A stretch of 64,000 nucleotides of DNA from a virus. Shown here in pieces: positions 1-64,000 of this stretch. Position numbers and translations under genes: made by a program. Position 1 is the stretch's first letter. Every line of letters starts with the position of its first letter. The notes under the pieces were generated by a model, which saw nothing but the letters and a program-made list of their open reading frames with translations, did no database searches and had not been told where the DNA came from. The stretch spans positions 1 through 64,000 of IMG/VR virus record IMGVR_UViG_3300045242_000006. One strand, 5' to 3'.

Positions 1-129
1 TTTAAGTTCACTGTAAAACGCACTCTCTGCCCGTGACCGTACAATATATAATCCTTGGTCTGTCATAGGAATATTATTCATTAATATCAAACTGAACACG
101 TAACTTTGAATAGCTGATAATAGATTCAT
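1..129 (-). CDS. Unknown protein, partial (N-terminal 43 residues)
   Basis: A reading frame opens at the ATG at 129 and runs off the left edge. A very strong ribosome site (AAGGAGGGG) lies just upstream, and the start overlaps the stop of the upstream HNH-like gene (ATGA). The visible residues start MNLLSAIQSYVFSLI and show no motif I recognise. It is probably the last visible member of the leftward operon. Confidence 0.7.
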   Translation of the reverse strand, partial: MNLLSAIQSYVFSLILMNNIPMTDQGLYIVRSRAESAFYSELK

Positions 130-680
130 TTCCCCTCCTTCAACATTCGTGTGATTTGCTTTCTACGATCTTTAACAAGACGTGCAGGAACCTCACCCCT
201 TTGAGTGATCCATGATTTTACCTCAGTTGCGGTTCCTTTGCAAATGATAATTGCTTGTTTCTCGATAGCTGCATCTTCGTGTGACATACCTTGACGTTCA
301 GCTAGAGTTTTTATTTTGTGGCATGGCTTACACAGGAATGCCAAATCCTCTTTACGGACAAAGACAATCCCTTCGACAAACTTCTGGATGTCGCTGATCT
401 TTCTCAGTGAGTGTTCACCTGATTTATGGTCCACTTCCATATTCTTTAGGATGTGTTCCTTCTTGCAAATCTCACAAATGCCTCCCCAAACTTTAGGTCT
501 GCCTTTGCGTAGCTTCACATTGGGATTGACTATCATCACGCGAGCTTCTTTGACAAACTCAAGCTTTACTGGATTCTTACTCCAAAGGTAACGCCGGATT
601 CCGCCACGAATCCAGCTAAGATACATTGCCTCTGTCTTCCAAATATCAGGGTACTCTTCCCAAGGTTTATATTCACTCAT
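126..680 (-). CDS. HNH-type zinc-binding endonuclease-like protein
   Basis: A 184-residue protein. The ATG at 680 is preferred over a TTG two codons upstream because AAGGAG sits 7 bases before it. Two Cys-x2-Cys pairs (CEIC near residue 70, CKPCH near 117) flank an Asp-His pair (EVDHKSGEH near 85), the usual layout of an HNH/McrA-type nuclease with structural zinc. It could be a free-standing homing endonuclease or a packaging-type HNH protein; the neighbours are replication genes, which fits homing better. The start overlaps the upstream small gene. Substrate unknown. Confidence 0.6.
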   Translation of the reverse strand: MSEYKPWEEYPDIWKTEAMYLSWIRGGIRRYLWSKNPVKLEFVKEARVMIVNPNVKLRKGRPKVWGGICEICKKEHILKNMEVDHKSGEHSLRKISDIQKFVEGIVFVRKEDLAFLCKPCHKIKTLAERQGMSHEDAAIEKQAIIICKGTATEVKSWITQRGEVPARLVKDRRKQITRMLKEGK

Positions 681-891
681 TGTCAAGCTCCTTCAGCCGT
701 AATACACAAGCTTCAGTAAGTTTAACAATCACACCATTGGTTATAATGTCATAAGCGCGAAGCATTGGATCATCATAACCTAAGTACCAATATGCCCACG
801 CTACATATTGCCAAGCGAGGGGGCGGTGGACGTTGAAGTCACCGCCCGCCCACTCTTCTATAAACTCCCGTGGTGGTTCAATGCCAATCAC
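673..891 (-). CDS. Unknown small protein (72 aa)
   Basis: Starts with GTG at 891, overlapping the stop of the exonuclease gene, with no good ribosome site of its own, so it is probably made by translational coupling. It is acidic and rich in Trp and Tyr (HRPLAWQYVAWAYWYLGYDD). No family recognised. The tight overlaps on both sides argue that it is real. Confidence 0.6.
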   Translation of the reverse strand: MIGIEPPREFIEEWAGGDFNVHRPLAWQYVAWAYWYLGYDDPMLRAYDIITNGVIVKLTEACVLRLKELDNE

Positions 892-1922
892 AAGACACCC
901 AGCTTATCAAGCAGAGCAGCTACATCAATACGGTCATCTTCCCAACGCTGCATATGAGCACAGTCGAAATAGAGCTGCATGATTTCCACTGCATCCTTGT
1001 CTTGCATCTGTCCTGTGTGATCCATGTAGACAACACGCTCAGGATACCAAAGTTTATATTGATTGTAAAGGGCTGTCAAAGCTTCTTTGTCATTGGTGCT
1101 GTCTTTCAGGATGTTGAATGCTGCCACTTCACCGAAGGTAACACTCTTGCCAAGCTTGTCCTGTTCAATCTTCCATAGGTCACACCCATGATAGTTGTCC
1201 ACAGAGTCTCCATAGAGCGCTTGGAAGTAGAGCCACTTACGGCCAGTGCCCTTGATGCCCTTACCCTCTTTGTGCAGCTCACCGAAGCCATGGATGTAGA
1301 TTGGCTTGGTCATCTTCTGAGGGTTGAACAGCCAACCAGAGCATGCCAAGGCATCTTTGTCTTCAGTAACTTGGATGATCTTTGTTTTTGCAAGGTGCCC
1401 ATCATAGGCACGGATGGAAGATTTATCATCAACCTCTCTGTCATTGATAACAACTGCACCCAACTCTCCAATCATGTACGCACGTAACTCTTTGAGTTGA
1501 ATAGGGCGGATAGTATCTTCACGGTTCTCTTTGTAAGCCCCGCCGAGTTTACTCTTGCCAGCCCATTTACCGCACGTTGCAACATGAGTCATTGGAAGTG
1601 GAATCTTATCACGGAAGTTATTCACCCCGCTGATATAAATCTCGTTCTTACTCACTCCAAGACGTGTCTGGTATCCTTTCATCATTTCACGAATCAGACT
1701 CTTACCATAGCTAGAATGTCGTGGCTCTTGTACATCTGTGATTGTGTACATATCCTCAGTGTGAGGCGTGTCTTTAATGAAGGCACGGAACGCTGTACGA
1801 TTGTCCCAGTGCTCAATAACACCCTTCTCTATATGTTGCGTGCTGATTGTTTTGTCTTCATTTGCTGCTGCTGCTTTGTATGCAATACTGTCAGCGTCAA
1901 AGATTAGAATATCCTCGCTCAA
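888..1922 (-). CDS. 5'-3' exonuclease / flap endonuclease (PIN-FEN fold)
   Basis: A 344-residue protein. A TTG start at 1922 is chosen because GGAGG lies 7 bases upstream; an upstream in-frame TTG would place that ribosome site inside the gene. The N-terminus has the PIN-fold acidic motif (ILIFDADSIAYKA), internal acidic clusters (DREVDD, VTEDKDALA) bind metal, and YGDSVDNYHGC near residue 235 is the helix-three-turn-helix DNA-binding region of T7 gp6/T5 D15-type enzymes. Its role would be removal of RNA primers or resection during phage DNA replication, with the polymerase and helicase downstream. A confident family call. Confidence 0.88.
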   Translation of the reverse strand: MSEDILIFDADSIAYKAAAANEDKTISTQHIEKGVIEHWDNRTAFRAFIKDTPHTEDMYTITDVQEPRHSSYGKSLIREMMKGYQTRLGVSKNEIYISGVNNFRDKIPLPMTHVATCGKWAGKSKLGGAYKENREDTIRPIQLKELRAYMIGELGAVVINDREVDDKSSIRAYDGHLAKTKIIQVTEDKDALACSGWLFNPQKMTKPIYIHGFGELHKEGKGIKGTGRKWLYFQALYGDSVDNYHGCDLWKIEQDKLGKSVTFGEVAAFNILKDSTNDKEALTALYNQYKLWYPERVVYMDHTGQMQDKDAVEIMQLYFDCAHMQRWEDDRIDVAALLDKLGVL

Positions 1923-1941
1923 TTCGTTTCCTCCATAATGC

Positions 1942-1960
1942 AAAACGGCCCCGAAGGGCC
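1942..1960 (-). terminator. Rho-independent terminator
   Basis: On the minus strand GGCCC-TTCG-GGGCC is followed by GTTTTG, directly after the 95-residue gene that ends at 1979. A UUCG tetraloop caps five GC pairs. It separates that gene from the exonuclease operon. Confidence 0.7.
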
Positions 1961-1978
1961 ATGATGGTAGATCAATTA

Positions 1979-2266
1979 TTAATCATTGTAGCCTGTGAGA
2001 GTTTCAAACTTCTCTTTCAGAAGAGCAGACTTCTCAGTGAACTCTTCGTACTTGGCAGCCGCTTCAAGTTTGGCAGCACCGAATACAAGACCGATATCAG
2101 CAGCAGAAATACCCTTTGGATTGGTTTTCTTGTTGAATTTGTTATCTTTCTTGAGCTGAGCAATATCGTCAGCAAGGGCTAGTTGTTCGCCAACCAACTC
2201 TACTAGACGATCAAACAGTTCCTGTTCAGTCAGGTTAATGCGTTCTACAGTGGAAGCTTCGGACAT
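1979..2266 (-). CDS. Unknown coiled-coil protein (95 aa)
   Basis: Start ATG at 2266 with AAGGAG six bases upstream; a longer open frame upstream lacks a ribosome site. Sequence is charged and helical (LTEQELFDRLVELVGEQLA near the N-terminus, then Lys-rich stretches and KYEEFTEKSALLKEKFETL at the C-terminus). No enzyme motif. It follows the vWA gene by 10 bases and ends before a terminator, so it is the last gene of that unit. Confidence 0.75.
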   Translation of the reverse strand: MSEASTVERINLTEQELFDRLVELVGEQLALADDIAQLKKDNKFNKKTNPKGISAADIGLVFGAAKLEAAAKYEEFTEKSALLKEKFETLTGYND

Positions 2267-2276
2267 AATGTTCTCC

Positions 2277-2846
2277 TTATTGGGTACGATAGTTGGTTGT
2301 CGAGGCAGATGCTTGCAGGTAGGCATATTCCATACCAACACCATCAGCTACGAAACTACGGGTTGCACCTTTAGCAAAACCAAACGAAGCACCTACAGCC
2401 ACTTCGTCAATGTTAGCTGCGAGGAACACAACTTGGTAACCTTTGGCTTCAGCTAGCTTGACAAGCTCTTTAACTTGCTCTGGAGCATACTCACGGGAAG
2501 CGTTCTCATAACCATCAGTGAAGATGTTGATGATGGCCTTAGCAGGCGAGTCATCCAGAATGCGGGATAATGCGATACCAATGGCATCATTCATTGCAGT
2601 ACCACCACTTGGTGAGTAGGACGCTGTAGTCAGGTCAACTACATCAGTCAGTGGCTTATTCTCAAACACTGTCTTAATAGTGGAAGCGAAAGTGATCAGC
2701 GTGACATCAGCCTCACCTTCAATTTTCTTTTGATCAGCGATAGTGGTGTTGAAACCGCCGATAACATCTTGACGCAAGTGGCCCATCGAACCAGATTCAT
2801 CAAGTACAAATACGATCTTTACTGCTTCTTTATCCTTTACGATCAT
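2277..2846 (-). CDS. von Willebrand factor A (vWA) domain protein
   Basis: A 189-residue single vWA domain. The metal-dependent adhesion site is complete: FVLDESGSMG near residue 15 (DxSxS), a Thr in SGGTAMND near 87 and an Asp in FTDGYEN near 113. Start ATG at 2846 has GGAGG 7 bases upstream. Such proteins bind partners through Mg2+ and often work with MoxR or ubiquitin-like factors; none is adjacent. It lies in the replication operon behind a short membrane peptide gene. Function in the phage is unknown. Confidence 0.85.
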   Translation of the reverse strand: MIVKDKEAVKIVFVLDESGSMGHLRQDVIGGFNTTIADQKKIEGEADVTLITFASTIKTVFENKPLTDVVDLTTASYSPSGGTAMNDAIGIALSRILDDSPAKAIINIFTDGYENASREYAPEQVKELVKLAEAKGYQVVFLAANIDEVAVGASFGFAKGATRSFVADGVGMEYAYLQASASTTNYRTQ

Positions 2847-2848
2847 TC

Positions 2849-2968
2849 TCAATCCTCCAAAGCTGCTAATACTACAAGTAAGATGTACCAGCCAATGGAG
2901 ATATCAACTCCCGGTACAGCACAATCAATTATAACGCAAATCCAAAACAAGAGTGCGAACATACTCAT
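2849..2968 (-). CDS. Short single-pass membrane protein (39 aa)
   Basis: ATG at 2968 follows AAAGGAG by 6 bases, and the stop overlaps the ribosome site of the vWA gene. The product is almost entirely hydrophobic: MSMFALLFWICVII, then a break with a GVDIS turn, then IGWYILLVVLAAL. It may span the membrane once or hairpin. It is the first gene after a promoter at 2997-3025. Function unknown. Confidence 0.65.
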   Translation of the reverse strand: MSMFALLFWICVIIDCAVPGVDISIGWYILLVVLAALED

Positions 2969-2990
2969 GTGTTTCTCCTTTTAAAAGTGA

Positions 2991-3025
2991 GGGCACATCT
3001 TACAGACTGTGCCCTTTGGTGTCAA
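2991..3025 (-). promoter_or_regulatory. Promoter with flanking inverted repeat
   Basis: TTGACA (3025-3020), 17 bases, TAAGAT (3002-2997). Arms GGGCAC and GTGCCC flank the -10 region with 12 bases between them; the right arm touches the -10 hexamer. It drives the membrane peptide, vWA and coiled-coil genes. Confidence 0.75.
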
Positions 3026-3028
3026 CCC

Positions 3029-4072
3029 TTAAAATGGGACGTCATCATCGAAGTCATCATTCTCAGGCGCTGGTGCACTTGGAGCAATGCCAGCAGGTTT
3101 TACAGCTGCTTGGACAGGCGCTTGTGATTGTCCACCATTACCACCTTCCAATGCTTCCAACTCTGCCTTGATGATCGAATCTGGGAACTCATTCCCGTTC
3201 TCGTCAGTACGTGCAGCGTAGTTAATCGCACGCTTGATGTGGTTCTTAATGCACTGACGCAGTTGTTTAACTGCCTCTGCATCGTTAGCACCGCTACGTG
3301 GGAAGAAGTTAACACCATACAGTGTGCCTTCTGGAGCCTCTGGAAGCGGAATACCCTCTGGAACCATACCAACCAGTTTTACAGTTTCAGTGAAGTACTC
3401 AGTACCAGCTTTCTTGCCCGGTTTCATGAACACTTGAAACTGGAATTGTGCAACTTTGCCAAGCAACTCACCAATACGGTTCTTTGTGAACAAACCGTTT
3501 GCATCCAACAGACCACATGCATCAGCCAGTTTATGCAGACCGTTGTTCTTAGCGAACGCCCAAGTGGTTTTGTTACCCGGCAAATCATGCTTCATTTCCT
3601 TGATGTTGTAAGGAGACGCTACAATCTTGGTGTTGATACCCGGAAGAGTGAACTCACGGTTCAACAGCATACGCAGTGGTTGCGGGTTGCTGTTACCGAA
3701 GTATTTACCCTTGTCCACCATAACTTGTGGGAAGTCGATGGTGATGCACATTTGTTGGCAAGGCTTCTGAGGCCAGCATTTCAGACGTGCAGGCTTGCCT
3801 TTGTCGTCAACACCATCTTTGAAGTAGGTTGCAGGCTTTTCAGCGATTGCAGCAGCTTCAGCAGCAGCGTCACCCGTGAACACCTGCTCAGCATCGTCCA
3901 ACACCTGCTCACCAAGGTCGATGATACCAGAAATGATACCCGGAATAGAGCGAGCTTTTTCTTGGGTCTTTGCCATTTCAATGACGTGGCTATTCATGCC
4001 ATCCCAGTCAATCTCACGCTTATTGCCGCCGCCAGTGGTTTGCGAGTTAGTTGTAGTTACAAATTCAAACAT
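3029..4072 (-). CDS. Single-stranded DNA-binding-like protein with acidic C-terminal tail
   Basis: A 347-residue protein. The last 15 residues are acidic and end in DFDDDVPF, the same design as the bacterial SSB tip (DDDIPF) that recruits replication partners. A Pro/Ala/Gln-rich linker near residues 310-335 precedes the tail, again as in SSB. The central body (residues 100-290) is larger than an OB fold and I do not recognise its fold. Ribosome site AGGAG before the ATG is good. Position beside polymerase, helicase and exonuclease supports a replication role. Confidence 0.65.
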   Translation of the reverse strand: MFEFVTTTNSQTTGGGNKREIDWDGMNSHVIEMAKTQEKARSIPGIISGIIDLGEQVLDDAEQVFTGDAAAEAAAIAEKPATYFKDGVDDKGKPARLKCWPQKPCQQMCITIDFPQVMVDKGKYFGNSNPQPLRMLLNREFTLPGINTKIVASPYNIKEMKHDLPGNKTTWAFAKNNGLHKLADACGLLDANGLFTKNRIGELLGKVAQFQFQVFMKPGKKAGTEYFTETVKLVGMVPEGIPLPEAPEGTLYGVNFFPRSGANDAEAVKQLRQCIKNHIKRAINYAARTDENGNEFPDSIIKAELEALEGGNGGQSQAPVQAAVKPAGIAPSAPAPENDDFDDDVPF

Positions 4073-4161
4073 TATATATCTCCTATCTTAAAACCCATTA
4101 TTGGGCGATGTGGGGCCACTCGACCCCGTTACGTTAACCTGTGCTTGTGCACAGCATCAGA
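4073..4161 (-). other. Leader of the SSB-like gene with three small hairpins
   Basis: On the minus strand CTGTGC-ACAA-GCACAG (4154-4139), GGGG...CCCC (4126-4111) and CCCA-ATAA-TGGG (4104-4093) follow each other before the ribosome site. No ORF is present. It could be an RNA element for translational control of the binding protein or a weak terminator; only the pairing is seen. Confidence 0.4.
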
Positions 4162-4593
4162 TCAGCGAATTTCCTTTACAGCGGCATATTGGAAGATGCG
4201 AACACCTTTCTTCTTGCCACCATAAACAGATTTCATCTCACGTGCAGTGTCACGTTCGTGAGTAGTGTACAAAACTTGGTCATGCTTATTAAGGATGGCA
4301 TAGATTACCTTAGTTGGTAGGGTGGTGTCAACCTCTTTCTCAGGCTCTTTACGAAGAACAATCATTTTCACAGTATCTTCAACAGCTTCAGTTTTAAACA
4401 TCTCGTAGTGGGATGCTTTCAACCAAGAATTGGTGCCATTCTGGTCTTCGAAGAGTTCCCAAATCGGGTTGAGGTCGTAGACCCTTCCAGTTGCAGTCAC
4501 AACAGTACCGTGGTTAAATGAGTGATAGTCACCATTACCAGCAGTTGGGCCACCGCCAATTATCACTACCTTTGTACCTTTCACGTGTGCCAT
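4162..4593 (-). CDS. Unknown protein (143 aa)
   Basis: Starts at the ATG at 4593 with GGAGG 6 bases upstream; the ribosome site overlaps the end of the upstream gene. The N-terminal half (MAHVKGTKVVIIGGGPTAG) looks like a small beta-rich or SH3-like domain rather than a true Rossmann fold, because the glycine run is not followed by a dinucleotide motif. The C-terminus is basic (KKKGVRIFQYAAVKEIR). No function assigned. Confidence 0.75.
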   Translation of the reverse strand: MAHVKGTKVVIIGGGPTAGNGDYHSFNHGTVVTATGRVYDLNPIWELFEDQNGTNSWLKASHYEMFKTEAVEDTVKMIVLRKEPEKEVDTTLPTKVIYAILNKHDQVLYTTHERDTAREMKSVYGGKKKGVRIFQYAAVKEIR

Positions 4594-4594
4594 T

Positions 4595-4777
4595 TTAATC
4601 CTCCTTTGTATCAATAATTAACTCAACTTGCTCATCAGTGAGACGTTGTTGAATACCTTTGTCATTCACGTAGATGTAAGTGTCGAGAATCTGAGCACTA
4701 CTCACACGCTTGACAATCTCTCCAAGTGCGTACATATGGTAGCCAGATTTGCTGACCACCTTGTATTTGTCTGTCAC
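4595..4777 (-). CDS. Unknown small protein (60 aa)
   Basis: GTG start at 4777 overlaps the stop of the upstream gene (GTGA), so translation is probably coupled. Contains a short charged stretch YVNDKGIQQRLTDEQVELI. No family recognised. Confidence 0.65.
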   Translation of the reverse strand: MTDKYKVVSKSGYHMYALGEIVKRVSSAQILDTYIYVNDKGIQQRLTDEQVELIIDTKED

Positions 4778-5055
4778 GACAGCAGATCAGCGAAACGACC
4801 TTTGATTCGTTCCAGACGGGAATGCGACTCAGTGGCAGATTCTAACAGTTTGGTACGCTTCTCGATTTCAGCTTCGTGGTCAGCCTTCTGAGCTGCGATT
4901 GCCGCTTGAGCTTCTTCAAGTTTGGTTTGTGCATCTGTAAAGCCTTGGAGAGCATCCTTTACCAGTTGGTCTGGCGTCTTAGTTTCCCTCTTACCGAAGA
5001 AGCCAGTGATGTCGAAAGCGGAAGTACCTACAGTTGGTTCGTTACGGGTAGTCAT
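4774..5055 (-). CDS. Unknown coiled-coil protein (93 aa)
   Basis: ATG at 5055 after TGGAGG. Residues 30-93 form a long heptad-like helix (TKLEEAQAAIAAQKADHEAE and on), after a short N-terminal segment with FDITGFFGKRET. Likely oligomeric or an adaptor; role unknown. Confidence 0.75.
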   Translation of the reverse strand: MTTRNEPTVGTSAFDITGFFGKRETKTPDQLVKDALQGFTDAQTKLEEAQAAIAAQKADHEAEIEKRTKLLESATESHSRLERIKGRFADLLS

Positions 5056-5078
5056 GTTATTTCCTCCAGTGTGTTTGA

Positions 5079-5333
5079 TTAAATCAACCAGCCGTCTTCG
5101 GCAGTATAAATAGTGTGAGCTGAGCTGTCTGCCATTTCATGGGCATACATCGAAAGATCCACCTCAACCCCGTGTACATTACCAGTGGTAACCTCTTCGT
5201 TGAAGTTTCTCTTAATTCCAGCATCATTGCCACCCCAAGCGTGATAAGTGAATGGTACACAAATACCACCACCAATGTCAAGGATCGTGGTGTCGGTTGC
5301 TGGGCTTACTACAATTCGGAGTACCTTGCTCAT
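5079..5333 (-). CDS. Unknown small protein (84 aa)
   Basis: ATG at 5333 preceded by AAGGGAG. A beta-rich start (SKVLRIVVSPATDTTILDIG) followed by acidic residues. No recognisable motif. Confidence 0.7.
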   Translation of the reverse strand: MSKVLRIVVSPATDTTILDIGGGICVPFTYHAWGGNDAGIKRNFNEEVTTGNVHGVEVDLSMYAHEMADSSAHTIYTAEDGWLI

Positions 5334-5348
5334 TGTGTTCTCCCTTGA

Positions 5349-5534
5349 TTAACTTGGTTTGGTATCTTCTGGCATCATTTCCATGACCCAGTTTAAGATA
5401 GATTGTTGTGCTTTTCGATGAACCCGGCCATCAGCAAAAGGGTCCATGCCAAATGGACACTCCATTGGGTTGTCAAGCTTCTTGATTTGAGTCTCAATCA
5501 AATCCTTAAACTCTTTCATTTCATACTCAGCCAT
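5349..5534 (-). CDS. Unknown small protein (61 aa)
   Basis: The ATG at 5534 has CGGAGC 6 bases upstream and gives MAEYEMKEFKDLIETQIKKL; a longer frame from 5576 would run through the promoter region and is not used. Contains a CPFGMDPFADG loop. No family recognised. First gene after the promoter at 5564-5592. Confidence 0.65.
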   Translation of the reverse strand: MAEYEMKEFKDLIETQIKKLDNPMECPFGMDPFADGRVHRKAQQSILNWVMEMMPEDTKPS

Positions 5535-5563
5535 GTGTAGCTCCGTTGTGTTTGATATGGAGA

Positions 5564-5592
5564 ATTGTAGAGACATCCTTGTCCATTGTCAA
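5564..5592 (-). promoter_or_regulatory. Sigma-70-like promoter
   Basis: TTGACA (5592-5587), 17 bases, TACAAT (5569-5564), between the DNA polymerase gene and the next small gene. Confidence 0.75.
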
Positions 5593-5605
5593 CCCCTATT
5601 TTCAA

Positions 5606-7867
5606 TCAATGAATGTCGCTGTAACGTGAGCCAAATTGTGTATCACAGTCCAGCATACGACGAAGACCGTAGTCTGTATTCACCTTGTTAACAGCGTCCT
5701 TGATGATCTTGGCAATCGCTGCACGGTTCTTCTCGCTGTCACCCATACAGATAATGCATTCATCGTGGAACGAGCCAGAGAGTGTCTTACGACCAAAGAC
5801 TTTTACCATTTCAGTGAGGATGTTGTCAACCCACATATCAAAGAAATACGATCCTGTCCCTTGAGCTAACGTCGAGAATCGGTCAGCCTCAGAACGCAAG
5901 CTGTAGCAGAAACCGTTCACAGGGTTAATCAGCCACTTGTTTCCGCGACTATCCTTAAACACCACCTGTTCTTCTGCAATAGCCTTTACAGACCAGTTCA
6001 ACTCCCAGTAAGCCGTGTGTAACATCTTACCCGTCTCAAGGTCTACGCCAGCAGCTTGAGCGATCTTAGCAGCACCAGCATTGTACACAGAGGCGTAGTT
6101 TGTAGTCTTACCATCCTTACGACCTTTCTTAACGTGAGCAGGATGCTTACCTTTTGGGTTAGCTTTAAAAGCATCAAACTCTTCCTGACTAATCATCATG
6201 GCTGTCAACGCCATAAGGATGTGCGGATCGAAGTCTGGAGCCTGCATTGTTGCTACATACGCTGGGTCATGAGGCAACATAAAGTGGTGCTTCACACGGT
6301 CTTCAAGAGACGACATGTCAGAGCCCACAAGGATACGTTTCAACCCTGCAATCAAACTACCACGAATATCATAACCATAGGGCTTGTCAACACCCGGAAG
6401 GTTAACCAGTTCCCGGTGCTTCACTCGTAGCGTGTTTGTAAATCCACCAATACGAGCCTTCAACCACTTGTCATCTTCCATGTCACGGAAGAACCCCAGA
6501 AGCACGTTACGACGGTTCTCTGCCACCTTATAGTCAGCGTACACCTTAATCGCTGGAACCTCTTCAGCGAGGTCAAGGAGGCTGTGGCATAGCTCTTTAC
6601 CATCGTCACCACCTACAGAGATTTGTGGAATAGCTCTCTCTGCTGGACGTGCAAGCTTCCAACGTTCCCATTGCTGGTGGCTGGCTTTACCTTGTGGTTT
6701 GCTATTGACCCAAGCTTCAAATGCAACATCATCTTTTTCATACTTGAACGTTTGAGGAACCCAGCCTTTTGAGAACAAGAAGTCTTTAACCTGCACAGGA
6801 CTCCCCGGATTAGGCTCTTCATTCTTGTTCCATACACGGTAGAACGGGTTACCGAATTCGTCATTGCCGTCTTCTGGTTCAACATACACCATGACAGCAC
6901 CAGTCTCAGGGTCTTTCTCACCCTCAGTTAGCTGCCTCATTGTCTCATCCCACTTAACCCAGTGGGCGTTACGATCCCCGTTCTTTTTGAATGGGTCAGC
7001 CTTTGGTTGGCTCTTCTTTGTGTATTTAGGAACCAACGGCATAACTGCTGCCAAGCCTTGGCGAGCTTCCAATACAATCCCTTCCAACTTATCTAGAGCT
7101 TGACGACAATGGTCTACGTCCACTTCCCAGCGTGTAGCTTCTTGTAGAGCGGCACAATCCATCTTAAACATCAAGAATGTAAGAATACTATCAATCGCTT
7201 GATCAACTGTGCGTTCTTTCATGTCGTCGATTGGAATCCACTCATCAGCAGAGATGCGAGTCCCACCAACACGAAGGGTTGTTACATTGCCTTTCTTGTC
7301 TTCAATTCGTTGACCGTTGGTGATCAAGTCTTGAGCTGTCGAGTACATATCGATCAGACGTTCCATGTGGTCTAGCCACAAAGCTGTGTTGATCTTAACG
7401 TCCTCCTGACAGCGGTTTTGCATACGATCGAGGAACTCCGCAAGGGTTTCCTCTTCGCCTTGTTCCCAACTATCAATTGGTGGTTTGGCGATACCGTAGT
7501 CATCAAAGAAGCTATCTAAACCATGGACATTACGCTCAGGGCTCAGATACCATGATAAGGCTAGTGTATCAATGACCATCAGGTCATTCAGGTTGAGCCC
7601 TAATACCTTGTTCACAAACCGCACATCAAATCCGATACCGTTGTGCATCACAATTGGTATTTTCTTGTCAATGTGGTATTGGAAAAACTTGGCTACACGC
7701 TCTTTATAGTTCTTGTCATCACGGCGGATGGTGAACACCTTAGATAGATCACCGTTCATTTCACGAATCTGGTAAGACATTACATGCATTTGTGTGCATG
7801 TTGGCAGCAGCCCGTCACCTTCAAAGTCGCAAATGCTTGCTTGGCGCCAGTTTGTAATCTGTTTCAT
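5606..7867 (-). CDS. DNA polymerase, family A (T7 gp5-like)
   Basis: A 753-residue replicative polymerase. The N-terminal 3'-5' proofreading domain starts ICDFEGDG (catalytic Asp and Glu near residue 12) and continues with VMHNGIGFDVRF near 85. The polymerase palm and fingers follow: motif A GSDMSSLEDR near 515, motif B around KTTNYASVYNAGAAKIA near 590 and motif C GSFHDECI near 700 with the HDE triad. Size matches T7-type enzymes. Start ATG at 7867 has AAGGAG 6 bases upstream. The promoter at 7895 serves it. It should act with the primase-helicase upstream. Confidence 0.95.
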   Translation of the reverse strand: MKQITNWRQASICDFEGDGLLPTCTQMHVMSYQIREMNGDLSKVFTIRRDDKNYKERVAKFFQYHIDKKIPIVMHNGIGFDVRFVNKVLGLNLNDLMVIDTLALSWYLSPERNVHGLDSFFDDYGIAKPPIDSWEQGEEETLAEFLDRMQNRCQEDVKINTALWLDHMERLIDMYSTAQDLITNGQRIEDKKGNVTTLRVGGTRISADEWIPIDDMKERTVDQAIDSILTFLMFKMDCAALQEATRWEVDVDHCRQALDKLEGIVLEARQGLAAVMPLVPKYTKKSQPKADPFKKNGDRNAHWVKWDETMRQLTEGEKDPETGAVMVYVEPEDGNDEFGNPFYRVWNKNEEPNPGSPVQVKDFLFSKGWVPQTFKYEKDDVAFEAWVNSKPQGKASHQQWERWKLARPAERAIPQISVGGDDGKELCHSLLDLAEEVPAIKVYADYKVAENRRNVLLGFFRDMEDDKWLKARIGGFTNTLRVKHRELVNLPGVDKPYGYDIRGSLIAGLKRILVGSDMSSLEDRVKHHFMLPHDPAYVATMQAPDFDPHILMALTAMMISQEEFDAFKANPKGKHPAHVKKGRKDGKTTNYASVYNAGAAKIAQAAGVDLETGKMLHTAYWELNWSVKAIAEEQVVFKDSRGNKWLINPVNGFCYSLRSEADRFSTLAQGTGSYFFDMWVDNILTEMVKVFGRKTLSGSFHDECIICMGDSEKNRAAIAKIIKDAVNKVNTDYGLRRMLDCDTQFGSRYSDIH

Positions 7868-7894
7868 GTAGCTCTCCTTTAAACGACGAAAGGG

Positions 7895-7923
7895 ATCATA
7901 CCTAAGCACAATCCCCTTGTCAA
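7895..7923 (-). promoter_or_regulatory. Promoter of the DNA polymerase gene
   Basis: TTGACA (7923-7918), 17 bases, TATGAT (7900-7895). GGGAT and ATCCC arms flank the -10 box with 14 bases between. Confidence 0.75.
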
Positions 7924-7941
7924 TCAGCTATTTAGTGGTCA

Positions 7942-9834
7942 TCAATACTTAGGCTCATAACCACCATCACGACTATCACCTTCTGCATCCTGACCTCTCT
8001 GGTACAACTCAGCGGCTTGCGGATTCCGGTCAAGGTAGTCCTCAAGATCGTGCACAGTGTGAGTTGCATTGTCATAGTAATATTTACCAGCATTAGGACT
8101 TGTGTTGCCTGTCCACCGGCACTTAGTCATCTTCATACTGGTGATATTTCTTGTGATTTCACACTCTGCTTCTTTGTTACGTGTGAACAACAAGTTGCAT
8201 GCAGCAGACTTGAAGATAGCGGAAGAACCTTGGAAGTCTTCTTCAAACAGATCAGCACCAGCCGAGTTGGCCTTAGCACCACCAGAACTTTTACGAACGT
8301 GGTTGATCAGAATGAAAGATACATCGTGGCTCTTCACCATACCTTTGAGCCACTTCATGAAGACAGCTTGCTCTTCATTGCTCATGCCATCCATGATGTC
8401 TTGGAGAGGGTCAATGATGATCACTTTGCACTCACATGCAACGATCAGGTTCATGATCTTCTCTTTGATGTCATCCAGAGAGCCGTCACGCTCTTCAATC
8501 AAGTGCCAGCGGTGTGAACCATCCTCTTTGAAGAACAACTCATTTGCAGCGTCCTCAGCCTCTTGAGAGTTGAAGAATGCAATCTTCTCAGAGTCAGTCA
8601 TCAGGTCAATCTTCTTGCCCATATGACGCGACAACATCTTATTACCGTACTGTGCACAGTCACTTTCAAGCGAAAGAACCCCCGGCTTGTGTGGACTATT
8701 GAAAATCCAGTGATAGACACATTCGTCTACGTGTGTGGATTTACCAGTGCCAGATGCAGAGCCAAGGTTGACAATCACTTTCAGTGGAATACCACCGCCC
8801 ATCATCGCTTCAACACGGTGCATATAACGTGGCAATGGAATCTTAGGGATTACCGCTGCCTTCTTCATCAGACTCATCAGGCTACCAGAGCCTACGATAC
8901 CAGATGGAGTGTAAGGCATTGCCTTGTAGAAGTCTTGTACAAATTGGAAGCCTTTATCAGCCTTCAGGTATTCGTTCGGGTCTTTAAGAGCCATCTCCAT
9001 GATGTAGGCTTTACCCTTTGGCAGAGCTTTACAAACCTTCTCTGCTGCCTCACGTCCTGCTGCATCGTTATCCATACAGACGATGATACGTTCGAAACGG
9101 TTGAACCATTCATACTGACCTACAATCTGCTTCTCACAGCCTGTCTCACCGATGGTTGGAGACACAACAGGGATTGGATCATAGGATGTTCCGTTCTTTG
9201 CGTTGTCACGGTTTGTCTTGTCAGCAAGCATTTGGAATGCGGACAGTTGGTCAACTTCACCACCAACAATCAGACAGTATTTACCACGTGCACGGATAAA
9301 CTTGAACTGACCAAACAATTGACATTCACGCCCAGTTTCTCCCAATGCTCCTTTGAAGTCTTTAGGGAGTTGCCGACGTTTATATCCAGTGAGGATAAAA
9401 CCATGGTCGTTCTCAGCTTCCATTGTACAAGGATAATATTGAACTGCCACTTCACCTGTCGCTGTATTGATTTCATGACGAACACCAAATGCAGCAGTTG
9501 TGTCTTTACGGATACCACGCAACCCTTTTGAGTCAGTGGTTGTCACTTCTTTCATCTTTGCATGGATTTCGTCGTTAAACTCTGCTCCCACGATATTGTA
9601 CTCCTGCTCTTCTACCACACCATTTTCTTCCAGCCATTCCTCAGACGGAATAGTGAAACCACCGCAACCACCAAAACAATGGGCGCCTTTATGGCGCCCT
9701 ACATCATCACAACCATACACCATCAGGTTGTCACCAGTACGGTCATGTCCTTTCTCAACGCATTTAGGGCAAGCTACTTTTCCATACGTGTAAAGGTCAA
9801 TGCCGTACTTCTCTGCTAATTCTAAACTTGTCAA
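7942..9834 (-). CDS. DNA primase-helicase (T7 gp4-like)
   Basis: A 630-residue fusion of primase and hexameric helicase. Residues 18-60 hold a zinc-binding domain (CPKC and CFGGCG), followed by a TOPRIM primase core (CLIVGGEVDQL near 187, VCMDNDAAGREA near 255), then a RecA/DnaB-type helicase with Walker A SASGTGKSTH near 365 and Walker B VIIIDPLQDI near 480. It starts at a TTG (9834) with GGAGGG 6 bases before it; the TTG overlaps the TGA of the small gene upstream. It unwinds DNA and makes primers for the family A polymerase. Confidence 0.93.
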   Translation of the reverse strand: MTSLELAEKYGIDLYTYGKVACPKCVEKGHDRTGDNLMVYGCDDVGRHKGAHCFGGCGGFTIPSEEWLEENGVVEEQEYNIVGAEFNDEIHAKMKEVTTTDSKGLRGIRKDTTAAFGVRHEINTATGEVAVQYYPCTMEAENDHGFILTGYKRRQLPKDFKGALGETGRECQLFGQFKFIRARGKYCLIVGGEVDQLSAFQMLADKTNRDNAKNGTSYDPIPVVSPTIGETGCEKQIVGQYEWFNRFERIIVCMDNDAAGREAAEKVCKALPKGKAYIMEMALKDPNEYLKADKGFQFVQDFYKAMPYTPSGIVGSGSLMSLMKKAAVIPKIPLPRYMHRVEAMMGGGIPLKVIVNLGSASGTGKSTHVDECVYHWIFNSPHKPGVLSLESDCAQYGNKMLSRHMGKKIDLMTDSEKIAFFNSQEAEDAANELFFKEDGSHRWHLIEERDGSLDDIKEKIMNLIVACECKVIIIDPLQDIMDGMSNEEQAVFMKWLKGMVKSHDVSFILINHVRKSSGGAKANSAGADLFEEDFQGSSAIFKSAACNLLFTRNKEAECEITRNITSMKMTKCRWTGNTSPNAGKYYYDNATHTVHDLEDYLDRNPQAAELYQRGQDAEGDSRDGGYEPKY

Positions 9835-10004
9835 GCAGTTCCCTCCAGAATTGTAACTTTAACAGATAGTGAGCAAGACTCTTTATAGTCTTCATACAAT
9901 CTGTACTTTGCATCAACTGCATCAGTGTGTTTGTCGAATACAAGAGTTTGGCAACAAATCGACTCATTATGGTACTTAACAGTTACGAATAGTGTTGTGC
10001 TCAT
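9831..10004 (-). CDS. Unknown small protein (57 aa)
   Basis: ATG at 10004 after CGGAGG. The product (MSTTLFVTVKYHNESICCQT and on) ends LEGTA, and its stop overlaps the TTG start of the primase-helicase, so the two are coupled. No motif recognised. Confidence 0.7.
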   Translation of the reverse strand: MSTTLFVTVKYHNESICCQTLVFDKHTDAVDAKYRLYEDYKESCSLSVKVTILEGTA

Positions 10005-10333
10005 GCTGCTCTGGCCTCCGTATAAGTTTGTTCCCAGATCGAAGTGCTACCCGGTGTACCACCGCCCGGTGGGGTTCCATCAGGACTTCCTGACGGTCCT
10101 GTAGGAGGCTTTGGTTTGTCATCAGGCTTAGCACGTGCCCTAGCTCCATGTAAGACGCCGGGAATCACAGCCTCAAGGTCCAGCGTCACGGGCGTTGACA
10201 GGCTAAACCCATCAGGAGTTTCACGCACTGCAAACTGGGTTAGCTGAGTCAGAACTACGAAGTCCCAGACAGCCTGCAAACTTTTAAAAGGGATAATGAT
10301 TGTGTTGCCATTCATCACTGCGATACTGCTCAT
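10001..10333 (-). CDS. Unknown protein with Pro/Gly-rich tail (110 aa)
   Basis: ATG at 10333 with GGAGG 9 bases upstream. The N-terminal 65 residues are a compact unknown domain. Residues 70-100 are a low-complexity tail of Pro, Gly and Lys (KPPTGPSGSPDGTPPGGG), probably a flexible linker. Overlaps the next gene by four bases. Confidence 0.7.
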   Translation of the reverse strand: MSSIAVMNGNTIIIPFKSLQAVWDFVVLTQLTQFAVRETPDGFSLSTPVTLDLEAVIPGVLHGARARAKPDDKPKPPTGPSGSPDGTPPGGGTPGSTSIWEQTYTEARAA

Positions 10334-10334
10334 A

Positions 10335-10517
10335 TCACACCACCTCCACTTCATCAAAAGCAAACCAGAGCACATCCTCATCATTCTCTATGTCTTCGCT
10401 TAAAATGACACCGACGCCAGCCAATGTGAACACCACAACTACAGTGGCGAGCATGTTATACATATCAGAACTACGATTTACAATCTTAACACGATCACCA
10501 ATCTCAAACTTATTCAT
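10335..10517 (-). CDS. Small KOW/SH3-like protein (60 aa)
   Basis: ATG at 10517 after AAAGGAG. The start MNKFEIGDRVKIVNRSSDMY resembles the beta-strand opening of small SH3/KOW domains (xGDRVxI). The rest is hydrophobic then acidic. The fold is an inference; function unknown. Confidence 0.65.
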   Translation of the reverse strand: MNKFEIGDRVKIVNRSSDMYNMLATVVVVFTLAGVGVILSEDIENDEDVLWFAFDEVEVV

Positions 10518-10633
10518 TCTACTCTCCTTTTGTGTTTGTCTTTACGACGGTATTTGGTGCGATCCCGTTCAATCTTAGGGATATTAACACGTCTATTTGG
10601 TCCTGCCAAGGGGTTTCTTATGTTAGAAGCCAT
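10514..10633 (-). CDS. Very basic small protein (39 aa)
   Basis: ATG at 10633 lies inside the end of the upstream gene and the stop overlaps the next ATG. The product begins MASNIRNPLAGPNRRVNIPK and ends in a run of Arg and Lys (KYRRKDKHKRRVE). Probably binds nucleic acid or is a remnant of a larger protein. It shares RKDKH with another 41-residue protein at 44973-45098. Confidence 0.6.
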   Translation of the reverse strand: MASNIRNPLAGPNRRVNIPKIERDRTKYRRKDKHKRRVE

Positions 10634-10838
10634 CAGTGCCCAAGTCTCGTATCCAAGTGTGAGTAGCGGAGTCTACTATGTATTTCTCTGCGTGTGTAGC
10701 ATTCTCGATGTGGACCAAATAAACAGGACCATGAGTACCAGTAGCTGATTGTACACGTACTGAATACGAGCTGTCACGTGCAAGAACACGCTTTTCAAGC
10801 TCATCACACATGTTTAGGATTTGACCTTCAGTAATCAT
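10623..10838 (-). CDS. Unknown small protein (71 aa)
   Basis: ATG at 10838 with AGGAGAG 5 bases upstream; first gene after the promoter at 10865-10892. Sequence MITEGQILNMCDELEKRVLA then beta-like strands ending WIRDLGTDGF. No family recognised. Confidence 0.7.
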   Translation of the reverse strand: MITEGQILNMCDELEKRVLARDSSYSVRVQSATGTHGPVYLVHIENATHAEKYIVDSATHTWIRDLGTDGF

Positions 10839-10864
10839 TCTTCTCTCCTGTTGGTAATCCGAGC

Positions 10865-10892
10865 ATTCTACACCACTCTAAGCCTTTGTCAA
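10865..10892 (-). promoter_or_regulatory. Sigma-70-like promoter
   Basis: TTGACA (10892-10887), 16 bases, TAGAAT (10870-10865). It lies just past the terminator at 10923-10951 and starts the operon leading to the primase-helicase. Confidence 0.8.
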
Positions 10893-10922
10893 CCCTCAGA
10901 TGTTCGATAAATCTCAGATGTG

Positions 10923-10951
10923 AAAAAGCCCCACACGTGAGTGCAGGGCTT
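10923..10951 (-). terminator. Rho-independent terminator
   Basis: On the minus strand AAGCCC pairs with GGGCTT around a GCAC/GTGT inner stem, followed by a T-run (AAAAA at 10923-10927 on the plus strand). Ends the transcript from the promoter at 11947. Confidence 0.8.
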
Positions 10952-11296
10952 AACTTGGTTTCATGCTTACGACAGCTCAGTGCATTGCCCGCGTCCGTCA
11001 CGTAGATACGTCTCAACGTTTATCTAAGATTTGGAGAAGCTTTTACCTTTACTACCTGAAACTTTAAAAGGTTGAGTATGCCATTCGGCTGACCTTTTAG
11101 CTTTGCAGCTTTCCTATTTGAACTTTGATCGTAGTCAATGCGTTGTGGGGTACTGCGACCCCAATCATATGCAAATGATTTAAGATTTTGGTTTAAAAGA
11201 CCATTCTTTAAATAGGCTGCCCGGATATACCCCCGAGCATTGGGTTACGTGAATTTAGGCAATTCGTCGCAGCATGGGTAACTCGTTAAAACTCGC
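10952..11296 (-). other. Non-coding or start-less region between a gene and its terminator
   Basis: About 345 bases with no conventional gene. Local inverted repeats: TAAAAGGT/ACCTTTTA (11064-11099), GGGGT/ACCCC (about 11147-11162) and AATCAT/ATGATT (11163-11180). One minus-strand frame (11244-11020) is open for 74 codons but has no ATG, GTG or TTG start and no ribosome site; its text (GYIRAAYLKNGLLNQ) looks protein-like, so it may be a decayed gene. It is transcribed with the 205-residue gene upstream. Confidence 0.4.
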
Positions 11297-11914
11297 TTAC
11301 GCTTCGATCAGAGTCTTAGCGTTTGCCTCACTCAGAACGAAGTCTACTTCGAAGAGGAAGCCATTGATATCAGACTCCATCTTGGAAATCACAGCCTCGA
11401 CACCGTTAGGGTCTAGAGGGCTTGTAATGTTGGAAGCTGTGTACGGCTTGCTGATAGCATCAAGCTCTTCTTCAGTAGCTTTACGCTCTTTACCAACAGC
11501 AGTTTGAATCATGGTGTCGATACGTTGTTGCATTTGAACGTTGTTACGTTCTACAACAGTTCTCACTTGACCCAGTTGTTGTTGCAGGACAGACATTAGA
11601 GCACGCTCTTTGTCAATGCTACCCTTACGTTCAATGGCCTCAGCTACGCTCATATCAACACCGTTGATCGTCACTGTGGTAACAGCGTTTGAACGGATGA
11701 TAGCGGCCTTGACAGCTTGACGACGCTTGATCAGGTCTTGAACCGATTGTAGGTTAGACGTCAACAGGTTGGTTGCTGTCTGAAGGTCTTGGCCATTAGT
11801 GGTCTTGCCACCAACAGTTACTGTAGCGAATACAGTGTTACGAGTCGCTTTTTCAATACGATCGTTCAGCGATTTGATTTCAGCCAAAGCGCGTGTAATA
11901 GAAATCTGAGTCAT
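11297..11914 (-). CDS. Unknown helical protein (205 aa)
   Basis: ATG at 11914 after AAGGAG. Predicted mostly helical: an N-terminal coiled coil (RALAEIKSLNDRIEKAT), a Gln/Val-rich central helix near residues 105-135 and an acidic C-terminal region ending EANAKTLIEA. The architecture resembles phage and prophage coiled-coil proteins of unknown role. It is alone between its own promoter (11947-11974) and a terminator, so it is expressed as a single-gene unit. Confidence 0.75.
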   Translation of the reverse strand: MTQISITRALAEIKSLNDRIEKATRNTVFATVTVGGKTTNGQDLQTATNLLTSNLQSVQDLIKRRQAVKAAIIRSNAVTTVTINGVDMSVAEAIERKGSIDKERALMSVLQQQLGQVRTVVERNNVQMQQRIDTMIQTAVGKERKATEEELDAISKPYTASNITSPLDPNGVEAVISKMESDINGFLFEVDFVLSEANAKTLIEA

Positions 11915-11946
11915 CTTAATCTTCTCCTTTGATGTTTAATATGGTC

Positions 11947-11974
11947 ATTGTAGCAGGCTTTCGCCTGCTGTCAA
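11947..11974 (-). promoter_or_regulatory. Promoter whose spacer is a perfect palindrome
   Basis: TTGACA (11974-11969) and TACAAT (11952-11947) are separated by exactly 16 bases, GCAGGC-GAAA-GCCTGC. The whole spacer is one hairpin. Confidence 0.8.
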
Positions 11975-11979
11975 GCTCT

Positions 11980-12312
11980 TTATTCAGGCTTGTCGATCAA
12001 TTTGTACATGGTGTTACGTGTCTCGATGTACGTTTCGCCGTCAATCTCAACGATCTGCTTCACTGTGGAAGTGCGAACCTTGTCGCCATCACAGAAGATG
12101 CCACGAGAATCATTGAAGATGAAACCGTGAGCCACGGTGCTGCCGGGGAACATCTCATGGTCTAAACGCTGGAACACCATCTCAGCGACAAACTTGTCTT
12201 CTGGTTTTGCATCCAGTGGAAGGACACGCCAGCTACTATCACCAAAGAATTCACTTGTGAGATTCTTGTCACCACACATAATAAGTTCTTGCAAGTCTAC
12301 TGCACCGAACAT
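11980..12312 (-). CDS. Unknown protein (110 aa)
   Basis: ATG at 12312 with AAGGAG 7 bases upstream; the longer frame overlaps the HAD gene and is not supported. Starts MFGAVDLQELIMCGDKNLTS. A beta-rich C-terminal part (VEIDGETYIETRNTMYKLI). No family recognised. Confidence 0.7.
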   Translation of the reverse strand: MFGAVDLQELIMCGDKNLTSEFFGDSSWRVLPLDAKPEDKFVAEMVFQRLDHEMFPGSTVAHGFIFNDSRGIFCDGDKVRTSTVKQIVEIDGETYIETRNTMYKLIDKPE

Positions 12313-12322
12313 TGTATTCTCC

Positions 12323-12682
12323 TTAGTTTGCATTATTGAGGATTGCGAATGGATTGTCGTCAACCCAGATATCAACCCGAATATTTTGCTTCGCCATGTA
12401 CACTTGCTTAGCTTGGCCAGAAGTGTAGAACACTCCAAACCCCTTGTCAACAAGAAATTTCAAATCTTCTGGATGTGTCGTTGGTGTTCTCCACGTCACA
12501 ACAATGCAGTGATAGCCTTGACGTTCCAACAGGAGCATCACCTGAAGCCACGCACTCTCATTATCACTAATCGTTTCATCGTAATCAAAGGCTACAACCT
12601 TTGGTTCAGCCATCATAAAGTCAGTACGTGCCCAAGGATCAATCTTCCTGACAGAAGGGCTGATTTCAAGAGTGTGCTCCAT
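12323..12682 (-). CDS. HAD-superfamily phosphatase
   Basis: A 119-residue minimal HAD fold. Motif I VVAFDYDETISD near residue 30 supplies the nucleophile and acid Asp pair, motif II is VVTWRTP near 61 and motif IV is DIWVDDNPFAI near 105. Small capless HADs of this kind dephosphorylate nucleotides, polynucleotide ends or sugars; the substrate cannot be told from sequence. Because the phage also has RNA ligases and a kinase, end-healing is possible but unproven. Start ATG overlaps the stop of the upstream gene. Confidence 0.8.
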   Translation of the reverse strand: MEHTLEISPSVRKIDPWARTDFMMAEPKVVAFDYDETISDNESAWLQVMLLLERQGYHCIVVTWRTPTTHPEDLKFLVDKGFGVFYTSGQAKQVYMAKQNIRVDIWVDDNPFAILNNAN

Positions 12683-12876
12683 TACTGAAACCTCAACATT
12701 GCATTTTCAAGTTCTCTGATTAGTCCTTCGCAACTTACTTTCTGGAGGATTCGGGTTGCATAATCCAAGTTGGATTCATGTGTTGATTGCGTCAAATTCA
12801 AATTCAAGTCTTGAAGAACGGTGACACGTTCACTCACGCGGAGCCTGTGGAATGCAACTGCTAATTCACGATTCAT
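12682..12876 (-). CDS. Unknown small protein (64 aa)
   Basis: ATG at 12876 after GGGAGGG. Helical, charged (MNRELAVAFHRLRVSERVTV). Overlaps both neighbours by a few bases, as expected in a compact operon. No family recognised. Confidence 0.65.
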   Translation of the reverse strand: MNRELAVAFHRLRVSERVTVLQDLNLNLTQSTHESNLDYATRILQKVSCEGLIRELENAMLRFQ

Positions 12877-13103
12877 TGTACTACCCTCCCTTCAAGGAAT
12901 TTACCAGTTACATTACCCATTCGGTATCTAATGTTGCCTACGATACAATTCACCTGATAGATCGTACCATCTTGAGTTGTTACATAGGAGACAACTCCAT
13001 TCTGCTTTAGACACGAATTAGTTGTAAATTCAATCTCATCCTGATCGAGTGCACAGCCAGAGATTAGTGTAGCTAAGACAACACTCAGAAGAATTCTTTT
13101 CAT
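12873..13103 (-). CDS. Small lipoprotein (76 aa)
   Basis: N-terminal signal MKRILLSVVLATLISGCALD has a lipobox (LISGC), so the protein should be lipidated at Cys17 and anchored in a membrane. Two further Cys could pair in the periplasm. Ribosome site GGAGGG before the ATG. Followed by and overlapping another secreted or membrane protein gene. Confidence 0.75.
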   Translation of the reverse strand: MKRILLSVVLATLISGCALDQDEIEFTTNSCLKQNGVVSYVTTQDGTIYQVNCIVGNIRYRMGNVTGKFLEGRVVQ

Positions 13104-13312
13104 TTGTACCCTCCATTCCGAAATTTAAGAACCAAGTGCATTTTCATACACTCGTATCTGACGGGAATACCCACGTCACTGTGCAACACAGTACCACTCC
13201 CACCCGCTTTAATGCAAGCTATCTTTTCTTCGTTGAAGTGTTGAGCCTGAACAAAGAATATGCTTCCAAACATAGCTACCGCAAACAGACACAATCCTAA
13301 AACAAATTTCAT
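13100..13312 (-). CDS. Secreted or membrane-anchored small protein (70 aa)
   Basis: Residues 1-23 (MKFVLGLCLFAVAMFGSIFF) are a signal peptide or anchor, followed by a small Cys-containing domain (IACIKAGGSG, YECMKMH). Start overlaps the stop of the upstream gene (ATGA). The cysteine pattern resembles that of the neighbouring lipoprotein. Function unknown. Confidence 0.7.
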   Translation of the reverse strand: MKFVLGLCLFAVAMFGSIFFVQAQHFNEEKIACIKAGGSGTVLHSDVGIPVRYECMKMHLVLKFRNGGYK

Positions 13313-13710
13313 ACATATACTCTAAAAGCAAATTTCACTTTGCGTTTTGGTTTGTGTGAGTGATCATACACCACTCCGTCAATTACTGCAAGAGCGTGAG
13401 CCCTCACAAATACCCAATAACGTCCTACAGGGTGATCCTTGCAGAATTTAGCAAGCGTTGGTTCATCTCCTTTTGCCCACTCCCTCTTTGCCATGCGAGT
13501 CTTTGGGCAGCGTGCAATAGCATCACGACATTTATCTGTGTCAGTACCTCTGCGGTTACGCCTCCCAAACATATTCTTGATATGGGTATGTGCAGCTTGG
13601 TAAGGAGCACCCCAAACCTCACAGAAGGACACTACAACACAATCCTTCGTCTCTTTCATCTTGTTACGCTCTTCTTTATACTTCGGCCAATTGTGTACGA
13701 ATGGCTCCAT
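13309..13710 (-). CDS. Possible cysteine-peptidase-fold protein (133 aa)
   Basis: A Cys in KDCVVVSFCEVWGAPY (near residue 24) and a His in RAHALAVIDGVVYDHS (near 105) are arranged as in C39/papain-like folds, where HALAVIDGVVYD is a typical strand-turn around the catalytic His. The middle is very basic. I infer a cysteine protease or transglutaminase-like fold without knowing the target. First gene after the promoter at 13743-13772; ribosome site GAGG. Confidence 0.55.
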   Translation of the reverse strand: MEPFVHNWPKYKEERNKMKETKDCVVVSFCEVWGAPYQAAHTHIKNMFGRRNRRGTDTDKCRDAIARCPKTRMAKREWAKGDEPTLAKFCKDHPVGRYWVFVRAHALAVIDGVVYDHSHKPKRKVKFAFRVYV

Positions 13711-13742
13711 GATTCAACCTCTATAGATCGTTTGAAGGTCGT

Positions 13743-13772
13743 ACCTTACACTAAAGTCCTTACCACTGTCAA
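13743..13772 (-). promoter_or_regulatory. Sigma-70-like promoter
   Basis: TTGACA (13772-13767) with TAAGGT at 18 bases or TGTAAG at 16. Drives the leftward small-gene operon beginning with the peptidase-like gene. Confidence 0.65.
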
Positions 13773-13789
13773 CCCTCAGATTCCGCATA

Positions 13790-14073
13790 TCCTAAATCAG
13801 TTTCGTATTGTCGAGATAAACCTATCCCAAGGCTCGCCATACGAATTTAATCGCCTAAGACGTGCCTTGGGGTCTATCTCATATGCTATCCTAAATTCAG
13901 ATCGCAAGCCGACGTCATGGGACGTTATAGATTGAGAGCCTTCCTTCTATACGAAGTCATCGCTGCACTGTTCTCTCATTCAACCTCAGCTACCCCAACA
14001 GCTTACTCTTCATAGGGCGTGTATCCGCAGGACGGTGAGTGAAGCCCTTCGGCTGACATGTCTCTCTGCGACG
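13790..14073 (-). ncRNA. Structured RNA, copy A (unknown family)
   Basis: No ORF. A leftward promoter at 14080-14107 predicts a transcript start near 14073, and conserved sequence (GAGAGACATGTC, 14066-14055) begins 7 bases later. Pairing on the RNA: AGATA/TATCT and an 8-bp GCC-rich stem at 13826-13833/13864-13871, enclosing ACGTCTTAGGC and GTATGGCG; ACGTC-CCAT-GACGT (13925-13912); AGCC-GAAG-GGCT (14054-14043). All have counterparts in copy B at 47710-48016 with changed stem sequence. No U-rich terminator at its 3' end. Confidence 0.7.
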
Positions 14074-14079
14074 TGTGCA

Positions 14080-14107
14080 TTGTTACACGACATCCCCTGC
14101 CTGTCAA
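14080..14107 (-). promoter_or_regulatory. Leftward promoter of structured RNA copy A
   Basis: TTGACA (14107-14102), 16 bases, TAACAA (14085-14080). Its -35 box is 3 bases (CCC) from the -35 box of the rightward promoter at 14111. Confidence 0.65.
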
Positions 14108-14110
14108 CCC

Positions 14111-14138
14111 TTGACAAAAACAATATCCGTGATAGACT
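14111..14138 (+). promoter_or_regulatory. Rightward promoter of the HNH gene operon
   Basis: TTGACA (14111-14116), 16 bases, TAGACT (14133-14138); 22 bases before the ATG at 14161. Confidence 0.75.
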
Positions 14139-14160
14139 GACTCTTTTTCATGGAGGTTGT

Positions 14161-14805
14161 ATGAGTTTAATAGAAATCAATGGAGTAAGCAAGACGAGGG
14201 TTGAGTGGTGTCAGGAGTACGGTATCGACACAAGCACGGTGTCACAAAGAATGAAACGTCTCGGCTTGACATTAGTAGAGGCAATCACTCACGTCAAGCC
14301 GAAAGCTGAGTCCACCTTAAAGAAAGAAGCGAGAAAGGCAAAGAAGTTGACGGATGAGCCTCTGGCACCAATTCCGGGTTTTAAGAATTATGCTGTCACC
14401 GAGGCAGGTATAGTTTGGAATGTGAAGCTCCGGCGTCCGCTGGTCAGCTCCTTGTCAGATACTACCCCTTATGCAAGAGTAAATCTTAAAGGGGAGGCGC
14501 TATATGTACATAGGCTGGCTTGTATGGCATGGCACGGAGAGCCTGAAGAGGATTTGAACGTGGTCGATCATATAGACATGGATTACCTCAACAACCACAA
14601 AGACAATTTGAGGTGGACAGATATGAAAGGTAACGCCGATAATAGGAAGGACACGGTTTGGACCTTGTATGGAGGAGAGAAAGTCAGACTTCAAGACCTC
14701 CTCATGAGTAAGGGTTTCATGCCGCGTACCACGGAATATCAAAGATATCGGTACAGAATCCACGTCATGGGTTTACCAGCAGATAAGGTTTTGGAGTGGA
14801 TTTAA
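14161..14805 (+). CDS. HNH homing endonuclease with NUMOD4-like module
   Basis: A 214-residue protein starting at the ATG at 14161 (GGAGG upstream). Residues 8-42 look like a helix-turn-helix (TRVEWCQEYGIDTSTVSQRM). Residues 74-100 (PIPGFKNYAVTEAGIVWN) match the NUMOD4 DNA-binding module, and 115-160 form the HNH core (VHRLACMAWHG, VVDHIDMDYLNN, NLRW). Such enzymes cut a specific site and spread by homing; no intron is visible around it, so it is free-standing. It sits at the beginning of the rightward operon, a typical insertion position. Confidence 0.85.
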   Translation: MSLIEINGVSKTRVEWCQEYGIDTSTVSQRMKRLGLTLVEAITHVKPKAESTLKKEARKAKKLTDEPLAPIPGFKNYAVTEAGIVWNVKLRRPLVSSLSDTTPYARVNLKGEALYVHRLACMAWHGEPEEDLNVVDHIDMDYLNNHKDNLRWTDMKGNADNRKDTVWTLYGGEKVRLQDLLMSKGFMPRTTEYQRYRYRIHVMGLPADKVLEWI

Positions 14806-14813
14806 AATACCTG

Positions 14814-14841
14814 TTGACAGGATTCTGAAACGCTATACACT
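14814..14841 (+). promoter_or_regulatory. Rightward promoter
   Basis: TTGACA (14814-14819), 16 bases, TACACT (14836-14841), followed by GGCCCACA, similar to the right half of the repeat in the two NAD-gene promoters. Confidence 0.65.
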
Positions 14842-14879
14842 GGCCCACATCGAAAACACACCACAACGGAGAAACAAAA

Positions 14880-15014
14880 ATGCAGGTCTATGTCGTAACT
14901 GTACAAGGCAGGTTTGTAGATGTATTCTCCAATATAAAAGATGCAGAAGCATTGAAGCATTCCCTCTACATGGGCGGAAATGATGGAATAGCCATCGTTC
15001 CAAAAACTATTTAA
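14880..15014 (+). CDS. Unknown small protein (44 aa)
   Basis: ATG at 14880 after CGGAG. Sequence MQVYVVTVQGRFVDVFSNIK, then DAEALKHSLYMGG and IAIVPKTI. It looks like a small beta-alpha-beta unit. Between promoter and next gene, so well placed to be expressed. No family known to me. Confidence 0.65.
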   Translation: MQVYVVTVQGRFVDVFSNIKDAEALKHSLYMGGNDGIAIVPKTI

Positions 15015-15032
15015 ACAACGGAGGAAACAAAA

Positions 15033-15329
15033 ATGAACACTGTAAAAACTGACGCTGTATCCAAGCAAATCGCTGCAATGATCTACGCCAATGGATCTAA
15101 ATTCTTTGGTGTTACCTTCGTGAAGAAGGACGGTACTGAACGTACTCTCAACGGTCATGTCCGTAAAGTGGCTGGTCATGCCGACCGTAACACATCGGCA
15201 CATTTTGAGAAGTACGTCACCATCGTACTGAACACCAAAGACGATCAAGGCCGTGAGCAGTTCCGTAACGTCAACACTGAGACTATCAAATCGTTGTCGA
15301 TTGCTGGTCGTAAAATTACTTTCGCTTAA
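15033..15329 (+). CDS. Unknown conserved-looking small protein (98 aa)
   Basis: ATG at 15033 with CGGAGG upstream. Beta-rich, basic: SKFFGVTFVKKDGTERTLNG, then RKVAGHADRNTS and KYVTIVLNTKD. The pattern (FFGVxFxKKDGxxRxxxG) is common in small phage proteins thought to have an SH3-like fold. Function unknown. Confidence 0.75.
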   Translation: MNTVKTDAVSKQIAAMIYANGSKFFGVTFVKKDGTERTLNGHVRKVAGHADRNTSAHFEKYVTIVLNTKDDQGREQFRNVNTETIKSLSIAGRKITFA

Positions 15330-15342
15330 TAAGGAGAAACAA

Positions 15343-16497
15343 ATGTCTGAACGTTCCCTCGCCCGAGTTGTTACCATTGATGAGCTGATTGCTATTGAAG
15401 GTGCAGACCGCATCGAGTTGGCCATTGTAGGCGGTTGGCAGGTAGTTGTGCAGAAGGGTTTGTATGAGCCTAATAAAACCTTGGCTGTGTATTTCGAAGT
15501 GGATTCTCTGCTGGATACTGAGCGCCCATACTTCAATTCGTTGGCTACTCTGTCGAGCAAACTGCTGCATGTCGTAGACGGCAGAACTCATGCACGTATT
15601 AAAACCATGAAGCTGCGTAAGCAACTGTCTCAAGGGTACTGTATCCCTCTATCCGAGGTTGGTGACATGCCTAAACGGCTGACTGATATTGGGACAGACT
15701 TGACAGAATTCCTTGGTGTTGTCAAGTATGAGAAGGCTGAAGAAAAGTCCATGAATAACAATGGAGGCGCTGGCGTCAAGAATGGCACTTCGGCTTTGGG
15801 CTTCCCTAAGTTTGTCCCTAAGACTGATCAAACTCGCGTGCAGAATATCTCTGCATTGTACTTGAAGGCTGTAGAACAAGGAGAAGAGTTTGAGGAATCT
15901 TTTAAGCTGGACGGAAGCTCTCTTACTGCGTTTGTTCGTGACGGCGTGGCTGGTGTCGCTAGCCGTAACGTCGGGTTCCGGGTGGCTGATGAAAAGCTTG
16001 GGCTGTTTACTACTCTTAAGCGTTTCCTTGGGCATTGTCGTACTCGCGGTATCCGCAATGCAAAATGGGTGAGTGTAATCCCTAAAGACGACAACACATT
16101 CACTCAGATGGCTGCTGAAGCTGGTTTGATCGAAGCAATTCGTCGTGATGGACGTAACCTTGCCATTCAAGGTGAGATGTGCGGCCCTTCGATTCAGAAT
16201 AACTTCGAAGGTTTGGACAAGAACACGTTCTTCTGCTACGATGTTTACCTGATTGATGAGCAACGTTACATGCTGCCTGCTGAACGACTTGAATTCTGCA
16301 CTGATCAAGGTGTTAAGCATGTACCTGTGAATTTCACTGGCCCTCTTCAAGCTAAGACAGTAGCTGAGGCTCTGAAGCGTGCGGATGGTCCAAGTGGTTT
16401 GAAGGGTAAATTTAGGGAAGGGTTCGTACTTAAATCAACCACTCGGGATTTCTCGTTCAAAGTGATTAGTAATGCTTACCTGCTGAAGGAGGAGTGA
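15343..16497 (+). CDS. RNA ligase, DRB0094/Rnl2-like
   Basis: A 384-residue nucleotidyltransferase. The N-terminal 110 residues resemble the extra domain of DRB0094-type RNA ligases (VVTIDELIAIEGADRIELA). The ligase core follows: motif I FKLDGSS near residue 187 with the adenylated Lys, motif III near LAIQGEMCGPS (282), motif IV REGFVLKS near 362 and motif V SFKVISNAYL near 372. It seals RNA ends, probably to repair tRNAs cut by host defences. Ribosome site AAGGAG. A second, Rnl1-type ligase lies at 54804-55706. Confidence 0.85.
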   Translation: MSERSLARVVTIDELIAIEGADRIELAIVGGWQVVVQKGLYEPNKTLAVYFEVDSLLDTERPYFNSLATLSSKLLHVVDGRTHARIKTMKLRKQLSQGYCIPLSEVGDMPKRLTDIGTDLTEFLGVVKYEKAEEKSMNNNGGAGVKNGTSALGFPKFVPKTDQTRVQNISALYLKAVEQGEEFEESFKLDGSSLTAFVRDGVAGVASRNVGFRVADEKLGLFTTLKRFLGHCRTRGIRNAKWVSVIPKDDNTFTQMAAEAGLIEAIRRDGRNLAIQGEMCGPSIQNNFEGLDKNTFFCYDVYLIDEQRYMLPAERLEFCTDQGVKHVPVNFTGPLQAKTVAEALKRADGPSGLKGKFREGFVLKSTTRDFSFKVISNAYLLKEE

Positions 16498-16703
16498 TGG
16501 AATACTCTACTACAATTGAGGATGACTTTCTCAAGTTCACAGACCGTTGGAATGATGAGTTACTTGTCGAACTTAACAGCCAAGGTCGTATTGAAGTTTC
16601 AGTGCGAGGGACTTACGTTCTTCTTGAGAAACCTCAAGTCTTGGACTTGATCCAAAACCTCATAAAACACATAGCAGATGTTGAAGGAGGGATAACATGT
16701 TAG
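16497..16703 (+). CDS. Unknown small protein (68 aa)
   Basis: ATG at 16497 with GGAGGAG immediately before; overlaps the ligase stop. Acidic, helical C-terminus (VLDLIQNLIKHIADVEGG). No family recognised. Confidence 0.65.
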   Translation: MEYSTTIEDDFLKFTDRWNDELLVELNSQGRIEVSVRGTYVLLEKPQVLDLIQNLIKHIADVEGGITC

Positions 16704-16906
16704 CTTCAGAGTATGCTCGAAAGTTATTAGAGCAAGTGGTTATTCATGGTGACTACCCTGTTTGTGTAACTCAGTCAGGGTATTACGCGGATGGAGTTTT
16801 CGCTGACTGGTACGAGCCATCAGCACCAGAAGAAATTAGTGAGTATAGTTCCAAGTATGAGCCTAAACCTTACTACGTTCTCGGTCACTCGTACCAAAGC
16901 TACTAG
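16697..16906 (+). CDS. Unknown small protein (69 aa)
   Basis: ATG at 16697 after AAGGAGG. Starts MLASEYARKLLEQVVIHGDY and ends with a Tyr/Pro-rich tail (YEPKPYYVLGHSYQSY). No motif assigned. Confidence 0.65.
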   Translation: MLASEYARKLLEQVVIHGDYPVCVTQSGYYADGVFADWYEPSAPEEISEYSSKYEPKPYYVLGHSYQSY

Positions 16907-16915
16907 GAGAATGAA

Positions 16916-17107
16916 ATGGTTAAAATTGTGGAAGTGGCGCCTGCTAAGCGGGTTACTTGTTATAACTGCCGTGCTGTCCTTGAGTACACTCATACTGACA
17001 TTACTGAAGAGTATGTTCGTGATTGGAATGGTGGAGGTGATACGTACTATCGCATCGTTTGCCCAGCTTGCAATCTGAAGAACAATGTAAGTAGTTGGCG
17101 ACGTTAA
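16916..17107 (+). CDS. Small zinc-ribbon protein (63 aa)
   Basis: Two Cys-x2-Cys knuckles, CYNC near residue 15 and CPAC near 49, spaced as in a zinc ribbon. ATG at 16916 after AGGAG. Last gene of the rightward operon before a strong bidirectional terminator. Likely structural zinc; partner unknown. Confidence 0.7.
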   Translation: MVKIVEVAPAKRVTCYNCRAVLEYTHTDITEEYVRDWNGGGDTYYRIVCPACNLKNNVSSWRR

Positions 17108-17121
17108 ATCGTAGACAACAA

Positions 17122-17152
17122 AAAGGCCGCCACGTTACCGTGTGCGGCCTTT
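17122..17152. terminator. Bidirectional rho-independent terminator
   Basis: AAAGGCCGC-CACG-TTAC-CGTG-T-GCGGCCTTT: 13 paired bases with one bulge, A-rich on the left and T-rich on the right. Separates the rightward ligase operon from the leftward late operon and overlaps the last codons of the gene at 17135-17458. Confidence 0.9.
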
Positions 17153-17458
17153 CATTCTTTCTCTAATGTCATCAATTTCACGCTTAATCCTTTTAACGTC
17201 GTCATCAATCAGATCGTACCGCTTGTTTCCAATAAATTGCAAAGCAGTAACTTGTTCCTGAAGGTTATTGATCTTTGATTCATACTTCCTGTCAATTGCA
17301 GAGAGTTGTCTCTGGTAATCCTGCTTCGCAACTTCCAACTCTAGTTGGCTTGTCTTGTTATTATATGTAGGGAAAGCCAGAAGAAATATGCAAAAAAGGA
17401 GTGCGGCAAGAAGACTACCAATTGCGACCAGCCAAGGCCATTCTGTTCTTCTTGTCAT
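17135..17458 (-). CDS. Membrane-anchored coiled-coil protein (107 aa)
   Basis: One transmembrane segment (WLVAIGSLLAALLFCIFLLA, residues 9-28) then a long coiled coil (residues 40-107). The last codons lie in the terminator stem. It ends the lysis region and might assist lysis or be an extra i-spanin-like or antiholin-like protein; only the topology supports this. Confidence 0.75.
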   Translation of the reverse strand: MTRRTEWPWLVAIGSLLAALLFCIFLLAFPTYNNKTSQLELEVAKQDYQRQLSAIDRKYESKINNLQEQVTALQFIGNKRYDLIDDDVKRIKREIDDIRERMKGRTR

Positions 17459-17469
17459 AGAGACTCCTG

Positions 17470-17766
17470 TTAATTCTTGTTAGCTCTGCCCTCAAGTTTG
17501 TCCATTACACGCTCCAACCACTTGTTCGTAATTTGTTGCTCGTTACGAATACTTGTGATCTTGGTGTCCATTTCGGAAGACAGTCTATTGATTGCTGTAT
17601 TAAGTTTATCTTCAGTTACTGTTGTGGCTTGTAGTGTGTAAAGACGGTCATCAAGTTTGTTAATCTGAGATTGTTGATATCCAACAACACCAACACAAAC
17701 CATCAGCAAAGCTCCAGCTACATAACTGAGTACGGATTTAACCATATCATTTGTTGTCGTTGCCAT
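17470..17766 (-). CDS. Membrane-anchored coiled-coil protein (98 aa)
   Basis: N-terminal membrane helix (SVLSYVAGALLMVCVGVVGY) followed by a coiled coil (QINKLDDRLYTLQA and on). Same design as its neighbour at 17135. Ribosome site AGGAG before the ATG. It lies next to the spanin genes, so a role in lysis is possible. Confidence 0.75.
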   Translation of the reverse strand: MATTTNDMVKSVLSYVAGALLMVCVGVVGYQQSQINKLDDRLYTLQATTVTEDKLNTAINRLSSEMDTKITSIRNEQQITNKWLERVMDKLEGRANKN

Positions 17767-18061
17767 AAATTTTCTCCTGCTTTTCTAGCCAGTCTTTATA
17801 AGATTGGATTCTGTTATTGCATGTCCATACCTGAAATGTATTGACCACGTAACCGTGGGCTAATGCACGAACTGTATCTTCCTTTACACGTTCTGGCTTG
17901 CATAGTTGCAAGAATTCACTTGGTGGTTGTAGTACAACCGTCTTTGTCACCGTGACAGTACGCTGTGTCGAGCAAGCGCATAAGGTCAGGACTAAGACGA
18001 TCATCATCAGCAAAGGGCTGAACCTTTGTAGATACCTCTTGAGATGCTGTAGGAGCTGCAT
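17747..18061 (-). CDS. o-spanin (Rz1-like outer-membrane lipoprotein)
   Basis: A 104-residue lipoprotein with signal peptide and lipobox (LLMMIVLVLTLCACS). After the lipidated Cys comes VTVTKTVVLQPPSEFLQ, the short Pro-containing stretch typical of Rz1. It overlaps the i-spanin gene (17916-18359) in another frame by about 145 bases, the usual embedded or overlapping spanin layout. With the i-spanin it should bridge inner and outer membranes and fuse them at lysis. The Gram-negative host inference rests partly on this. Confidence 0.8.
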   Translation of the reverse strand: MQLLQHLKRYLQRFSPLLMMIVLVLTLCACSTQRTVTVTKTVVLQPPSEFLQLCKPERVKEDTVRALAHGYVVNTFQVWTCNNRIQSYKDWLEKQEKIYGNDNK

Positions 18062-18359
18062 TAGCTTTCTCCTTGATAGTCAGGGTGGGCAAGGCTAAGA
18101 TAGCGTCTCCAGTGGCCTTCTGAGAGGTCTGGATGCTACTCTGCTCTTGATAGTAGGAGTTAAGCGAGTCAACCGTAATCAAACACGCCTTATCAGCGTC
18201 CTCTTTACCTTTCAGGTTGGTTGCTGCTGCATCCTTATACGTGTTCACGTCCTGTGTTAGTTTTACAATCTGTCCAGACTGGTGATAGGCGAGCCCACCA
18301 CAAGCAAGTGTAGCTGCAAGCAAGATTGCTATTAGGTATTTAAGTAGCATATCAATCAT
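17916..18359 (-). CDS. i-spanin (Rz-like)
   Basis: A 147-residue protein with an N-terminal membrane anchor (MLLKYLIAILLAATLACGGL) and a periplasmic helical domain (QIVKLTQDVNTYKDA). ATG at 18359 has GGAG 7 bases upstream. It lies between the holin and the overlapping o-spanin gene, as in lambda-like cassettes. Function: the inner-membrane half of the spanin complex. Confidence 0.8.
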   Translation of the reverse strand: MIDMLLKYLIAILLAATLACGGLAYHQSGQIVKLTQDVNTYKDAAATNLKGKEDADKACLITVDSLNSYYQEQSSIQTSQKATGDAILALPTLTIKEKANAAPTASQEVSTKVQPFADDDRLSPDLMRLLDTAYCHGDKDGCTTTTK

Positions 18360-18582
18360 CTTTCTTCTCCAGATGTTCCATATCCTCAAGCTGTTCGTTT
18401 CCAAACTTACCCAAAGCCCAGATTGTTCCAAACACTGCGGCGTTCGCTACAAGCACAGGAGTTGTCAGAGAACCAGAGAAGACTCCAATCACAGCAAATG
18501 CTGCTGTAGCAACTGCAATCATGGCGTTAGTGACCATAATATAAGCTGCGTAGTGTTCTTTCAAATGTGCTTTAATATTCAT
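18352..18582 (-). CDS. Holin-like protein
   Basis: A 76-residue protein with two membrane segments (AYIMVTNAMIAVATAAFAVI and LTTPVLVANAAVFGTIWALG) and a charged C-terminus (LEDMEHLEKKDD), typical of class II holins. It follows the endolysin gene and overlaps the i-spanin start. If the endolysin is a SAR enzyme, this would act as a pinholin; that is inference. Confidence 0.75.
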   Translation of the reverse strand: MNIKAHLKEHYAAYIMVTNAMIAVATAAFAVIGVFSGSLTTPVLVANAAVFGTIWALGKFGNEQLEDMEHLEKKDD

Positions 18583-18583
18583 A

Positions 18584-19135
18584 TTATTTAACTCCAGACA
18601 TTACGTCGATAAAGTCGCCATCTTTGTATGAATCAAAAATCCTGTTAGCTTCATCAATGGCTTGTTTGTTGTTACCAAGGCAAACTTCCATTTCAGCCTT
18701 TCTTCTTTTTGTGAGTCCTGCATAAACCTTACCACCAGCTTTGTTATACTTCATCAAGTATTGACAAGCTTCAGTTGCATGGCCTTCGTTAAGCAGTTTT
18801 AGTGGTGTACCTCTTTGCCAAGTGCCTTCACCAACGTTGTACACGAATGAAGTGAATGCAGCTTCCTCTCCGATAGTTAGGGGTACATTCACATATTTCT
18901 TCATCTTTGTGTTGTAGTTGACAAGCTCAGCAGCGAGTTCATCAGTACACTGATCGTCAGTCTTTGGTTTAGTTCTGTCCACACTATTATTGTTTCCGTA
19001 ACACTGAGTCCAAACACCAACAACATCTTTATAAGCTGTATTCTCTTTACCCTCGAAAGGGGCAACCAATGTGCCCCCTGCAAGGATAAGAGAAGCTGAC
19101 AACCCTGTGGCTGCCAGTCTCTGTTTAATACTCAT
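18584..19135 (-). CDS. Endolysin, GH24 lysozyme with signal-arrest-release N-terminus
   Basis: A 183-residue muramidase. The catalytic triad E-x8-D-x5-T is intact (APFEGKENTAYKDVVGVWT near residues 26-43). The N-terminus has a weakly hydrophobic, Ala/Gly-rich segment (LSASLILAGGTLVA) without a clear cleavage site, as in P21-type SAR endolysins that are exported by Sec and activated on release from the membrane. The C-terminal body (TSFVYNVGEGTW) matches phage lysozymes. First gene of the lysis cassette; ribosome site CAGGAG. Confidence 0.9.
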   Translation of the reverse strand: MSIKQRLAATGLSASLILAGGTLVAPFEGKENTAYKDVVGVWTQCYGNNNSVDRTKPKTDDQCTDELAAELVNYNTKMKKYVNVPLTIGEEAAFTSFVYNVGEGTWQRGTPLKLLNEGHATEACQYLMKYNKAGGKVYAGLTKRRKAEMEVCLGNNKQAIDEANRIFDSYKDGDFIDVMSGVK

Positions 19136-19147
19136 TGTAGTCTCCTG

Positions 19148-20626
19148 TTAACCAGTATAGACGAAAGCCACCCATGTATACGCGTGCCATGGTCCAGTGT
19201 TGTAGTTGTTACTCACACGGAAAGAGCTGCTTGTCCATGCGTCTGTAAGGAGGCACGGTCCAACACCGTCAGTGTAAACACCCAACCCTGTGACTTGCAC
19301 AGACATAATGTAACCCGGAATGTGGATTCCTTGGATTACTGCCGAATCATCACCCAAAGCCGGACCTTGACCCCACTGAATAGTTAAACCACCCGGAAGT
19401 TTCTGGTAGCCACCACCCGGATTGATAACATTAGAGAAATCCAAGTCGCCCGGTACATTGTACACACTACGTGTGGACAGGTTTCCAAGGCCCAAGTTGT
19501 TGCGAGCGGTTTGTGTGTTAGGCAAATCGCCCAAGTTATTGACACGGACCAGCCATGTGTTGCTTGGATACAAGACAGAATCCTGTAGACCCAAGTTGGA
19601 ACGTGCGGCAGCAGGGTTCACTCCAGCAAGGTTATCACTCTTGAACATAACCAAAGCAGGGTTTGTTGTCGCAAGACTTGTCAGTCCTAGGTTGCTACGA
19701 GCCGTAGCTGTGTTACTAAGATCAGATAGGTTGTTAGCTCTTGACAGGAATGTTGTGGAAGGCAGTATAGCAGAGTCAGACAATCCAAGGTTGGAACGTG
19801 CGGCGGCTTTATCGGAAAGGTCCGATAGGTTGCTTGCTGTTTGTAGGAAAGCTCCAACGTTTTGAGTTGCAGCAGTACCCAATCCAAGGTTAGTACGGGC
19901 TGTTGCAGGGTTAGCCAATCCAGCAAGGTTTCCACTCTTCTTCAAGTAGACAGTGTTGGCTTTCAAAGGTGTGATTGCTGTTAGATCATCGACACCGCCC
20001 TCAGTTAAACCGTTTGTGGCGAGTTTGACAGTACCAAGAGCACTCTCTGTTGCTTGTGTTAGCAGGCTAGATACCTGACCAAGACGTACAGCATGTTCTG
20101 GTGCAGTAGCTACAGCCACGTTGAACACTTGAGCAGAGCTGCCATTCAAACCAGCAAAGCGAGTATCACTTTCAGATTTGGAGTAGACAGAGAGGTTTGC
20201 ACGTGCACCAGCAAGGTTTCCAATAGCGGAGAGGTTTTGATAGTTGTTAATGTGAACTGCAAGAGCATCACTTACAATCTGAACACTACCGAATGTTTCG
20301 AAGGCAACAGCCCAGTAGGCAGAGTTAAGAGAGTTAGATGGATCTTTGTTTGTATTGGTTGCAATACATTTGTAGATGATTCCGTTAGAACCTTGAGTGT
20401 AGCTCAGCAATCCTTGGTATTCAGTCGCACTATCCCATTCAGGAACACCATGCTGACTGAAGTGAGCAATAGCTTGATCCTGACGGTTGTCAACCCAGTT
20501 TTGATATTCATAGGGAGGAAGTTGTACAACCCAACCAATGTTATATTTAGATGTACCCGGATCAATCTTTGTACCACCAGCAGCCCAGATTGCACTGAGG
20601 TTGGATGGTTTTGTAATATTAGGCAT
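19148..20626 (-). CDS. Tail fibre protein with NLGL repeats
   Basis: A 492-residue fibre. Residues 1-110 resemble the start of the neighbouring larger fibre (NWVDNRQDQAIAHF, PEWDSATEY), probably the baseplate attachment domain. Residues 230-400 hold five repeats of the type NLSDLSxxxxARSNLGL, a trimeric-shaft motif. The last 100 residues (YQKLPGGLTIQWGQGPA ... AYTWVAFVYTG) match the C-terminal receptor-binding type seen in gp53-like fibres. It should recognise the host surface. Confidence 0.85.
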   Translation of the reverse strand: MPNITKPSNLSAIWAAGGTKIDPGTSKYNIGWVVQLPPYEYQNWVDNRQDQAIAHFSQHGVPEWDSATEYQGLLSYTQGSNGIIYKCIATNTNKDPSNSLNSAYWAVAFETFGSVQIVSDALAVHINNYQNLSAIGNLAGARANLSVYSKSESDTRFAGLNGSSAQVFNVAVATAPEHAVRLGQVSSLLTQATESALGTVKLATNGLTEGGVDDLTAITPLKANTVYLKKSGNLAGLANPATARTNLGLGTAATQNVGAFLQTASNLSDLSDKAAARSNLGLSDSAILPSTTFLSRANNLSDLSNTATARSNLGLTSLATTNPALVMFKSDNLAGVNPAAARSNLGLQDSVLYPSNTWLVRVNNLGDLPNTQTARNNLGLGNLSTRSVYNVPGDLDFSNVINPGGGYQKLPGGLTIQWGQGPALGDDSAVIQGIHIPGYIMSVQVTGLGVYTDGVGPCLLTDAWTSSSFRVSNNYNTGPWHAYTWVAFVYTG

Positions 20627-20644
20627 GTTATTCCTCTTGGGGTT

Positions 20645-20663
20645 AAGGGCTTTGTAAGCCCTT
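20645..20663 (-). terminator. Hairpin after the large fibre gene
   Basis: AAGGGCTT-ACA-AAGCCCTT, eight perfect pairs, directly after the stop of the 815-residue fibre gene. No T-run follows on the minus strand, so it may be a weak terminator or a processing or stability element. Confidence 0.45.
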
Positions 20664-20664
20664 A

Positions 20665-23112
20665 TTATAGTTCAGCAGAAAATGTAGCAGAGCCGGTAAC
20701 AACCACAGTACCTGTTGCAGTAGCGGTCCCTGCACAGTTGAACATTTGGTTGTCTGGAGCCGTCACGCCAGCGCCAGTAACGTTTGTAACTGTACCGGGA
20801 GTAAACGCTACAGTAGGTGTAGCACGCATAGGCACAGCGTGAGAGACATAAGTACCAAACCCATTGCCACCTGTTTGGTATGCAATCCAACCTACTGTCT
20901 TGTTCTGGTAGTACCGTTGACACAGGAGGGCTTCATGAGCCATCGAGCGGTGTTCGAATGGAGTTGCTGCTGTTCCAACTTCAAGTTGCAAATCACCTAC
21001 AGAAATAGTAGCTCCTGACTGTAGTGCCCAGAATGCTGTAGGAGTTGCACAAATATAGCTTGAGTTCTGCCAAGTGTTGAGTGTCGAAGTAGCGTATGTT
21101 CCGTTGTTTTGTGCTCCGATCCAAATGCCCAGCCCAGATGCACTACTATTCGGAATAGAGGCTCCAGTCGGGATTGCTGGAAGGTTCACAATAACTCTCT
21201 GGACTACGTTTGCGGTCGCAGTGAATGTTGTAATATACGAATATGCCGCTGAGCTATCACGAACTGCTACGCTGTAAGTACCACTAAAACTAGCTTTGAA
21301 CAGGAATGAAAGAGTGACGGCTTGACCAATTAGATCGTAACTATTAGATCCTTCGATATACTGGACAACCCCAGTCCAAAGCTTAGTCCCAGTGAGGTCT
21401 GTTGCAACAGAGTTAACAGTTTGTGTAACACAGTTTTTTGTTACAGATCCGTCTACCAATGTTCCCGACGATTGTGTGAACTGTCCACCAGCGGCTGTAT
21501 TAGCTGCATAAAATCTATCCGGACCGCCGTAACCAAATGTGTTGTTTGACGCAACAAATGATGCCCCTCGCTGAGAAAGTCGGCAATCACCATTAATGAT
21601 GCGGTTCTTAGAACCAAGCATAGAGCTGGCAATCTGGTTAGATACATAAGCTGTGCTAGCAATTTTAGTCGAGTTATCACTTACAGACTGTGTCGGAGCT
21701 GTAGGAGAGCCTGTGAGAGCTGGGCTGGCACTTAGCACAGTAGATCCAGTACCTGTAGATGTAGTTACACCTGTACCACCCTGAGCCACGCTTACAACAG
21801 ACAAAGGCTGTCCGCTATATCGACTGTAACTCAAGCAACGCCAGTTACCACCACCAAGCGACACAAACTCAGCAGTGTCATTAGCGGCTGTGACGATGTT
21901 AGTGGCATTAGGTAGAGCAAGTGCAGCACTGTTGGTAAGTGTCAACGCACCGCTGAATACCATTCGGCGTCTAATACCATCTGCTACAGTGTCAAATGCT
22001 GTGATGGTTGTTGTACCTGTAATAGTCAATGTGTTGGCCGCAGCTGCCCCAATGTTAACTGTCGCAGCAGAGGCTAGTGAAACTCTAGGAGCCTCGTTGA
22101 TCGCACCGCCTACATTCAACTGACCGGGTAGTGTAGTGATACCGGAGTTGGAACGAATTGCAGAATCCCAAGCTGACCAGACACTAGCATTCAATACACG
22201 GATGTATGTGGCACCAGAGGCTACCTGAGTAAAGTACTGGGTGCAATAGGAAGAGTTAATACCTGCAACCCTCAGCCAACCTTCAACTCCTGCTGGGCTG
22301 TTGACTAACGAACCACTGCAATAGTATTCACCGGAGTTGATCAATGTATTCAAGTCAGTGTTTGGTAGTAAAACTGGACTACCTACACCAAAATCACCAA
22401 CCTTCAGCAGGCGACCAGCAGTTGTATCTGTGTTAGAAGTTGTGACGTTGGAAAGGGCGGCAGTTCCAAGCCCAAGAGTTGTACGCATTGCTGCGGCATC
22501 AGATCCACTGAGCAATGTACGAGCAAAACCAGTAAAGGTTGTAACACCCATATTACCGCTACCAGTGAAGTATGGTAGGTTGTTGGAATCACCAGCAACG
22601 CCAGACAAGCCAGTGAGGTTGGCATGTGCCGCTTGAGCCGAAATCAATGTACGAGCAGCAGCTGCATCAGCAACGTTACCAATCTGACGCCCAAACGAAC
22701 TGGAGGCAGCGTTCTGAGCAACACCAGACCCATCAATATAATGTTGAGTGTTGGGGGTCACTGCAAGGGATTTGATTGCTTCTAGGAATGGTGTGGAGTC
22801 AACGAAAGCTTTAACCCAAGCAGTTAGGGCAATCGGATCAGAGTTTGTGCTTGTAGCAGTCGCACGGTATACAACTCCGTTACGCTGTACATAAGACTTG
22901 TTAATAATATATTGTGTGGTACTATCCCATTCTGGGAAACCTTTTTGAAGCATGTATGCAATGTTGTTATCTTGACGGTTTTCAAACCAGTTCCACCATT
23001 GACGAGGAACAACTTCAACACCCCAACCAGCACGCACTTTAGAGGAGTCTGGGGCAACCACGTCACCAGCAACGGCCCAAATGTCCGTCATGTCATACTT
23101 AATAAGATCCAT
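20665..23112 (-). CDS. Large tail fibre protein with pyocin-knob domain
   Basis: An 815-residue fibre. The N-terminal 115 residues parallel the other fibre (NWFENRQDNNIAYMLQ, PEWDSTTQY). A pyocin-knob-type segment is visible near residues 255-320 (LNTLINSGEYYCSG ... SVWSAWDSAI), a further shaft with Ala/Thr-rich strands follows, and residues near 450-500 carry a typical GGTGVTTSTG turn. The C-terminal part is probably the adhesin. Ribosome site AAGGAAC before the ATG. Two fibres with a shared root suggest both bind the same baseplate site or one scaffolds the other. Confidence 0.85.
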   Translation of the reverse strand: MDLIKYDMTDIWAVAGDVVAPDSSKVRAGWGVEVVPRQWWNWFENRQDNNIAYMLQKGFPEWDSTTQYIINKSYVQRNGVVYRATATSTNSDPIALTAWVKAFVDSTPFLEAIKSLAVTPNTQHYIDGSGVAQNAASSSFGRQIGNVADAAAARTLISAQAAHANLTGLSGVAGDSNNLPYFTGSGNMGVTTFTGFARTLLSGSDAAAMRTTLGLGTAALSNVTTSNTDTTAGRLLKVGDFGVGSPVLLPNTDLNTLINSGEYYCSGSLVNSPAGVEGWLRVAGINSSYCTQYFTQVASGATYIRVLNASVWSAWDSAIRSNSGITTLPGQLNVGGAINEAPRVSLASAATVNIGAAAANTLTITGTTTITAFDTVADGIRRRMVFSGALTLTNSAALALPNATNIVTAANDTAEFVSLGGGNWRCLSYSRYSGQPLSVVSVAQGGTGVTTSTGTGSTVLSASPALTGSPTAPTQSVSDNSTKIASTAYVSNQIASSMLGSKNRIINGDCRLSQRGASFVASNNTFGYGGPDRFYAANTAAGGQFTQSSGTLVDGSVTKNCVTQTVNSVATDLTGTKLWTGVVQYIEGSNSYDLIGQAVTLSFLFKASFSGTYSVAVRDSSAAYSYITTFTATANVVQRVIVNLPAIPTGASIPNSSASGLGIWIGAQNNGTYATSTLNTWQNSSYICATPTAFWALQSGATISVGDLQLEVGTAATPFEHRSMAHEALLCQRYYQNKTVGWIAYQTGGNGFGTYVSHAVPMRATPTVAFTPGTVTNVTGAGVTAPDNQMFNCAGTATATGTVVVTGSATFSAEL

Positions 23113-23122
23113 GTTTGTTCCT

Positions 23123-23857
23123 TTATGTAATTAGATTGGATAGGAATCCACCGACAGATGGATCATTCAGATCACCAGTACCGAGGCCACCGGGAAATCC
23201 ATCTGTAGCAAATACCCTTCCAGCTTGGAATTCAGAGTAAAGGTAAGATACTCCAGCAGGTTTAGGGAGCAACTGACCAGCACCACCAAGATCGAATAGC
23301 AAACCACGCTCTACGTTATTTAGGATCTTACCGATCCCAATCCTCACTTGAGCAGGGCTAGTTTCTTCAATGGTGACTTGAGATGCACCGAACAAAAACT
23401 TGTAAGCGGAGATTACATCTTCTGGTCTTGCGAGTGTTCTGTTCTTGATGATCTTCGCTTTGAGGATCAATCTGTACTCATCATCAGATGGTGCACGACT
23501 GATTCCAGTTGGTGCATCCAAGCTGTACCACTGTCCACCAACTGTAGGGTCAGTTGTGGAAGAGAATGACTGACCTAGTGGTGCAGTGTCAAATCCGAAG
23601 TAATAGAAGATATCAGAAGTTACAAGACCACGTGCACGGCCTACAATCTCACCAATGGTATCAAGTTGTGCACCTGTCGCCGTATCAAGAGAGCGAAGCT
23701 GCATTGTATCTTTAATGACGTTTTGCAGTTCAACTTTACCAGAAAGAAGAAGCTGTAAATATTTATCAAAGATTGGTTTGTTCTTGAATTGTTCAGTGAC
23801 ACGCGAACGTGCCACATCAAGGAACTCATCAACAACAAATGGATTGATTTCAGACAC
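23123..23857 (-). CDS. Baseplate/tail protein (DUF2612-like)
   Basis: A 244-residue protein starting at GTG 23857 with GGAGG upstream. The segment LRSLDTATGAQLDTIGEIVGRARG near residues 52-75 is the signature of DUF2612 / gpI-like proteins, which link baseplate wedge to fibres. It lies between gpJ-like and fibre genes, the usual place. A structural baseplate role is likely. Confidence 0.8.
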   Translation of the reverse strand: MSEINPFVVDEFLDVARSRVTEQFKNKPIFDKYLQLLLSGKVELQNVIKDTMQLRSLDTATGAQLDTIGEIVGRARGLVTSDIFYYFGFDTAPLGQSFSSTTDPTVGGQWYSLDAPTGISRAPSDDEYRLILKAKIIKNRTLARPEDVISAYKFLFGASQVTIEETSPAQVRIGIGKILNNVERGLLFDLGGAGQLLPKPAGVSYLYSEFQAGRVFATDGFPGGLGTGDLNDPSVGGFLSNLIT

Positions 23858-23868
23858 GTCGCCTCCGG

Positions 23869-25326
23869 TTAAACAATAGTTACTGTAATATGGTCAGCAG
23901 AAATGGTAGCAACATGATCGAATGCAACAACAATGTTGGATGTTCCTGTTGGGCTTGGTGCAGTGCCAATTGTCAGAGAGTTAACTGTAAACCCCGCAAC
24001 GCTGTTAATTGGAGTATACAAACGAGAGTAGATCACGTCAGTACCAATGAAGAGGTTTGAGTCAGAGTAGTTAACAAGGTTCTGTTTAATCTGTGAGTCA
24101 GCGTCACCCGGCATGTTACCAAGGTTGCTAATGGTCATCGTGATATAAACAGGCACTTCAACGGGCTGCATATAAGAAATGTTATGCAGGAAGCCTTGGC
24201 TGTCTGCAATTTGAACTGTTGTGTTGCCGACAGATGGAATACCTGTAGGTTTATTCTCCCAAATAGCTTGAGCAATGTCAGATGGCAAGCCACCTAGAAC
24301 AAGAGGCTTAAAACTATGAGCTGGAACACCGTTGGCATCAGTGGTCGCTGTGTCGTTTTCGTAGATGATTGCATCTACAACCCCACTCACGTTCTTTAGG
24401 GCATCAAGGATACCTTCGACGATGTTCTGAGATTGGAAGAATTTGCTGTTACGGAAACGTTCACGAAGCTCTTCGTCTGTCTCTGTCAGACGTCCTGTAG
24501 TCGCAGCCACAGGGTTAATAACAGAATCCCATCCAGAGATAGGTACGGAGATTGTGTCAATCGACAAAGCTTCTTGTGGGAAGATACCAACTGTATCATC
24601 AGTGGCAATGCCAAGCTTTCTTACTTTCTGAACTGAAACGTTTACGCTTGTGGAGAAGTCAGCAACTTGGAAAGGATCAGTCCTTGTAATGTATAGTCTA
24701 CCACCACTTTGGTAAGTTGTAAAGGTGCTGGAGAACAAAAGTTCAACTCTAGCCTGCAAACCGTCAAGAATCACCTGAGCTGTTGTGCCAGAGCTTGGCG
24801 ATGTGTAGATAGCATCCAGAAAGTTAACACCATCAGTCGAATAACTGAACCTATAGTCTGTGCTATTTGATACGGTTGTAGGATAAACACCAACACCTGA
24901 CGCAGAGAGAAGATTCATTGTAACTGGGTTGAGAATACTGAAAACACGTTGTGTGCTTGAACTGTAGGCTTTACCTTGTGGAGAACTGATGATGATGTTT
25001 AAGTCACCTTCTAGAATCACCTGTGCACGTGTAGCCTGTGCTGTGAGGCGTGTGATACCGCTTAAGGCGATGATGTTGTCTAGGGCCACACCGATAGCAG
25101 TTGTAGGGTTAAAGCTGTCCCACACCTGTTGCAGGGCTTCCCAGACGCTGGCTTCAGCAGGGGCGATAACACCAATCAAACGACCAAGGGTGGAGACTCC
25201 AGTAACGTCTACAACGTCACCGGCAGGAACTTGATCAGAGAAGATGGATGCGGCAGTTGTTTTGTAGTCTGTCAGAACGTCATCCAACGTTTTGATTTCA
25301 AGACCTTGGCGAGAAAGACCAGCCAT
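23869..25326 (-). CDS. Baseplate J-like protein (wedge)
   Basis: A 485-residue protein of the P2 gpJ / Mu gp47 family. The start GLEIKTLDDVLTDYKTTAAS and GRLIGVIAPAEASVWEALQQ near residue 50 are typical, as is the ELRERFRNSKFF region near 290. It forms the wedge around the hub. Ribosome site GGAGG before the ATG; neighbours are gp25-like and DUF2612-like genes. Confidence 0.88.
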   Translation of the reverse strand: MAGLSRQGLEIKTLDDVLTDYKTTAASIFSDQVPAGDVVDVTGVSTLGRLIGVIAPAEASVWEALQQVWDSFNPTTAIGVALDNIIALSGITRLTAQATRAQVILEGDLNIIISSPQGKAYSSSTQRVFSILNPVTMNLLSASGVGVYPTTVSNSTDYRFSYSTDGVNFLDAIYTSPSSGTTAQVILDGLQARVELLFSSTFTTYQSGGRLYITRTDPFQVADFSTSVNVSVQKVRKLGIATDDTVGIFPQEALSIDTISVPISGWDSVINPVAATTGRLTETDEELRERFRNSKFFQSQNIVEGILDALKNVSGVVDAIIYENDTATTDANGVPAHSFKPLVLGGLPSDIAQAIWENKPTGIPSVGNTTVQIADSQGFLHNISYMQPVEVPVYITMTISNLGNMPGDADSQIKQNLVNYSDSNLFIGTDVIYSRLYTPINSVAGFTVNSLTIGTAPSPTGTSNIVVAFDHVATISADHITVTIV

Positions 25327-25329
25327 TGT

Positions 25330-25695
25330 TTAACCTCCGATAGTAAGTGTAATTGGTAGAGATGTTGTATTGTCAGCAACCCTAACTTGGAAGATCATTG
25401 TATAACCACGTTGTGGGGACACTTCAGAAGAGAAGGTTAGGATTTCAATAACACCCGGATCAGCTGCGATCAAACCTTGAAAGATCAAGTCAATAGTAGA
25501 CTTCCTTTGAACCTTGGTGAAAATCTGCTGGATGTATGGAACTCCGATGGTATTGTCCAGAAACCACTCACCATAGAAAGTGTACAATGTGATTCGTAGT
25601 CGTTGAGCAACGATATCAGCCATAAGCTGTGTTACAGGAGAAGCCCCGTTTTTGAAAACGAGGTCGCCTGTTAGAGTATCAAGTAGTAAGTCCAT
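25330..25695 (-). CDS. Baseplate wedge protein, gp25/gpW-like
   Basis: The ATG at 25695 (AAGGAA upstream) gives a 121-residue protein; the longer frame overlaps the spike gene and has no ribosome site. The body (QLMADIVAQRLRITLYTFYG, GEWFLDNTIGVPY) matches the small gp25/gpW-type baseplate proteins, which start sheath polymerisation. Position between gpV-like and gpJ-like genes agrees. Confidence 0.8.
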   Translation of the reverse strand: MDLLLDTLTGDLVFKNGASPVTQLMADIVAQRLRITLYTFYGEWFLDNTIGVPYIQQIFTKVQRKSTIDLIFQGLIAADPGVIEILTFSSEVSPQRGYTMIFQVRVADNTTSLPITLTIGG

Positions 25696-25703
25696 AATAT
25701 TCC

Positions 25704-26465
25704 TTATGCTGTAGCCACACCAGAAGTACCAGACCCCGGAGTAACACCAAGATGTTTGTGAGTTGCAAACGGGATACCATTGAATGTAGATGTACCAGTC
25801 TGTGTGTAGTTGCCAGTGTGTGTGATATTGCCAGCCCATGTTGTGGCTGTAGCATTGATATTTAGTTGTGGCGTAGTGATTGTGTAAGACTCAGTTGCAT
25901 TCATTACACCAGTTTTACAATTAACAGTGACGGCTTGTTCAGTGTTGATAATCAAGTCACCAGACTGTTTCAACAGGATGTTAACTTCAGTTCCAGACGC
26001 AATATTATGTGCAATACACAAATCTCTATTGGAGTCGTGTGGGTACTTACGAAGCTGTGGACTGTTCAAGCTCTTTCCGAATGGGAATAAACCGGGGATG
26101 GCAACAGCATCTTGGTCAGAAAACTTTCTGTAGTCGTTGGCTGTTGTTGGCTCTCCATTACCAATCTTGAAGTTATCCATAGACCGTTGAGAGAACATCA
26201 CCCAAACTGTATCACCCGGATTAACTGGGAAGCTAATTAAGGTGGACTGACTACCCGGAAAGATAATGGGCACACCAAGAATCTGCATACCATCTTCTCC
26301 GCTACCGTCTTTCAATAGGTTGTTCACAGAAGGAACAACATCCACTTTCTGTTGTTCATTGTTGCCGTACACATTGACAATCTTACAAGGAATCGCCGTA
26401 TGTACTTGTGACATATCAATCTGAAACTGTGTTCTGATGATATCCATAAAATCTTCAAAAATCAT
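25704..26465 (-). CDS. Baseplate spike protein (Gp138/gpV-like)
   Basis: A 253-residue protein. The N-terminal OB-like domain (VHTAIPCKIVNVYGNNEQQK, VDVVPSV) is of the Gp138 N-terminal type. A beta-helix region follows with TGNYTQTGTSTFNG, and the C-terminus (FATHKHLGVTPGSGTSGV) is the iron-binding His-x-His tip of contractile tail spikes. It should form the cell-puncturing tip beneath the hub. Confidence 0.85.
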   Translation of the reverse strand: MIFEDFMDIIRTQFQIDMSQVHTAIPCKIVNVYGNNEQQKVDVVPSVNNLLKDGSGEDGMQILGVPIIFPGSQSTLISFPVNPGDTVWVMFSQRSMDNFKIGNGEPTTANDYRKFSDQDAVAIPGLFPFGKSLNSPQLRKYPHDSNRDLCIAHNIASGTEVNILLKQSGDLIINTEQAVTVNCKTGVMNATESYTITTPQLNINATATTWAGNITHTGNYTQTGTSTFNGIPFATHKHLGVTPGSGTSGVATA

Positions 26466-27385
26466 ACCAAGTCCTCCGCTTGAACTTCAGAACAGAAGCA
26501 CTCTACATACCACTCGTTGCCACGGAAGTCTCCAGAGAAACGAGCAGTGTTCACACGAAAATAACCATTAATCCATTTAGACTCAAGCTTCACAACTTTA
26601 CCGGGAACAATATCTGTATTCAGAAGTGCTTTAAACTGTACTCCACGGCGACGCTTCTTATCCTTCTTAGGTTTACGACCTGTCTCAGATGTATAGAATG
26701 GAAGATCAATCAACCCGGTGCTGGCATTCAATACTGGAGCTAGGGTTACGTCCTTCGACAACAACCCGTTCTCAGCAGAGACATTCAAAACGCCAGAGTT
26801 GATGTTGTACTCTAGATTCTGGGCTTCACAAAGCTTCATAAGCATCTCACGTGGGCTACCCTTCAATCTCCAACCAAAGACGATTGGGTTGTTGAGGTTT
26901 GTCCCTGTGTAAGCACCACGAGCAACACCCGGCATCTGTTGTCTGATTTCTTCCAACACATCAGCAACAGTTTTACCCGGACTCACCATCTTAGCAAGTT
27001 GTTGGTGATTGAGGTCTGTGTACCCTTCTCCAATCTTCAACTGTGTGACATAATCATTACCACTTTTCACTGTAGAAGTTTCTGTGACGTTACCAACTAC
27101 AAGAGTGTGTGCACCGGAACTCTTATACCCAACAGAGAAGTTCACCTCAAGATAATCACTCTCAAGCATTTTGATTTCGGAGTCGGATAGGTTGTAAATT
27201 TCAATTACGGCAGAGTTGCCATTATTACGTTTGTTGTCTGCTGCCTTGGAGACATCGAATTTAATCTGCCAAGGATTGCTAACCAACATTCCATCAGCAT
27301 CCACGCGAGGATTCTCAATCAGCAAACCATTACCTGTCTTATAATCTCCGACAGTTAGAGAAAAGACCCTATCCTTCTGTGCCAT
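26462..27385 (-). CDS. Baseplate hub protein (gp27/gp44-like)
   Basis: A 307-residue protein with the pattern of phage late-control D / hub proteins: N-terminal beta barrel (VIEIYNLSDSEIKMLES), a LysM-like alpha-beta segment (KTVADVLEEIRQQMPGVA) and a C-terminal barrel (PGKVVKLESKWINGYFRV). Start overlaps nothing upstream; ribosome site AGGAG. It forms the trimeric hub to which the spike attaches. Confidence 0.8.
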   Translation of the reverse strand: MAQKDRVFSLTVGDYKTGNGLLIENPRVDADGMLVSNPWQIKFDVSKAADNKRNNGNSAVIEIYNLSDSEIKMLESDYLEVNFSVGYKSSGAHTLVVGNVTETSTVKSGNDYVTQLKIGEGYTDLNHQQLAKMVSPGKTVADVLEEIRQQMPGVARGAYTGTNLNNPIVFGWRLKGSPREMLMKLCEAQNLEYNINSGVLNVSAENGLLSKDVTLAPVLNASTGLIDLPFYTSETGRKPKKDKKRRRGVQFKALLNTDIVPGKVVKLESKWINGYFRVNTARFSGDFRGNEWYVECFCSEVQAEDLV

Positions 27386-27388
27386 AAG

Positions 27389-27727
27389 TTACTCCTGATC
27401 GTATATATAAAAGAGGGAGAAGAACTCCGGCATGATCGAAGACTCTTCAGTGATTTTGTTAGAGATGGTTGAGTTGATTGGAAGCAACACGAAGTAGCCT
27501 GTAAGGCCAGCATCTTCTAAGTTGTAATCCAACACCATCGGATATTGTGGTACAAGAGCATACCCCAACAAAACTGGAGTCTGATCTTCTTTCCTCAAAT
27601 CCATATGCCATTGTGCACATCTAGTATTCCAATAAAATGTAAACTGCCAAGACTGACCCTCTAGAGCCATCCCATAGCGATACTTCAAATCAGAGTACAG
27701 AGGCATTTCGATATAAGCTACAGTCAT
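27389..27727 (-). CDS. Baseplate plug-type protein (112 aa)
   Basis: A small beta-rich protein (YIEMPLYSDLKYRYGMALEG, FTFYWNTRCAQWHMDL) of the type now called baseplate plug (as in cyanophage Pam3). The Trp/Tyr-rich start is characteristic. Ribosome site GGAGG. It sits between the hub and Dit-like genes, the expected position. The family call is from memory. Confidence 0.7.
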   Translation of the reverse strand: MTVAYIEMPLYSDLKYRYGMALEGQSWQFTFYWNTRCAQWHMDLRKEDQTPVLLGYALVPQYPMVLDYNLEDAGLTGYFVLLPINSTISNKITEESSIMPEFFSLFYIYDQE

Positions 27728-27729
27728 TA

Positions 27730-28485
27730 TTAATTACCTCCGGGGATCAAACCTTTACCAACATCTGCTGCGCTTTTGTTAGACAGATGCTTTGGCTGGT
27801 TTGGTGTATTAGGTGGGATGACTTCTGGCTTTACCACCTTACCAGTCTTACGCCCTTTGTTAGATGTTTTGATCTTAACCCTTACTTCCTGCAAGTCAGT
27901 GAACTCCACTTGCTCAATTGTCATGTTAGGGAACACACCTTCACCAGTTGTCTCATCTTCTTTGAATGAAAGATGGGTAAAGACGCAAGGACTGAACTGA
28001 TCAATAACAAAGTTGTCAACGATGTCCAGCACTTGGAATTCTTCACGTGTCTTCCACATACTCACCAACTCACGTTTTACAGCCAAGGCAGTTTTAGCTT
28101 TCTCTTGTGGAGTGACATAAACATTTGGGATTGTATCCTTCGTGAACTGTGCTACAACTTCTGGAAGGATTTTATTGATAGTGGTGTTCTGGTGGATAGT
28201 GACAGGATAGACCGTTTGTGTATTGTTTGTATATTGTTTATTCTTTGAAATATCACTACCATCAGCAGCTCTAACTTCGATCAATTGTCGGGTAACGTTA
28301 AAGTCAGCGTCAGAGAAGATTCCATTGATTTGTAGTACGACGTTATCAGTAGTTGTGTGGTCAGAAACAAACCCGCCAGTAGCGACGGGATGTTTCGTAA
28401 CGCTTGCCGTATACTTGGTGTCATAACCAGTAATGGCGTCAAACCAGATAATGTCTCCGTTAGCTCTACGAAGAACGATAGCCAT
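27730..28485 (-). CDS. Dit-like distal tail protein
   Basis: A 251-residue protein. The N-terminal half (FDAITGYDTKYTASVTKHPV, then VLQINGIFSDADFN) matches Dit-like N-terminal domains of contractile tails. The C-terminal part is charged and Pro-rich (PEVIPPNTPNQPKHLSN). It should sit at the end of the tube, joining it to the hub. Overlaps the tape measure stop by one base. Confidence 0.75.
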   Translation of the reverse strand: MAIVLRRANGDIIWFDAITGYDTKYTASVTKHPVATGGFVSDHTTTDNVVLQINGIFSDADFNVTRQLIEVRAADGSDISKNKQYTNNTQTVYPVTIHQNTTINKILPEVVAQFTKDTIPNVYVTPQEKAKTALAVKRELVSMWKTREEFQVLDIVDNFVIDQFSPCVFTHLSFKEDETTGEGVFPNMTIEQVEFTDLQEVRVKIKTSNKGRKTGKVVKPEVIPPNTPNQPKHLSNKSAADVGKGLIPGGN

Positions 28486-30836
28486 TATTGCCTCTCTGCT
28501 TGTTGTGATCTAGCTGAACCTAGCATCTTTTTAAGTGCTCCGTCCATCAGGGTTTCGAAGTGTGGAGACAGTTCAGTTGCGAATGTTTGAGCATCCTTAC
28601 CTTCTGGAGCTGTCACTTGAATTGTTAAACTGATTGGTCCAGTTGTTACTGCACCACCAGAACGATCAACTGTACCTGTGTAGGTTGTAGGTTGATCAGT
28701 AGGCATACTACTTCCACCAGTAGCCCAGTCTCCAATAGCACCAGCAGCGTCAGACATAGCACCTGTAATCTTTGGACCCCACCATCTAGCTGGAGCAAAG
28801 AGTGGGTTCTTATCGATCATCACTTCTTTTGGTCCGGGCAGATTAGAGAAGGCTTCTTTAAAGTCTCCACGCATAAGTGCAGCAATACGCTGTACCAAGC
28901 TTTCAATCATTTCAAGTTGCTCTCTCACCTTAGTAAGTGCTGTCAAGAAGATATCATTCATCTTAACGTCTTTAAGGTTGAGCTTATCTAGGACGGGCTG
29001 TGCGGCTTCACCAACATCATCGATAGCTTGTTTTAACCCTTCCCATGCTTGAGAGATTTTATCAATCTCATCTTGAGCACCCGGAGCATCAGCAACCATC
29101 TGACCAAAGACACTCTCACCACCACTGAAGTATGTAATCAAATCATCGAGTGCAAGAGCTACAAGTCCGATAGTTACAAGGAAGCCACCAAATGGGAGCA
29201 TGAACAGTGCCAGACCAGCAGCGAATGTTGCGAGAGCTTCTTTAGACACACCAAGTGCATCAGAGAATTTACCCCAGTTCTCACCAATAGCTCCAACAAT
29301 ACGAATCATCGCGTTAACTGGTAAGATCAGAATTTCGAAAGCTTTACCAAGAGCTTCAACAAGAGGTGCAGCTCGTTCCAAGTTTTCAGAGATTGTCCTG
29401 AAGAAACTTCCCATTCCTTTGTCGAAACCACCTTTGGCAAATAGAACAACAGAATCCTCAAAGGCGTTGTTCATTCTACCTTGGGCAACACGTGTTGTTT
29501 CCAAAGATTTGGCGTAAGCATTGTTCTTATCAGCTAATGCTTCCATAAGCTTACCAAGTTCTGGTAAGATTTTCTTAGGGTCAGCATTACCTTTCTTCAT
29601 CAGGTCGCCAAACTCAGCTACAGTGCCCTTCTTTGTCATCCCGGCATTCTTAGCAGCTTCAGCCAGCAATGCCATACCATTGGGCATACGTTCAGAGAAT
29701 TGTTGACGAGCTTCTTCAGATTGAATCTTGTCTTTACCAAACATCTGGCTCAGAGCAACCATCGAACCCTTCATAGCTTCTTTGTCAAGACCGTGTACAG
29801 TACCATATTTCATGATACCACGGAACATATCCTGAGTACCTTTAACACCAATTGACGGTGCAGCAGACTGATAGATACTGGAGAACTGCGGAGCAACATC
29901 ACGGAAGTTCAAACCTTGTTCTTTGGCAAGGTTGTTTACGAAGTTTTTGTTGGAGTTGAACTTCTCTTCATTACCGGAAACAGCCTCCAAGCTGTTAGAG
30001 GCAGCCACAACCCTCTGGTTGATATTGTTCATGCGGTCAAGAGCGAACGCAGCTCCTAGACCCGGTAGGGCGCCTCTAGCGAAGCCTTCCATAGCAGACA
30101 ACCCACGATGAGTTTGTGACCTGCCATGCCCAGTTGTACCACTAGATCCACCAACGTGTGAATTTCTGTCTCTTGTTGCACCAACACGGATCTTGAATTC
30201 AGAGCTAGCGATAGCCGCTCTAATCTCATCTACAAGATGTTGCTTATCAACCTTCAGTCTAACTTGTGGATCAGCAATACGGAGCTTCAATGGACCCATG
30301 TTGTTTTGGGCTTGTTTCAAAGCACGGCGAAGCTTAATAATAAACTGTGTTACGTTGAGGTGGCCTTCAACCTGAATCCTTTGACGTTTACCGACAGCAG
30401 CTAACTCAGTCTTCAATTCTCTTTCGAGTTGGTTAAGACCAAGCTTAACAGGAAGTGTAAGCTGCATTTGACCAAGCAGGGTTTTAATGAATCTCTTCTG
30501 TTCAACAAGCTTGCCAATATCAACTTTAACATTGTTTAGGTTGATGGTTGTTTTGTTGAGGTATTCCTGAATACGCCTGCCTTGATGTACAAGCGCTTCT
30601 TGGGAGATGTCAACATTAGTTAGGCTGATTTTAGTTTTGGTTGCTCTCTCAATCTGTCCACGAAGAGACTTACTGTCCAGACTCACCTTAACTGTAAATT
30701 TTTTGTTGGCTAGAGTGGAAAGCTCCCTCAGCATGGTCAACACGCCACCGAGCTTCTTCTCAAATGTAGCCAATGGACGGTTGTCAACTTGGAATACAAG
30801 TTTACCCGTTAGGCGAGCGATTTCCTCATTAAGCAT
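28485..30836 (-). CDS. Tape measure protein
   Basis: A 783-residue protein; its length sets tail length. N-terminal 230 residues are long helices with basic repeats. Residues 240-440 are a tape-measure domain (MEGFARGALPGLGAAFALDR, RQQFSERMPNGMALLAEA). A hydrophobic helical stretch near residue 545 (FAAGLALFMLPFGGFLVTIG) is typical and may insert into the host membrane during DNA ejection. Lies directly after the two chaperone genes. Confidence 0.9.
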   Translation of the reverse strand: MLNEEIARLTGKLVFQVDNRPLATFEKKLGGVLTMLRELSTLANKKFTVKVSLDSKSLRGQIERATKTKISLTNVDISQEALVHQGRRIQEYLNKTTINLNNVKVDIGKLVEQKRFIKTLLGQMQLTLPVKLGLNQLERELKTELAAVGKRQRIQVEGHLNVTQFIIKLRRALKQAQNNMGPLKLRIADPQVRLKVDKQHLVDEIRAAIASSEFKIRVGATRDRNSHVGGSSGTTGHGRSQTHRGLSAMEGFARGALPGLGAAFALDRMNNINQRVVAASNSLEAVSGNEEKFNSNKNFVNNLAKEQGLNFRDVAPQFSSIYQSAAPSIGVKGTQDMFRGIMKYGTVHGLDKEAMKGSMVALSQMFGKDKIQSEEARQQFSERMPNGMALLAEAAKNAGMTKKGTVAEFGDLMKKGNADPKKILPELGKLMEALADKNNAYAKSLETTRVAQGRMNNAFEDSVVLFAKGGFDKGMGSFFRTISENLERAAPLVEALGKAFEILILPVNAMIRIVGAIGENWGKFSDALGVSKEALATFAAGLALFMLPFGGFLVTIGLVALALDDLITYFSGGESVFGQMVADAPGAQDEIDKISQAWEGLKQAIDDVGEAAQPVLDKLNLKDVKMNDIFLTALTKVREQLEMIESLVQRIAALMRGDFKEAFSNLPGPKEVMIDKNPLFAPARWWGPKITGAMSDAAGAIGDWATGGSSMPTDQPTTYTGTVDRSGGAVTTGPISLTIQVTAPEGKDAQTFATELSPHFETLMDGALKKMLGSARSQQAERQ

Positions 30837-30849
30837 ATAGCCTCACTTG

Positions 30850-31074
30850 TTATTGATTTTGTCTCGCTTCTTGTTCTCTCTGGAGACGTGCAACATCATC
30901 CATTTCAAATTTGACATCGAGCAATTCTAGTATGTTGTAAATGTCCTCTACGTTGCAGACGGTTTGCAATTCAACATAGGTGGGGAGTCCTCTGATTTCA
31001 CTTGTGATGATACGGAAGATTTCCCAATCCTGTGTGTAGCCTTCCTCGACCTTCTTCAATCGAGGATGTACCAT
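30850..31074 (-). CDS. Tail assembly chaperone, downstream (T-like) part
   Basis: A 74-residue frame before the tape measure gene. Its ATG at 31074 has no ribosome site, and the frame is open further upstream across the end of the preceding chaperone gene in the -1 phase (to about 31130). This fits expression as a fusion by programmed -1 frameshifting, as for the G/GT pair of many tailed phages. Residues EIRGLPTYVELQTVCNVEDI and an acidic helix are visible. Confidence 0.7.
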   Translation of the reverse strand: MVHPRLKKVEEGYTQDWEIFRIITSEIRGLPTYVELQTVCNVEDIYNILELLDVKFEMDDVARLQREQEARQNQ

Positions 31075-31094
31075 CTGTGGTTCCGCGTTAGAGT

Positions 31095-31454
31095 TTACAG
31101 GACGCCGGAACCTAGCATCTGAAAAACCGATCCGTAGTTAAACTCCACAATTTCTTTAACAAGAAGGAACAGTTTATCGTACTCACCAGCAAATTCAGAG
31201 TTGAAGTTGATAGCCATATTACCTTTAGTAGCAGATGTCACAAGTGCAATCACCAAAGCTTCAGCGTTATCATCTAGGTTTTCAAACAGGATGTTCAAAG
31301 CCTTAGCAACACTGGCTTCTTCTCCTTGCAGTACAGCGAAAGCAGGACCAAGAGTTTTGATCAGTTGCTTACCAAGCTTCAGTCCAGTCATGCCCGGCAG
31401 TTGAGTCAACAGGTAGGCTTGTCCGTTTACGAAAACCTCTTTTTGTTCGATCAT
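31095..31454 (-). CDS. Tail assembly chaperone, upstream (G-like) part
   Basis: A 119-residue protein (LTQLPGMTGLKLGKQLIKTL, AINFNSEFAGEYDKLF) with the size, helical content and position of gpG-type tail chaperones. Ribosome site GGAGAT. Near its end the codons GTT TTT could slip back one base, allowing fusion to the downstream frame. It should coat the tape measure protein during tail assembly. Confidence 0.75.
   Translation of the reverse strand: MIEQKEVFVNGQAYLLTQLPGMTGLKLGKQLIKTLGPAFAVLQGEEASVAKALNILFENLDDNAEALVIALVTSATKGNMAINFNSEFAGEYDKLFLLVKEIVEFNYGSVFQMLGSGVL
31122..31128 (-). promoter_or_regulatory. Candidate -1 ribosomal frameshift site
   Basis: The heptamer G-GTT-TTT lies ten codons before the stop of the G-like chaperone. 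A -1 slip gives GGT-TTT and enters an open frame that continues through the T-like gene without a stop. Only the sequence arrangement is seen. Confidence 0.5.
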
Positions 31455-31469
31455 TATTTATCTCCTAAG

Positions 31470-32003
31470 TTATTTAAAGAATCCAGCGATACTATCAAGA
31501 CCATTGTTGACAATACCTTCAGCACTACTAAGTGCACCAGATAGAATGTCCGTGATGTCAATTCCGTTAGAGGCGTTACCACCAATGTTCCCAGAATTTT
31601 TAACGAACGATAGAATTTCGATATGCCACTTGCGAGTTGAGATTCCTTCAGCATTAAAAGAAAGCTCTGGGAATGTGGCAATGTAAGCATCAGTTGTTGT
31701 GAAGCGAGATGTACCAGATGTGTCCTTGAGCATCACTTCAAGGCGGCCCGCATGCTCGGAGGCATCTTGTAGGACGATGTCTGTAAACACATCATTGGCG
31801 ACAGACGTTGGAAGAACTTCCAGAATAAGTGTGGCTTGTCTATCTGGTTGATAGATCCTTGTGTGGACGCCACGAATCCCTTTACGAAGGGTGAAGACAG
31901 AAGATCGCCATTCAAGTTTGACGCTAACAAGGCCGGGAATTATATACCCGCAAACGACAATAGTAACACTACTTGGATCATACGTCAAGACTGAACCAGA
32001 CAT
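31470..32003 (-). CDS. Tail tube-like protein, paralogue 3 (DUF3277-like)
   Basis: A 177-residue member of three tandem related genes. Shared pattern: an opening xYxPxxVxIxxxG (VLTYDPSSVTIVVCGYIIPG), a middle ATLILEVLPTSVANDVFTDI and a tail-end NIGGNASNGIDITDIL. The family resembles the structural DUF3277 proteins of KPP10-type phages. It carries an insertion near residue 35 and a unique C-terminal tail, so it may be a tail terminator or initiator rather than the major tube. Confidence 0.75.
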   Translation of the reverse strand: MSGSVLTYDPSSVTIVVCGYIIPGLVSVKLEWRSSVFTLRKGIRGVHTRIYQPDRQATLILEVLPTSVANDVFTDIVLQDASEHAGRLEVMLKDTSGTSRFTTTDAYIATFPELSFNAEGISTRKWHIEILSFVKNSGNIGGNASNGIDITDILSGALSSAEGIVNNGLDSIAGFFK

Positions 32004-32012
32004 AAATACTCC

Positions 32013-32522
32013 TTAAATAATTTGGAAGGTTTTTAGGACTGGCAGGACAGATGCACCAAGACCGAGAATACTCGAAAGGTCAGAGCCATTATCATCATTA
32101 CCACCAATGTTTACGAGTACATCTGTCGCACAGAATTTCCATGTACGTGTCTCCATTTGATTGGAGAAGCTGACATCAGGTAACTGTTCGATCCAAGCTG
32201 TGGCAGCCATGAACATTGTGCTACCACTTCCATCTTTAATGAACAGTGGGAATTTACCAAGACCTGTCACTTTGTCTACGTTCCAGAAGACAGAGAAGAT
32301 GTCATTGGCACTAGAAGATTGTGCTAGTGTAATTTCTACTTTCCAGCCCGTGTCTGGAGATTTGATACGACTCATAGAGCCATCCATTGCACGAACTGTT
32401 GTAATTTGTTGGGTGTCCTTAGAGATGCGGACGAATGTTCCATCAGCGAAGCCAGTAACGGAGTACAACCCTGCTACTGTAATTGTTACATCACTTGGGG
32501 AATAACTTGCTAGGGTTGACAT
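32013..32522 (-). CDS. Tail tube-like protein, paralogue 2 (DUF3277-like)
   Basis: ATG at 32522 (GGAGG upstream) gives 169 residues; the longer frame would run into the terminator. Same pattern as its neighbours: LASYSPSDVTITVAGLYSVTG, VEITLAQSSSANDIFSVFWN, NIGGNDDNGSDLSSIL. Separated from the first paralogue by a terminator, so it is probably made in smaller amounts. Confidence 0.75.
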   Translation of the reverse strand: MSTLASYSPSDVTITVAGLYSVTGFADGTFVRISKDTQQITTVRAMDGSMSRIKSPDTGWKVEITLAQSSSANDIFSVFWNVDKVTGLGKFPLFIKDGSGSTMFMAATAWIEQLPDVSFSNQMETRTWKFCATDVLVNIGGNDDNGSDLSSILGLGASVLPVLKTFQII

Positions 32523-32542
32523 TATACTAACCTCCTGAAATG

Positions 32543-32572
32543 AAAAAGGGGCCGCCACGAATGGAAGCCCCT
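32543..32572 (-). terminator. Rho-independent terminator inside the tube gene cluster
   Basis: On the minus strand GGGGC...GCCCC is followed by TTTTT. It lies after the first tube paralogue (32605-33129) and should reduce transcription of the two others. Confidence 0.8.
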
Positions 32573-32604
32573 AACGAATGTATTACTTCAGCGAGCTTGT
32601 GAGC

Positions 32605-33129
32605 TTACTGTTGAAGCCACTTAGCGGCAATAGAACCACCCAGTGTTTCAAGTGTGTTCTGATCTTCTGGACTCAGGATTGCGTTACCACCAGCGTAACC
32701 ATCAAGGTTGAAAGCTTGGATAGCCCAATCTCTATGGTTCATACTGTTAGAGAACGAGGCCGAAGGACGGACACCAACATACGCATCATCAGAGAAGTAG
32801 ATAGAACGACCAGACGAATCTTTCACTTGGATAGAGAACAGACCAGCAGAATTACGTCCATCATTATTAAACAACTGAGAGAGTACGTCGTTAGAAGCAG
32901 AAGTTTGTTGCAGGGCGATTGTCAACGTAGCAGAGTTACTTGCGTTGTAGACACGTGTCCCTGTGTTGTCAGCACCAGTGTACAGTGCGTAGCGAGGGTG
33001 CGACCATTCGATGTTAACGATGGAGTCCTCAGTGTACCCACTAATCTGGTGGGCAATGCCAGTGCTCGGCTGTGTGATGATAATACTAACATCATTTGGA
33101 GCATACGTAGCAAGACGTTGTGTAGTCAT
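32605..33129 (-). CDS. Major tail tube protein candidate (DUF3277-like paralogue 1)
   Basis: A 174-residue protein directly after the sheath gene, the standard place of the major tube gene. Shows the family pattern LATYAPNDVSIIITQPSTG, TLTIALQQTSASNDVLSQLF and YAGGNAILSPEDQNTL. Upstream of the internal terminator, so it should be the most abundant of the three paralogues. It would stack as hexamers inside the sheath. Confidence 0.8.
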   Translation of the reverse strand: MTTQRLATYAPNDVSIIITQPSTGIAHQISGYTEDSIVNIEWSHPRYALYTGADNTGTRVYNASNSATLTIALQQTSASNDVLSQLFNNDGRNSAGLFSIQVKDSSGRSIYFSDDAYVGVRPSASFSNSMNHRDWAIQAFNLDGYAGGNAILSPEDQNTLETLGGSIAAKWLQQ

Positions 33130-33150
33130 TTGATTCTCCTAGTTAGGGAA

Positions 33151-33170
33151 TTACTGTCCTTAGACAGTAA
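33151..33170 (-). terminator. Hairpin over the sheath gene stop codon
   Basis: TTACTGTC-TAAG-GACAGTAA, eight perfect pairs, with the stop codon in the loop. No T-run follows; it may modulate the ratio of sheath to tube mRNA. Confidence 0.4.
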
Positions 33171-34443
33171 CGGTCCCTGCGATTTTAACGAAGTGGATAG
33201 CACCTGCCAAACGGGCTTCAAATGTAATACCTTCGAAGATACGTTGTGCACGAGTGTTAGTAGACATGCTCAGAACATCTGGAACTTCAACAGTTGGAGC
33301 TGGAGAAGGAGCAAGACCACCAACGCGGATACCATCGTTAAGTTGAGCACGAATCTCAGCTTCGATGATAGCAGCACCAGCCGCTGTGTAAGGGATTTTC
33401 TTGCTGTTAACCATACGGCTCCACAGACGTTCTTTCATACGCTGTTCTAGCCAGTCTACGAAGATCATAACGTCGATCCACTCACCACCAAACATCTTGG
33501 CACCAATAGTGCTGTTCAATCCACCAACAGTTTCGTAGGTAGTGCCAGCTTTGGTTTGGATGTTTTTAGATTCAGTATCAGACAGACTCGAAACAGTAAC
33601 ACCGCTAAGAGCTTTGTAGGCCCAAGTGTTAGAGCCCGGTTGTTCTTGTAGTTGGTAGCCAACCCAAGCCGCTTCAGGGTACTGAGCATCAGCTGTGGCG
33701 CTGTATAGACCAAAGGTACGTTGATACCCAAGAGCTTGCAGTTTAGAGAACACATCTGTTGTTGCAGTTGTTTTGATTGTAGGGTCTTGAGAAGAGGTAG
33801 CGAAAACTTTCTTCATACCTTCAATCTGACCAGCTACAGCAAGGATGTCTGCATCTACGTGGGATTCAATCATAACGGCATACCAAGTGTTGTTCACTAC
33901 GGTGATGGCATTGATTACGTCAACCCAAGATTCTGTCGATGGGGCGTTAGAGTAAGACATGTTTGCAGTGACTTTAAGAGAGTAGCCAACAGCAGACGCA
34001 ACAGTCAGAGTGCCGTCAAGGTTGTCAGTAACAGTCACACCAGTGATTGGAGTAACGTTATAGGCAGTCTTGATACCAGCAGCAATTGTAATGGTAGTTG
34101 GAGAACCTGTAGCAACATACGTGAACGGCACGTCATCGATTGTCAGTGTGTATGTCCCAGTGGTAGCGCTGCTGATGTTTACAGTAGAGCTTGGAACCAG
34201 ACGACGACCAATTACGATCTGAGCTGGTGTCAATGTTTGACCGAACAAACGTTGAGCAGCAATGTAAGCAGTGTCAGTTGGAGCAAAGTCATTTGCAACA
34301 GCAAGGAGACTAGAGTAAGAACGAGCACGTTCGGCAAACTTAGTGTGAGCAGAGACGAACAGAGGCACGTTGAAGTTTGTTTGAGCAACAGCAGCAGTTT
34401 CGCGGCTGATGTTGATTTCAATAATATCCGTAAGAACGGTCAT
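33160..34443 (-). CDS. Tail sheath protein
   Basis: A 427-residue protein of the DUF3383-type sheath family. The N-terminus DIIEINISRETAAVAQTNFN and the C-terminal subtilisin-like ring domain (RSKxx-type basic stretch WLEQRMKERLWSRMVNSKKI) are typical. Contracts around the tube during infection. Ribosome site AGGAG before the ATG. Confidence 0.9.
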   Translation of the reverse strand: MTVLTDIIEINISRETAAVAQTNFNVPLFVSAHTKFAERARSYSSLLAVANDFAPTDTAYIAAQRLFGQTLTPAQIVIGRRLVPSSTVNISSATTGTYTLTIDDVPFTYVATGSPTTITIAAGIKTAYNVTPITGVTVTDNLDGTLTVASAVGYSLKVTANMSYSNAPSTESWVDVINAITVVNNTWYAVMIESHVDADILAVAGQIEGMKKVFATSSQDPTIKTTATTDVFSKLQALGYQRTFGLYSATADAQYPEAAWVGYQLQEQPGSNTWAYKALSGVTVSSLSDTESKNIQTKAGTTYETVGGLNSTIGAKMFGGEWIDVMIFVDWLEQRMKERLWSRMVNSKKIPYTAAGAAIIEAEIRAQLNDGIRVGGLAPSPAPTVEVPDVLSMSTNTRAQRIFEGITFEARLAGAIHFVKIAGTVTV

Positions 34444-34453
34444 ACGTTATCTC

Positions 34454-35023
34454 CTAAATAGGTAGAGTGATTTCAAATTGAGTCGTGATTGTATAATCAG
34501 GTGGCTCGTTTGCATCGTGATAAACACCGTTGCCTTTGATAGCAGTGGTGTATTCTTGTTCTGTTGTAACAGACGCTGTGTACGCAAAGATGCAATCAAG
34601 TTGATAGATCATGTACATATCAGTTTCCCGTTTCAACGGTAGCCTACGCAACGTGGTTTTGTTGTAGAGGCTCAGCCTATTGCTAGCCTGTAACTCATAA
34701 CCAGTTGGCGACCTCAACTCATATTGAAGCTGTTGTGCCATTTCGGCTACAGAGGTTTGATCATCGTATTTACCAATGAACTCAAATCGAACAGTTGCTT
34801 CATTATCTTGAGTTGTAGTTTGAATCAGTTTCATTCCATCCTCCCCAATGGTTGGGACAGAACTATACTCACGGCCACATGGGTGCAGCTTCCTAACATC
34901 AATAACCATGTAAGGGTTTACTGGTTCAGCAGCGTTCGTATATGCAAACAGAATGTTCCAATCAGGATGCAATTCGCTCACAATGTTGTACAGAGAGTCT
35001 TCTAGGTCTTGATAAATATTCAT
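34454..35023 (-). CDS. Neck / tail-terminator-like protein (189 aa)
   Basis: ATG at 35023 overlaps the TGA of the upstream gene. Sequence MNIYQDLEDSLYNIVSELHP, then a beta-rich body (KGNGVYHDANEPPDYTI) as in minor tail/neck proteins of LIC_12616 type. Located between neck and sheath genes, so probably the tail terminator that joins tail to head. Confidence 0.65.
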   Translation of the reverse strand: MNIYQDLEDSLYNIVSELHPDWNILFAYTNAAEPVNPYMVIDVRKLHPCGREYSSVPTIGEDGMKLIQTTTQDNEATVRFEFIGKYDDQTSVAEMAQQLQYELRSPTGYELQASNRLSLYNKTTLRRLPLKRETDMYMIYQLDCIFAYTASVTTEQEYTTAIKGNGVYHDANEPPDYTITTQFEITLPI

Positions 35024-35391
35024 CAGGTCAATTCCACTCTTGTGCACAGTGCTTTATAGTGGTTGAGGATTCCCATATCGTATTCAATGACTTTCATAAC
35101 TTCATACAGCTCACCTTTCCAGTAGAAACGATCAGCGGAATATCCGTTAACTCCTTCTTTCAGCTGTCTGATTTCAGCACCCTTGGAATACACTTTAAGT
35201 GTTGCACGTGAGCGGTCAGCTTCTGGAAGTAGGTAAGTGTCTGTGGATTTCAACACCGGTTGAACATTGCATTCAACAGGAACAATACTCTCAGCTCCGG
35301 GGCTTGGACGCCCACGAACGATTATCTCTGCTTCGCGGCGGATAATCTCAAGCGTTGTGTGCCCAGTTAGGAGCAATGGTGGATTTCTCAT
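35023..35391 (-). CDS. Head-tail connector/neck protein (122 aa)
   Basis: Starts at ATG 35391 with AGGAG upstream. Contains EIIVRGRPSPGAESIVPVEC and an RFYWKGELYEVMKVIEYD segment found in phage neck proteins of gp9/gp10 type. Between adaptor genes and the tail terminator. Assignment mainly by position. Confidence 0.6.
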   Translation of the reverse strand: MRNPPLLLTGHTTLEIIRREAEIIVRGRPSPGAESIVPVECNVQPVLKSTDTYLLPEADRSRATLKVYSKGAEIRQLKEGVNGYSADRFYWKGELYEVMKVIEYDMGILNHYKALCTRVELT

Positions 35392-35401
35392 TTAACACTC
35401 C

Positions 35402-35866
35402 TTATGGGATGATTTCGAATTGAACCGATTGAAGCATCAAGCTTGTGTCGATTAGTGGTGTATCTCTTCCGCCTTTAGATTTAATTGTAGAGGCACTGTT
35501 ACCTCCAGCAGCAGCGTACTGGTGGATACTATATCTCATCATTTCAGCAGATATCTCTCCGAGGGTTTTGAGTTCAGCCATAGGCGACCCACCTTTTAAT
35601 ACCTTCTCAAAGATCTTAGCCATAGTCGATGCCATGAATAGTTGATTCGCTTTATCAGAGAATGTATCACTCATGAATGGTCGTTCTGGGTTGAAGCTAG
35701 TACCGAACTCGTTGTATGCAGCAACTGTAGCTACAGGCAAGTTATGATTCTCTGAGCCATATCGACTTTCTTCAAAGAAACCAACTTCGACTTCCATACC
35801 ATTTAATTTGTCCAGCCTCTTTATGAGAGCTGGGATTTTTGTTTCGTACTTAATACTGAAGCCCAT
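35402..35866 (-). CDS. HK97 gp10-like neck/tail completion protein
   Basis: About 154 residues from ATG 35866 (AGGTGG upstream; a GTG two codons earlier is possible). The pattern VEVGFFEESRYG ... VAAYNEFGTSFNPERPFM is the hallmark of HK97-gp10-type proteins, which complete the head-tail interface. Overlaps the upstream adaptor gene. Confidence 0.75.
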   Translation of the reverse strand: MGFSIKYETKIPALIKRLDKLNGMEVEVGFFEESRYGSENHNLPVATVAAYNEFGTSFNPERPFMSDTFSDKANQLFMASTMAKIFEKVLKGGSPMAELKTLGEISAEMMRYSIHQYAAAGGNSASTIKSKGGRDTPLIDTSLMLQSVQFEIIP

Positions 35867-36332
35867 GTCCACCACCTGTACTATGGCAATTCAACGTTTC
35901 ATAGTTGTACTGCCAGTTACCACAGCCAAGGCGGAGGTGGTTACGTTCAGTGGCGATAATAACAGAATTATTATCAACGTTGATTCTGTTGGCGTGCATC
36001 TCTGATCTAGAGATACCACCAGCATAAGGCATAGCCGCACTGATTGCAGCGTTTGGATCTTTCAGCATCAGTCTCAAGGCTTCGTAGTAATGAGTGAAGA
36101 TATCACCACCATATACTTCGATATCACCTGTACGTTCACGTGTGTAGCGAGACAGAGTAAACATCAAAGACCTTGCAGCATCTAGTGTTGCACGGTTTTC
36201 ATTGCCTTTATATTTGTCGATGAAGTATTGATAATCTTCATCATGCAGCAGTTCCATATCAGGCCAGATATCACCAACGTTCAAACGAACTCTGTCAGTG
36301 GCAGACCCTGATGGGTTATTTGAATATGGCAT
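35850..36332 (-). CDS. Head completion adaptor protein (160 aa)
   Basis: Located just after the capsid gene. Helical (RATLDAARSLMFTLSRYT, HYYEALRLMLKDPNA) as in gp6/gp15-type adaptors that bind the portal. Ribosome site GGAGC before the ATG. Function by position and helix pattern. Confidence 0.65.
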   Translation of the reverse strand: MPYSNNPSGSATDRVRLNVGDIWPDMELLHDEDYQYFIDKYKGNENRATLDAARSLMFTLSRYTRERTGDIEVYGGDIFTHYYEALRLMLKDPNAAISAAMPYAGGISRSEMHANRINVDNNSVIIATERNHLRLGCGNWQYNYETLNCHSTGGGHGLQY

Positions 36333-36351
36333 TCTAGGCTCCTAAGCAAAG

Positions 36352-36379
36352 AATGGGGAGCTGTGAAAAGCTCCCCATT
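36352..36379. terminator. Strong hairpin terminator after the capsid gene
   Basis: AATGGGGAGCT and AGCTCCCCATT form 11 perfect pairs around a 6-base loop. Positioned right after the major capsid stop; should lower expression of the neck genes relative to the capsid. Confidence 0.85.
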
Positions 36380-36383
36380 TCAA

Positions 36384-37436
36384 TTAGGCACCAACGATGC
36401 CTTTGATAACCAACTGCGGACGACGCATAACGTTGAGGAAGTTGGACTCAGTTTGGATTTCGATCATCTGACCACGGTTATCACCGAACTCGAAAGCGTA
36501 CAGCTCTTGACCTTGAGTGTTAACATAGTCGAAGTGATCTGCTGGACCGAAGTATTGAACGAAGTTATCACCCATATCGGTTGGCAGGAAGTAAGCTTCA
36601 CCTGTTGGGATGTAGCGAACGCCTTCTGGAGACACACCACGGTATTCTACGTAGGTGATGTTACCGATTGTGAATTCACGGTAACGAGCATCGTAGCCCT
36701 TGGATTGCAGACGATCACGAAGGATCTGTGGAGACTGCTGGTAGGCCAGCCATAGAGCTTTAACGCTTGGGTGAGTGATCAGCTTGCTGAAGAACTCTGG
36801 AGAAGCGATAGCCCAGATATCACCACGAACGCTACCATCACGAGCGTTATCTTGCATTGCTGCGAAGACTAGTTCAGTTTTGGCGATGATGTCGGTTGTA
36901 GCTGTGTTCAGTTCGAAGTCTACTACTACGCGAGACGCACCGAACTCAGTGTACCAGTCGTAGCTCACGTTGCCGTTAGGGGCGTATGCTTGACCAGTTG
37001 TAATTGTGTGCCACAGAGCTGTTTCGTGAGTAGCAGCCCAAGACTTACGGATTACTTCAAGCTTACGTGCACGCACGGCAGCCAGAGTTTCCAGTTCATC
37101 TACACCGAATGCACGCTTACCTTGGATATCACGTGGAGTGATAGAAGCATCAAGTGTGAAGTGTGGAATGGAGAAGGCAGACATTTTGCGAGTTGGATCG
37201 CTAACTACGGTGTGACGAGCGCCACGGTGAACGTCTTTAATCAGACCGTAACCAGCTGTGATTTCTTCAATAGTGATTGTCTCTTGGTTTGTGGTATCTT
37301 TTTCGAAGATTCCCAGTTGTTCACCAAGGAACCAACTGTTAGGGACGATCAGCAATGGAGCCGACAGGTCTGTGTATTCATAGTTGTTGTTACCAAAACT
37401 ACGAGTAGCCTGCTTAGCAAGTTGTACTTGAGACAT
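36384..37436 (-). CDS. Major capsid protein (phage E-type)
   Basis: A 350-residue capsid protein of the lambda gpE type (HK97 fold). The start RSFGNNNYEYTDLSAPLLIV and the motifs ITPRDIQGKRAFG near residue 100 and EAYFLPTDMGDNFVQYFGPA near 280 are typical. A strong terminator follows. Ribosome site CAGGAG. It assembles with the decoration and scaffold proteins upstream. Confidence 0.9.
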   Translation of the reverse strand: MSQVQLAKQATRSFGNNNYEYTDLSAPLLIVPNSWFLGEQLGIFEKDTTNQETITIEEITAGYGLIKDVHRGARHTVVSDPTRKMSAFSIPHFTLDASITPRDIQGKRAFGVDELETLAAVRARKLEVIRKSWAATHETALWHTITTGQAYAPNGNVSYDWYTEFGASRVVVDFELNTATTDIIAKTELVFAAMQDNARDGSVRGDIWAIASPEFFSKLITHPSVKALWLAYQQSPQILRDRLQSKGYDARYREFTIGNITYVEYRGVSPEGVRYIPTGEAYFLPTDMGDNFVQYFGPADHFDYVNTQGQELYAFEFGDNRGQMIEIQTESNFLNVMRRPQLVIKGIVGA

Positions 37437-37461
37437 TAGTGTTCTCCTGTGTTATTGTGGA

Positions 37462-37839
37462 TTAGTAGGTAATCTGATCAACTGCGAAGATATTCTTCAG
37501 AGCCAGTTTATCAGTAGCGGTTTTACGTTGAGCGTCAGTAGTAACGTCAGATCCGAAAACCAATTTAGCCTTACCTACTTTCGCATGACCACGGGCCAGC
37601 ACCAATACTTTTGTGTATTCAGCAGCAGACGGACGAGTCAGGTCGTCGATAAGAATGTAAGTAGCGTCAGCCAGAGTAGCAGCAACAACTAGAGCACCAG
37701 TGCTGTCAAGAACAGAACCTGTGATCGTTGCGTTTACAGCAGACTTCGCCAACACTTCACGTGTTACGCCAGTACCCGGTTCGTCTTCAAAGAACAACCA
37801 GTTACTCAGACGTTGTACATCAGCAGCATATTGTGCCAT
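37462..37839 (-). CDS. Head decoration protein (gpD-like)
   Basis: A 125-residue protein immediately upstream of the capsid gene. Beta-rich with ASN/Thr-rich strands (VNATITGSVLDSTGALVVAA) as in lambda gpD-type stabilising trimers. Ends VDQITY. Position and size support the call. Confidence 0.7.
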   Translation of the reverse strand: MAQYAADVQRLSNWLFFEDEPGTGVTREVLAKSAVNATITGSVLDSTGALVVAATLADATYILIDDLTRPSAAEYTKVLVLARGHAKVGKAKLVFGSDVTTDAQRKTATDKLALKNIFAVDQITY

Positions 37840-37863
37840 TATGTGTATCTCCTATAAGATAAA

Positions 37864-38814
37864 TTATTTAACGCCGTAACGGGCTTTAAGAATTGCAGTG
37901 GTACGATCAACTTCTTCTTTCGATTCAGCGCCTGCACCAGCAATACCGGTTTCAGTCATCAGGTCGGAATTATCAACGGCAGAAGCCATTGCTTTTAGCA
38001 GATCAACTTGGACACCAAACGATTCGTCATCAAGTGCGGCCAAAGATTTTAGAACAGCTTCCAGTTTTTCAGCAGGAACTTTTGCAGCTGTGAGTTCAGA
38101 TTTACGAACTTCAACTTTAGCAGCAACAGCAATAGCTTCGAACTCGGCCAGTTTGTCGTGGGCAGCTTTCAACAGAACAGCCTGTTCAGCAAACGCGGCT
38201 TTCTCGATAGCAACAGCAGCATCAACTGCTTTAGTGATTTCTTCTTGCAATTTAATTACTCCAGAATGTTTGTGTTCGAACATTTTCTTCAAGTGTTCTA
38301 CAGTGGAAGGGTTTGTTGTGCAGGACTTGACCAGTGTATAAACACCTTCTTCAAGTTTATCCTCTGCATCATCAGACAACATAATGTCGCCATTTGTTTC
38401 TGTATATGTTACAGAAGCTGTAACAGGAGTGGCGATGTCGCCAAGTGTTGCTACAGTCCCATTGTCGCTGATCTTATACGTTGCAACGAACAAGCCGTCT
38501 TGCGTACAGAACACAACAGTAGTATCGTCAAAGTCTTCTACGTAAGCGTATTCATCCCAATCGTCGCCACCGAACTGATCAGTTACAGCAGACTGGAGTA
38601 CATTACGAATCTGGCCGTAGAAAGCAGCCTTTACGACATTACCCTCAAGGCCAAGACCTTCAAGAGCTTTTTCAATTGCTTCAGACATTTCAGCACTTTT
38701 CATAAGCAGAGAGATATTACGACCGTTGGCCGCACCACCTTGCAGTTCATTGTGTGTCATTGCCAGATGCGGGGTGACTTTTTCGTCGTCTTCAGATTTG
38801 ATTACGAGTCCCAT
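37864..38814 (-). CDS. Prohead scaffold protein
   Basis: About 316 residues from ATG 38814. Residues 170-270 are an Ala/Glu/Lys-rich coiled coil (KAVDAAVAIEKAAFAEQAVL), typical of scaffolds, with an acidic N-terminal half. It follows the XkdF-like protease gene and precedes decoration and capsid genes, the usual order. Should be digested or expelled during head maturation. Confidence 0.7.
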   Translation of the reverse strand: MGLVIKSEDDEKVTPHLAMTHNELQGGAANGRNISLLMKSAEMSEAIEKALEGLGLEGNVVKAAFYGQIRNVLQSAVTDQFGGDDWDEYAYVEDFDDTTVVFCTQDGLFVATYKISDNGTVATLGDIATPVTASVTYTETNGDIMLSDDAEDKLEEGVYTLVKSCTTNPSTVEHLKKMFEHKHSGVIKLQEEITKAVDAAVAIEKAAFAEQAVLLKAAHDKLAEFEAIAVAAKVEVRKSELTAAKVPAEKLEAVLKSLAALDDESFGVQVDLLKAMASAVDNSDLMTETGIAGAGAESKEEVDRTTAILKARYGVK

Positions 38815-39311
38815 CAATCTTCTCCGTCAAATGTTACGTTAGTGATTTCACCAGTCTCTTTGTCGATAGACCCTTTACCACCAATACTGACACCACCAAT
38901 CACACCCTCTTTCTTGAGTGTCCAGAGGTCTTCATCGTGATATTTAATCTTACAAACCCAAGCACCGGCTTTGATCTTCTCACCAGTTGCATCAACAACA
39001 ACATCAAATTCTTTTTGAATCCATGTAGATTCAATGGTAAACTTGTCAGTGTTCTGCAAGTGAAATAGGTTGGATTGTACAATACCTTTCTCAAGGTTTA
39101 CATTGAAGTTATCACAAGCAAGTTGCAATGTTTCTTCAGACATCCACTCACCGTGAGCATCCTTAACAAGAGGCTCATATACAATCTCATAACTAATCAT
39201 TTCCTCAGTGACAACTTCAGGCTTTTCTTCCTGAGAGTTGTCACCAAAACTTTTAATGATCACGCTTGTAATCGCATTAGTTAGTGCATCCTTAATACTT
39301 TTCAGGTTCAT
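38814..39311 (-). CDS. Prohead protease (XkdF-like)
   Basis: A 165-residue protein with the XkdF pattern: EPLVKDAHGEWMSEETLQLA near residue 50, IKAGAWVCKIKYHDEDLW near 110-130 and EGVIGGVSIGGKGSI near 140. In this fold a His and Ser/Asp act as protease residues. Overlaps the scaffold start. It should cleave scaffold and capsid N-termini. Confidence 0.75.
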   Translation of the reverse strand: MNLKSIKDALTNAITSVIIKSFGDNSQEEKPEVVTEEMISYEIVYEPLVKDAHGEWMSEETLQLACDNFNVNLEKGIVQSNLFHLQNTDKFTIESTWIQKEFDVVVDATGEKIKAGAWVCKIKYHDEDLWTLKKEGVIGGVSIGGKGSIDKETGEITNVTFDGED

Positions 39312-39320
39312 GATAACTCC

Positions 39321-40787
39321 TTATGCGTTATTTGCAGCAGCATTGTCTCTACCAGAAGCTGTCTTACTTGCACCATTACCACCACCTGCTGCCATTCCGT
39401 CACCTGCTTGGCTATCGCCTCCCATGATTTCTTTCTTGTCAACTGGTTCGTCGTCTTTCTTAGGTACAACTTTGATTGCTTCACGGATCTTGTTCGCCAT
39501 TGGACGGTCAAGCTCAAGAGCACCAACACTACCCATACGTTGAATAGCTTTAGAGAACTCATCCAAATCAACTTCGTCAAGATCACCATACTGCAACTTA
39601 GGCAGTTCTTTTGCTGTCAGGATTTCTCCATTCAATGCAAAGAGTTGTGGGACAAGATCGTTGTTGAGTGTGTCTTGAATCTCTTTAAGGCGGGCTTCAA
39701 TAGCCATCGCCATAATGTTTGTTTTAGCACCAGCTAGAGAGTAACTACCAACTTGATCTTGACCCATCTTCAACATATCAGCAAACAGCACCATCAGGAT
39801 TTTGTTATCCCAACGCTTAATGATTGTATCAGTGTCGTACATCTTCCCACCTTGGGTGGAAGTCAGTTCAAACTTGAAGAGAGGTTGACGGCTTTCTGGG
39901 TCGAAAGCTTGTGGCAAAATCAAACCAGATTGCTCGTTCATTTGGATGTTACGAATGACGTTCTTGTAATACTCAAAGATTGCCTTCTCAGAATCACTAG
40001 CGTCTTCGCTCATATAGCGTGGTGGGAGATACAAGGTTGGCATACCGTTCATGTCACGTGTGACACCAATAGCTTCTTGTTCTTCAATCTGTCTACGGAA
40101 GAGCCAAGCATTGTAGCAACCACGAAGAGGGCTGTTGCCTTCTGGGTTGTCACGCTTTGCATCTACACGGAACAGCATAAACTTCTTACGTGGGATCTGG
40201 ATAATACCATCAGAATTCAATGTGACGACATTCATGTAGCGGTCACCGTTCTGGATGCCCGCCAGATTCTGCTCACAGCCAATTAGGTCACGCCCGTCAT
40301 CACTGAACACCCAGCGGGAGATTGTGTCCTGAGAGCGAACAGGGAGCTTCTTGATGCCAATCTTGTTGTCATTGTAAGAAGAGCCAGCATCAAAGGTACG
40401 ACGACGATAAACCTTTTCATGAACAGAGAAGCCATATGTGTACATGCTTGTCACTTCACGAATGAAGTCTTCGAAGCTGTGGTCCATGTCGTGGATAACA
40501 GACTCAAGGAATGCACCACGGGCTTTCATTGCTGCATCAGGCTCTACGCCCAGATCAACAGTCCAATCAACTCTTGCAATCATCATCTCAACGAGAGAGA
40601 TAGCAGCTTTGATTGTAGCGTCTTGTGCCATAGTGCGGAAGGTGTGACATGCTTGTGGGAATCGAAGCTCACGTCTGTTCTCTTCAGCAATAAAACCACT
40701 GTATTGTTTTAGTCCGACTGTCCCCATTTCTCCAAGACGAAGACGCGGCATCGGAGCAGCAACTTTCTCAACTTTTCTCTTAGCCAT
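39321..40787 (-). CDS. Portal protein
   Basis: A 488-residue portal. Characteristic segments include KAAISLVEMMIARVDWTVDL near residue 60, DPESRQPLFKFELTSTQGG near 305 and the long helix region near 340-380. The C-terminus is low complexity (AGGGNGASKTASGRDNAA). Located between large terminase and prohead protease, as expected. It forms the DNA entry ring. Confidence 0.88.
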   Translation of the reverse strand: MAKRKVEKVAAPMPRLRLGEMGTVGLKQYSGFIAEENRRELRFPQACHTFRTMAQDATIKAAISLVEMMIARVDWTVDLGVEPDAAMKARGAFLESVIHDMDHSFEDFIREVTSMYTYGFSVHEKVYRRRTFDAGSSYNDNKIGIKKLPVRSQDTISRWVFSDDGRDLIGCEQNLAGIQNGDRYMNVVTLNSDGIIQIPRKKFMLFRVDAKRDNPEGNSPLRGCYNAWLFRRQIEEQEAIGVTRDMNGMPTLYLPPRYMSEDASDSEKAIFEYYKNVIRNIQMNEQSGLILPQAFDPESRQPLFKFELTSTQGGKMYDTDTIIKRWDNKILMVLFADMLKMGQDQVGSYSLAGAKTNIMAMAIEARLKEIQDTLNNDLVPQLFALNGEILTAKELPKLQYGDLDEVDLDEFSKAIQRMGSVGALELDRPMANKIREAIKVVPKKDDEPVDKKEIMGGDSQAGDGMAAGGGNGASKTASGRDNAAANNA

Positions 40788-40801
40788 TAATATCCGCCTT
40801 C

Positions 40802-42271
40802 TTATCTATAAAATGCAAATGGGTTTGCCTGTGTCATTACTGGGATGGAGAAGTCAGGAAGATATTGTTCAGAAGACAATGCATGGAATGCATCAGACGT
40901 GGCGTCTACTTGGTCATCTTTAATATTCTTGCTACCATCGAAACGTTCAAGTTCCATTAGATAGTCCTTAGTCCAGTCAGCCTCAATAACCTCAACTGAC
41001 CCAGCTTCACATGTTGCAGCGAAGGGAGCGAATCGAGTGACTTTGGATTTGTTTGTTTGTTTCATACGAGCATAGAAACCATGATCAGCCAAGTCACGAA
41101 TGAGTTGAGCAGCATAAGCTTTACCGGCAGCACCGGGATCGCATGGAACGATAATTTGAACATCATCACCATCGTGTCTTGCAGTTTCAAGAATCATATC
41201 GAATACACCACCATGGCGGCGGCGATCACGAACAACATCTTCAACTGTAAAAATTCCCATCTTATTTCTGCTCATGAGAACACCAGCAGTCCAGTCAGGG
41301 TTACGATTGGTTTCAGATTCGACAGTGCCGCTGATATCCCATGCACGGACACGCTTAATAGAAGCAATGTCTCGTTGAGTTACCATATTGCACCAACTAG
41401 ATTTGAAGTAGCCTGTGCCTTCAGCACGTGCTAACCAGCTTCCATATAGTAGACGTTCTTTCTCAACACGACCAAGACCTTCTAACCAACCAACATATTC
41501 AGGTTGAGCATTACAAAGGATTGGGTTATCGTAAACGTTGGCTGCAATGAATTTGAAGCTGAGGGGTTTAACTTGGTTCTTATGATCTATAGATAGATGC
41601 GGCTTACCATACTTCTCAATCAGTTCCTCTCTCGACTCACCCCACATCATCTTACCATCTTGTTTCAGGAAGTAGCGCATAACACCATCACGTTCAGGAA
41701 TAGGAATTCCTGTTTCTGGGTCAAGCCACCAATCCAACCAATGACGTAGGAAACTACCATAGTCAGGGTTACAAGTGATTTTCATATGAGGTTTAACTTC
41801 AGGACATTTAGGATTACGCATACGAGAAGTGAGGTATTCAACCATCATCTCTTCGAACTGTTGTCCCTCGTCCACGAGGAATTGACTTACTTCCCAACCC
41901 TGAAAGTTTTCTTGGTCTTTTGGGTTTTCGAAGTGACGGAGATAAATCTTAGCTCCGTTAGAGAAGGCGAAGTGGTGTTCTTTATCACGCCATCTTACCT
42001 TTGGATCAATGAGCTTAAAGAGTTCTTCGGCTTTCTCTTGGAGTCCGCCCGGACCTTTAAGTTGTGGTGTAGTACGTCTTACCATACAACCACGGAATTT
42101 TGGATATTGGACATGTTTAAGGAAGTCCATAACTCCTAAGTAACTTTTACCAGCTCCAGCAGCTCCACCAAATACTGTGATGTCCGCTTCGCTGTGCATG
42201 AAGTCATATTGTTTCTGCGACTTTGGCCCGATAACGTTAGGGTCCAAGTCAAAGACCATATCGTCAGCCAT
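40802..42271 (-). CDS. Terminase large subunit
   Basis: A 489-residue packaging motor. Start ATG 42271 (GAGG upstream) rather than the longer frame. The ATPase domain has Walker A VFGGAAGAGKSYLG near residue 33 and Walker B SQFLVDEGQQ near 131. The RNase H-type nuclease domain is C-terminal, with acidic residues (RAWDISGTV, VPCDPGAAG, DQVDATSDA). It translocates and cuts DNA at the portal. First gene of the late operon. Confidence 0.93.
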   Translation of the reverse strand: MADDMVFDLDPNVIGPKSQKQYDFMHSEADITVFGGAAGAGKSYLGVMDFLKHVQYPKFRGCMVRRTTPQLKGPGGLQEKAEELFKLIDPKVRWRDKEHHFAFSNGAKIYLRHFENPKDQENFQGWEVSQFLVDEGQQFEEMMVEYLTSRMRNPKCPEVKPHMKITCNPDYGSFLRHWLDWWLDPETGIPIPERDGVMRYFLKQDGKMMWGESREELIEKYGKPHLSIDHKNQVKPLSFKFIAANVYDNPILCNAQPEYVGWLEGLGRVEKERLLYGSWLARAEGTGYFKSSWCNMVTQRDIASIKRVRAWDISGTVESETNRNPDWTAGVLMSRNKMGIFTVEDVVRDRRRHGGVFDMILETARHDGDDVQIIVPCDPGAAGKAYAAQLIRDLADHGFYARMKQTNKSKVTRFAPFAATCEAGSVEVIEADWTKDYLMELERFDGSKNIKDDQVDATSDAFHALSSEQYLPDFSIPVMTQANPFAFYR

Positions 42272-42299
42272 TGCCTGTCCTCGTTTTAAATAAGAGAAA

Positions 42300-42322
42300 G
42301 GGCGTGGCCGAAGCCACATCCC
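42300..42322 (-). other. UUCG hairpin in the terminase mRNA leader
   Basis: GTGGC-TTCG-GCCAC with flanking GGG/CCC, followed by CTTTCTCTT on the minus strand. It lies between the promoters at 42360-42422 and the terminase start, so it may be an attenuator or an mRNA-stabilising leader. Confidence 0.6.
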
Positions 42323-42359
42323 TGTTTTTCTATCTAGAGAATTGCTCTCTGTGTATATT

Positions 42360-42387
42360 ATTGTACATCGGAATTGTCAGTTGTCAA
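42360..42387 (-). promoter_or_regulatory. Late-operon promoter 1
   Basis: TTGACA (42387-42382), 16 bases, TACAAT (42365-42360), 89 bases before the terminase start. Confidence 0.8.
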
Positions 42388-42393
42388 CCCTTT

Positions 42394-42422
42394 AGCATAC
42401 ATTTATTAAAAATAGATGTCAA
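42394..42422 (-). promoter_or_regulatory. Late-operon promoter 2
   Basis: TTGACA (42422-42417), 17 bases, TATGCT (42399-42394), overlapping the end of the 72-residue gene; in tandem with promoter 1. Confidence 0.65.
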
Positions 42423-42637
42423 GCTTTTAGTGCAGCAATAATTGCGTTAATTGCGACCTTGTTAGCGTTAGCCAAAGCTTCTGCTGTAGGAAGGTCTGTA
42501 GCGTTTGGCGTAGTTACCAAAGCAAGTGCGGAAACGGCTGTAGCTTGAGCAGGAGACGGTTGTAGCAATCCTGCAACGATCCCTTCGATAAGACCAAGTT
42601 GAGCTGCCAGACGGTATTGTTGATCAATAGTAAGCAT
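42419..42637 (-). CDS. Unknown small protein (72 aa)
   Basis: ATG at 42637 with AAGGAA upstream. Ala/Thr/Val-rich helices (ATAVSALALVTTPNATDLPT, ANKVAINAIIAALKA) with a gpW- or head-stabilising flavour. Lies between the tRNA terminator and the late promoters. Function unknown. Confidence 0.65.
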   Translation of the reverse strand: MLTIDQQYRLAAQLGLIEGIVAGLLQPSPAQATAVSALALVTTPNATDLPTAEALANANKVAINAIIAALKA

Positions 42638-42693
42638 TTAAGTTTTCCTTCTAATTAGGATAGGTGGGATTGGGATTAAATTACAGAAACAGG

Positions 42694-42713
42694 AAAACCC
42701 TCAAAGAGAGGGT
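42694..42713 (-). terminator. Terminator of the tRNA operon
   Basis: ACCCTC-TCTTT-GAGGGT followed by TTT on the minus strand. Marks the 3' end of the tRNA cluster transcript. Confidence 0.8.
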
Positions 42714-42779
42714 CATCATGACAAGACAGACTGCAATGATTGCACGTAGCAATGTCTGAGTGGGTCAGTCGTCTGTGTT

Positions 42780-42853
42780 TGGTCGCCTTCGTGGAGTTGC
42801 ACCACATCTTCCGCAGCTTATCCACGGAGCTTTACTGTTTAAGCTATAGGGCG
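42780..42853 (-). tRNA. Aberrant tRNA-like gene (no U33)
   Basis: A 74-base cloverleaf with encoded CCA. Stems: acceptor CGCC/GGCG with one mismatch below it, D stem GCTT/AAGC, anticodon stem CCGTG/TGCGG with two wobble pairs, T stem TGTGG/CCACG with loop TGCAACT. The 7-base anticodon loop reads GATAAGC, with A instead of U at position 33, and the D loop lacks GG. Probably a decayed tRNA or a non-coding tRNA-like RNA. Confidence 0.45.
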
Positions 42854-42858
42854 TTATT

Positions 42859-42933
42859 TGGAGCGGATAGGGAATTTCGAAATCCCGACGAACAGCTTGG
42901 AAGGCTGACACTCTGCCTCTGAGTTATACCCGC
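42859..42933 (-). tRNA. tRNA-Gly (UCC)
   Basis: Acceptor GCGGGTA/TATCCGC with encoded CCA; anticodon loop CTTCCAA; T loop TTCGAAA. Five bases from the aberrant tRNA next to it. Confidence 0.85.
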
Positions 42934-42940
42934 TTTAATT

Positions 42941-43030
42941 TGGTGCCCCTAGTGAGATTCGAACTCACAACACCTTCCGGCGTGCTGGCTTCTAAGACCA
43001 GTGCGTACTGCCAATACCGCCACAGGGGCA
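42941..43030 (-). tRNA. tRNA-Leu (UAG)
   Basis: Acceptor TGCCCCT/AGGGGCA, encoded CCA, loop CTTAGAA and a long variable arm typical of class II tRNA-Leu. Confidence 0.9.
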
Positions 43031-43039
43031 AAACTTTTT

Positions 43040-43112
43040 TGGTGTGAGGCTGGGTACTGACCCCAATCCTTCGTTTCACAGACGAAGTTCCTAACCATCG
43101 AACTACCTCACC
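43040..43112 (-). tRNA. tRNA-His (GUG)
   Basis: Acceptor GTGAGGT/GCCTCAC preceded by an extra G (43112), the -1 G of tRNA-His; loop CTGTGAA; CCA encoded. Confidence 0.85.
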
Positions 43113-43121
43113 ATTGTTTCT

Positions 43122-43271
43122 TTAAATCCATTCTTCTTCAGAGTGAATTTCTTCAAGTGCTTCTTTGAGGGTCTGTTTATCTAGACTCCTCTCTTTAAAG
43201 TAAACCCTTTCACAACAACCACAAGGCATCACAGCAAACTTCTTCTTGGTTTGTTTTACTCGGACTTTCAT
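43122..43271 (-). CDS. Small Cys-rich protein in the tRNA cluster (49 aa)
   Basis: ATG at 43271 with TAGGAG upstream. Sequence starts MKVRVKQTKKKFAVMPCGCC and ends in acidic residues (EALEEIHSEEEWI). The CGCC cluster could bind zinc. It fills the space between tRNA-His and tRNA-Ala. Function unknown. Confidence 0.65.
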   Translation of the reverse strand: MKVRVKQTKKKFAVMPCGCCERVYFKERSLDKQTLKEALEEIHSEEEWI

Positions 43272-43289
43272 TTCTACACTCCTATAATT

Positions 43290-43363
43290 TGGTGGACCGT
43301 CAGGGAGTCAAACCCTGCCTTTCGCCGTGCAAGGGCGACGAACTATCGAAATTCTTACAGCCC
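43290..43363 (-). tRNA. tRNA-Ala (UGC)
   Basis: Acceptor GGGCTGT/ACGGTCC, D stem GAAT/GTTC with a short loop, anticodon stem TCGCC/GGCGA with loop CTTGCAC, T loop TTTGACT, encoded CCA. Confidence 0.85.
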
Positions 43364-43472
43364 ATTATCGCGTCTACTGCCAGATGTTCCACTCCTACGC
43401 CGTAAGTGGTCGTGCTTGTGGCTGGAACGATAAGCTTGGGTATAAGCCCATATGCCACCTTTACAGTAAAAT

Positions 43473-43546
43473 TGGTCACTCGGGGTGGAGTCGAACCACC
43501 GCCACTTCGTTCCAAACAAAGTACGCTACCGTAACGCTTCCGAGAG
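43473..43546 (-). tRNA. tRNA-Pro (UGG)
   Basis: Acceptor CTCTCGG/CCGAGTG with one mismatch, loop TTTGGAA, T loop TTCGACT, CCA encoded. About 110 bases before it (43364-43472) hold no gene I can support. Confidence 0.8.
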
Positions 43547-43568
43547 ATAAATCATTTACATCTTAAAT

Positions 43569-43657
43569 TGGTCCCGCTTGGTCGGAATCGAACCACGCAG
43601 CCAGAGGCAAGGCGTTTACAGCGCCCCGTAGCATCCCAGTGCTACTAGTCAATCGGG
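43569..43657 (-). tRNA. tRNA-Tyr (GUA)
   Basis: Acceptor CCCGATT/AAGCGGG, loop CTGTAAA, long variable arm (class II), CCA encoded. Confidence 0.85.
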
Positions 43658-43663
43658 TTTGTT

Positions 43664-43740
43664 TGGCAGGCAATAGAGGATTCGAACCTCCCATCTTGTG
43701 ATTAACAGTCACAGACCAACACCTAGTCAGATCATTGCCT
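43664..43740 (-). tRNA. tRNA-Asn (GUU)
   Basis: Acceptor AGGCAAT/ATTGCCT, anticodon stem TGTGA/TCACA with loop CTGTTAA, CCA encoded. Confidence 0.9.
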
Positions 43741-43748
43741 ATAATTCT

Positions 43749-43789
43749 GATAGAGATTATATTTATACAGCACACTCTATCTGGCTGTA
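43749..43789 (-). other. Possible H-type RNA pseudoknot in a tRNA spacer
   Basis: On the transcribed minus strand TACAGC (43789-43784) pairs with GCTGTA (43771-43766), and GATAGAG (43781-43775) pairs with CTCTATC (43755-43749). The stems interlock. Loops of 2, 3 and 10 bases, the last A/U-rich, suit a classical pseudoknot. Only the pairing is observed. Confidence 0.45.
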
Positions 43790-43808
43790 CACGTGGGGAG
43801 CACATGTT

Positions 43809-43888
43809 TGGTAGGCCGAGTTGTTGGATTCGAACCAACGTCACCACATCTTACGTGCGGTATCCTGAGCCTCTAGACGAAACTCGAC
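43809..43888 (-). tRNA. Aberrant Glu-like tRNA with UAA-like anticodon
   Basis: The D arm (TCGTCTAGAGGCTCAGG) is Glu-like, acceptor TCGAGTT/AACTCGG and T arm GTTGG/CCAAC are good, but the anticodon loop is CGTAAGA: G at position 33 and UAA at 34-36. The 3' end reads CTA before a displaced CCA. A genuine tRNA-Glu is present nearby, so this is probably decayed or repurposed. Confidence 0.5.
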
Positions 43889-43893
43889 ATGTT

Positions 43894-43975
43894 TGGTAGC
43901 GAGTCCGTGAATCGAACACGTAAGCACTGGGATATGAACCCAGAGACAACACCAGTCAGTCTTAGCCGACTCGCC
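43894..43975 (-). tRNA. tRNA with CAU anticodon (Met or Ile2)
   Basis: Acceptor GGCGAGT/ACTCGCT, anticodon stem CTGGG/CCCAG with loop TTCATAT, T loop TTCGATT, CCA encoded. The D region is about five bases longer than usual. Sequence alone does not separate elongator Met from lysidine-modified Ile. Confidence 0.75.
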
Positions 43976-43982
43976 ATTTATT

Positions 43983-44056
43983 TGGTTGCTCGTAAGTGAA
44001 TTGAACACCTCTCACTCGGTTATCAGCCGAACGCATTACCACTATGCTAACGAGCA
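43983..44056 (-). tRNA. tRNA-Ile (GAU)
   Basis: Acceptor TGCTCGT/ACGAGCA, loop CTGATAA, T loop TTCAATT, CCA encoded. Confidence 0.85.
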
Positions 44057-44192
44057 ATTTGTTTGTATCCCTGCTGGCTCTCAACTGCTTTATCTTGAGC
44101 CATTACCATCCGATCAAAGATGTATCACCTTCGTTTCCCGCAACCTTTTAAAAGCAGTAAAAGGAAGCTTCGTATCCGGCTCACAGGCGATT
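44057..44192 (-). other. tRNA-cluster spacer with two hairpins
   Basis: No gene or intact tRNA. TGGCTC/GAGCCA (about 44079-44105) and CCTTTT/AAAAGG (about 44142-44163) can pair. It may be a tRNA remnant. Confidence 0.3.
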
Positions 44193-44267
44193 TGGTAGTC
44201 ACTAGTGGGATCGAACCACTCTAAAAGGCTTCGTAGACCTTTGCCTAATCCAATCGGCCAAGCGACT
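44193..44267 (-). tRNA. tRNA-Arg (ACG)
   Basis: Acceptor AGTCGCT/AGTGACT, loop CTACGAA, CCA encoded. The A34 would need inosine editing by the host. Confidence 0.85.
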
Positions 44268-44273
44268 ATTATT

Positions 44274-44347
44274 TGGTGCCCCATCACAGAATCGAACTGC
44301 GTTCTCAGCGTTACAAAGGCCGAGTAATACCAATATACTAAAAGGGC
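44274..44347 (-). tRNA. tRNA-Thr (UGU)
   Basis: Acceptor GCCCTTT/ATGGGGC with one mismatch; anticodon loop TTTGTAA under a C-C mismatch at 31-39; T loop TTCGATT; CCA encoded. Confidence 0.75.
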
Positions 44348-44414
44348 GGAATTCTTAGGAGCTATAACGTGCCCGAGACGTACAGTATTTAGGGGCTACT
44401 GTAAAGGCCAGCTT

Positions 44415-44489
44415 TGGCGGTCCTACGGAGAATCGAACTCCGTTCCCTCGCTAGACAGGCGAGTATAATAACCGTTATACGATAAGACC
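44415..44489 (-). tRNA. tRNA-Asp (GUC)
   Basis: Acceptor GGTCTTA/TAGGACC, anticodon stem CTCGC/GCGAG with loop CTGTCTA, CCA encoded. Confidence 0.9.
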
Positions 44490-44493
44490 AAAT

Positions 44494-44569
44494 TGGAGCA
44501 GTTGACCGGATTCGAACCGGCGTCTTCTTGGTTGAAAGCCAAGCATCCTATCCGCTAGACGACAACTGC
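44494..44569 (-). tRNA. tRNA-Glu (UUC)
   Basis: Acceptor GCAGTTG/CAACTGC, loop CTTTCAA, T loop TTCGAAT, CCA encoded. Its 5' end overlaps the last codons of the HNH gene at 44548-44976. Confidence 0.9.
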
Positions 44570-44976
44570 AAAATTCCTGCATGTACCTTCCGATGGCAAT
44601 TAGAGCAAAGGATGACACATTTTCTAATCTCTGCCTTTAACGTGTTTGTTGAGTACGTTAATAGGTTACTTGGGTTTGCATCTTTGCCAGATGGATCAGT
44701 GTGATGAAGGTCCAAAGCTACTGGCTCTTTCTCACAGCAAACCAAACATCCGAAAAATGACTTGAACCGTCTCATTAAGTTTCTGTTGTACTCTCTTGTC
44801 TCGGCATTTCTTGCTTTGATAGAGCTTCTACGATTCTCGTTTGTGACGTAACCACTATTATTCTGTGCTTTCTGACAATCACGACACCTTGTCTGTAGTC
44901 CATCAGGCTTAACCTTATTCTTATTGAACTCAGACCGAGGCTTTAACTCATCACAGACTTTGCAGTGTTTTGTCAT
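44548..44976 (-). CDS. HNH endonuclease, possibly homing, inserted in the tRNA cluster
   Basis: A 142-residue protein. The N-terminus has a zinc knuckle pair (KVCDELKPR with CKVC, and CRDCQK), the middle is basic (RRSSIKARNAETREYNRN), and the C-terminus has the HNH core: CLVCCEKEPVALDLHH near residue 77 and CSNCHRKVHAG near 125. The stop lies inside tRNA-Glu, so the last 22 bases are shared. Start overlaps the upstream small gene (ATGA). Confidence 0.8.
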   Translation of the reverse strand: MTKHCKVCDELKPRSEFNKNKVKPDGLQTRCRDCQKAQNNSGYVTNENRRSSIKARNAETREYNRNLMRRFKSFFGCLVCCEKEPVALDLHHTDPSGKDANPSNLLTYSTNTLKAEIRKCVILCSNCHRKVHAGILQLSSSG

Positions 44977-45098
44977 TTGCCGCTGACAGGGTGTTTGTCT
45001 TTGCGGGCTTTGTTCGGATGACGACCTTTGCTATCTTTCAAGCGAGTCTTATCAACCGGAGTGTGTTCTTTTGTTGCATCGTATGGACGTTGTGCCAT
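44973..45098 (-). CDS. Small basic protein (41 aa)
   Basis: ATG at 45098 with AAGGAG upstream; stop overlaps the HNH start. Sequence MAQRPYDATKEHTPVDKTRL, then RHPNKARKDKHPVSGK. Shares RKDKH with the 39-residue protein at 10514-10633; perhaps distant relatives. Likely nucleic-acid binding. Confidence 0.6.
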   Translation of the reverse strand: MAQRPYDATKEHTPVDKTRLKDSKGRHPNKARKDKHPVSGK

Positions 45099-45131
45099 TT
45101 CGTTTCTCCTTAATGTCTAGTTCATATGAGT

Positions 45132-45160
45132 ATTTAAACACGACAATTGTACATTGTCAA
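45132..45160 (-). promoter_or_regulatory. Promoter inside the tRNA cluster, with palindrome over the -35
   Basis: TTGACA (45160-45155), 17 bases, TTAAAT (45137-45132). GACAAT-N5-ATTGTC (45158-45142) overlaps the -35 box. Drives the basic protein, HNH and downstream tRNAs. Confidence 0.6.
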
Positions 45161-45190
45161 GCGTTTATTTAAAATTATTTGCACTATCTT

Positions 45191-45265
45191 TGGTAGACCT
45201 GCTTGGGATCAAACCAAGACTAACTCTTTAGAAGAGAGTTGTGCGATTCACTACACTACAAGTCC
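45191..45265 (-). tRNA. tRNA-Arg (UCU)
   Basis: Acceptor GGACTTG/CAGGTCT, anticodon stem ACTCT/AGAGT with loop CTTCTAA, CCA encoded. Confidence 0.85.
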
Positions 45266-45271
45266 AATGTT

Positions 45272-45344
45272 TGGCGGGCACCCTTCGATTCGAACGAAGC
45301 TGGAAGTGATTTGGAGTCACGACTGGTCGCCAAGACCGACACCC
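45272..45344 (-). tRNA. tRNA-Trp (CCA)
   Basis: Acceptor GGGTGTC/GGTGCCC (three wobble pairs), anticodon loop CTCCAAA on stem GTGA/TCAC, T loop TTCGAAT, CCA encoded. Confidence 0.8.
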
Positions 45345-45354
45345 CTTAATACGG

Positions 45355-45481
45355 TTGCAAGTGAGGAAGGATTTGAACCTTCTCATTGTGAGGCGCATGC
45401 TTCCTCAGTGACGAAATCAAACAGAAATCCTTACCTCTATTCCGGGTTACGCTCCCGCTCTACTCCCATAGTCACTTGCAA
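45355..45481 (-). ncRNA. 127-base tRNA-like RNA
   Basis: The ends pair perfectly over ten bases (TTGCAAGTGA/TCACTTGCAA). A good T arm (GAAGG-TTCAAAT-CCTTC) and a hairpin CGGG-AGCGTAA-CCCG resembling an anticodon arm are present, but about 58 bases with a further hairpin (TGAGG/CCTCA) lie between them. Position 33 would be G. No proper CCA at the 3' end. A tRNA with a large variable-region insertion, or a tRNA-derived RNA. Confidence 0.5.
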
Positions 45482-45581
45482 ATTCGAAGGAGACATTTAT
45501 AACACGCAGTCTCCAGTGCGTCAATCAGAGAGTTGGTTTCTCTGTCACATCCCAAGGCGCTTGAAGCTTCAGGTTGTTCTG

Positions 45582-46136
45582 TTAGTAACCGTATCCATCG
45601 AATGGATTAGCGGTTACAGCTAAAGGTGCAAAGCCCATGCTCTGGAATTTATCAGTTGTAATCTTCCAGCCGAGACGCACCCTCAAATCTTTCGTATCAG
45701 ACCAAGGCTTAACAAGGTAGTACTCAAATCCTACAAGCTTGTCTCCATCTTTGAGCTTGGAGAGCATATACCCCGGCACTTTAACCTTATCAGAGATATC
45801 AGGGTTTCCTGTCGTCTCAATTGTAAACGACTCTGACCAAGATAGTCCAGTCATTTTTGAATATCCGTACAAGGGATTCCTGAACATCCAGAATACTCTA
45901 TTTACGTAACCTTTGATGCCAGTCGTTTCATTTACGAACGGTGCACGCGTAGTGACATATCCTTCATCACCTTGTGGTGGGTTGTCATAGGTTCCCCAGA
46001 TCCAGCCCCACGTGTACTCAGACTTATCATGGTCTTGCTCTCTTGTAAAGGCAGCAATGACTGGTGCTGTAAATGGTACAGTAAGTGTTAGGATAATGTC
46101 CAGTACAGAAAGTACAAACCACTTCAGATAAATCAT
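45582..46136 (-). CDS. Membrane-anchored protein of unknown function (184 aa)
   Basis: ATG at 46136 (GAGG upstream) excludes a longer frame that would cover tRNA-Gln. An N-terminal membrane helix (FVLSVLDIILTLTVPFTAPV) is followed by a soluble domain with TYDNPPQGDEGY, FWMFRNPLYGYSKMTG and WSESFTIETTG. I recall this pattern from phage proteins of unknown function. It lies inside the tRNA cluster. Confidence 0.75.
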   Translation of the reverse strand: MIYLKWFVLSVLDIILTLTVPFTAPVIAAFTREQDHDKSEYTWGWIWGTYDNPPQGDEGYVTTRAPFVNETTGIKGYVNRVFWMFRNPLYGYSKMTGLSWSESFTIETTGNPDISDKVKVPGYMLSKLKDGDKLVGFEYYLVKPWSDTKDLRVRLGWKITTDKFQSMGFAPLAVTANPFDGYGY

Positions 46137-46151
46137 AAATACCTCTTTGTT

Positions 46152-46226
46152 TGGCAGCGGGTGAAAGGATCGAACTTTCGTAACTGGATTCAAAGTCCAG
46201 CGCCTGTGCCACTCGGCCAACCCGCA
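46152..46226 (-). tRNA. tRNA-Gln (UUG)
   Basis: Acceptor TGCGGGT/ACCCGCT with an unpaired first position as in Gln tRNAs, anticodon stem CTGGA/TCCAG with loop CTTTGAA, CCA encoded. Confidence 0.85.
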
Positions 46227-46232
46227 ATTAAT

Positions 46233-46306
46233 TGGTGCTCAATGAAGGAATTGAACCTCCGTCTGCTGCGTGTAAAGCAGCGGCCCTACCATTAGACGAA
46301 TCGAGC
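46233..46306 (-). tRNA. tRNA-Val (UAC)
   Basis: Acceptor GCTCGAT/ATTGAGC, anticodon stem GCTGC/GCAGC with loop TTTACAC, CCA encoded. Confidence 0.9.
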
Positions 46307-46312
46307 TTTGTA

Positions 46313-46389
46313 TGGTTGGCCCTCTGAGATTCGAACTCAGAACATTCTCCTTTTGAGAGAGACGCGACTACCAATTGCGCCAAGGGCCA
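46313..46389 (-). tRNA. Class I tRNA with CAA anticodon (Leu codon UUG)
   Basis: A perfect short-variable-loop cloverleaf: acceptor TGGCCCT/AGGGCCA, D stem GCG/CGC, anticodon stem TCTCT/GGAGA with loop CTCAAAA, T stem CTGAG/CTCAG, CCA encoded. Normal Leu(CAA) tRNAs have a long variable arm; this body looks more like Trp or Lys types, so its charging is uncertain. Confidence 0.75.
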
Positions 46390-46409
46390 TCTGTTTGGTG
46401 TTTCTAATT

Positions 46410-46535
46410 TGGTACGACAAGTAGGAATCGAACCTACTATACATCAGCCGCTAAGCTGATCTTAATGAGCAAAAGACCTATACCACGCCTATAGGAAGTT
46501 TCGAACCCTCCACAACTTGTGTCTCATCTTGCCGT
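46410..46535 (-). ncRNA. 126-base tRNA-like RNA
   Basis: Acceptor ACGGCAA/TTGTCGT (seven pairs), encoded CCA and a good T arm (GTAGG-TTCGATT-CCTAC). Between them lie CCTATA-GGCGTGG-TATAGG, ATCAGC/GCTGAT and a GGTTCGAAAC segment, about 50 bases more than a tRNA holds. Anticodon undetermined. Same overall size as the RNA at 45355-45481. Confidence 0.5.
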
Positions 46536-46541
46536 ATTGTT

Positions 46542-46635
46542 TGGCGGGTAGCAGAGGAGTCGAACCCCATCCGGCTCTCGCCAGAACCTAGTTTTCAAGA
46601 CTAGTCGCAGGACCAACCCCGCTGCATTACTACCC
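46542..46635 (-). tRNA. tRNA-Ser (UGA)
   Basis: Acceptor GGGTAGT/GCTACCC, anticodon stem CTAGT/ACTAG with loop CTTGAAA, long variable arm, CCA encoded. Confidence 0.85.
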
Positions 46636-46759
46636 ATAAATTTTAGAGGTTCAACTTGGGACTTGTACCCCTGCCGGACTAATGCGTCATTCCGAGTGCG
46701 ACCAGACCGCGAACCCTCACGTCTGTGCAGTTTTCTTATGGGTTGCGACCCCATCATCT

Positions 46760-46847
46760 TGGCAGTAGATACAGGATTCGAACCTGTGGGACTTTTACAT
46801 CCTATGGTTTAGCAAACCACTGCAATCGGCCTCTCTGCCAATCTACT
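46760..46847 (-). tRNA. tRNA-Ser (GCU)
   Basis: Acceptor AGTAGAT/ATCTACT, loop TTGCTAA, long variable arm, CCA encoded. Confidence 0.9.
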
Positions 46848-46852
46848 ATATT

Positions 46853-46927
46853 TGGTTGGACGACTGGGAATCGAACCCAGCATGTTCGGATTAAAAGTCC
46901 GATGCCTGACCGCTTAGCTTCCGTCCA
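46853..46927 (-). tRNA. tRNA-Lys (UUU)
   Basis: Acceptor TGGACGG/TCGTCCA, anticodon stem TCGGA/TCCGA with loop CTTTTAA, CCA encoded. First tRNA of the operon. Confidence 0.9.
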
Positions 46928-46931
46928 ATTA

Positions 46932-47249
46932 TTACTTAGCGAAATTAAAGACTGGAGCCAGCGGCTTATCTTCAAGTTCATCTGGAGCATCACTACCTTT
47001 TGCTAACTGCATCTTAATAGCGATGTCAGATTTATACAGCATATGGTACATGTTTACAAGCTCTTGTTTCATTCTAAATCTTTCTTTGATTGTCAGGGAT
47101 GTATCATCGCTGATTGTGATCATCGTGTCAATAGCGCTTCCAAAAATCTTTTTAAGAATCCTCAATGCCACATCAAGTTCTGTCTTGGTAATACCACGTG
47201 CTGCCATTTCAGCCTTCGTAGGACGACCACCTTTATTCTTCTGTTCCAT
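46932..47249 (-). CDS. Possible terminase small subunit (105 aa)
   Basis: ATG at 47249 with GGAG 6 bases upstream. Starts MEQKNKGGRPTKAEMAARGI; the GRPTK opening followed by helices is common in phage terminase small subunits and other DNA-binding proteins. No HTH is obvious and the large subunit is 5 kb away beyond the tRNAs, so the assignment is tentative. First protein gene of the tRNA operon. Confidence 0.7.
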   Translation of the reverse strand: MEQKNKGGRPTKAEMAARGITKTELDVALRILKKIFGSAIDTMITISDDTSLTIKERFRMKQELVNMYHMLYKSDIAIKMQLAKGSDAPDELEDKPLAPVFNFAK

Positions 47250-47267
47250 TGCTTTCTCCAATTAATT

Positions 47268-47322
47268 GTGAGTGGTAGGCTTACTACCCGAAAGGAGGAG
47301 GAAACAGGTATGCTCCACTCAC
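47268..47322 (-). promoter_or_regulatory. Leader hairpin with an anti-Shine-Dalgarno-like loop
   Basis: GTGAGTGG (47322-47315) and CCACTCAC (47275-47268) give eight perfect pairs. The loop contains CCTCCTCC, resembling the 16S anti-SD, and an inner GGTAG/CTACC hairpin. It lies between promoter and the gene at 46932-47249. Confidence 0.55.
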
Positions 47323-47361
47323 GTAACTTGTTTAACAGACTGTTTCTGTCTAAGTACCGTA

Positions 47362-47389
47362 AGTATAACACGATTACACTATCTGTCAA
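47362..47389 (-). promoter_or_regulatory. Promoter of the tRNA operon
   Basis: TTGACA (47389-47384), 16 bases, TATACT (47367-47362); the best match to consensus in the window. Confidence 0.85.
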
Positions 47390-47413
47390 GCCCCTGTCAA
47401 ACTATATTTTAAA

Positions 47414-47611
47414 TTAATTTTCTTTAATTGGCATTGGACCAGTCACACCATTAACTGGATATCGTCCGCACACATATTCTCTTTCTGTATATGAATTGTA
47501 TACAAGATTTCTGCACACACTACAAAGGTCTTCTTCTTTATGTGCGAGCTTATTCCAAGAGGGTGTATCATTATTTAGTAAAGGTACATCGCAAGCTTTG
47601 CAACGACTCAT
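47414..47611 (-). CDS. Small zinc-ribbon protein (65 aa)
   Basis: ATG at 47611 with AAGGAAA upstream. Two Cys-x2-Cys pairs (RCKACDVP and CSVCRN), a typical short zinc ribbon, then a Tyr-rich tail. Just upstream of the tRNA promoter. Function unknown. Confidence 0.7.
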   Translation of the reverse strand: MSRCKACDVPLLNNDTPSWNKLAHKEEDLCSVCRNLVYNSYTEREYVCGRYPVNGVTGPMPIKEN

Positions 47612-47709
47612 TATTAGGGTTTCCTTGTATTGGTTATTTATTCATACAATCTCCTTATATTCATTAGGTTAGGTGGTTGTATGTGTTGGTTAGTGTACTT
47701 GATCTGCTC

Positions 47710-48016
47710 ATGACGCTGAGTTTCGTATTGGAAGATAGAATTACCCTAAGAAACGCCATACAGAAAAATCTGCCTAAGACGTAACTAAGGTTCTATCTTC
47801 CACACATCTCATGACGCTTGAGATCGTGATTGGCCTGCATGGGCAGGAGTCGATTGCTCGACAGATTCTGATCATTCCACCTTTCGGCGTCACCGCTACG
47901 CTTTAACCAGATTAGAACTCAGCTTGCCCAGTAGCACTCTCTTCATAGGCGTCCATCCCGAGGGACTTCCTGATGGCCGGTGAGTGGTGCTTTCGCAGAC
48001 ATATCTCTCCATCAGT
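47710..48016 (-). ncRNA. Structured RNA, copy B (unknown family)
   Basis: Non-coding, with its own leftward promoter (48023-48051). Homologous to copy A: identical blocks GTATGGCG (47761-47754) and ACGTCTTAGGC (47782-47772) at the same spacing, CCTATGAAGAG (47949-47939), CACTCACCG and GAGAGATATGTC. Stems: AAGATAGAA/TTCTATCTT (nine pairs), CAGA/TCTG, CCTGC-CCAT-GCAGG (47847-47834), TGC-GAAA-GCA. Stem sequences differ from copy A but still pair. Confidence 0.7.
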
Positions 48017-48022
48017 TTTTCC

Positions 48023-48051
48023 ATACTATCATGACAAATCTACCAAGTCAA
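48023..48051 (-). promoter_or_regulatory. Leftward promoter of structured RNA copy B
   Basis: TTGACT (48051-48046), 17 bases, TAGTAT (48028-48023). Four bases (CCCC) from the -35 of the rightward promoter at 48056. Confidence 0.65.
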
Positions 48052-48055
48052 CCCC

Positions 48056-48083
48056 TTGACAAAAGCGGATTGTATGGTACTAT
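48056..48083 (+). promoter_or_regulatory. Rightward promoter of the early operon
   Basis: TTGACA (48056-48061), 16 bases, TACTAT (48078-48083), ahead of the ATG at 48115. Confidence 0.8.
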
Positions 48084-48114
48084 CCAAACTTAATCAATTA
48101 ACAAGGAGAACCTT

Positions 48115-48534
48115 ATGACTGACTACGTTGATGTAGTTGAACATAACCCAATCGTCTTCGTCAAGGCAATCTGTGAAAAGATTGCAGAAGGCTACGCAGT
48201 CCATAATACAATTGCTGGTTACCCAGATTTTGGTTTGTATGGGTGCAGGGTGCGGCTCTACAAGGAGCGTAAAGGTGCCACAGTCGTTGGTGGTGTAGGT
48301 GAGTCTAACCTCGTTGAGCAATATGACCCTATGGGCTTCCTGCTGAGTCTGGAGGCTGCTATGCTCGCAGGTTACACACTAAAGGATAGCGGTAGACACT
48401 TGCTTCAGCCTGATGGTTTGAAGAGTGTGGAAATGGAGCTTGTCAAAAGCGAGCCAGCAACACCAGCAAAGAAAGCTCCTGCAAAGAAAGCTTTGAAGGC
48501 TGAACCAACAATTAATGAAATGGAGACTGAATAA
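48115..48534 (+). CDS. Unknown protein with histone-H1-like tail (139 aa)
   Basis: ATG at 48115 after AAGGAG. An acidic-neutral N-terminal domain (residues 1-105) is followed by a Lys/Ala/Pro tail (PATPAKKAPAKKALKAEP) resembling bacterial histone-like AKKA repeats, then an acidic end. Probably DNA- or RNA-binding. First gene of the rightward operon, so likely early. Confidence 0.75.
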   Translation: MTDYVDVVEHNPIVFVKAICEKIAEGYAVHNTIAGYPDFGLYGCRVRLYKERKGATVVGGVGESNLVEQYDPMGFLLSLEAAMLAGYTLKDSGRHLLQPDGLKSVEMELVKSEPATPAKKAPAKKALKAEPTINEMETE

Positions 48535-48536
48535 TT

Positions 48537-48893
48537 ATGGCAAAACTAACTAAAGCACAACGTGAATTCTTCGCAGACTTCGCTCGTAATGATATCAGCA
48601 ACTCGCTATTTCCTATTCTGCATGCTCAAGGGCTGGAGTTTACGGAAGAGATTGCTAACGAGTTCTTGGACTTGGTTAATCTAGATGCTTATACAGAAAT
48701 TGTAGCTCAAGCGTTCCTTGAGCGTGTTGACTTCGTCACTATCAAGAAAATTGATAAGATCATGAAGAGTGATGAATTCCAAAATGTGATTGTCGCTTCT
48801 CATCAAGTGTCTGACGTTGTTCACGAAGAACGTATTCGAATCCTTACAGGTTTGATTCCAACTGAGGAAGGGTTTGGCGAAGAAGCAGAGTAA
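48537..48893 (+). CDS. Unknown helical protein (118 aa)
   Basis: ATG at 48537 just after the previous stop. Helical, acidic (LTKAQREFFADFARNDISNS, LERVDFVTIKKIDKIM). Followed by a hairpin terminator. No family recognised. Confidence 0.7.
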   Translation: MAKLTKAQREFFADFARNDISNSLFPILHAQGLEFTEEIANEFLDLVNLDAYTEIVAQAFLERVDFVTIKKIDKIMKSDEFQNVIVASHQVSDVVHEERIRILTGLIPTEEGFGEEAE

Positions 48894-48900
48894 TTCTCTT

Positions 48901-48921
48901 GAGGGCGAAAGCCCTCTCTTT
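48901..48921 (+). terminator. GNRA hairpin terminator
   Basis: GAGGGC-GAAA-GCCCTC followed by TCTTTC, between the 118-residue gene and phoH-like gene. Confidence 0.7.
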
Positions 48922-48940
48922 CATGGAGGTGTTGTAAACT

Positions 48941-49705
48941 ATGGCAAAGCGTAATCAAGCAAAGGTGATTGGAAAGCGTTGGGAAGAAAAAGAAACTAAA
49001 GGTCGTGAAGTCAAACCTAAGTTTGAAGCAGCCCGTGAAGAAGGCCGCACACAACACGATACAAAGCCGCTACGCCCACGTAATGATAAACAAGCACGCT
49101 ACATCCAGTCTATCAACGAAAACCCTCTGACGATTGCCACAGGCTACGCAGGGACTTCTAAGACGTACATCCCAACTGTCATGGCATGTGATGCCTACCT
49201 CAAAGGTGAGATTGACAAGATTGTGTTTGTTCGTCCTAATATTTCCAATAGTAAATCTCTTGGCATGTTTAAAGGGTCAGCTGTTGAGAAGATGGAAATG
49301 TGGCTGATGCCTGTAATCAACATCCTGAAAGATCGTCTGACTCCGGGTGGACTTGAAACAGCCATTGAGAATGGTAACATTCAGTATGTTCCACTTGAGG
49401 TGCTGAAAGGCTTCTCTGCTGAACGTTGTTTCTTTATTGTTGACGAAGGCGAGGACATTAACCAAGAAGAAGCCAAGAATATCGTTACCCGTCAAGGTAA
49501 AGATTGCAAGATGGTGATTAGTGGTGATGTAAGCCAGAGTGCATTGAAGTCTCATAGCGGTCTGAAGATGCTTACAAATATGGCGGAACGCCACAGCAAT
49601 TTGCAGATTGGTTTTATCGACTTCAACCATGTAAATGACATCGAACGATCTGAGGCTTGCAAGCAATGGATCATCGCCTTTGAGAAAGATGAACGGGAGG
49701 TATAA
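48941..49705 (+). CDS. PhoH-like ATPase
   Basis: A 254-residue P-loop protein of the PhoH family. N-terminal 40 residues are basic; then Walker A TGYAGTSKTYI near residue 67 (Ser replaces the usual Gly before Lys), VFVRPNISNSKSLGM near 97 and Walker B CFFIVDEGEDI near 166, with VISGDVSQS near 190. PhoH-like proteins are common in phages; function may be RNA-related helicase activity. Ribosome site GGAGG. Confidence 0.88.
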   Translation: MAKRNQAKVIGKRWEEKETKGREVKPKFEAAREEGRTQHDTKPLRPRNDKQARYIQSINENPLTIATGYAGTSKTYIPTVMACDAYLKGEIDKIVFVRPNISNSKSLGMFKGSAVEKMEMWLMPVINILKDRLTPGGLETAIENGNIQYVPLEVLKGFSAERCFFIVDEGEDINQEEAKNIVTRQGKDCKMVISGDVSQSALKSHSGLKMLTNMAERHSNLQIGFIDFNHVNDIERSEACKQWIIAFEKDEREV

Positions 49706-50313
49706 TGAGCGAAGAAATGAATAGCAACAAGCCAAATCGCATCATGGTTAATCAACATGTTGCAAGTGAATACCACCTGAGACTGGCTCGCCCTATCACA
49801 GAAGTTGATGACTTCGAAGATGAGTTCCAGTTGTTCGCTGGTGCTGGAGAACGAGATGTTATCAAGATTGATATTGTTACGCCGGGTGGCTCCGTGGATA
49901 CGGCACACATGTTGTGTCGTGCTATTGCTCGCACTGCTGCCCACACAATCGCCTACATCGGGCCAACGTGTGCAAGTGCTGGTACAGCCATCGCCCTTGC
50001 CTGTGAAGAGTGGGAGATTGACGATATGTCCTCTTTCATGGTACACACAGGAAGCTATGGCTACTACGGGATGGCGCCCCACGTCAAGGCCAACGTCGCT
50101 CACAACGATAAGATGATTGAGCGTTATGTGCGTTTGTCTTACACTGGATTCCTAACAGAAGAAGAAATCCTCAAGGTGTTGGATGCCAAAGAGATTTACT
50201 TCGAAGGTGAAGAGCTTGCACAGCGCCTGTCTGCGTACAGCCAATACCGTGAAGCAATGCGTGAAGCCTACGCTGCTGAAGAAGGGGTTGACACAGACCC
50301 ATTTAGTGATTAA
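49705..50313 (+). CDS. ClpP-like serine protease
   Basis: A 202-residue protein with the ClpP/crotonase fold: IVTPGGSVDTAHMLCRAI near residue 57, the active Ser in TCASAGTAIA near 92, the His in SSFMVHTGSYG near 115. Such phage ClpP-like proteins lie near capsid genes as prohead proteases, or act on host proteins; here the neighbours are PhoH and nucleotide genes, so a host-directed or regulatory role is possible. Start overlaps phoH stop. Confidence 0.8.
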   Translation: MSEEMNSNKPNRIMVNQHVASEYHLRLARPITEVDDFEDEFQLFAGAGERDVIKIDIVTPGGSVDTAHMLCRAIARTAAHTIAYIGPTCASAGTAIALACEEWEIDDMSSFMVHTGSYGYYGMAPHVKANVAHNDKMIERYVRLSYTGFLTEEEILKVLDAKEIYFEGEELAQRLSAYSQYREAMREAYAAEEGVDTDPFSD

Positions 50314-50325
50314 GATTCACCCCAT

Positions 50326-50358
50326 GAGCCAGCCGCCTAACACGTAGCTGGCCATTTT
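50326..50358 (+). terminator. Rho-independent terminator
   Basis: GCCAGC ... GCTGGC followed by CATTTTT after the protease gene. Confidence 0.75.
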
Positions 50359-50382
50359 TATGCCTGTTGATTGGAGGGATTG

Positions 50383-50652
50383 ATGAGTAAGCAGAAGGTT
50401 ACGGTAGTTGATTACGCAGAGTTTTCACGTTGGGATTTCATTCCTCCTGCCACGTTTTACATCAAGAATGCGATGGGTGCTTACATTTTCATCCACACAG
50501 CAAAACGTCAAGTAGCCCAAGAATGGGTTGATGAAGAGTTTGGCAAAGGGCGTTATACAGTAAACACAAGCCGCTTACAGAAGGGTAAACCACTTGGGGA
50601 AGACAGCAAACCTGCCTTCGGAACCGCTACTAGAAGGGGTCAAAAACGATGA
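50383..50652 (+). CDS. Unknown protein (89 aa)
   Basis: ATG at 50383 with GGAGGG upstream. Contains WDFIPPATFYIKNAMGAYIF and a basic tail (FGTATRRGQKR). Overlaps the next gene. No family recognised. Confidence 0.7.
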   Translation: MSKQKVTVVDYAEFSRWDFIPPATFYIKNAMGAYIFIHTAKRQVAQEWVDEEFGKGRYTVNTSRLQKGKPLGEDSKPAFGTATRRGQKR

Positions 50653-50882
50653 AAGCTACTAAACTTGCACAACTGCTGTTGAAAACTGTTGAAGATGAGG
50701 GTGGTGATTTTGATGTGGTGTGCCCCGGCGACCACCAAATGTTGTACAAGGTTCAAGGTGTAGAAGTCGGCTTTGTTGAGGACATTCGAGAGTACCAGAT
50801 GGAAGAGAAGCACATTGACGATGTAGAGGATTATATCGCTGAGGGTGGCAATCCTACTAAAGTATTTGTGGTGTACGGTTAA
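50649..50882 (+). CDS. Unknown small protein (77 aa)
   Basis: Start overlaps the upstream stop (ATGA). Alpha-beta pattern (LLLKTVEDEGGDFDVVCPGD). No motif assigned. Confidence 0.65.
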   Translation: MKATKLAQLLLKTVEDEGGDFDVVCPGDHQMLYKVQGVEVGFVEDIREYQMEEKHIDDVEDYIAEGGNPTKVFVVYG

Positions 50883-51283
50883 TGAACTATGACGATGCCC
50901 ATATGCAAACTGCTGAAGCTTTCGCTGACAAGAGCCAATGTCCTCGCACAAAGGTGGGGTGTGCTTTGGTATTGGCAAGCGGGATCGTATCTCCCGGCCT
51001 CAACGGCCATGCAAGTGGTGGACCTAATCAATGGGACTTCTCACCTGACGGGAATCCCGAGGTTGTACACGCCGAACTTAATTCGTTGGGAAAATGTTTG
51101 GAGCAAGGACTTAGCACGAGAGGGGCGACAATGTATGTTACGTTATCTCCATGCCTCGAATGCTCAAAGTTGCTGGTTAGAGCGGGGGTCAGGCGCGTCG
51201 TTTATCGGGATGAATATCGCTTGACAACTGGGCTTGATTATTTGAAGAAGTATGGTGTGGAGGTGGAACAATATGCATTATAA
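50882..51283 (+). CDS. dCMP/cytidine deaminase-like protein
   Basis: A 133-residue zinc deaminase. The His-Ala-Glu motif VVHAELNSLG (near residue 61) and the Cys pair LSPCLECSKLL (near 90) complete the active site. It converts dCMP to dUMP for thymidylate supply. A lone Asn-Gly start (MNYDDAHMQTAEAFADKSQC) resembles phage dCMP deaminases. Part of the nucleotide metabolism block. Confidence 0.85.
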   Translation: MNYDDAHMQTAEAFADKSQCPRTKVGCALVLASGIVSPGLNGHASGGPNQWDFSPDGNPEVVHAELNSLGKCLEQGLSTRGATMYVTLSPCLECSKLLVRAGVRRVVYRDEYRLTTGLDYLKKYGVEVEQYAL

Positions 51284-51656
51284 TGAGGCGTTTGCTGACA
51301 AGCAGGGTATCTCGGCGGTTGATCGTCAACGTTTGGATTCGAAGTATGAAGAACTATTCGCCGTGCTGGAGAATCCAAGTGAGTGGAATTCGCCAGAGGC
51401 ACAAGTGAGGAAGATTGAATTTGATCTACAGAAGCTCTGGAAGTTTCCACAAGACCCTAAGTTCCATCGTTACCAGTTGGAAATCAAAGGTTGTACTTGC
51501 CCAAGGCTTGACAACTTTGAACTGTTCGGGCACACTGCTGACCGATATCGTGTAAGTGATTGCCCTTGGCATTGGAAACCAGAAGATGACATTCGTGTGC
51601 AAAACGCTTGGGCTGATCGTCAGAAACTGATGGAAGAACGGAGGAATGAAGTATGA
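51273..51656 (+). CDS. Unknown protein (127 aa)
   Basis: ATG at 51273 with GGAGG upstream, overlapping the deaminase end. Central CTCPRLDNFE and SDCPWHWKPED suggest a metal site. Charged helical C-terminus. Function unknown. Confidence 0.7.
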   Translation: MHYNEAFADKQGISAVDRQRLDSKYEELFAVLENPSEWNSPEAQVRKIEFDLQKLWKFPQDPKFHRYQLEIKGCTCPRLDNFELFGHTADRYRVSDCPWHWKPEDDIRVQNAWADRQKLMEERRNEV

Positions 51657-51883
51657 CAATTATCGCTGTAGCAATGAGAACTGAATCTGGTGACGACTAC
51701 CTGTCGATGTTCACGGGTGTTGTGAGTCCACAAGACTTTGTAGCACGTGTGGAGAATGAAATGGGAGAAGAACTTGCTTACGTCTACCACACTAAAATCG
51801 TAGCTGACGGTGAAGCCACTAACATCTACAAACATGCTTTGCAAGAGCGTATCGAACAGTTGATGGAGGAACATTATGATTAA
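51653..51883 (+). CDS. Unknown small protein (76 aa)
   Basis: Overlaps the previous stop by four bases and the ligase start by eight. MTIIAVAMRTESGDDYLSMF, then an acidic helix. No family recognised. Confidence 0.65.
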   Translation: MTIIAVAMRTESGDDYLSMFTGVVSPQDFVARVENEMGEELAYVYHTKIVADGEATNIYKHALQERIEQLMEEHYD

Positions 51884-53066
51884 AACTCTATATGGCCTTG
51901 ACAAGAAAGGCGAGATGAAGGTTTGGACTATTAAAGTTGAGAGAGTTTTCTGTGCACCTAACCCAGAGTCATCCATCACCATTACACATGGTAAGCTTGG
52001 CGGTAAGCTGACTGAAAAGATTGATTTCATCACTGAGGGTAATCAAGGTCGTGATGCCTATGAGCAAGCTGTGCTTGAGGCTAAAGCTCGCATCAAGAAG
52101 CAAGAAGACAAGAACTACCGTGAGAACAAGGCTGATCTGGAACACCTTGACATTCTGGCTATGCTCGCTGCTGACTATCGTAAGCGTAGCAAGAGTATTG
52201 TGTATCCATGTTACGGCTCTGATAAGTATGATGGTGTCCGTGCTTTGGCGAAGAAACGTGATGGCGTTGTAACCATCGAGTCTCGCACATCGCAGATTTA
52301 CGATATCCCTCACATCCATGAAGCCCTTGTGATTCACATGCAAGATGGCGACATCTGGGATGGCGAAATCTACCTGCATGGTGAAGCACTTCAAGACATT
52401 ACGTCTGCTGTTGGTCGTACTGACCCTCAGGCGAAGATTGATGCTGCCAAGCGTAAGGTTGAAAAACTCTCTCAGCCGGGTAGTGACTATGAGAAGTTTG
52501 AGCTTGCCCAGCAAGAGCTGGAAGAAGCTAAGCTGATTGCATATATCCGTCCACGTCTTGAGTTCCATATCTTTGACGTGCATTCGGATAAAACGTTCGA
52601 TGAGCGTGTAAAAGACCTTGACACGTTGACAGGTATTCCGGTAGTATCGCCTTGTATTAAGATCACCCAGTACGTTTGGGTTGCTGATGCGGCTGATATG
52701 AAAGTCAAGCACGACGATTCTGTGGATCGTGGCTACGAAGGTTTGATGCTCCGTAATTTCAAGGGTGTGTATGAATCTGGCAAACGCTCTACAGACTTGC
52801 AGAAGTACAAAGAGTTTGTGGATGCTGAGTTTGAAATCCTTGATGTAATCCCAGACAAAGAGGATGGCAGTCGATTCGTTGTAAGAAACAACTTGAACGA
52901 CCGTACGTTCACTGTGACACTGGGCTCAATGGCTCAACGAGCTGAGTATCTGGCTAACAAAAAGCTTTACATCGGTAAGATGATTACTGTAAGCTACCAG
53001 TCTCGCTACAAGAAGACTAAGCTACCTCAGTTCCCAACTGGCGTAGTAATTCGTGATTATGAATAA
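51876..53066 (+). CDS. ATP-dependent DNA ligase with N-terminal WGR-like domain
   Basis: A 396-residue ligase. Residues 1-85 resemble a WGR domain (MKVWTIKVE, ITITHGKLGGKLTEK). The ligase core starts with motif I SDKYDGVRA near residue 112, then motif III WDGEIYLHGE near 165, IV GYEGLMLRN near 290 and V LQKYKEFVDAEF near 308, followed by an OB domain. It seals nicks in replication. The WGR fusion is not typical of T7 ligases and could aid end or nucleic-acid binding. Confidence 0.88.
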   Translation: MIKTLYGLDKKGEMKVWTIKVERVFCAPNPESSITITHGKLGGKLTEKIDFITEGNQGRDAYEQAVLEAKARIKKQEDKNYRENKADLEHLDILAMLAADYRKRSKSIVYPCYGSDKYDGVRALAKKRDGVVTIESRTSQIYDIPHIHEALVIHMQDGDIWDGEIYLHGEALQDITSAVGRTDPQAKIDAAKRKVEKLSQPGSDYEKFELAQQELEEAKLIAYIRPRLEFHIFDVHSDKTFDERVKDLDTLTGIPVVSPCIKITQYVWVADAADMKVKHDDSVDRGYEGLMLRNFKGVYESGKRSTDLQKYKEFVDAEFEILDVIPDKEDGSRFVVRNNLNDRTFTVTLGSMAQRAEYLANKKLYIGKMITVSYQSRYKKTKLPQFPTGVVIRDYE

Positions 53067-53076
53067 GGAGAAAGAT

Positions 53077-53520
53077 ATGACTGATGCAAACGCTGTAGTA
53101 GATGCTGTTCTGGACGCTGTGAAAGATTTCGAAGCGTTGGATACCACTGTTGTACAAGTGCGAAGTGTTCTGAACTTCATGTACGCTCTGGGATACACTC
53201 TGGATATGGGTTCTAAAACTGGCCGTTTTGTAACTGAACAACGTGTGCATCAAGGCAACCGCTTTCTAAGCTTCAGCACTGCGGCAAAAATGCACAACCT
53301 ACAAGATGAGCACTGGATCGTAGATCAGGAAACAGGGTCTGCATCTCCAACTTGTGTTCATCTTGTTGTAGGTTTCTCTACGCTCGGCGTTCGACTTGCA
53401 CAGGCTTCTAAGCTTGTTAAACAAGTGAAGCTGAGCGTAACTAAGCATGGCCAAGTGCTGACTCTTGACCCAATGGTTGTTCCTCTGAACAAAGTTGTTG
53501 AATCCCTTATCGGAGTTTGA
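53077..53520 (+). CDS. Unknown protein (147 aa)
   Basis: ATG at 53077 with AAGGAG upstream. Mixed alpha-beta; contains VDQETGSASPTCVHLVVGFS. A hairpin terminator follows. No family known to me. Confidence 0.7.
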   Translation: MTDANAVVDAVLDAVKDFEALDTTVVQVRSVLNFMYALGYTLDMGSKTGRFVTEQRVHQGNRFLSFSTAAKMHNLQDEHWIVDQETGSASPTCVHLVVGFSTLGVRLAQASKLVKQVKLSVTKHGQVLTLDPMVVPLNKVVESLIGV

Positions 53521-53527
53521 CATGAAC

Positions 53528-53552
53528 GCCCGCCCACAAGGCGGGCTTCTTT
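53528..53552 (+). terminator. Rho-independent terminator
   Basis: GCCCGCC-CACAA-GGCGGGC followed by TTCTTT. Confidence 0.85.
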
Positions 53553-53575
53553 ATCACTAAATTTAGGAGAATACT

Positions 53576-54019
53576 ATGCTTGATCTGGAAAAACGTGCTG
53601 AAGCCTTCGCCACTGAACGCCACAAGGGTCAGAAGTATGGCGATGAAGACTACACATACCACCTTCGTCAGGTTGTAGAGAACGTAATCAAGCGTAATCA
53701 AGGCCATCCGTTGTTGTCCACTCTGGTTGCCATCGCATGGTTGCACGACGTTCTAGAGGACACTGACACAGAATACCGCGTGGTTGAGCGTGAGTTTGGT
53801 ACTGCTGTTGCATACTCGGTCTTAGGTCTGACCAAGCGTGATGGCCTCTCCTACAAAGAGTACATGGAAACAATTGTGAGTGCTGCTCTTGTACGTGAAG
53901 TGAAGATCTGCGATACTATGGCGAATATGGTGGAGAGCATCAAGAGTGGCAACACTAAAGGTTTGATTAAGTACCCACGTCAACTGACTATTTTGGTAAC
54001 AGGAGTTTATTATGAGTGA
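53576..54019 (+). CDS. HD-domain hydrolase (SpoT-like)
   Basis: A 147-residue HD protein: YHLRQVVENV near residue 28, the HD pair WLHDVLEDTDT near 56 and KICDTMANMVES near 111 correspond to the (p)ppGpp hydrolase domain of SpoT/MESH1. It may degrade alarmone or another nucleotide during infection. Ribosome site AGGAG. Overlaps the following phosphoesterase. Confidence 0.8.
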   Translation: MLDLEKRAEAFATERHKGQKYGDEDYTYHLRQVVENVIKRNQGHPLLSTLVAIAWLHDVLEDTDTEYRVVEREFGTAVAYSVLGLTKRDGLSYKEYMETIVSAALVREVKICDTMANMVESIKSGNTKGLIKYPRQLTILVTGVYYE

Positions 54020-54581
54020 GATTTGGTTTACAAGTGACCTGCACTTTGGTCACGCGAACATCGTTAAATACTGCAACCGTCCTTGGACTGTAGAAGACCA
54101 AGAGGAAGAGCTTATCACTCGTTGGAATAGCCGTGTTGGGCTGCTGGATGATGTTTATCATCTGGGTGACTTCACTTTTGCTGGTCGTAAGAAAGCCGAC
54201 AAGATTGTTGAAATCATCAAACAATTGAATGGTCAAATCACATTCATTAGGGGTAACCATTGTCAAGATGGCCTGTGGGAAGAGATTGCTAAACACAATC
54301 TGGCTCATATTGTAGATGTCTGCCACTACAAAGAGATTACCATTGACCGCACAAAGGTTTGCATGTTCCACTATCCAATGGAAACTTGGAATAAAGCACA
54401 CCACGGTGCATGGCATCTGCATGGCCACTGTCACGCTTCCATGGCTCCACGTGGAAAGCGACTCGATGTAGGGATCGATAATCATCCTGATCATCAGGTA
54501 TTCTCGCTAGCTGAAGTCAAGATTCATATGGCTAAACAAGAATTTGTGATTGTAGATCACCATGACGGAGGACGTGAATAA
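54012..54581 (+). CDS. Calcineurin-like metallophosphoesterase
   Basis: A 189-residue phosphoesterase with all metal motifs: WFTSDLHFGHAN near residue 8, YHLGDFTF near 50, IRGNHCQDG near 79, MFHYPMETW near 118 and LHGHCHAS near 135. Substrate may be a cyclic nucleotide or an RNA end. Start overlaps the HD gene. Confidence 0.85.
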   Translation: MSEIWFTSDLHFGHANIVKYCNRPWTVEDQEEELITRWNSRVGLLDDVYHLGDFTFAGRKKADKIVEIIKQLNGQITFIRGNHCQDGLWEEIAKHNLAHIVDVCHYKEITIDRTKVCMFHYPMETWNKAHHGAWHLHGHCHASMAPRGKRLDVGIDNHPDHQVFSLAEVKIHMAKQEFVIVDHHDGGRE

Positions 54582-54802
54582 TGGCAAAGATGATTGTTGA
54601 TACCGAGATGAAAGTGGTGCCTGACGTAGTTCCGGGTACTCTCATGATCCATGAAGACCTCCCGCCATACATCGTAATGGCAACAAGTATTGTTATTGGG
54701 GATGAGTTTGCTGGTGTGTCCCTCTCTGATGGTGTGTATGGTGAGCAGTGGGTTATCAGCGAGTACAGTGTATTTCAAGGCAAGTTATCACTGGAGCAAT
54801 AG
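54581..54802 (+). CDS. Unknown small protein (73 aa)
   Basis: ATG at 54581 after the phosphoesterase stop; GGAGG nearby. Beta-rich (VPDVVPGTLMIHEDLPPYIV). Function unknown. Confidence 0.65.
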   Translation: MAKMIVDTEMKVVPDVVPGTLMIHEDLPPYIVMATSIVIGDEFAGVSLSDGVYGEQWVISEYSVFQGKLSLEQ

Positions 54803-54803
54803 T

Positions 54804-55706
54804 ATGTTTGAAGAATTGATAGCTCAAGGGCTTGTAAAACAAAAGCGTTATGAAAACGGCCTGTCTGTGTTCAAGTACGCACGTAAGGTCTTCTATGATA
54901 AGCTCTGGGAGACTGACCCTCTGCTATTGGAAGCACGTGGTATGGTGTTGGATGACGCTGGTAACAAGGTGATCTGGCCCTTCACAAAGGTGTTCAACTA
55001 CTTTGAAAACAACGCTGGTGCTGAGTTGCGTCCATCAACTCCAATCATTGCCCCACGTAAGGTGAACGGATTTATGGCTGCTTGCCGTTACTGGAAAGGT
55101 GAGTTGATTGTCTCTACAACTGGCTCTCTCGACTCTGAATTCGCCGTGTTGGCTCGCACGCACATTGAGAAGCTTCAGGGTATTGAAATCATGGCCTGTA
55201 ACATGACCGTGTTGTTTGAAATCTGTGATCCATCTGACCCTCACATTGTTGAGGAAGAGGCCGGAGCTTATCTGATCGGTGCACGCCTCATGCAGAACTG
55301 TGCCTACGAGTATGAGATGCTTAACGAAGCTCAGCTTGATGGATACGCTGAGTTGATTGGTGCCAAGCGGCCAGAGACTTTCCGTGGAACATTTGGTGAG
55401 CTTTGGGAGATGGTACGTGAGTGTCGTCATGAAGGTTGGATGGTGATTGACGCTGCCACTCGACAGACAGTGATGAAAATCAAGTCTCCACACTACCTGT
55501 CGAAGAAATTCCTCATGCGAATGGGCGACAAGAAAGTGACTCAGATGTTCACCAACAAGGATGAATTTCTGAAGACGATTGACGAAGAGTTCTACGCTAT
55601 CGTACACTACATCACTCGCTGGTGGGGTGAGGATAAGTGGAAAGCAACAACTGAGGGTGATCGCCGTTCGGTCATCGAAAAATACTTTGAAATGGAGGCA
55701 CAATAA
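54804..55706 (+). CDS. RNA ligase, T4 Rnl1-like
   Basis: ATG at 54804 (GGAG upstream) gives 300 residues. The conserved ARG turn (LEARGMVLDDAG near 45) and motif I RKVNGFMAA near 89 with the adenylated Lys are typical of T4 RnlA; motif V is MKIKSPHYL near 228. It repairs tRNAs cut in their anticodon loops. Next to the phosphoesterase and a kinase, so a RNA-repair cluster is likely. Confidence 0.85.
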   Translation: MFEELIAQGLVKQKRYENGLSVFKYARKVFYDKLWETDPLLLEARGMVLDDAGNKVIWPFTKVFNYFENNAGAELRPSTPIIAPRKVNGFMAACRYWKGELIVSTTGSLDSEFAVLARTHIEKLQGIEIMACNMTVLFEICDPSDPHIVEEEAGAYLIGARLMQNCAYEYEMLNEAQLDGYAELIGAKRPETFRGTFGELWEMVRECRHEGWMVIDAATRQTVMKIKSPHYLSKKFLMRMGDKKVTQMFTNKDEFLKTIDEEFYAIVHYITRWWGEDKWKATTEGDRRSVIEKYFEMEAQ

Positions 55707-56122
55707 TGAGCAATATGACCTTGAGACTCGACACGGCTGGACTGCGATCTTTGATTGCTGAGAACCCAGCTTTTTCTGTTGAAATCCAACAAGCTGTACT
55801 GAACAACATCCGAAACGACAATATTCAGCAAGCAGTGGTTGATCGTGTCAACGGTTGTCTGGATAAAATGGCTCCACGTGAGAGTTACTACGGCTCTGCA
55901 CGTATCATCAAGGATCAAAAGCTGTTGGAAGTGATTCATGCCACTGTTCGTGCAGAGGTGAGCGAGAGCCTAAAACAAGCCGTTGAAGATGCTGTGTCGT
56001 CCGCGACCAACTCCATTGACCTTCGTATTCGCCAAGAGGTGAAGAAGCTTGCCAAGGAAATCATTCTGGAGTCTTTGACCTCTGCTGATGCCAGAGCTAT
56101 TCTGCTGGAGAAGTTGGTATAG
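55706..56122 (+). CDS. Unknown helical protein (138 aa)
   Basis: Overlaps the ligase stop and the kinase start. Helices rich in Glu/Ser/Ala (LLEVIHATVRAEVSESLKQA, ATNSIDLRIRQEVKKLA). Possibly a coiled-coil partner in the repair operon. No family recognised. Confidence 0.7.
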   Translation: MSNMTLRLDTAGLRSLIAENPAFSVEIQQAVLNNIRNDNIQQAVVDRVNGCLDKMAPRESYYGSARIIKDQKLLEVIHATVRAEVSESLKQAVEDAVSSATNSIDLRIRQEVKKLAKEIILESLTSADARAILLEKLV

Positions 56123-56514
56123 TGAATCTCTACTTAATTCGTGGCTTGCCGGGTTCCGGCAAGTCTACATTCGCCGCTACATTAGCTGAGTCTTTGGATT
56201 GTCCTCATTACGAGCATGACCAATATCTGTACACAGAAGAAGGTGAATACCTTTGGACGGAAGGGCGTATGGCTTTTGCTTATCGTCAATGTCTGTTGGA
56301 CACTGAATCTGTAATGTTACTTGGATCTGACGTTGTTGTATCGAACGTCTTCCCCAAAGGCAAGAGCATGCGTAGCTATCGTAAACTGGCTGAGCAGCAC
56401 GGCTATCGTATCACGTACATTGTTGTAGAGAACCGTCGTGGAGGTGTCAACATCCACGACGTTCCTGCTGATGTGTTGGATAGCATGCGTTCTGCATTTC
56501 AAATCGAATTATAA
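56122..56514 (+). CDS. P-loop kinase (polynucleotide-kinase-like)
   Basis: GTG start at 56122 overlaps the upstream gene. Walker A YLIRGLPGSGKSTFA at residue 4-18, an acidic pair HYEHDQYLY near 32, then VVSNVFPKGKSMRSYRKLA near 73, as in the kinase half of Pnk and AAA-type small kinases. No phosphatase half. It could phosphorylate 5'-OH RNA ends for the ligase next to it. Confidence 0.8.
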   Translation: MNLYLIRGLPGSGKSTFAATLAESLDCPHYEHDQYLYTEEGEYLWTEGRMAFAYRQCLLDTESVMLLGSDVVVSNVFPKGKSMRSYRKLAEQHGYRITYIVVENRRGGVNIHDVPADVLDSMRSAFQIEL

Positions 56515-56523
56515 GGAGGGTCT

Positions 56524-56976
56524 ATGATCAAAGGTAATGAGCTGGCACAACGCGTTAAGGATGCTGTAGAGCAAATGCGGCAGACTGTGAAGGAAGTGAA
56601 ACACGACTTCGAAACGTTCATTGTTGATAAGTCGGTGCCGCTTGACGAGCGTTGGAGTGTATGGGAAGACGCCCCAAACGAGTTGAAAGATCACCAGAGC
56701 TGGATCGTCCGCTTCAAGAATCTGCACGATGATGCCATTGGGTATGATGCACTCATTCGCCATGCAGAACGTCATGAAACAGTGCACATCACTGACTTGT
56801 TCGAAAGCCTTGAAGAGTGTTTTGCAGAATACCAAGAAGGTGAGCCAGATGGCGCCAGTGAGTGGTCACTGCGTTGGTACAAAAACAAAGAGAAAGTTTT
56901 CGAAAACTTCGACATGGATGCCCTGAAGGAAGAGATTCTTGAGATGAATTTAGGGTCTTTTGAGTACGATTGGTAA
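56524..56976 (+). CDS. Unknown acidic protein (150 aa)
   Basis: ATG at 56524 with AAGGAGGG upstream. Helical and acidic; contains WSVWEDAPNELKDHQSW and DLFESLEECFAEYQEGEP. It ends before the first NAD promoter. Function unknown. Confidence 0.7.
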   Translation: MIKGNELAQRVKDAVEQMRQTVKEVKHDFETFIVDKSVPLDERWSVWEDAPNELKDHQSWIVRFKNLHDDAIGYDALIRHAERHETVHITDLFESLEECFAEYQEGEPDGASEWSLRWYKNKEKVFENFDMDALKEEILEMNLGSFEYDW

Positions 56977-56985
56977 ACCTAAAGG

Positions 56986-57019
56986 TTGACAGCATGGGCC
57001 ACTCGTTATAGAATGGCCC
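56986..57019 (+). promoter_or_regulatory. Promoter of the PRPP-synthetase gene with inverted repeat
   Basis: TTGACA (56986-56991), 17 bases, TAGAAT (57009-57014). GGGCCA (56996-57001) and TGGCCC (57014-57019) flank the -10 box. Confidence 0.8.
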
Positions 57020-57043
57020 CACACAAACAAAGGAGGGTCTACA

Positions 57044-57913
57044 ATGACCGAGTTTAACGAAAATCTGTTCTACGCTCTCAACCAGAAACACAGCCAGCGT
57101 GTGTCGATTTCCACCATGAAGTTTCCGGGTGGCGAGGTTGGCGTGAATGTCAATACTGGCTCAATCGATGCCTTCACCACACAAGCTCAGGGTATCATCA
57201 CTATCACTCTGACTGCAAAAATTCAGAACAGTGACCACCTGATGCAAATGTTCATGGCAACTGACGCCCTGAAGCGTGTCTACCCATTTGCAAACATCGA
57301 CCTTCTGATCCCATACTTCCCGTATGCCCGTCAGGACCGCGTGTGCAACGCTGGAGAGGCTTTGAGCGTGAAGGTGGTAGCTCAGCTCATCAATGCTATG
57401 AAGTACGCCACAGTGACGGTTGTAGACCCTCACAGCCCTGTTCTCGTAGCTGCTCTAGACAATTGTTACGTCATTGAACAATCTGATGCCTTTAAACGTA
57501 TCAAACAGGATTGGCACAACTGGACTATCGTTGCTCCTGACGCTGGTGCAGCCAAAAAGACTGAAGAGTTTGCCAAGCTGGTTGGAGCTAAGGATGTACT
57601 CTACTTCACAAAGAGTCGAGAGCTGTCCACTGGCCGTATTACTGGAATGAAGATGCTCAATCCAGAGATTCTAACTGGTGAGAACAAGCTTTTGGTGTTG
57701 GATGACATCTGTGATGGCGGTCGCACGTTCGTAGAGTTGTATCAGGCGTTTGACGTTCCTGTACACTTCAATTATGATCGTCTGGAGTTGGCCGTTACTC
57801 ACGGTATCTTCTCGAAAGGTGTTACGGTGTTGACAGCGGTATACGATCACGTATACACTACAGACACATTGCCACAAGGCGAAAACTCTAAACTCACTGT
57901 TATCAAACTGTAA
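57044..57913 (+). CDS. Ribose-phosphate pyrophosphokinase family (Prs/Adps-like)
   Basis: A 289-residue PRPP-synthetase-type enzyme: PYFPYARQDRVCNAGEA near residue 90, PHSPVLVAALDN near 131 and the PRPP loop LVLDDICDGGRTF near 223. In NARP1 phage operons enzymes annotated as Prs actually make ADP-ribose pyrophosphate (Adps) for NAD+ rebuilding with a NAMPT-like partner, which is encoded 1 kb downstream. Ribosome site AGGAGG. Confidence 0.88.
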   Translation: MTEFNENLFYALNQKHSQRVSISTMKFPGGEVGVNVNTGSIDAFTTQAQGIITITLTAKIQNSDHLMQMFMATDALKRVYPFANIDLLIPYFPYARQDRVCNAGEALSVKVVAQLINAMKYATVTVVDPHSPVLVAALDNCYVIEQSDAFKRIKQDWHNWTIVAPDAGAAKKTEEFAKLVGAKDVLYFTKSRELSTGRITGMKMLNPEILTGENKLLVLDDICDGGRTFVELYQAFDVPVHFNYDRLELAVTHGIFSKGVTVLTAVYDHVYTTDTLPQGENSKLTVIKL

Positions 57914-57923
57914 GGAGATGTAC

Positions 57924-58730
57924 ATGAAAAAGATTATGGCTGGTTTGTTTGGCTTCTTGATGATCGGCGTAATGGCTGTTGATGCAGGTGCGGCCAGCCG
58001 TGTCTCTTCATCTTCATCCCGTTCAAGCTCAAGCTTTTCACGTCCGAGTGTGTCTGCCCCAAAGTCGTATTCGGCTCCGAGTTCTTCGGGGTCGGGATCG
58101 AGCAACGCTGGTCTGAAAGCTTTGGGCTTCAGTCGTCCTGCTTCAAGTCAAACGGTAAAGACACCAAGCGTGAGTGCGAGCCAATCGCCTAGTCGTGTTA
58201 CGTCTGCCCCACAGAAGACCACTTCCACCTCTGGTGGTTGGTTCTCTCGCAAGACTGTAAGCTCTACACCAGCAACCACTTATCGTGCTCCTGTACGTCA
58301 AGTGAACAGCCCCGTGGCTTACCGTTCCACTACACGTAATGTTACAGTAGTGCACAACAACTATAGCAGCTACGGTGGAGGATATGGTGGTCATTATTAT
58401 GGCGGGTACGGCTACGGTTATCACCCAATGGATGATATGCTCACTGGTATGATGATTGGTTCTATGATGTCTTCCCACCACAACTATGGTGGAGGATATA
58501 ATTCTGGGGCAACTGCTGTACAGATTGAACAGGCAAAGCAAGACCAGCGTATCGAGGATAAGCTGGACGCACTGAAAGAGGACCAGAATCGGCTGGCGTA
58601 TAACAACTCCCCAATGGTGCAAACTGGGCAAACAGTTGCTGCACTGCCTGTAGCCCAGCCTCAATGTTTCTTGCCTCAAGATGCACCACTGATGATGAAC
58701 ACAAGTTTTTATTGCCAACCGCAAAAATAA
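57924..58730 (+). CDS. Secreted Ser-rich, Gly/Tyr-rich low-complexity protein
   Basis: ATG at 57924 (AAGGAG upstream); 268 residues. Signal peptide MKKIMAGLFGFLMIGVMAVD with likely cleavage after DAGAAS. Residues 28-130 are Ser/Thr/Pro-rich. Residues 150-200 are Gly/Tyr/His-rich (GGGYGGHYYGGYGYGYHPMD) followed by MLTGMMIGSMMSS, and the C-terminus has an Asp/Lys coiled helix. Not typical for phages; it resembles bacterial cell-envelope proteins and may have been captured from a host. Lies between the two NAD genes. Confidence 0.8.
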   Translation: MKKIMAGLFGFLMIGVMAVDAGAASRVSSSSSRSSSSFSRPSVSAPKSYSAPSSSGSGSSNAGLKALGFSRPASSQTVKTPSVSASQSPSRVTSAPQKTTSTSGGWFSRKTVSSTPATTYRAPVRQVNSPVAYRSTTRNVTVVHNNYSSYGGGYGGHYYGGYGYGYHPMDDMLTGMMIGSMMSSHHNYGGGYNSGATAVQIEQAKQDQRIEDKLDALKEDQNRLAYNNSPMVQTGQTVAALPVAQPQCFLPQDAPLMMNTSFYCQPQK

Positions 58731-58733
58731 AGC

Positions 58734-58766
58734 TTGACTGAAAGGGCCACTCTGCTAAGATGGCCC
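58734..58766 (+). promoter_or_regulatory. Promoter of the NAMPT gene with inverted repeat
   Basis: TTGACT (58734-58739), 16 bases, TAAGAT (58756-58761). GGGCCA (58744-58749) and TGGCCC (58761-58766), 11 bases apart, as at 56996-57019. Confidence 0.8.
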
Positions 58767-58794
58767 CACACAAACGAACAAGAGGACGGTAATA

Positions 58795-58995
58795 ATGCAC
58801 ACAGTAATCAAGACTTCTGAAGGGCTGCAATCAACTTTGAGTATTGAAGTTCTTCCAGTGATGGAAGAAACTCCGCAGTGGAAGAAGGTAGTTATTGCCT
58901 GTGAAGATAAAGGTGTCGCTATCCACGTCTTCGACGATGAGATTAGTGAGCTGATTACCGCACTACAACAAGCACAAAAGGAGATGAATGTATGA
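58795..58995 (+). CDS. Unknown small protein (66 aa)
   Basis: ATG at 58795. Alpha-beta (STLSIEVLPVMEETPQWKKV, VAIHVFDDEISELITAL). Overlaps the NAMPT start by four bases, so it is co-translated with it. Function unknown. Confidence 0.7.
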   Translation: MHTVIKTSEGLQSTLSIEVLPVMEETPQWKKVVIACEDKGVAIHVFDDEISELITALQQAQKEMNV

Positions 58996-60815
58996 GCAAC
59001 TTTCTGATGCAACTGGCTACCGATGGCTACAAACTGGGCCATGGTCCAATGTACCGTAAAGGCACCACTCAAGTTGGTAGCAACCTGACACCACGTTCTG
59101 AAAAGATTCACCGCCGTAACTGCACTGCATTCTACGATGGCAAACTGGTTTGGGTTGGTGGTCAAGCAGCAGTACAAGAGCTGCACGAAAACTGGGAACG
59201 CACTTTCTTCTCTCAACCTAAATCGAAAGTGATGCCTGAGTACGAAGAATTCCTGATGGGCTATTTGGGTCGTGAACTTCCAACTGTTGCCCAAATGGAT
59301 ACTCTGCACGATCTGGGTTATCTGCCTCTGGAGTTCCGTTCTCTGCCTGAAGGCTCGCTGGTTCCGATGGGTATTCCTGTCCTGACCATCACCAACACTC
59401 TGGATGATTTCTTCTGGCTGGTGAACTACCACGAAACTCCGCTGTCCACTTCCACTTGGAAGACAGCAACTAACGCAACTATTGCACGTGAGTATCGTAA
59501 GATTTGTGAACACTACACCAAGCTGACTGGCTGCTACGATGCCTTCACTGTTTCGGTAATGTGTCACGACTTCTCGATGCGTGGCATGAGCGGTATTGAA
59601 GACGCTGCACGTAGCGGTATTGGCCACTTGACTCAGTTCATCGGTACTGACACCCTGCCAGCAATCACCTACGCGAAGGGTTACTACGATGCAACTGGTT
59701 TGATTGGTGTCAGTGTTCCAGCAACTGAACACGCTGTAACTTCGAACAACATTCTGTCGATCTTGGCAGAGTTGCAAAATGGTACTTACGAATTCTTGTC
59801 CCGAGAGCAGGCAGCGATTGCATCTCAAATGAGTTACGACGGACAAGAAGAGCGTTTGATCGCTGAAGTGATGTTCGTGTATGACCTGATTACCCGCATT
59901 GTACCTAACGGTATCGTGTCTAACGTGTCGGACACCTACGACTTCTGGGGTATGCTGAGCCGTGGTTATCCGTACCTGAAAGATGTAATCATGCGTCGTG
60001 AGGGAATGGGTCCACAACCGGGTAAACTGGTGGTGCGTCCAGACTCTGGTGATCCTGTTGAAGTGATCTGCGGTGCTATCGCTCTGAATGTTGACGACTC
60101 TGAAGACTTCGGTGAGATTGAGTTCCAAGCTGTTCGCTGGATGGAGAAACACCAAGACCGCTTCAAGGTTAATGAAGGCTACGAATTCACCTTCGTGTGT
60201 AACGATGGCGTGTACGCAACTCTGCAAATCTCTTCGTATCCGGGTGAAGAACACGGCAACGGTGATGATCTGTACTTTGAAGTGCACTGCGGTTGGTACG
60301 AGACTGACGTGACCCCAGAAATGAAGGGTGCGATTCGTGTCCTGTTCGAAACCTTCAGTGGTACTATCACTGAGACTGGCCACAAAATACTTGACTCGCA
60401 CATGGGCTTGATTTATGGTGACTCGATCACTGCCAAGCGTGCTCTGGAGATTCTGGATCGTTTGATGGAGAACGGCTACGCTGCTGCAAACGTTGTGTTT
60501 GGTGTTGGTAGTTTTACATACCAGTGCAACACACGTGATACCTTTGGCTTTGCGGTTAAGGCTACTAACTCTGTCATCAATGGTGATGAGGTGGCAATCT
60601 ACAAAGATCCGAAGACTGACAGCAAGAAGAAAAGTGCCAAAGGTCGTCTGTTTGTCGATCTGGACCACGAACTGGATGGCTACCCATTCTCGCTGCAAGA
60701 TAACGTGTCTGCTGAGAAGGAAGCAAGCCCAGAGAACATGCTGAAAGTGTTCTACCGTGATGGCGTTTTCCTGAGCCGTGTAACGCTTGATGAGATTCGT
60801 CAACGTTCAATCTGA
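58992..60815 (+). CDS. Nicotinamide phosphoribosyltransferase family (NAMPT/Namat-like)
   Basis: A 607-residue enzyme. Family segments are clear: MQLATDGYKLGHGPMYRKG at the start, VMCHDFSMRGMSGIEDAA near 188, VPATEHAVTSNN near 240, LVVRPDSGDPVEV near 345, ILDSHMGLIYGDS near 464 and FKDP-type end YKDPKTDSKKKSAKGRL near 540. It is about 110 residues longer than usual, mostly due to an extra segment after RPDSGDP (about 360-455). It uses nicotinamide and PRPP or ADPR-PP to make NMN or NAD+. Confidence 0.92.
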   Translation: MSNFLMQLATDGYKLGHGPMYRKGTTQVGSNLTPRSEKIHRRNCTAFYDGKLVWVGGQAAVQELHENWERTFFSQPKSKVMPEYEEFLMGYLGRELPTVAQMDTLHDLGYLPLEFRSLPEGSLVPMGIPVLTITNTLDDFFWLVNYHETPLSTSTWKTATNATIAREYRKICEHYTKLTGCYDAFTVSVMCHDFSMRGMSGIEDAARSGIGHLTQFIGTDTLPAITYAKGYYDATGLIGVSVPATEHAVTSNNILSILAELQNGTYEFLSREQAAIASQMSYDGQEERLIAEVMFVYDLITRIVPNGIVSNVSDTYDFWGMLSRGYPYLKDVIMRREGMGPQPGKLVVRPDSGDPVEVICGAIALNVDDSEDFGEIEFQAVRWMEKHQDRFKVNEGYEFTFVCNDGVYATLQISSYPGEEHGNGDDLYFEVHCGWYETDVTPEMKGAIRVLFETFSGTITETGHKILDSHMGLIYGDSITAKRALEILDRLMENGYAAANVVFGVGSFTYQCNTRDTFGFAVKATNSVINGDEVAIYKDPKTDSKKKSAKGRLFVDLDHELDGYPFSLQDNVSAEKEASPENMLKVFYRDGVFLSRVTLDEIRQRSI

Positions 60816-60821
60816 TCTATC

Positions 60822-60846
60822 GCCCCTCTTCGGAGGGGCTTCTTTT
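60822..60846 (+). terminator. UUCG terminator of the NAD operon
   Basis: GCCCCTC-TTCG-GAGGGGC followed by TTCTTTT, seven bases after the NAMPT stop. Confidence 0.9.
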
Positions 60847-60859
60847 CAAAGGAGGATTT

Positions 60860-60982
60860 ATGGAATTTGTGATATTTGTTCTTGGTATTCTGGCTATTGC
60901 TGCCCTCTCTGATGCACATGATAAATGGCACGAACGTCAGATGACACAACCAAAGCACTTCAAGGAGACGATTTACGTATGA
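60860..60982 (+). CDS. Short membrane peptide (40 aa)
   Basis: ATG at 60860 with AAGGAGG upstream. A hydrophobic N-terminus (MEFVIFVLGILAIAALSD) then a polar tail (KWHERQMTQPKHFKETIYV). Overlaps the next ATG. Function unknown. Confidence 0.65.
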   Translation: MEFVIFVLGILAIAALSDAHDKWHERQMTQPKHFKETIYV

Positions 60983-61203
60983 AGCTACTCTGCACTTACT
61001 TTGCAGCTGGAATTCGATACAACTGGGGCCAAGAGAGTTCATTCCACAGAGTCTTTAAAGTTACTTGTGGAGCACCCTATGATGCTGTATGGGCTGCTGA
61101 CTGGATTCAAAAACAGATTGAAAGCAAAGGTGGTAATGTGGTGTTTACGCAATTCAATATGGTGGGTGCTCCACAGGAGGTGAGTGATGACTTTGAAGTA
61201 TAA
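60979..61203 (+). CDS. Unknown small protein (74 aa)
   Basis: ATG at 60979 (AAGGAG upstream) is preferred to a longer frame. Sequence MKLLCTYFAAGIRYNWGQES, then ADWIQKQIESKGGNVV. Overlaps the macrodomain start. No family recognised. Confidence 0.65.
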   Translation: MKLLCTYFAAGIRYNWGQESSFHRVFKVTCGAPYDAVWAADWIQKQIESKGGNVVFTQFNMVGAPQEVSDDFEV

Positions 61204-61702
61204 GGTTGGTGATATTTGCGATGCTCTGCAATCTGGTGAAGTGAGTGCAATTGGGCACCAAGCAAACTGCTTCAACACTATGAACTCTGGGGTTGCCAAG
61301 GCTATCCGTGCACGCTTCCCAGATGCTTACGATGCTGACTGTGAAACAGTTAAAGGTGACATCACAAAGTTTGGTGATAGCTCTATAGGGACTATGTACA
61401 ATGATACGCACAATATGGGTTTGATCTACAACTTGTATGGCCAGTACAATTATGGTTATGACGCAAAAGGTTATACCAGTTATCCTAAGTTGAAACAGGC
61501 TCTTGAGAGTATGCGTGACGACCTGCTGAGTGCAACCGATTACCACCCACATTACTTCAAAGTAGGTTTCCCTAAAATTGGTGCTGGACTTGGAGGTGGG
61601 GATTGGGATACAATCGCTGAAATCATCGACCAAGTGTTCGACGAACGTTTCAGTGTCACAATCTACGTACTAAGGGAAGACGATGTACCGGGACGCGGTT
61701 GA
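61187..61702 (+). CDS. Macrodomain protein (ADP-ribose-phosphate phosphatase-like)
   Basis: ATG at 61187 (GGAGG upstream); 171 residues. AIGHQANCFNTMNSGVAKAI near residue 21 and VGFPKIGAGLGGGDWD near 125 are the two glycine-rich loops that bind ADP-ribose; YNLYGQYNYG near 80 also matches Poa1/ALC1-type macrodomains. Members remove the phosphate from ADP-ribose-1''-phosphate or cleave ADP-ribosylated products. It sits just behind the NAMPT gene, consistent with NAD metabolism or defence against ADP-ribosylation. Confidence 0.85.
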   Translation: MTLKYKVGDICDALQSGEVSAIGHQANCFNTMNSGVAKAIRARFPDAYDADCETVKGDITKFGDSSIGTMYNDTHNMGLIYNLYGQYNYGYDAKGYTSYPKLKQALESMRDDLLSATDYHPHYFKVGFPKIGAGLGGGDWDTIAEIIDQVFDERFSVTIYVLREDDVPGRG

Positions 61703-61832
61703 GTACAAACCGGGGCATTGGCTTGCTCCGGGTAGTGAAACCTTAGAGCTTTACAAAGCTAAAAAATTCAAGGAGCTTGAAGCTCTACTTAAACAAACTG
61801 ACGCCGCTTGGCGTAAACTGGAGGGACGATAA
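61683..61832 (+). CDS. Unknown small protein (49 aa)
   Basis: ATG at 61683 lies inside the end of the macrodomain gene and the stop ends one base before the next ATG. MYRDAVEYKPGHWLAPGSET, then a charged helix (KFKELEALLKQTDAAW). The spacing supports it. Function unknown. Confidence 0.6.
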   Translation: MYRDAVEYKPGHWLAPGSETLELYKAKKFKELEALLKQTDAAWRKLEGR

Positions 61833-62135
61833 ATGATTGCTTCTGCACTGGAATTCTTGTTAAACAACTGGTTGATCATCGCTACTGCATACGGTATCGT
61901 GTATGCCACCTACGTGTTCTACTACCTGTACAGTATCCGTTTCAAAGAGGTGCGTCGTGTCACCACACGTGACTTCAGTGAAGCCTGTGGTGAAGCTGTG
62001 TTCGGTCCATTCATCCTGCCATGCTGTGTCATCGGTGACGCACTGTCCACTGTCAAAGTGAGTATTCTGGCAATGGTGAACATCGGTTTGCCGAAGGAAG
62101 AGCCTAAGAAAGGTTCTGATCGTTCGGTAGTCTGA
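61833..62135 (+). CDS. Membrane protein (100 aa)
   Basis: ATG at 61833 (GGAGGG upstream). Hydrophobic N-terminus (NNWLIIATAYGIVYATYVFY) and a second hydrophobic stretch (VFGPFILPCCVIGDALSTVK). Basic end. Its gene overlaps the SLOG-like gene (TGATG). Function unknown. Confidence 0.75.
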   Translation: MIASALEFLLNNWLIIATAYGIVYATYVFYYLYSIRFKEVRRVTTRDFSEACGEAVFGPFILPCCVIGDALSTVKVSILAMVNIGLPKEEPKKGSDRSVV

Positions 62136-62707
62136 TGAAATTCTACACTGGCGTTGGAAGTCGCGAATCACCAAGTGAAATCCTGAAGTTGATGGAAAAC
62201 ATTGGTGAAAAGCTTGCCAGTCAGGGTTGGACTCTACGCTCGGGCGGTGCCGTTGGTGCCGACCAAGCTTTTGAGAAAGGGATGTTCAAGTTTGCAGGAT
62301 ATGACCAACCCTACAGTTGGTTGCCTGCTGAAATCTACCTTCCTTGGAGCGGTTATGAAGACCATTATAAGGATACCCACGGTGGATTGAACATCCTTCC
62401 CAGCCAAATCAAGCTTGACGACGAACGTATTGCTGAGGGTATGGCAATGGCGATTCACCCAGCTTGGGAAGCATGCAAACAAGGTGCAAAGAAGATGCAC
62501 ACTCGTAATGTGTTCCAAGTGCTGGGAAGAACGCTTGACGCACCATCCAAAATGCTGATAGCATGGACTCGTCTTGATAATCGCGGCAACCCTAAAGGTG
62601 GGACAGCCACAGCGATCAATCTGGCAAATGAAAATGGTGTCTCAACCTTCAACTTGAACAAGCCTGAAGATTTTGAACGCGTTAATAAGTGGATTGGAGG
62701 CTTGTGA
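62135..62707 (+). CDS. SLOG/DprA-like nucleotide-binding protein
   Basis: A 190-residue Rossmann-type protein: MKFYTGVGSRESPSEI at the start and LRSGGAVGADQAFEKGMF near residue 35 match the SLOG/DprA family ligand loop; GNPKGGTATAINLA near 152 is the second loop. SLOG proteins bind ADP-ribose-type signals or nucleotides. In context of NAD genes and a macrodomain it may sequester a signalling nucleotide of a TIR-based defence; that is inference. Confidence 0.75.
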   Translation: MKFYTGVGSRESPSEILKLMENIGEKLASQGWTLRSGGAVGADQAFEKGMFKFAGYDQPYSWLPAEIYLPWSGYEDHYKDTHGGLNILPSQIKLDDERIAEGMAMAIHPAWEACKQGAKKMHTRNVFQVLGRTLDAPSKMLIAWTRLDNRGNPKGGTATAINLANENGVSTFNLNKPEDFERVNKWIGGL

Positions 62708-62890
62708 TTGCTAATGAAAGATATCTCTAAGTGCGTTGGCACTGATTGCAAGAAACGTGAAACGTGTGTAAGATTCACACACCCAGCACGTGAAAAGTAT
62801 CAGTCATACATTAACATGTGCGTCTCTGTTAAAGATGTTGACAACTGTAGATTTTATGCGGAGGATTTAGTATGTCTCACGGCGGTATGA
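62708..62890 (+). CDS. Cys-rich small protein (60 aa)
   Basis: TTG start at 62708 with GGAGG 7 bases upstream; an ATG two codons later is the alternative. Six cysteines (CVGTDCKKRETCVRF, MCVSVKDVDNCRFY) suggest a zinc site. Function unknown. Confidence 0.65.
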   Translation: MLMKDISKCVGTDCKKRETCVRFTHPAREKYQSYINMCVSVKDVDNCRFYAEDLVCLTAV

Positions 62891-63114
62891 CCAGAGAACA
62901 GGGCGAGGAATACAAAGCTTACCTTGCACGCCTAAAAGAGCAAATCGTTCAAGGTGTTCATCTACTTGATGACAATGATAAACTCTACCTGCTTGATAAG
63001 GTGGAAGAGTCTCGCTGGGAAACGGGTGCAACCTACAATCGTGGTGTACATATCCTGATGGACGTGATACAATATATTGTGGAAGCGAGCTACGCTTCTC
63101 CTAATAAGAGGTGA
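62872..63114 (+). CDS. Unknown small protein (80 aa)
   Basis: ATG at 62872 with GGAGG upstream. Helical, charged (YKAYLARLKEQIVQGVHLLD). No family recognised. Confidence 0.65.
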   Translation: MSHGGMTREQGEEYKAYLARLKEQIVQGVHLLDDNDKLYLLDKVEESRWETGATYNRGVHILMDVIQYIVEASYASPNKR

Positions 63115-63117
63115 CAA

Positions 63118-63438
63118 ATGACACAAAGAGTTATGGTTTACATTATCTGCCGTTTGATCGAGGTTAGTAACCAAGGGGCTGGATCAATCGTTGACGACTG
63201 GTGGGTTGATTGCACAACCAATGGAAGCAGCGACATCACTGCAATCAAGGCAGCCAGAAACGCAGCGGGCAACAACACTAAAACATCTGTAGTGCAGTAT
63301 CACGTTTACTACGCTGATGGTGGGCACGCTCGCTTCAAAGAGAGCTACTACCTTGCGGAAGAGAAGGCTCTGTGGCCTTCTGACGCGTCTCTGCGTCCAG
63401 ATCCACTGGTTCCTACACCGGAACTACTACCTGCGTAA
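63118..63438 (+). CDS. Unknown protein (106 aa)
   Basis: ATG at 63118 after AGAGG. Beta-rich start (VMVYIICRLIEVSNQGAGSI), Ala/Asn-rich middle. A terminator follows. Function unknown. Confidence 0.65.
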   Translation: MTQRVMVYIICRLIEVSNQGAGSIVDDWWVDCTTNGSSDITAIKAARNAAGNNTKTSVVQYHVYYADGGHARFKESYYLAEEKALWPSDASLRPDPLVPTPELLPA

Positions 63439-63445
63439 CCTTATG

Positions 63446-63472
63446 GGCGTCCAGCGATGGGCGCCTATTTTA
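63446..63472 (+). terminator. Rho-independent terminator
   Basis: GGCGTCC-AGCGAT-GGGCGCC (seven pairs, one wobble) followed by TATTTTATT. Confidence 0.8.
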
Positions 63473-63494
63473 TTGTCCGAAAAAGGAGAGAAAT

Positions 63495-63884
63495 ATGGAA
63501 TTGTCTAACAAAATTGAAGGTGCACTGTGGTACGAGTTTGATCAGAACAACTCTGGTGGCTACTTCGAACGTGATGATTTTGTGGCTGACGTCGTGTTCA
63601 TTCAAGCGATGAATTATGATCAAGCTGAAGATATCATGCGTGATATGATTGACGAGGCTGATGCTTGGAGTTACTGCGATTGCTGCGGGGAGCGTTGGAG
63701 TCTTTGGGGAGATGTCAAGGGTTTTGAAATGCCAACTCGTTATAGTAAGGACGTGACCAAAGAAGGTCTTGAGTTGTACAGTAGTGATGGTTATGCACTA
63801 TTCCACGGTTTAAATGGTCGCACCTTGAAGTGGAATGGCAAAGATACTCCTACTGAACTGGGGAAACTGAGTCATGGCCTGTGA
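63495..63884 (+). CDS. Unknown protein (129 aa)
   Basis: ATG at 63495 with AAAGGAG upstream. Acidic; contains a CDCCGERW zinc-knuckle-like cluster near residue 56. Overlaps the last gene. Function unknown. Confidence 0.7.
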   Translation: MELSNKIEGALWYEFDQNNSGGYFERDDFVADVVFIQAMNYDQAEDIMRDMIDEADAWSYCDCCGERWSLWGDVKGFEMPTRYSKDVTKEGLELYSSDGYALFHGLNGRTLKWNGKDTPTELGKLSHGL

Positions 63885-64000
63885 ATGTCAACTCTGCAAA
63901 GACCTACGACACCTTAAAGATTGTGGTGTCTCAGAGGAATTTATGGATCACTATCTCGATGAAGGTCTTGATGCAGAATACCGAAAAGCAGTCCTTGACG
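63874..64000 (+). CDS. Unknown Cys-rich protein, partial
   Basis: Opens at ATG 63874, inside the end of the previous gene, and runs off the window. MACECQLCKDLRHLKDCGVS suggests a zinc-binding start; then an acidic helix. Similar N-termini occur in small phage proteins of unknown role. Confidence 0.6.
   Translation, partial: MACECQLCKDLRHLKDCGVSEEFMDHYLDEGLDAEYRKAVLD

What the first reader, a model, noticed from the sequence alone, without database searches (positions are those of the whole stretch)
13790..14073. Structured non-coding RNA pair: copy A with covarying stems
This 280-base region has no ORF, yet shares with 47710-48016 the blocks GTATGGCG and ACGTCTTAGGC (start-to-start 18 bases in both), CCTATGAAGAG, CACTCACCG and GAGA(G)A-ATGTC near the 5' end. 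Between the blocks the stems differ in sequence but still pair: ACGTC-CCAT-GACGT here versus CCTGC-CCAT-GCAGG there (loop kept), CGA/TCG versus CAGA/TCTG, AGCC/GGCT versus TGC/GCA. Stems changing together while loops stay is the mark of selected RNA structure. I do not recognise the family.
Basis: partly seen in the sequence, partly recalled or inferred. Interest (0 to 1): 0.9.

Follow-up and report, generated by a model that had tools for sequence, protein, structure and literature searches.

The report
Refolding phage leader RNA, two copies
The two non-coding stretches are copies of a large, intricately folded RNA that many Pseudomonas phages (and a Vibrio phage) make at the very start of two gene clusters; it has two competing folds and carries one short 'barcode' sequence twice, and no RNA family library or paper that I could search describes it.

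Summary
Copies A (about 14074-13786) and B (about 48018-47705), minus strand, belong to an unlisted RNA family: no Rfam match, exactly two copies in 26 of 31 phage records searched (one in 4 distant ones, none in PAK_P3), and remote members down to a Vibrio phage. In 35 aligned homologues 97.4% of cells pair and 40 of 49 pairs show compensatory double changes (covariation score 0.62 against at most 0.11 when slid), including interlocking pseudoknots. The RNA begins about 10 nt behind a sigma-70-type promoter (55 of 59 homologues) and usually runs up to a ribosome-binding site, so it is a 5' leader. Two features are unusual. One strand (T1) can pair either with the 3' hairpin arm or with two upstream segments; both helices covary, so the RNA is probably a two-state switch. 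A 7-16 nt sequence X occurs twice, about 100 nt apart, identical within every RNA of the main group (59/59) but different between RNAs; no complement of X was found in the phage genomes or rRNA. Best reading: a cis-acting, co-transcriptionally refolding leader. What it regulates and what reads X are unknown; transcription is inferred.

The parts
14079..14107 (-). promoter of copy A, TTGACA-17-AACAAT
   Evidence: consensus scan; same layout in 55 of 59 homologues
13786..14074 (-). copy A leader RNA, approximate ends
   Evidence: covariance model match E=2.3e-28; alignment A1
14025..14071 (-). copy A P1 domain with GAGANAUGUC and CUCACCG boxes
   Evidence: P1 covaries in 6 of 7 pairs, 100% of cells paired; coordinates
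13930..14017 (-). copy A pseudoknotted core: P2, loop UAUGAAGAG, P3, P6, J, P4, P5 and segment 166-168
   Evidence: helices 2-6; coordinates
13981..13985 (-). copy A segment J (GGUUG), alternative partner of T1
13912..13925 (-). copy A P7 hairpin ACGUC-CCAU-GACGU
   Evidence: helix 7
13887..13896 (-). copy A R1: first copy of X (AUUUAGGAUA)
13871..13880 (-). copy A T1 switching strand (5' arm of the 3' hairpin)
   Evidence: pairs with 13813-13822 or with J plus 13930-13932
13836..13859 (-). copy A 3' hairpin tip with internal loop CUUAGGC / GUAUGGC
   Evidence: helices 9 and 10
13813..13822 (-). copy A 3' arm of the 3' hairpin
   Evidence: helix 8
13788..13797 (-). copy A R2: second copy of X (AUUUAGGAUA)
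48023..48051 (-). promoter of copy B, TTGACT-17-TAGTAT
   Evidence: the corresponding promoter is annotated in PAK_P4 at 89135-89162
47705..48018 (-). copy B leader RNA, approximate ends
   Evidence: covariance model match E=9.3e-28
47970..48015 (-). copy B P1 domain
   Evidence: coordinates
47864..47950 (-). copy B pseudoknotted core
   Evidence: coordinates
47914..47918 (-). copy B segment J (GUUCU)
47834..47847 (-). copy B P7 hairpin CCUGC-CCAU-GCAGG
47808..47818 (-). copy B R1: first copy of X (AGCGUCAUGAG)
47790..47799 (-). copy B T1 switching strand
47755..47778 (-). copy B 3' hairpin tip with internal loop
47732..47741 (-). copy B 3' arm of the 3' hairpin
47707..47717 (-). copy B R2: second copy of X (AGCGUCAUGAG)

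Best explanation
A cis-acting 5' leader RNA that folds as it is transcribed. SHOWN by sequence: a promoter lies directly upstream; the RNA has a conserved fold with interlocking pseudoknots; T1 has two mutually exclusive partners, upstream J plus 166-168 or the downstream hairpin arm, both under covariation; X is present twice and identical within each RNA. INFERRED: T1 first pairs with J/166-168, which are made earlier, and is handed to the hairpin arm once RNA polymerase has transcribed it, just before R2, so the RNA changes shape as the leader ends. INFERRED: the change acts in cis on the downstream operon, in translation or in polymerase passage, because R2 commonly sits just before a ribosome-binding site. 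SPECULATIVE: X is read by base pairing. The only phage-borne complement I found for R1-X outside its own locus is the template strand of R2, so R1 in the nascent RNA could pair with DNA at R2 and pause or tether the polymerase.
For: Fold: 97.4% of cells paired, 40/49 pairs with double changes, score 0.62 versus 0.06-0.11 slid. Alternative helix: 90.9% paired versus 24-50% slid, score 0.54 versus at most 0.15, 49 double-change cells versus 17 in shuffles, 166-168 paired in 35/35. Leader position: promoter in 55/59, AUG with a Shine-Dalgarno soon behind R2 in many homologues. X identity: strongest identity signal in the alignment, 2.75 versus 2.38 for the best helix; 59/59 RNAs with at least 7 nt identical. 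Interior R1/R2 differences in true repeats are mostly R1=G, R2=A (7 cases), a type wobble pairing of R1 with the complement of R2 would tolerate.
Against: No RNA-seq was available, and the RNA-seq-based annotation of PAK_P4 marks no ncRNA at either locus. Downstream genes differ between phages and three remote members (L306, L341, L287) have no nearby downstream start codon on the same strand, so a cis role is not universal. No intrinsic terminator was found on this strand near either copy. In the alternative-helix count, 'further pair types' and 'pairs with double change' do not exceed shuffles, and pair 113/267 fails in 20 of 35. The G/A bias could come from Shine-Dalgarno or stem constraints.
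Confidence: 0.45

Rival explanations
1. A stand-alone trans-acting RNA (scaffold of an RNA-protein particle or a regulator) that happens to be made from the start of early transcripts.
For: Very strong conservation of unpaired boxes (GAGANAUGUC, CUCACCG, GGAA, CUUAGGC/GUAUGGC); varied downstream genes; some remote members far from any downstream gene.
Against: R2 abuts a ribosome-binding site in many phages; no terminator to release the RNA; no rRNA or phage-genome complement of X.
Confidence: 0.25
2. A self-processing or splicing RNA: R1-X and R2-X mark two equivalent junctions, so removing the hairpin between them leaves X once.
For: X repeated on both sides of one hairpin at near-constant spacing (96-115 nt in the main group); J+166-168 copied by the hairpin arm, so one guide (T1) can recognise both sites; compact pseudoknotted core.
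Against: No internal complement of X; no Rfam match to group I or II introns or ribozymes; nothing coding is restored by removal.
Confidence: 0.12
3. R1 and R2 are two binding sites of a sequence-specific phage protein whose specificity drifts between phages.
For: Flanks of R1 and R2 also co-vary (CGA, CAA, CCGA, AAGA contexts); PAK_P4 copies A and B share X.
Against: In the window phage copies A and B have unrelated X; single-base changes occur in both repeats at once (AGCGUC/AGUGUC, AACAGCA/AGCAGCA) without an identified protein.
Confidence: 0.1
4. R1=R2 reflects a copying event (recombination, slippage, or a target-site duplication of a mobile element), not function.
For: Identity has a fixed left edge and variable right edge (7-16 nt); one phage (PJNP029) carries X a third time.
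Against: Present in 59/59 RNAs across deep divergence with no decayed case; no homologue lacking the hairpin between the repeats was seen.
Confidence: 0.06

Closest known systems
Riboswitches and leader attenuators (general architecture)
   Same: Structured 5' leader; a switching strand shared by an upstream conserved domain and a downstream hairpin.
   Different: No known aptamer family matches; no terminator found; downstream genes share no pathway; the downstream hairpin itself has a conserved internal loop; X repeated twice.
put-type antiterminator RNAs (phage HK022), from general knowledge
   Same: Phage leader RNAs at the start of more than one early operon.
   Different: put elements are, from memory, far smaller (two hairpins); no sequence relation was tested; polymerase effect untested here.
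GOLLD, ROOL, OLE ornate RNAs
   Same: Large structured RNAs; GOLLD and ROOL occur in phages, GOLLD near tRNAs (from memory).
   Different: Different size and sequence; no Rfam match.
PAK_P3 sRNA1/sRNA2 and PAK_P4 sRNA1 (PMC4933390 and GenBank annotation)
   Same: Non-coding RNAs of related Pseudomonas phages near tRNA genes.
   Different: About 80-135 nt and at other positions; PAK_P3 has no copy of this family.

Membership tests
Riboswitch / attenuator | 5' leader position behind a promoter | tested here: met
Riboswitch / attenuator | mutually exclusive helices sharing a switching strand | tested here: met
   both helices covary
Riboswitch / attenuator | specific ligand or trans factor | not testable with these tools
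   needs binding assays
Riboswitch / attenuator | terminator or RBS sequestration as output | tested here: inconclusive
   no terminator on this strand near A or B; R2 abuts the RBS in many homologues
Any Rfam 15 family (T-box, group I/II introns, GOLLD, ROOL, OLE, HEARO, RNase P, tmRNA) | match to the covariance model | tested here: not met
   none at gathering threshold over the window; only chance snoRNA-type hits at relaxed threshold
put-type antiterminator | makes RNA polymerase resistant to terminators in cis | not testable with these tools
   needs transcription assay
Bridge RNA / omega RNA of mobile elements | linked recombinase or TnpB/IscB gene | tested here: inconclusive
   none annotated in PAK_P4; neighbouring ORFs of remote members listed but not searched against families
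Known sRNAs of PAK_P3/PAK_P4 | same genomic position or sequence | tested here: not met

The most novel reading that the evidence does not exclude
The RNA carries a self-matching guide: X in the R1 loop reads X at R2, most simply by pairing of the nascent RNA with the template DNA as polymerase reaches R2, coupled to handover of T1. This would be a transcription-coupled RNA-DNA recognition step with a freely variable but self-consistent code, for which I know no precedent.
Probability: 0.25. Interest if true: 0.93.

Novelty: new variant of a known kind. Interest (0 to 1): 0.74.

Why it matters
Phage-encoded structured RNAs are poorly catalogued. This family is conserved at fixed loci in well-studied Pseudomonas phages, including ones described in the therapy literature, yet was unannotated as RNA in every record inspected. 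It offers a compact natural system for co-transcriptional refolding. The repeated X poses a clear question, what biochemistry forces two distant segments to stay identical while both change freely, that paired mutants in a laboratory phage could answer directly.

Tried and rejected
Chance: rejected by homologues and slid controls. Protein coding: rejected by covariation and indels. Known family: Rfam at gathering and relaxed thresholds. Identity with PAK_P3 sRNA1/2 or PAK_P4 sRNA1: rejected by position and by absence of the family from PAK_P3. X as an antisense seed on phage mRNA: no perfect complement of 8 or more nt to the X cores beyond chance in the window or PAK_P4; search with 1-2 mismatches over the whole own genome found nothing consistent. 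X pairing inside the RNA: no consistent partner, and own X is no better than swapped X. X complementary to rRNA: 12 hits versus 12.7 for shuffled X, using E. coli rrnB. Plasmids: none. Minimum-energy folding alone is a weak witness (z -1.9 and -2.7) because pseudoknots cannot be modelled. Paper searches found no description of this RNA; the PAK_P3/PAK_P4 comparative transcriptomics paper (2017) was not in the library.

Full report
WHAT IS THERE. The window is 64,000 bases of a 97,286-base virus record related to Pseudomonas myoviruses of the genera Otagovirus, Flaumdravirus and Pakpunavirus. Copies A and B both read on the minus strand. Blastn finds similar DNA in about 180 GenBank phage records for each copy. 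Copy A lies between an operon with an RNA-ligase gene, transcribed away from it, and early genes leading to the primase/helicase; copy B lies upstream of the tRNA gene cluster. In the window the RNA ligase is 15253-16497 + (Pfam RNA_ligase).

DISTRIBUTION. A covariance model of the 5' 138 positions searched over 31 records found exactly two copies in 26 of them (a few phages are represented twice), one in four more distant records and none in PAK_P3. Remote members were confirmed with the same model in phage contigs and GenBank phages, including phiPMW, vB_PpS_SYP and Vibrio phage 1.133.O.

STRUCTURE. Covariation was first looked for without a preset structure, then counted on alignment A1 of 35 homologues. 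Ten helices (49 pairs) give 97.4% paired cells and 40 pairs with double changes; the same structure slid by 1-3 columns gives 35-46% and scores of 0.06-0.11 against 0.62. Helices P3 and P4 cross their neighbours P2 and P6 and each other, so the core is an interlocked pseudoknot. The structure was derived from these same sequences, which favours it over slid versions, but the margin is large and the shuffles agree (0 of 500).

THE SWITCH. A search for segments that are identical inside one RNA but vary between RNAs showed that J plus 166-168 resembles the 3' arm of the 3' hairpin. Both are complementary to T1. The J/166-168 pairing forms in 90.9% of cells, against 24-50% when slid, with 49 double-change cells against 17 expected by shuffling. 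Examples: GGUU/AACC, GUUCU/AGAAC, AGUCU/AGACU, AACUU/AAGUU. The two pairings cannot coexist. Because J is transcribed first and the hairpin arm last, the natural reading is refolding during transcription; that order of events is inference. Remote members read by eye keep the relation (L287 GAGUC/GACUC, L341 GUCU/AGAC, L515 GUCU/AGAC).

THE REPEAT. X follows CUC(A) in R1 and CUC or UCU in R2, about 100 nt apart. In all 59 non-redundant RNAs of the main group at least 7 nt are identical, while X takes more than 20 different sequences. Single changes occur in both repeats together (AGCGUCAUG / AGUGUCAUG; AACAGCACA / AGCAGCACA). Remote members have it too, up to 16 nt (L328) and 13 nt (L287, phiPMW); it is weak or interrupted in L297, L341 and L278. 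Tests for a partner of X failed.

POSITION AND MECHANISM. A TTGAC-type promoter sits directly upstream in 55 of 59 homologues, placing P1 at the very 5' end. In many copies a Shine-Dalgarno and start codon follow R2 closely, although the gene behind them differs between phages. I therefore favour a cis-acting leader whose refolding, completed just before R2, affects the downstream operon. The step that X is read by RNA-DNA pairing is speculation, resting on the absence of any other complement and on a small R1=G/R2=A bias that has other possible causes.

RELATION TO KNOWN THINGS. No Rfam family matches. The RNAs reported by RNA-seq in PAK_P3 (PMC4933390) and annotated in PAK_P4 are other elements. 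It works like a riboswitch or attenuator in layout, but membership cannot be claimed: ligand unknown, no terminator found, no shared regulated pathway.

Noticed in passing
window 47634-47656 (minus): Behind copy B a Shine-Dalgarno AAGGAG is followed by a start codon and a stop after 1-4 codons (here AUG AAU AAA UAA); about a dozen Otagovirus-type B copies keep this minigene, reminiscent of lambda bar minigenes.
   Followed up: partly
window 14161-14805 (plus): HNH endonuclease gene (Pfam HNH_3) directly beside copy A, between it and the RNA ligase; it is not annotated at this place in the relatives inspected.
   Followed up: no
window 13836-13859 and 47755-47778 (minus): The conserved internal loop CUUAGGC/GUAUGGC resembles the 11-nt GAAA-tetraloop receptor (CCUAAG/UAUGG) but has one extra nucleotide; could be a tertiary contact site.
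   Followed up: no
L229 4803-5119 (phage PJNP029): X (AUCUGCAU) occurs a third time, duplicated inside the R1 loop.
   Followed up: partly
L002 8253-8597: An extra GAAACUC-AUACGAG element, R2-like but with another X, is inserted behind R1.
   Followed up: no
L244 29052-29358 and L245 39169-39483 (PAK_P4): Copies A and B of one phage, otherwise strongly diverged, share the same X (AUCUGCAU), unlike in the window phage.
   Followed up: partly
window 42859-46927 (minus): Cluster of 19 tRNA genes with many anticodons downstream of copy B.
   Followed up: no
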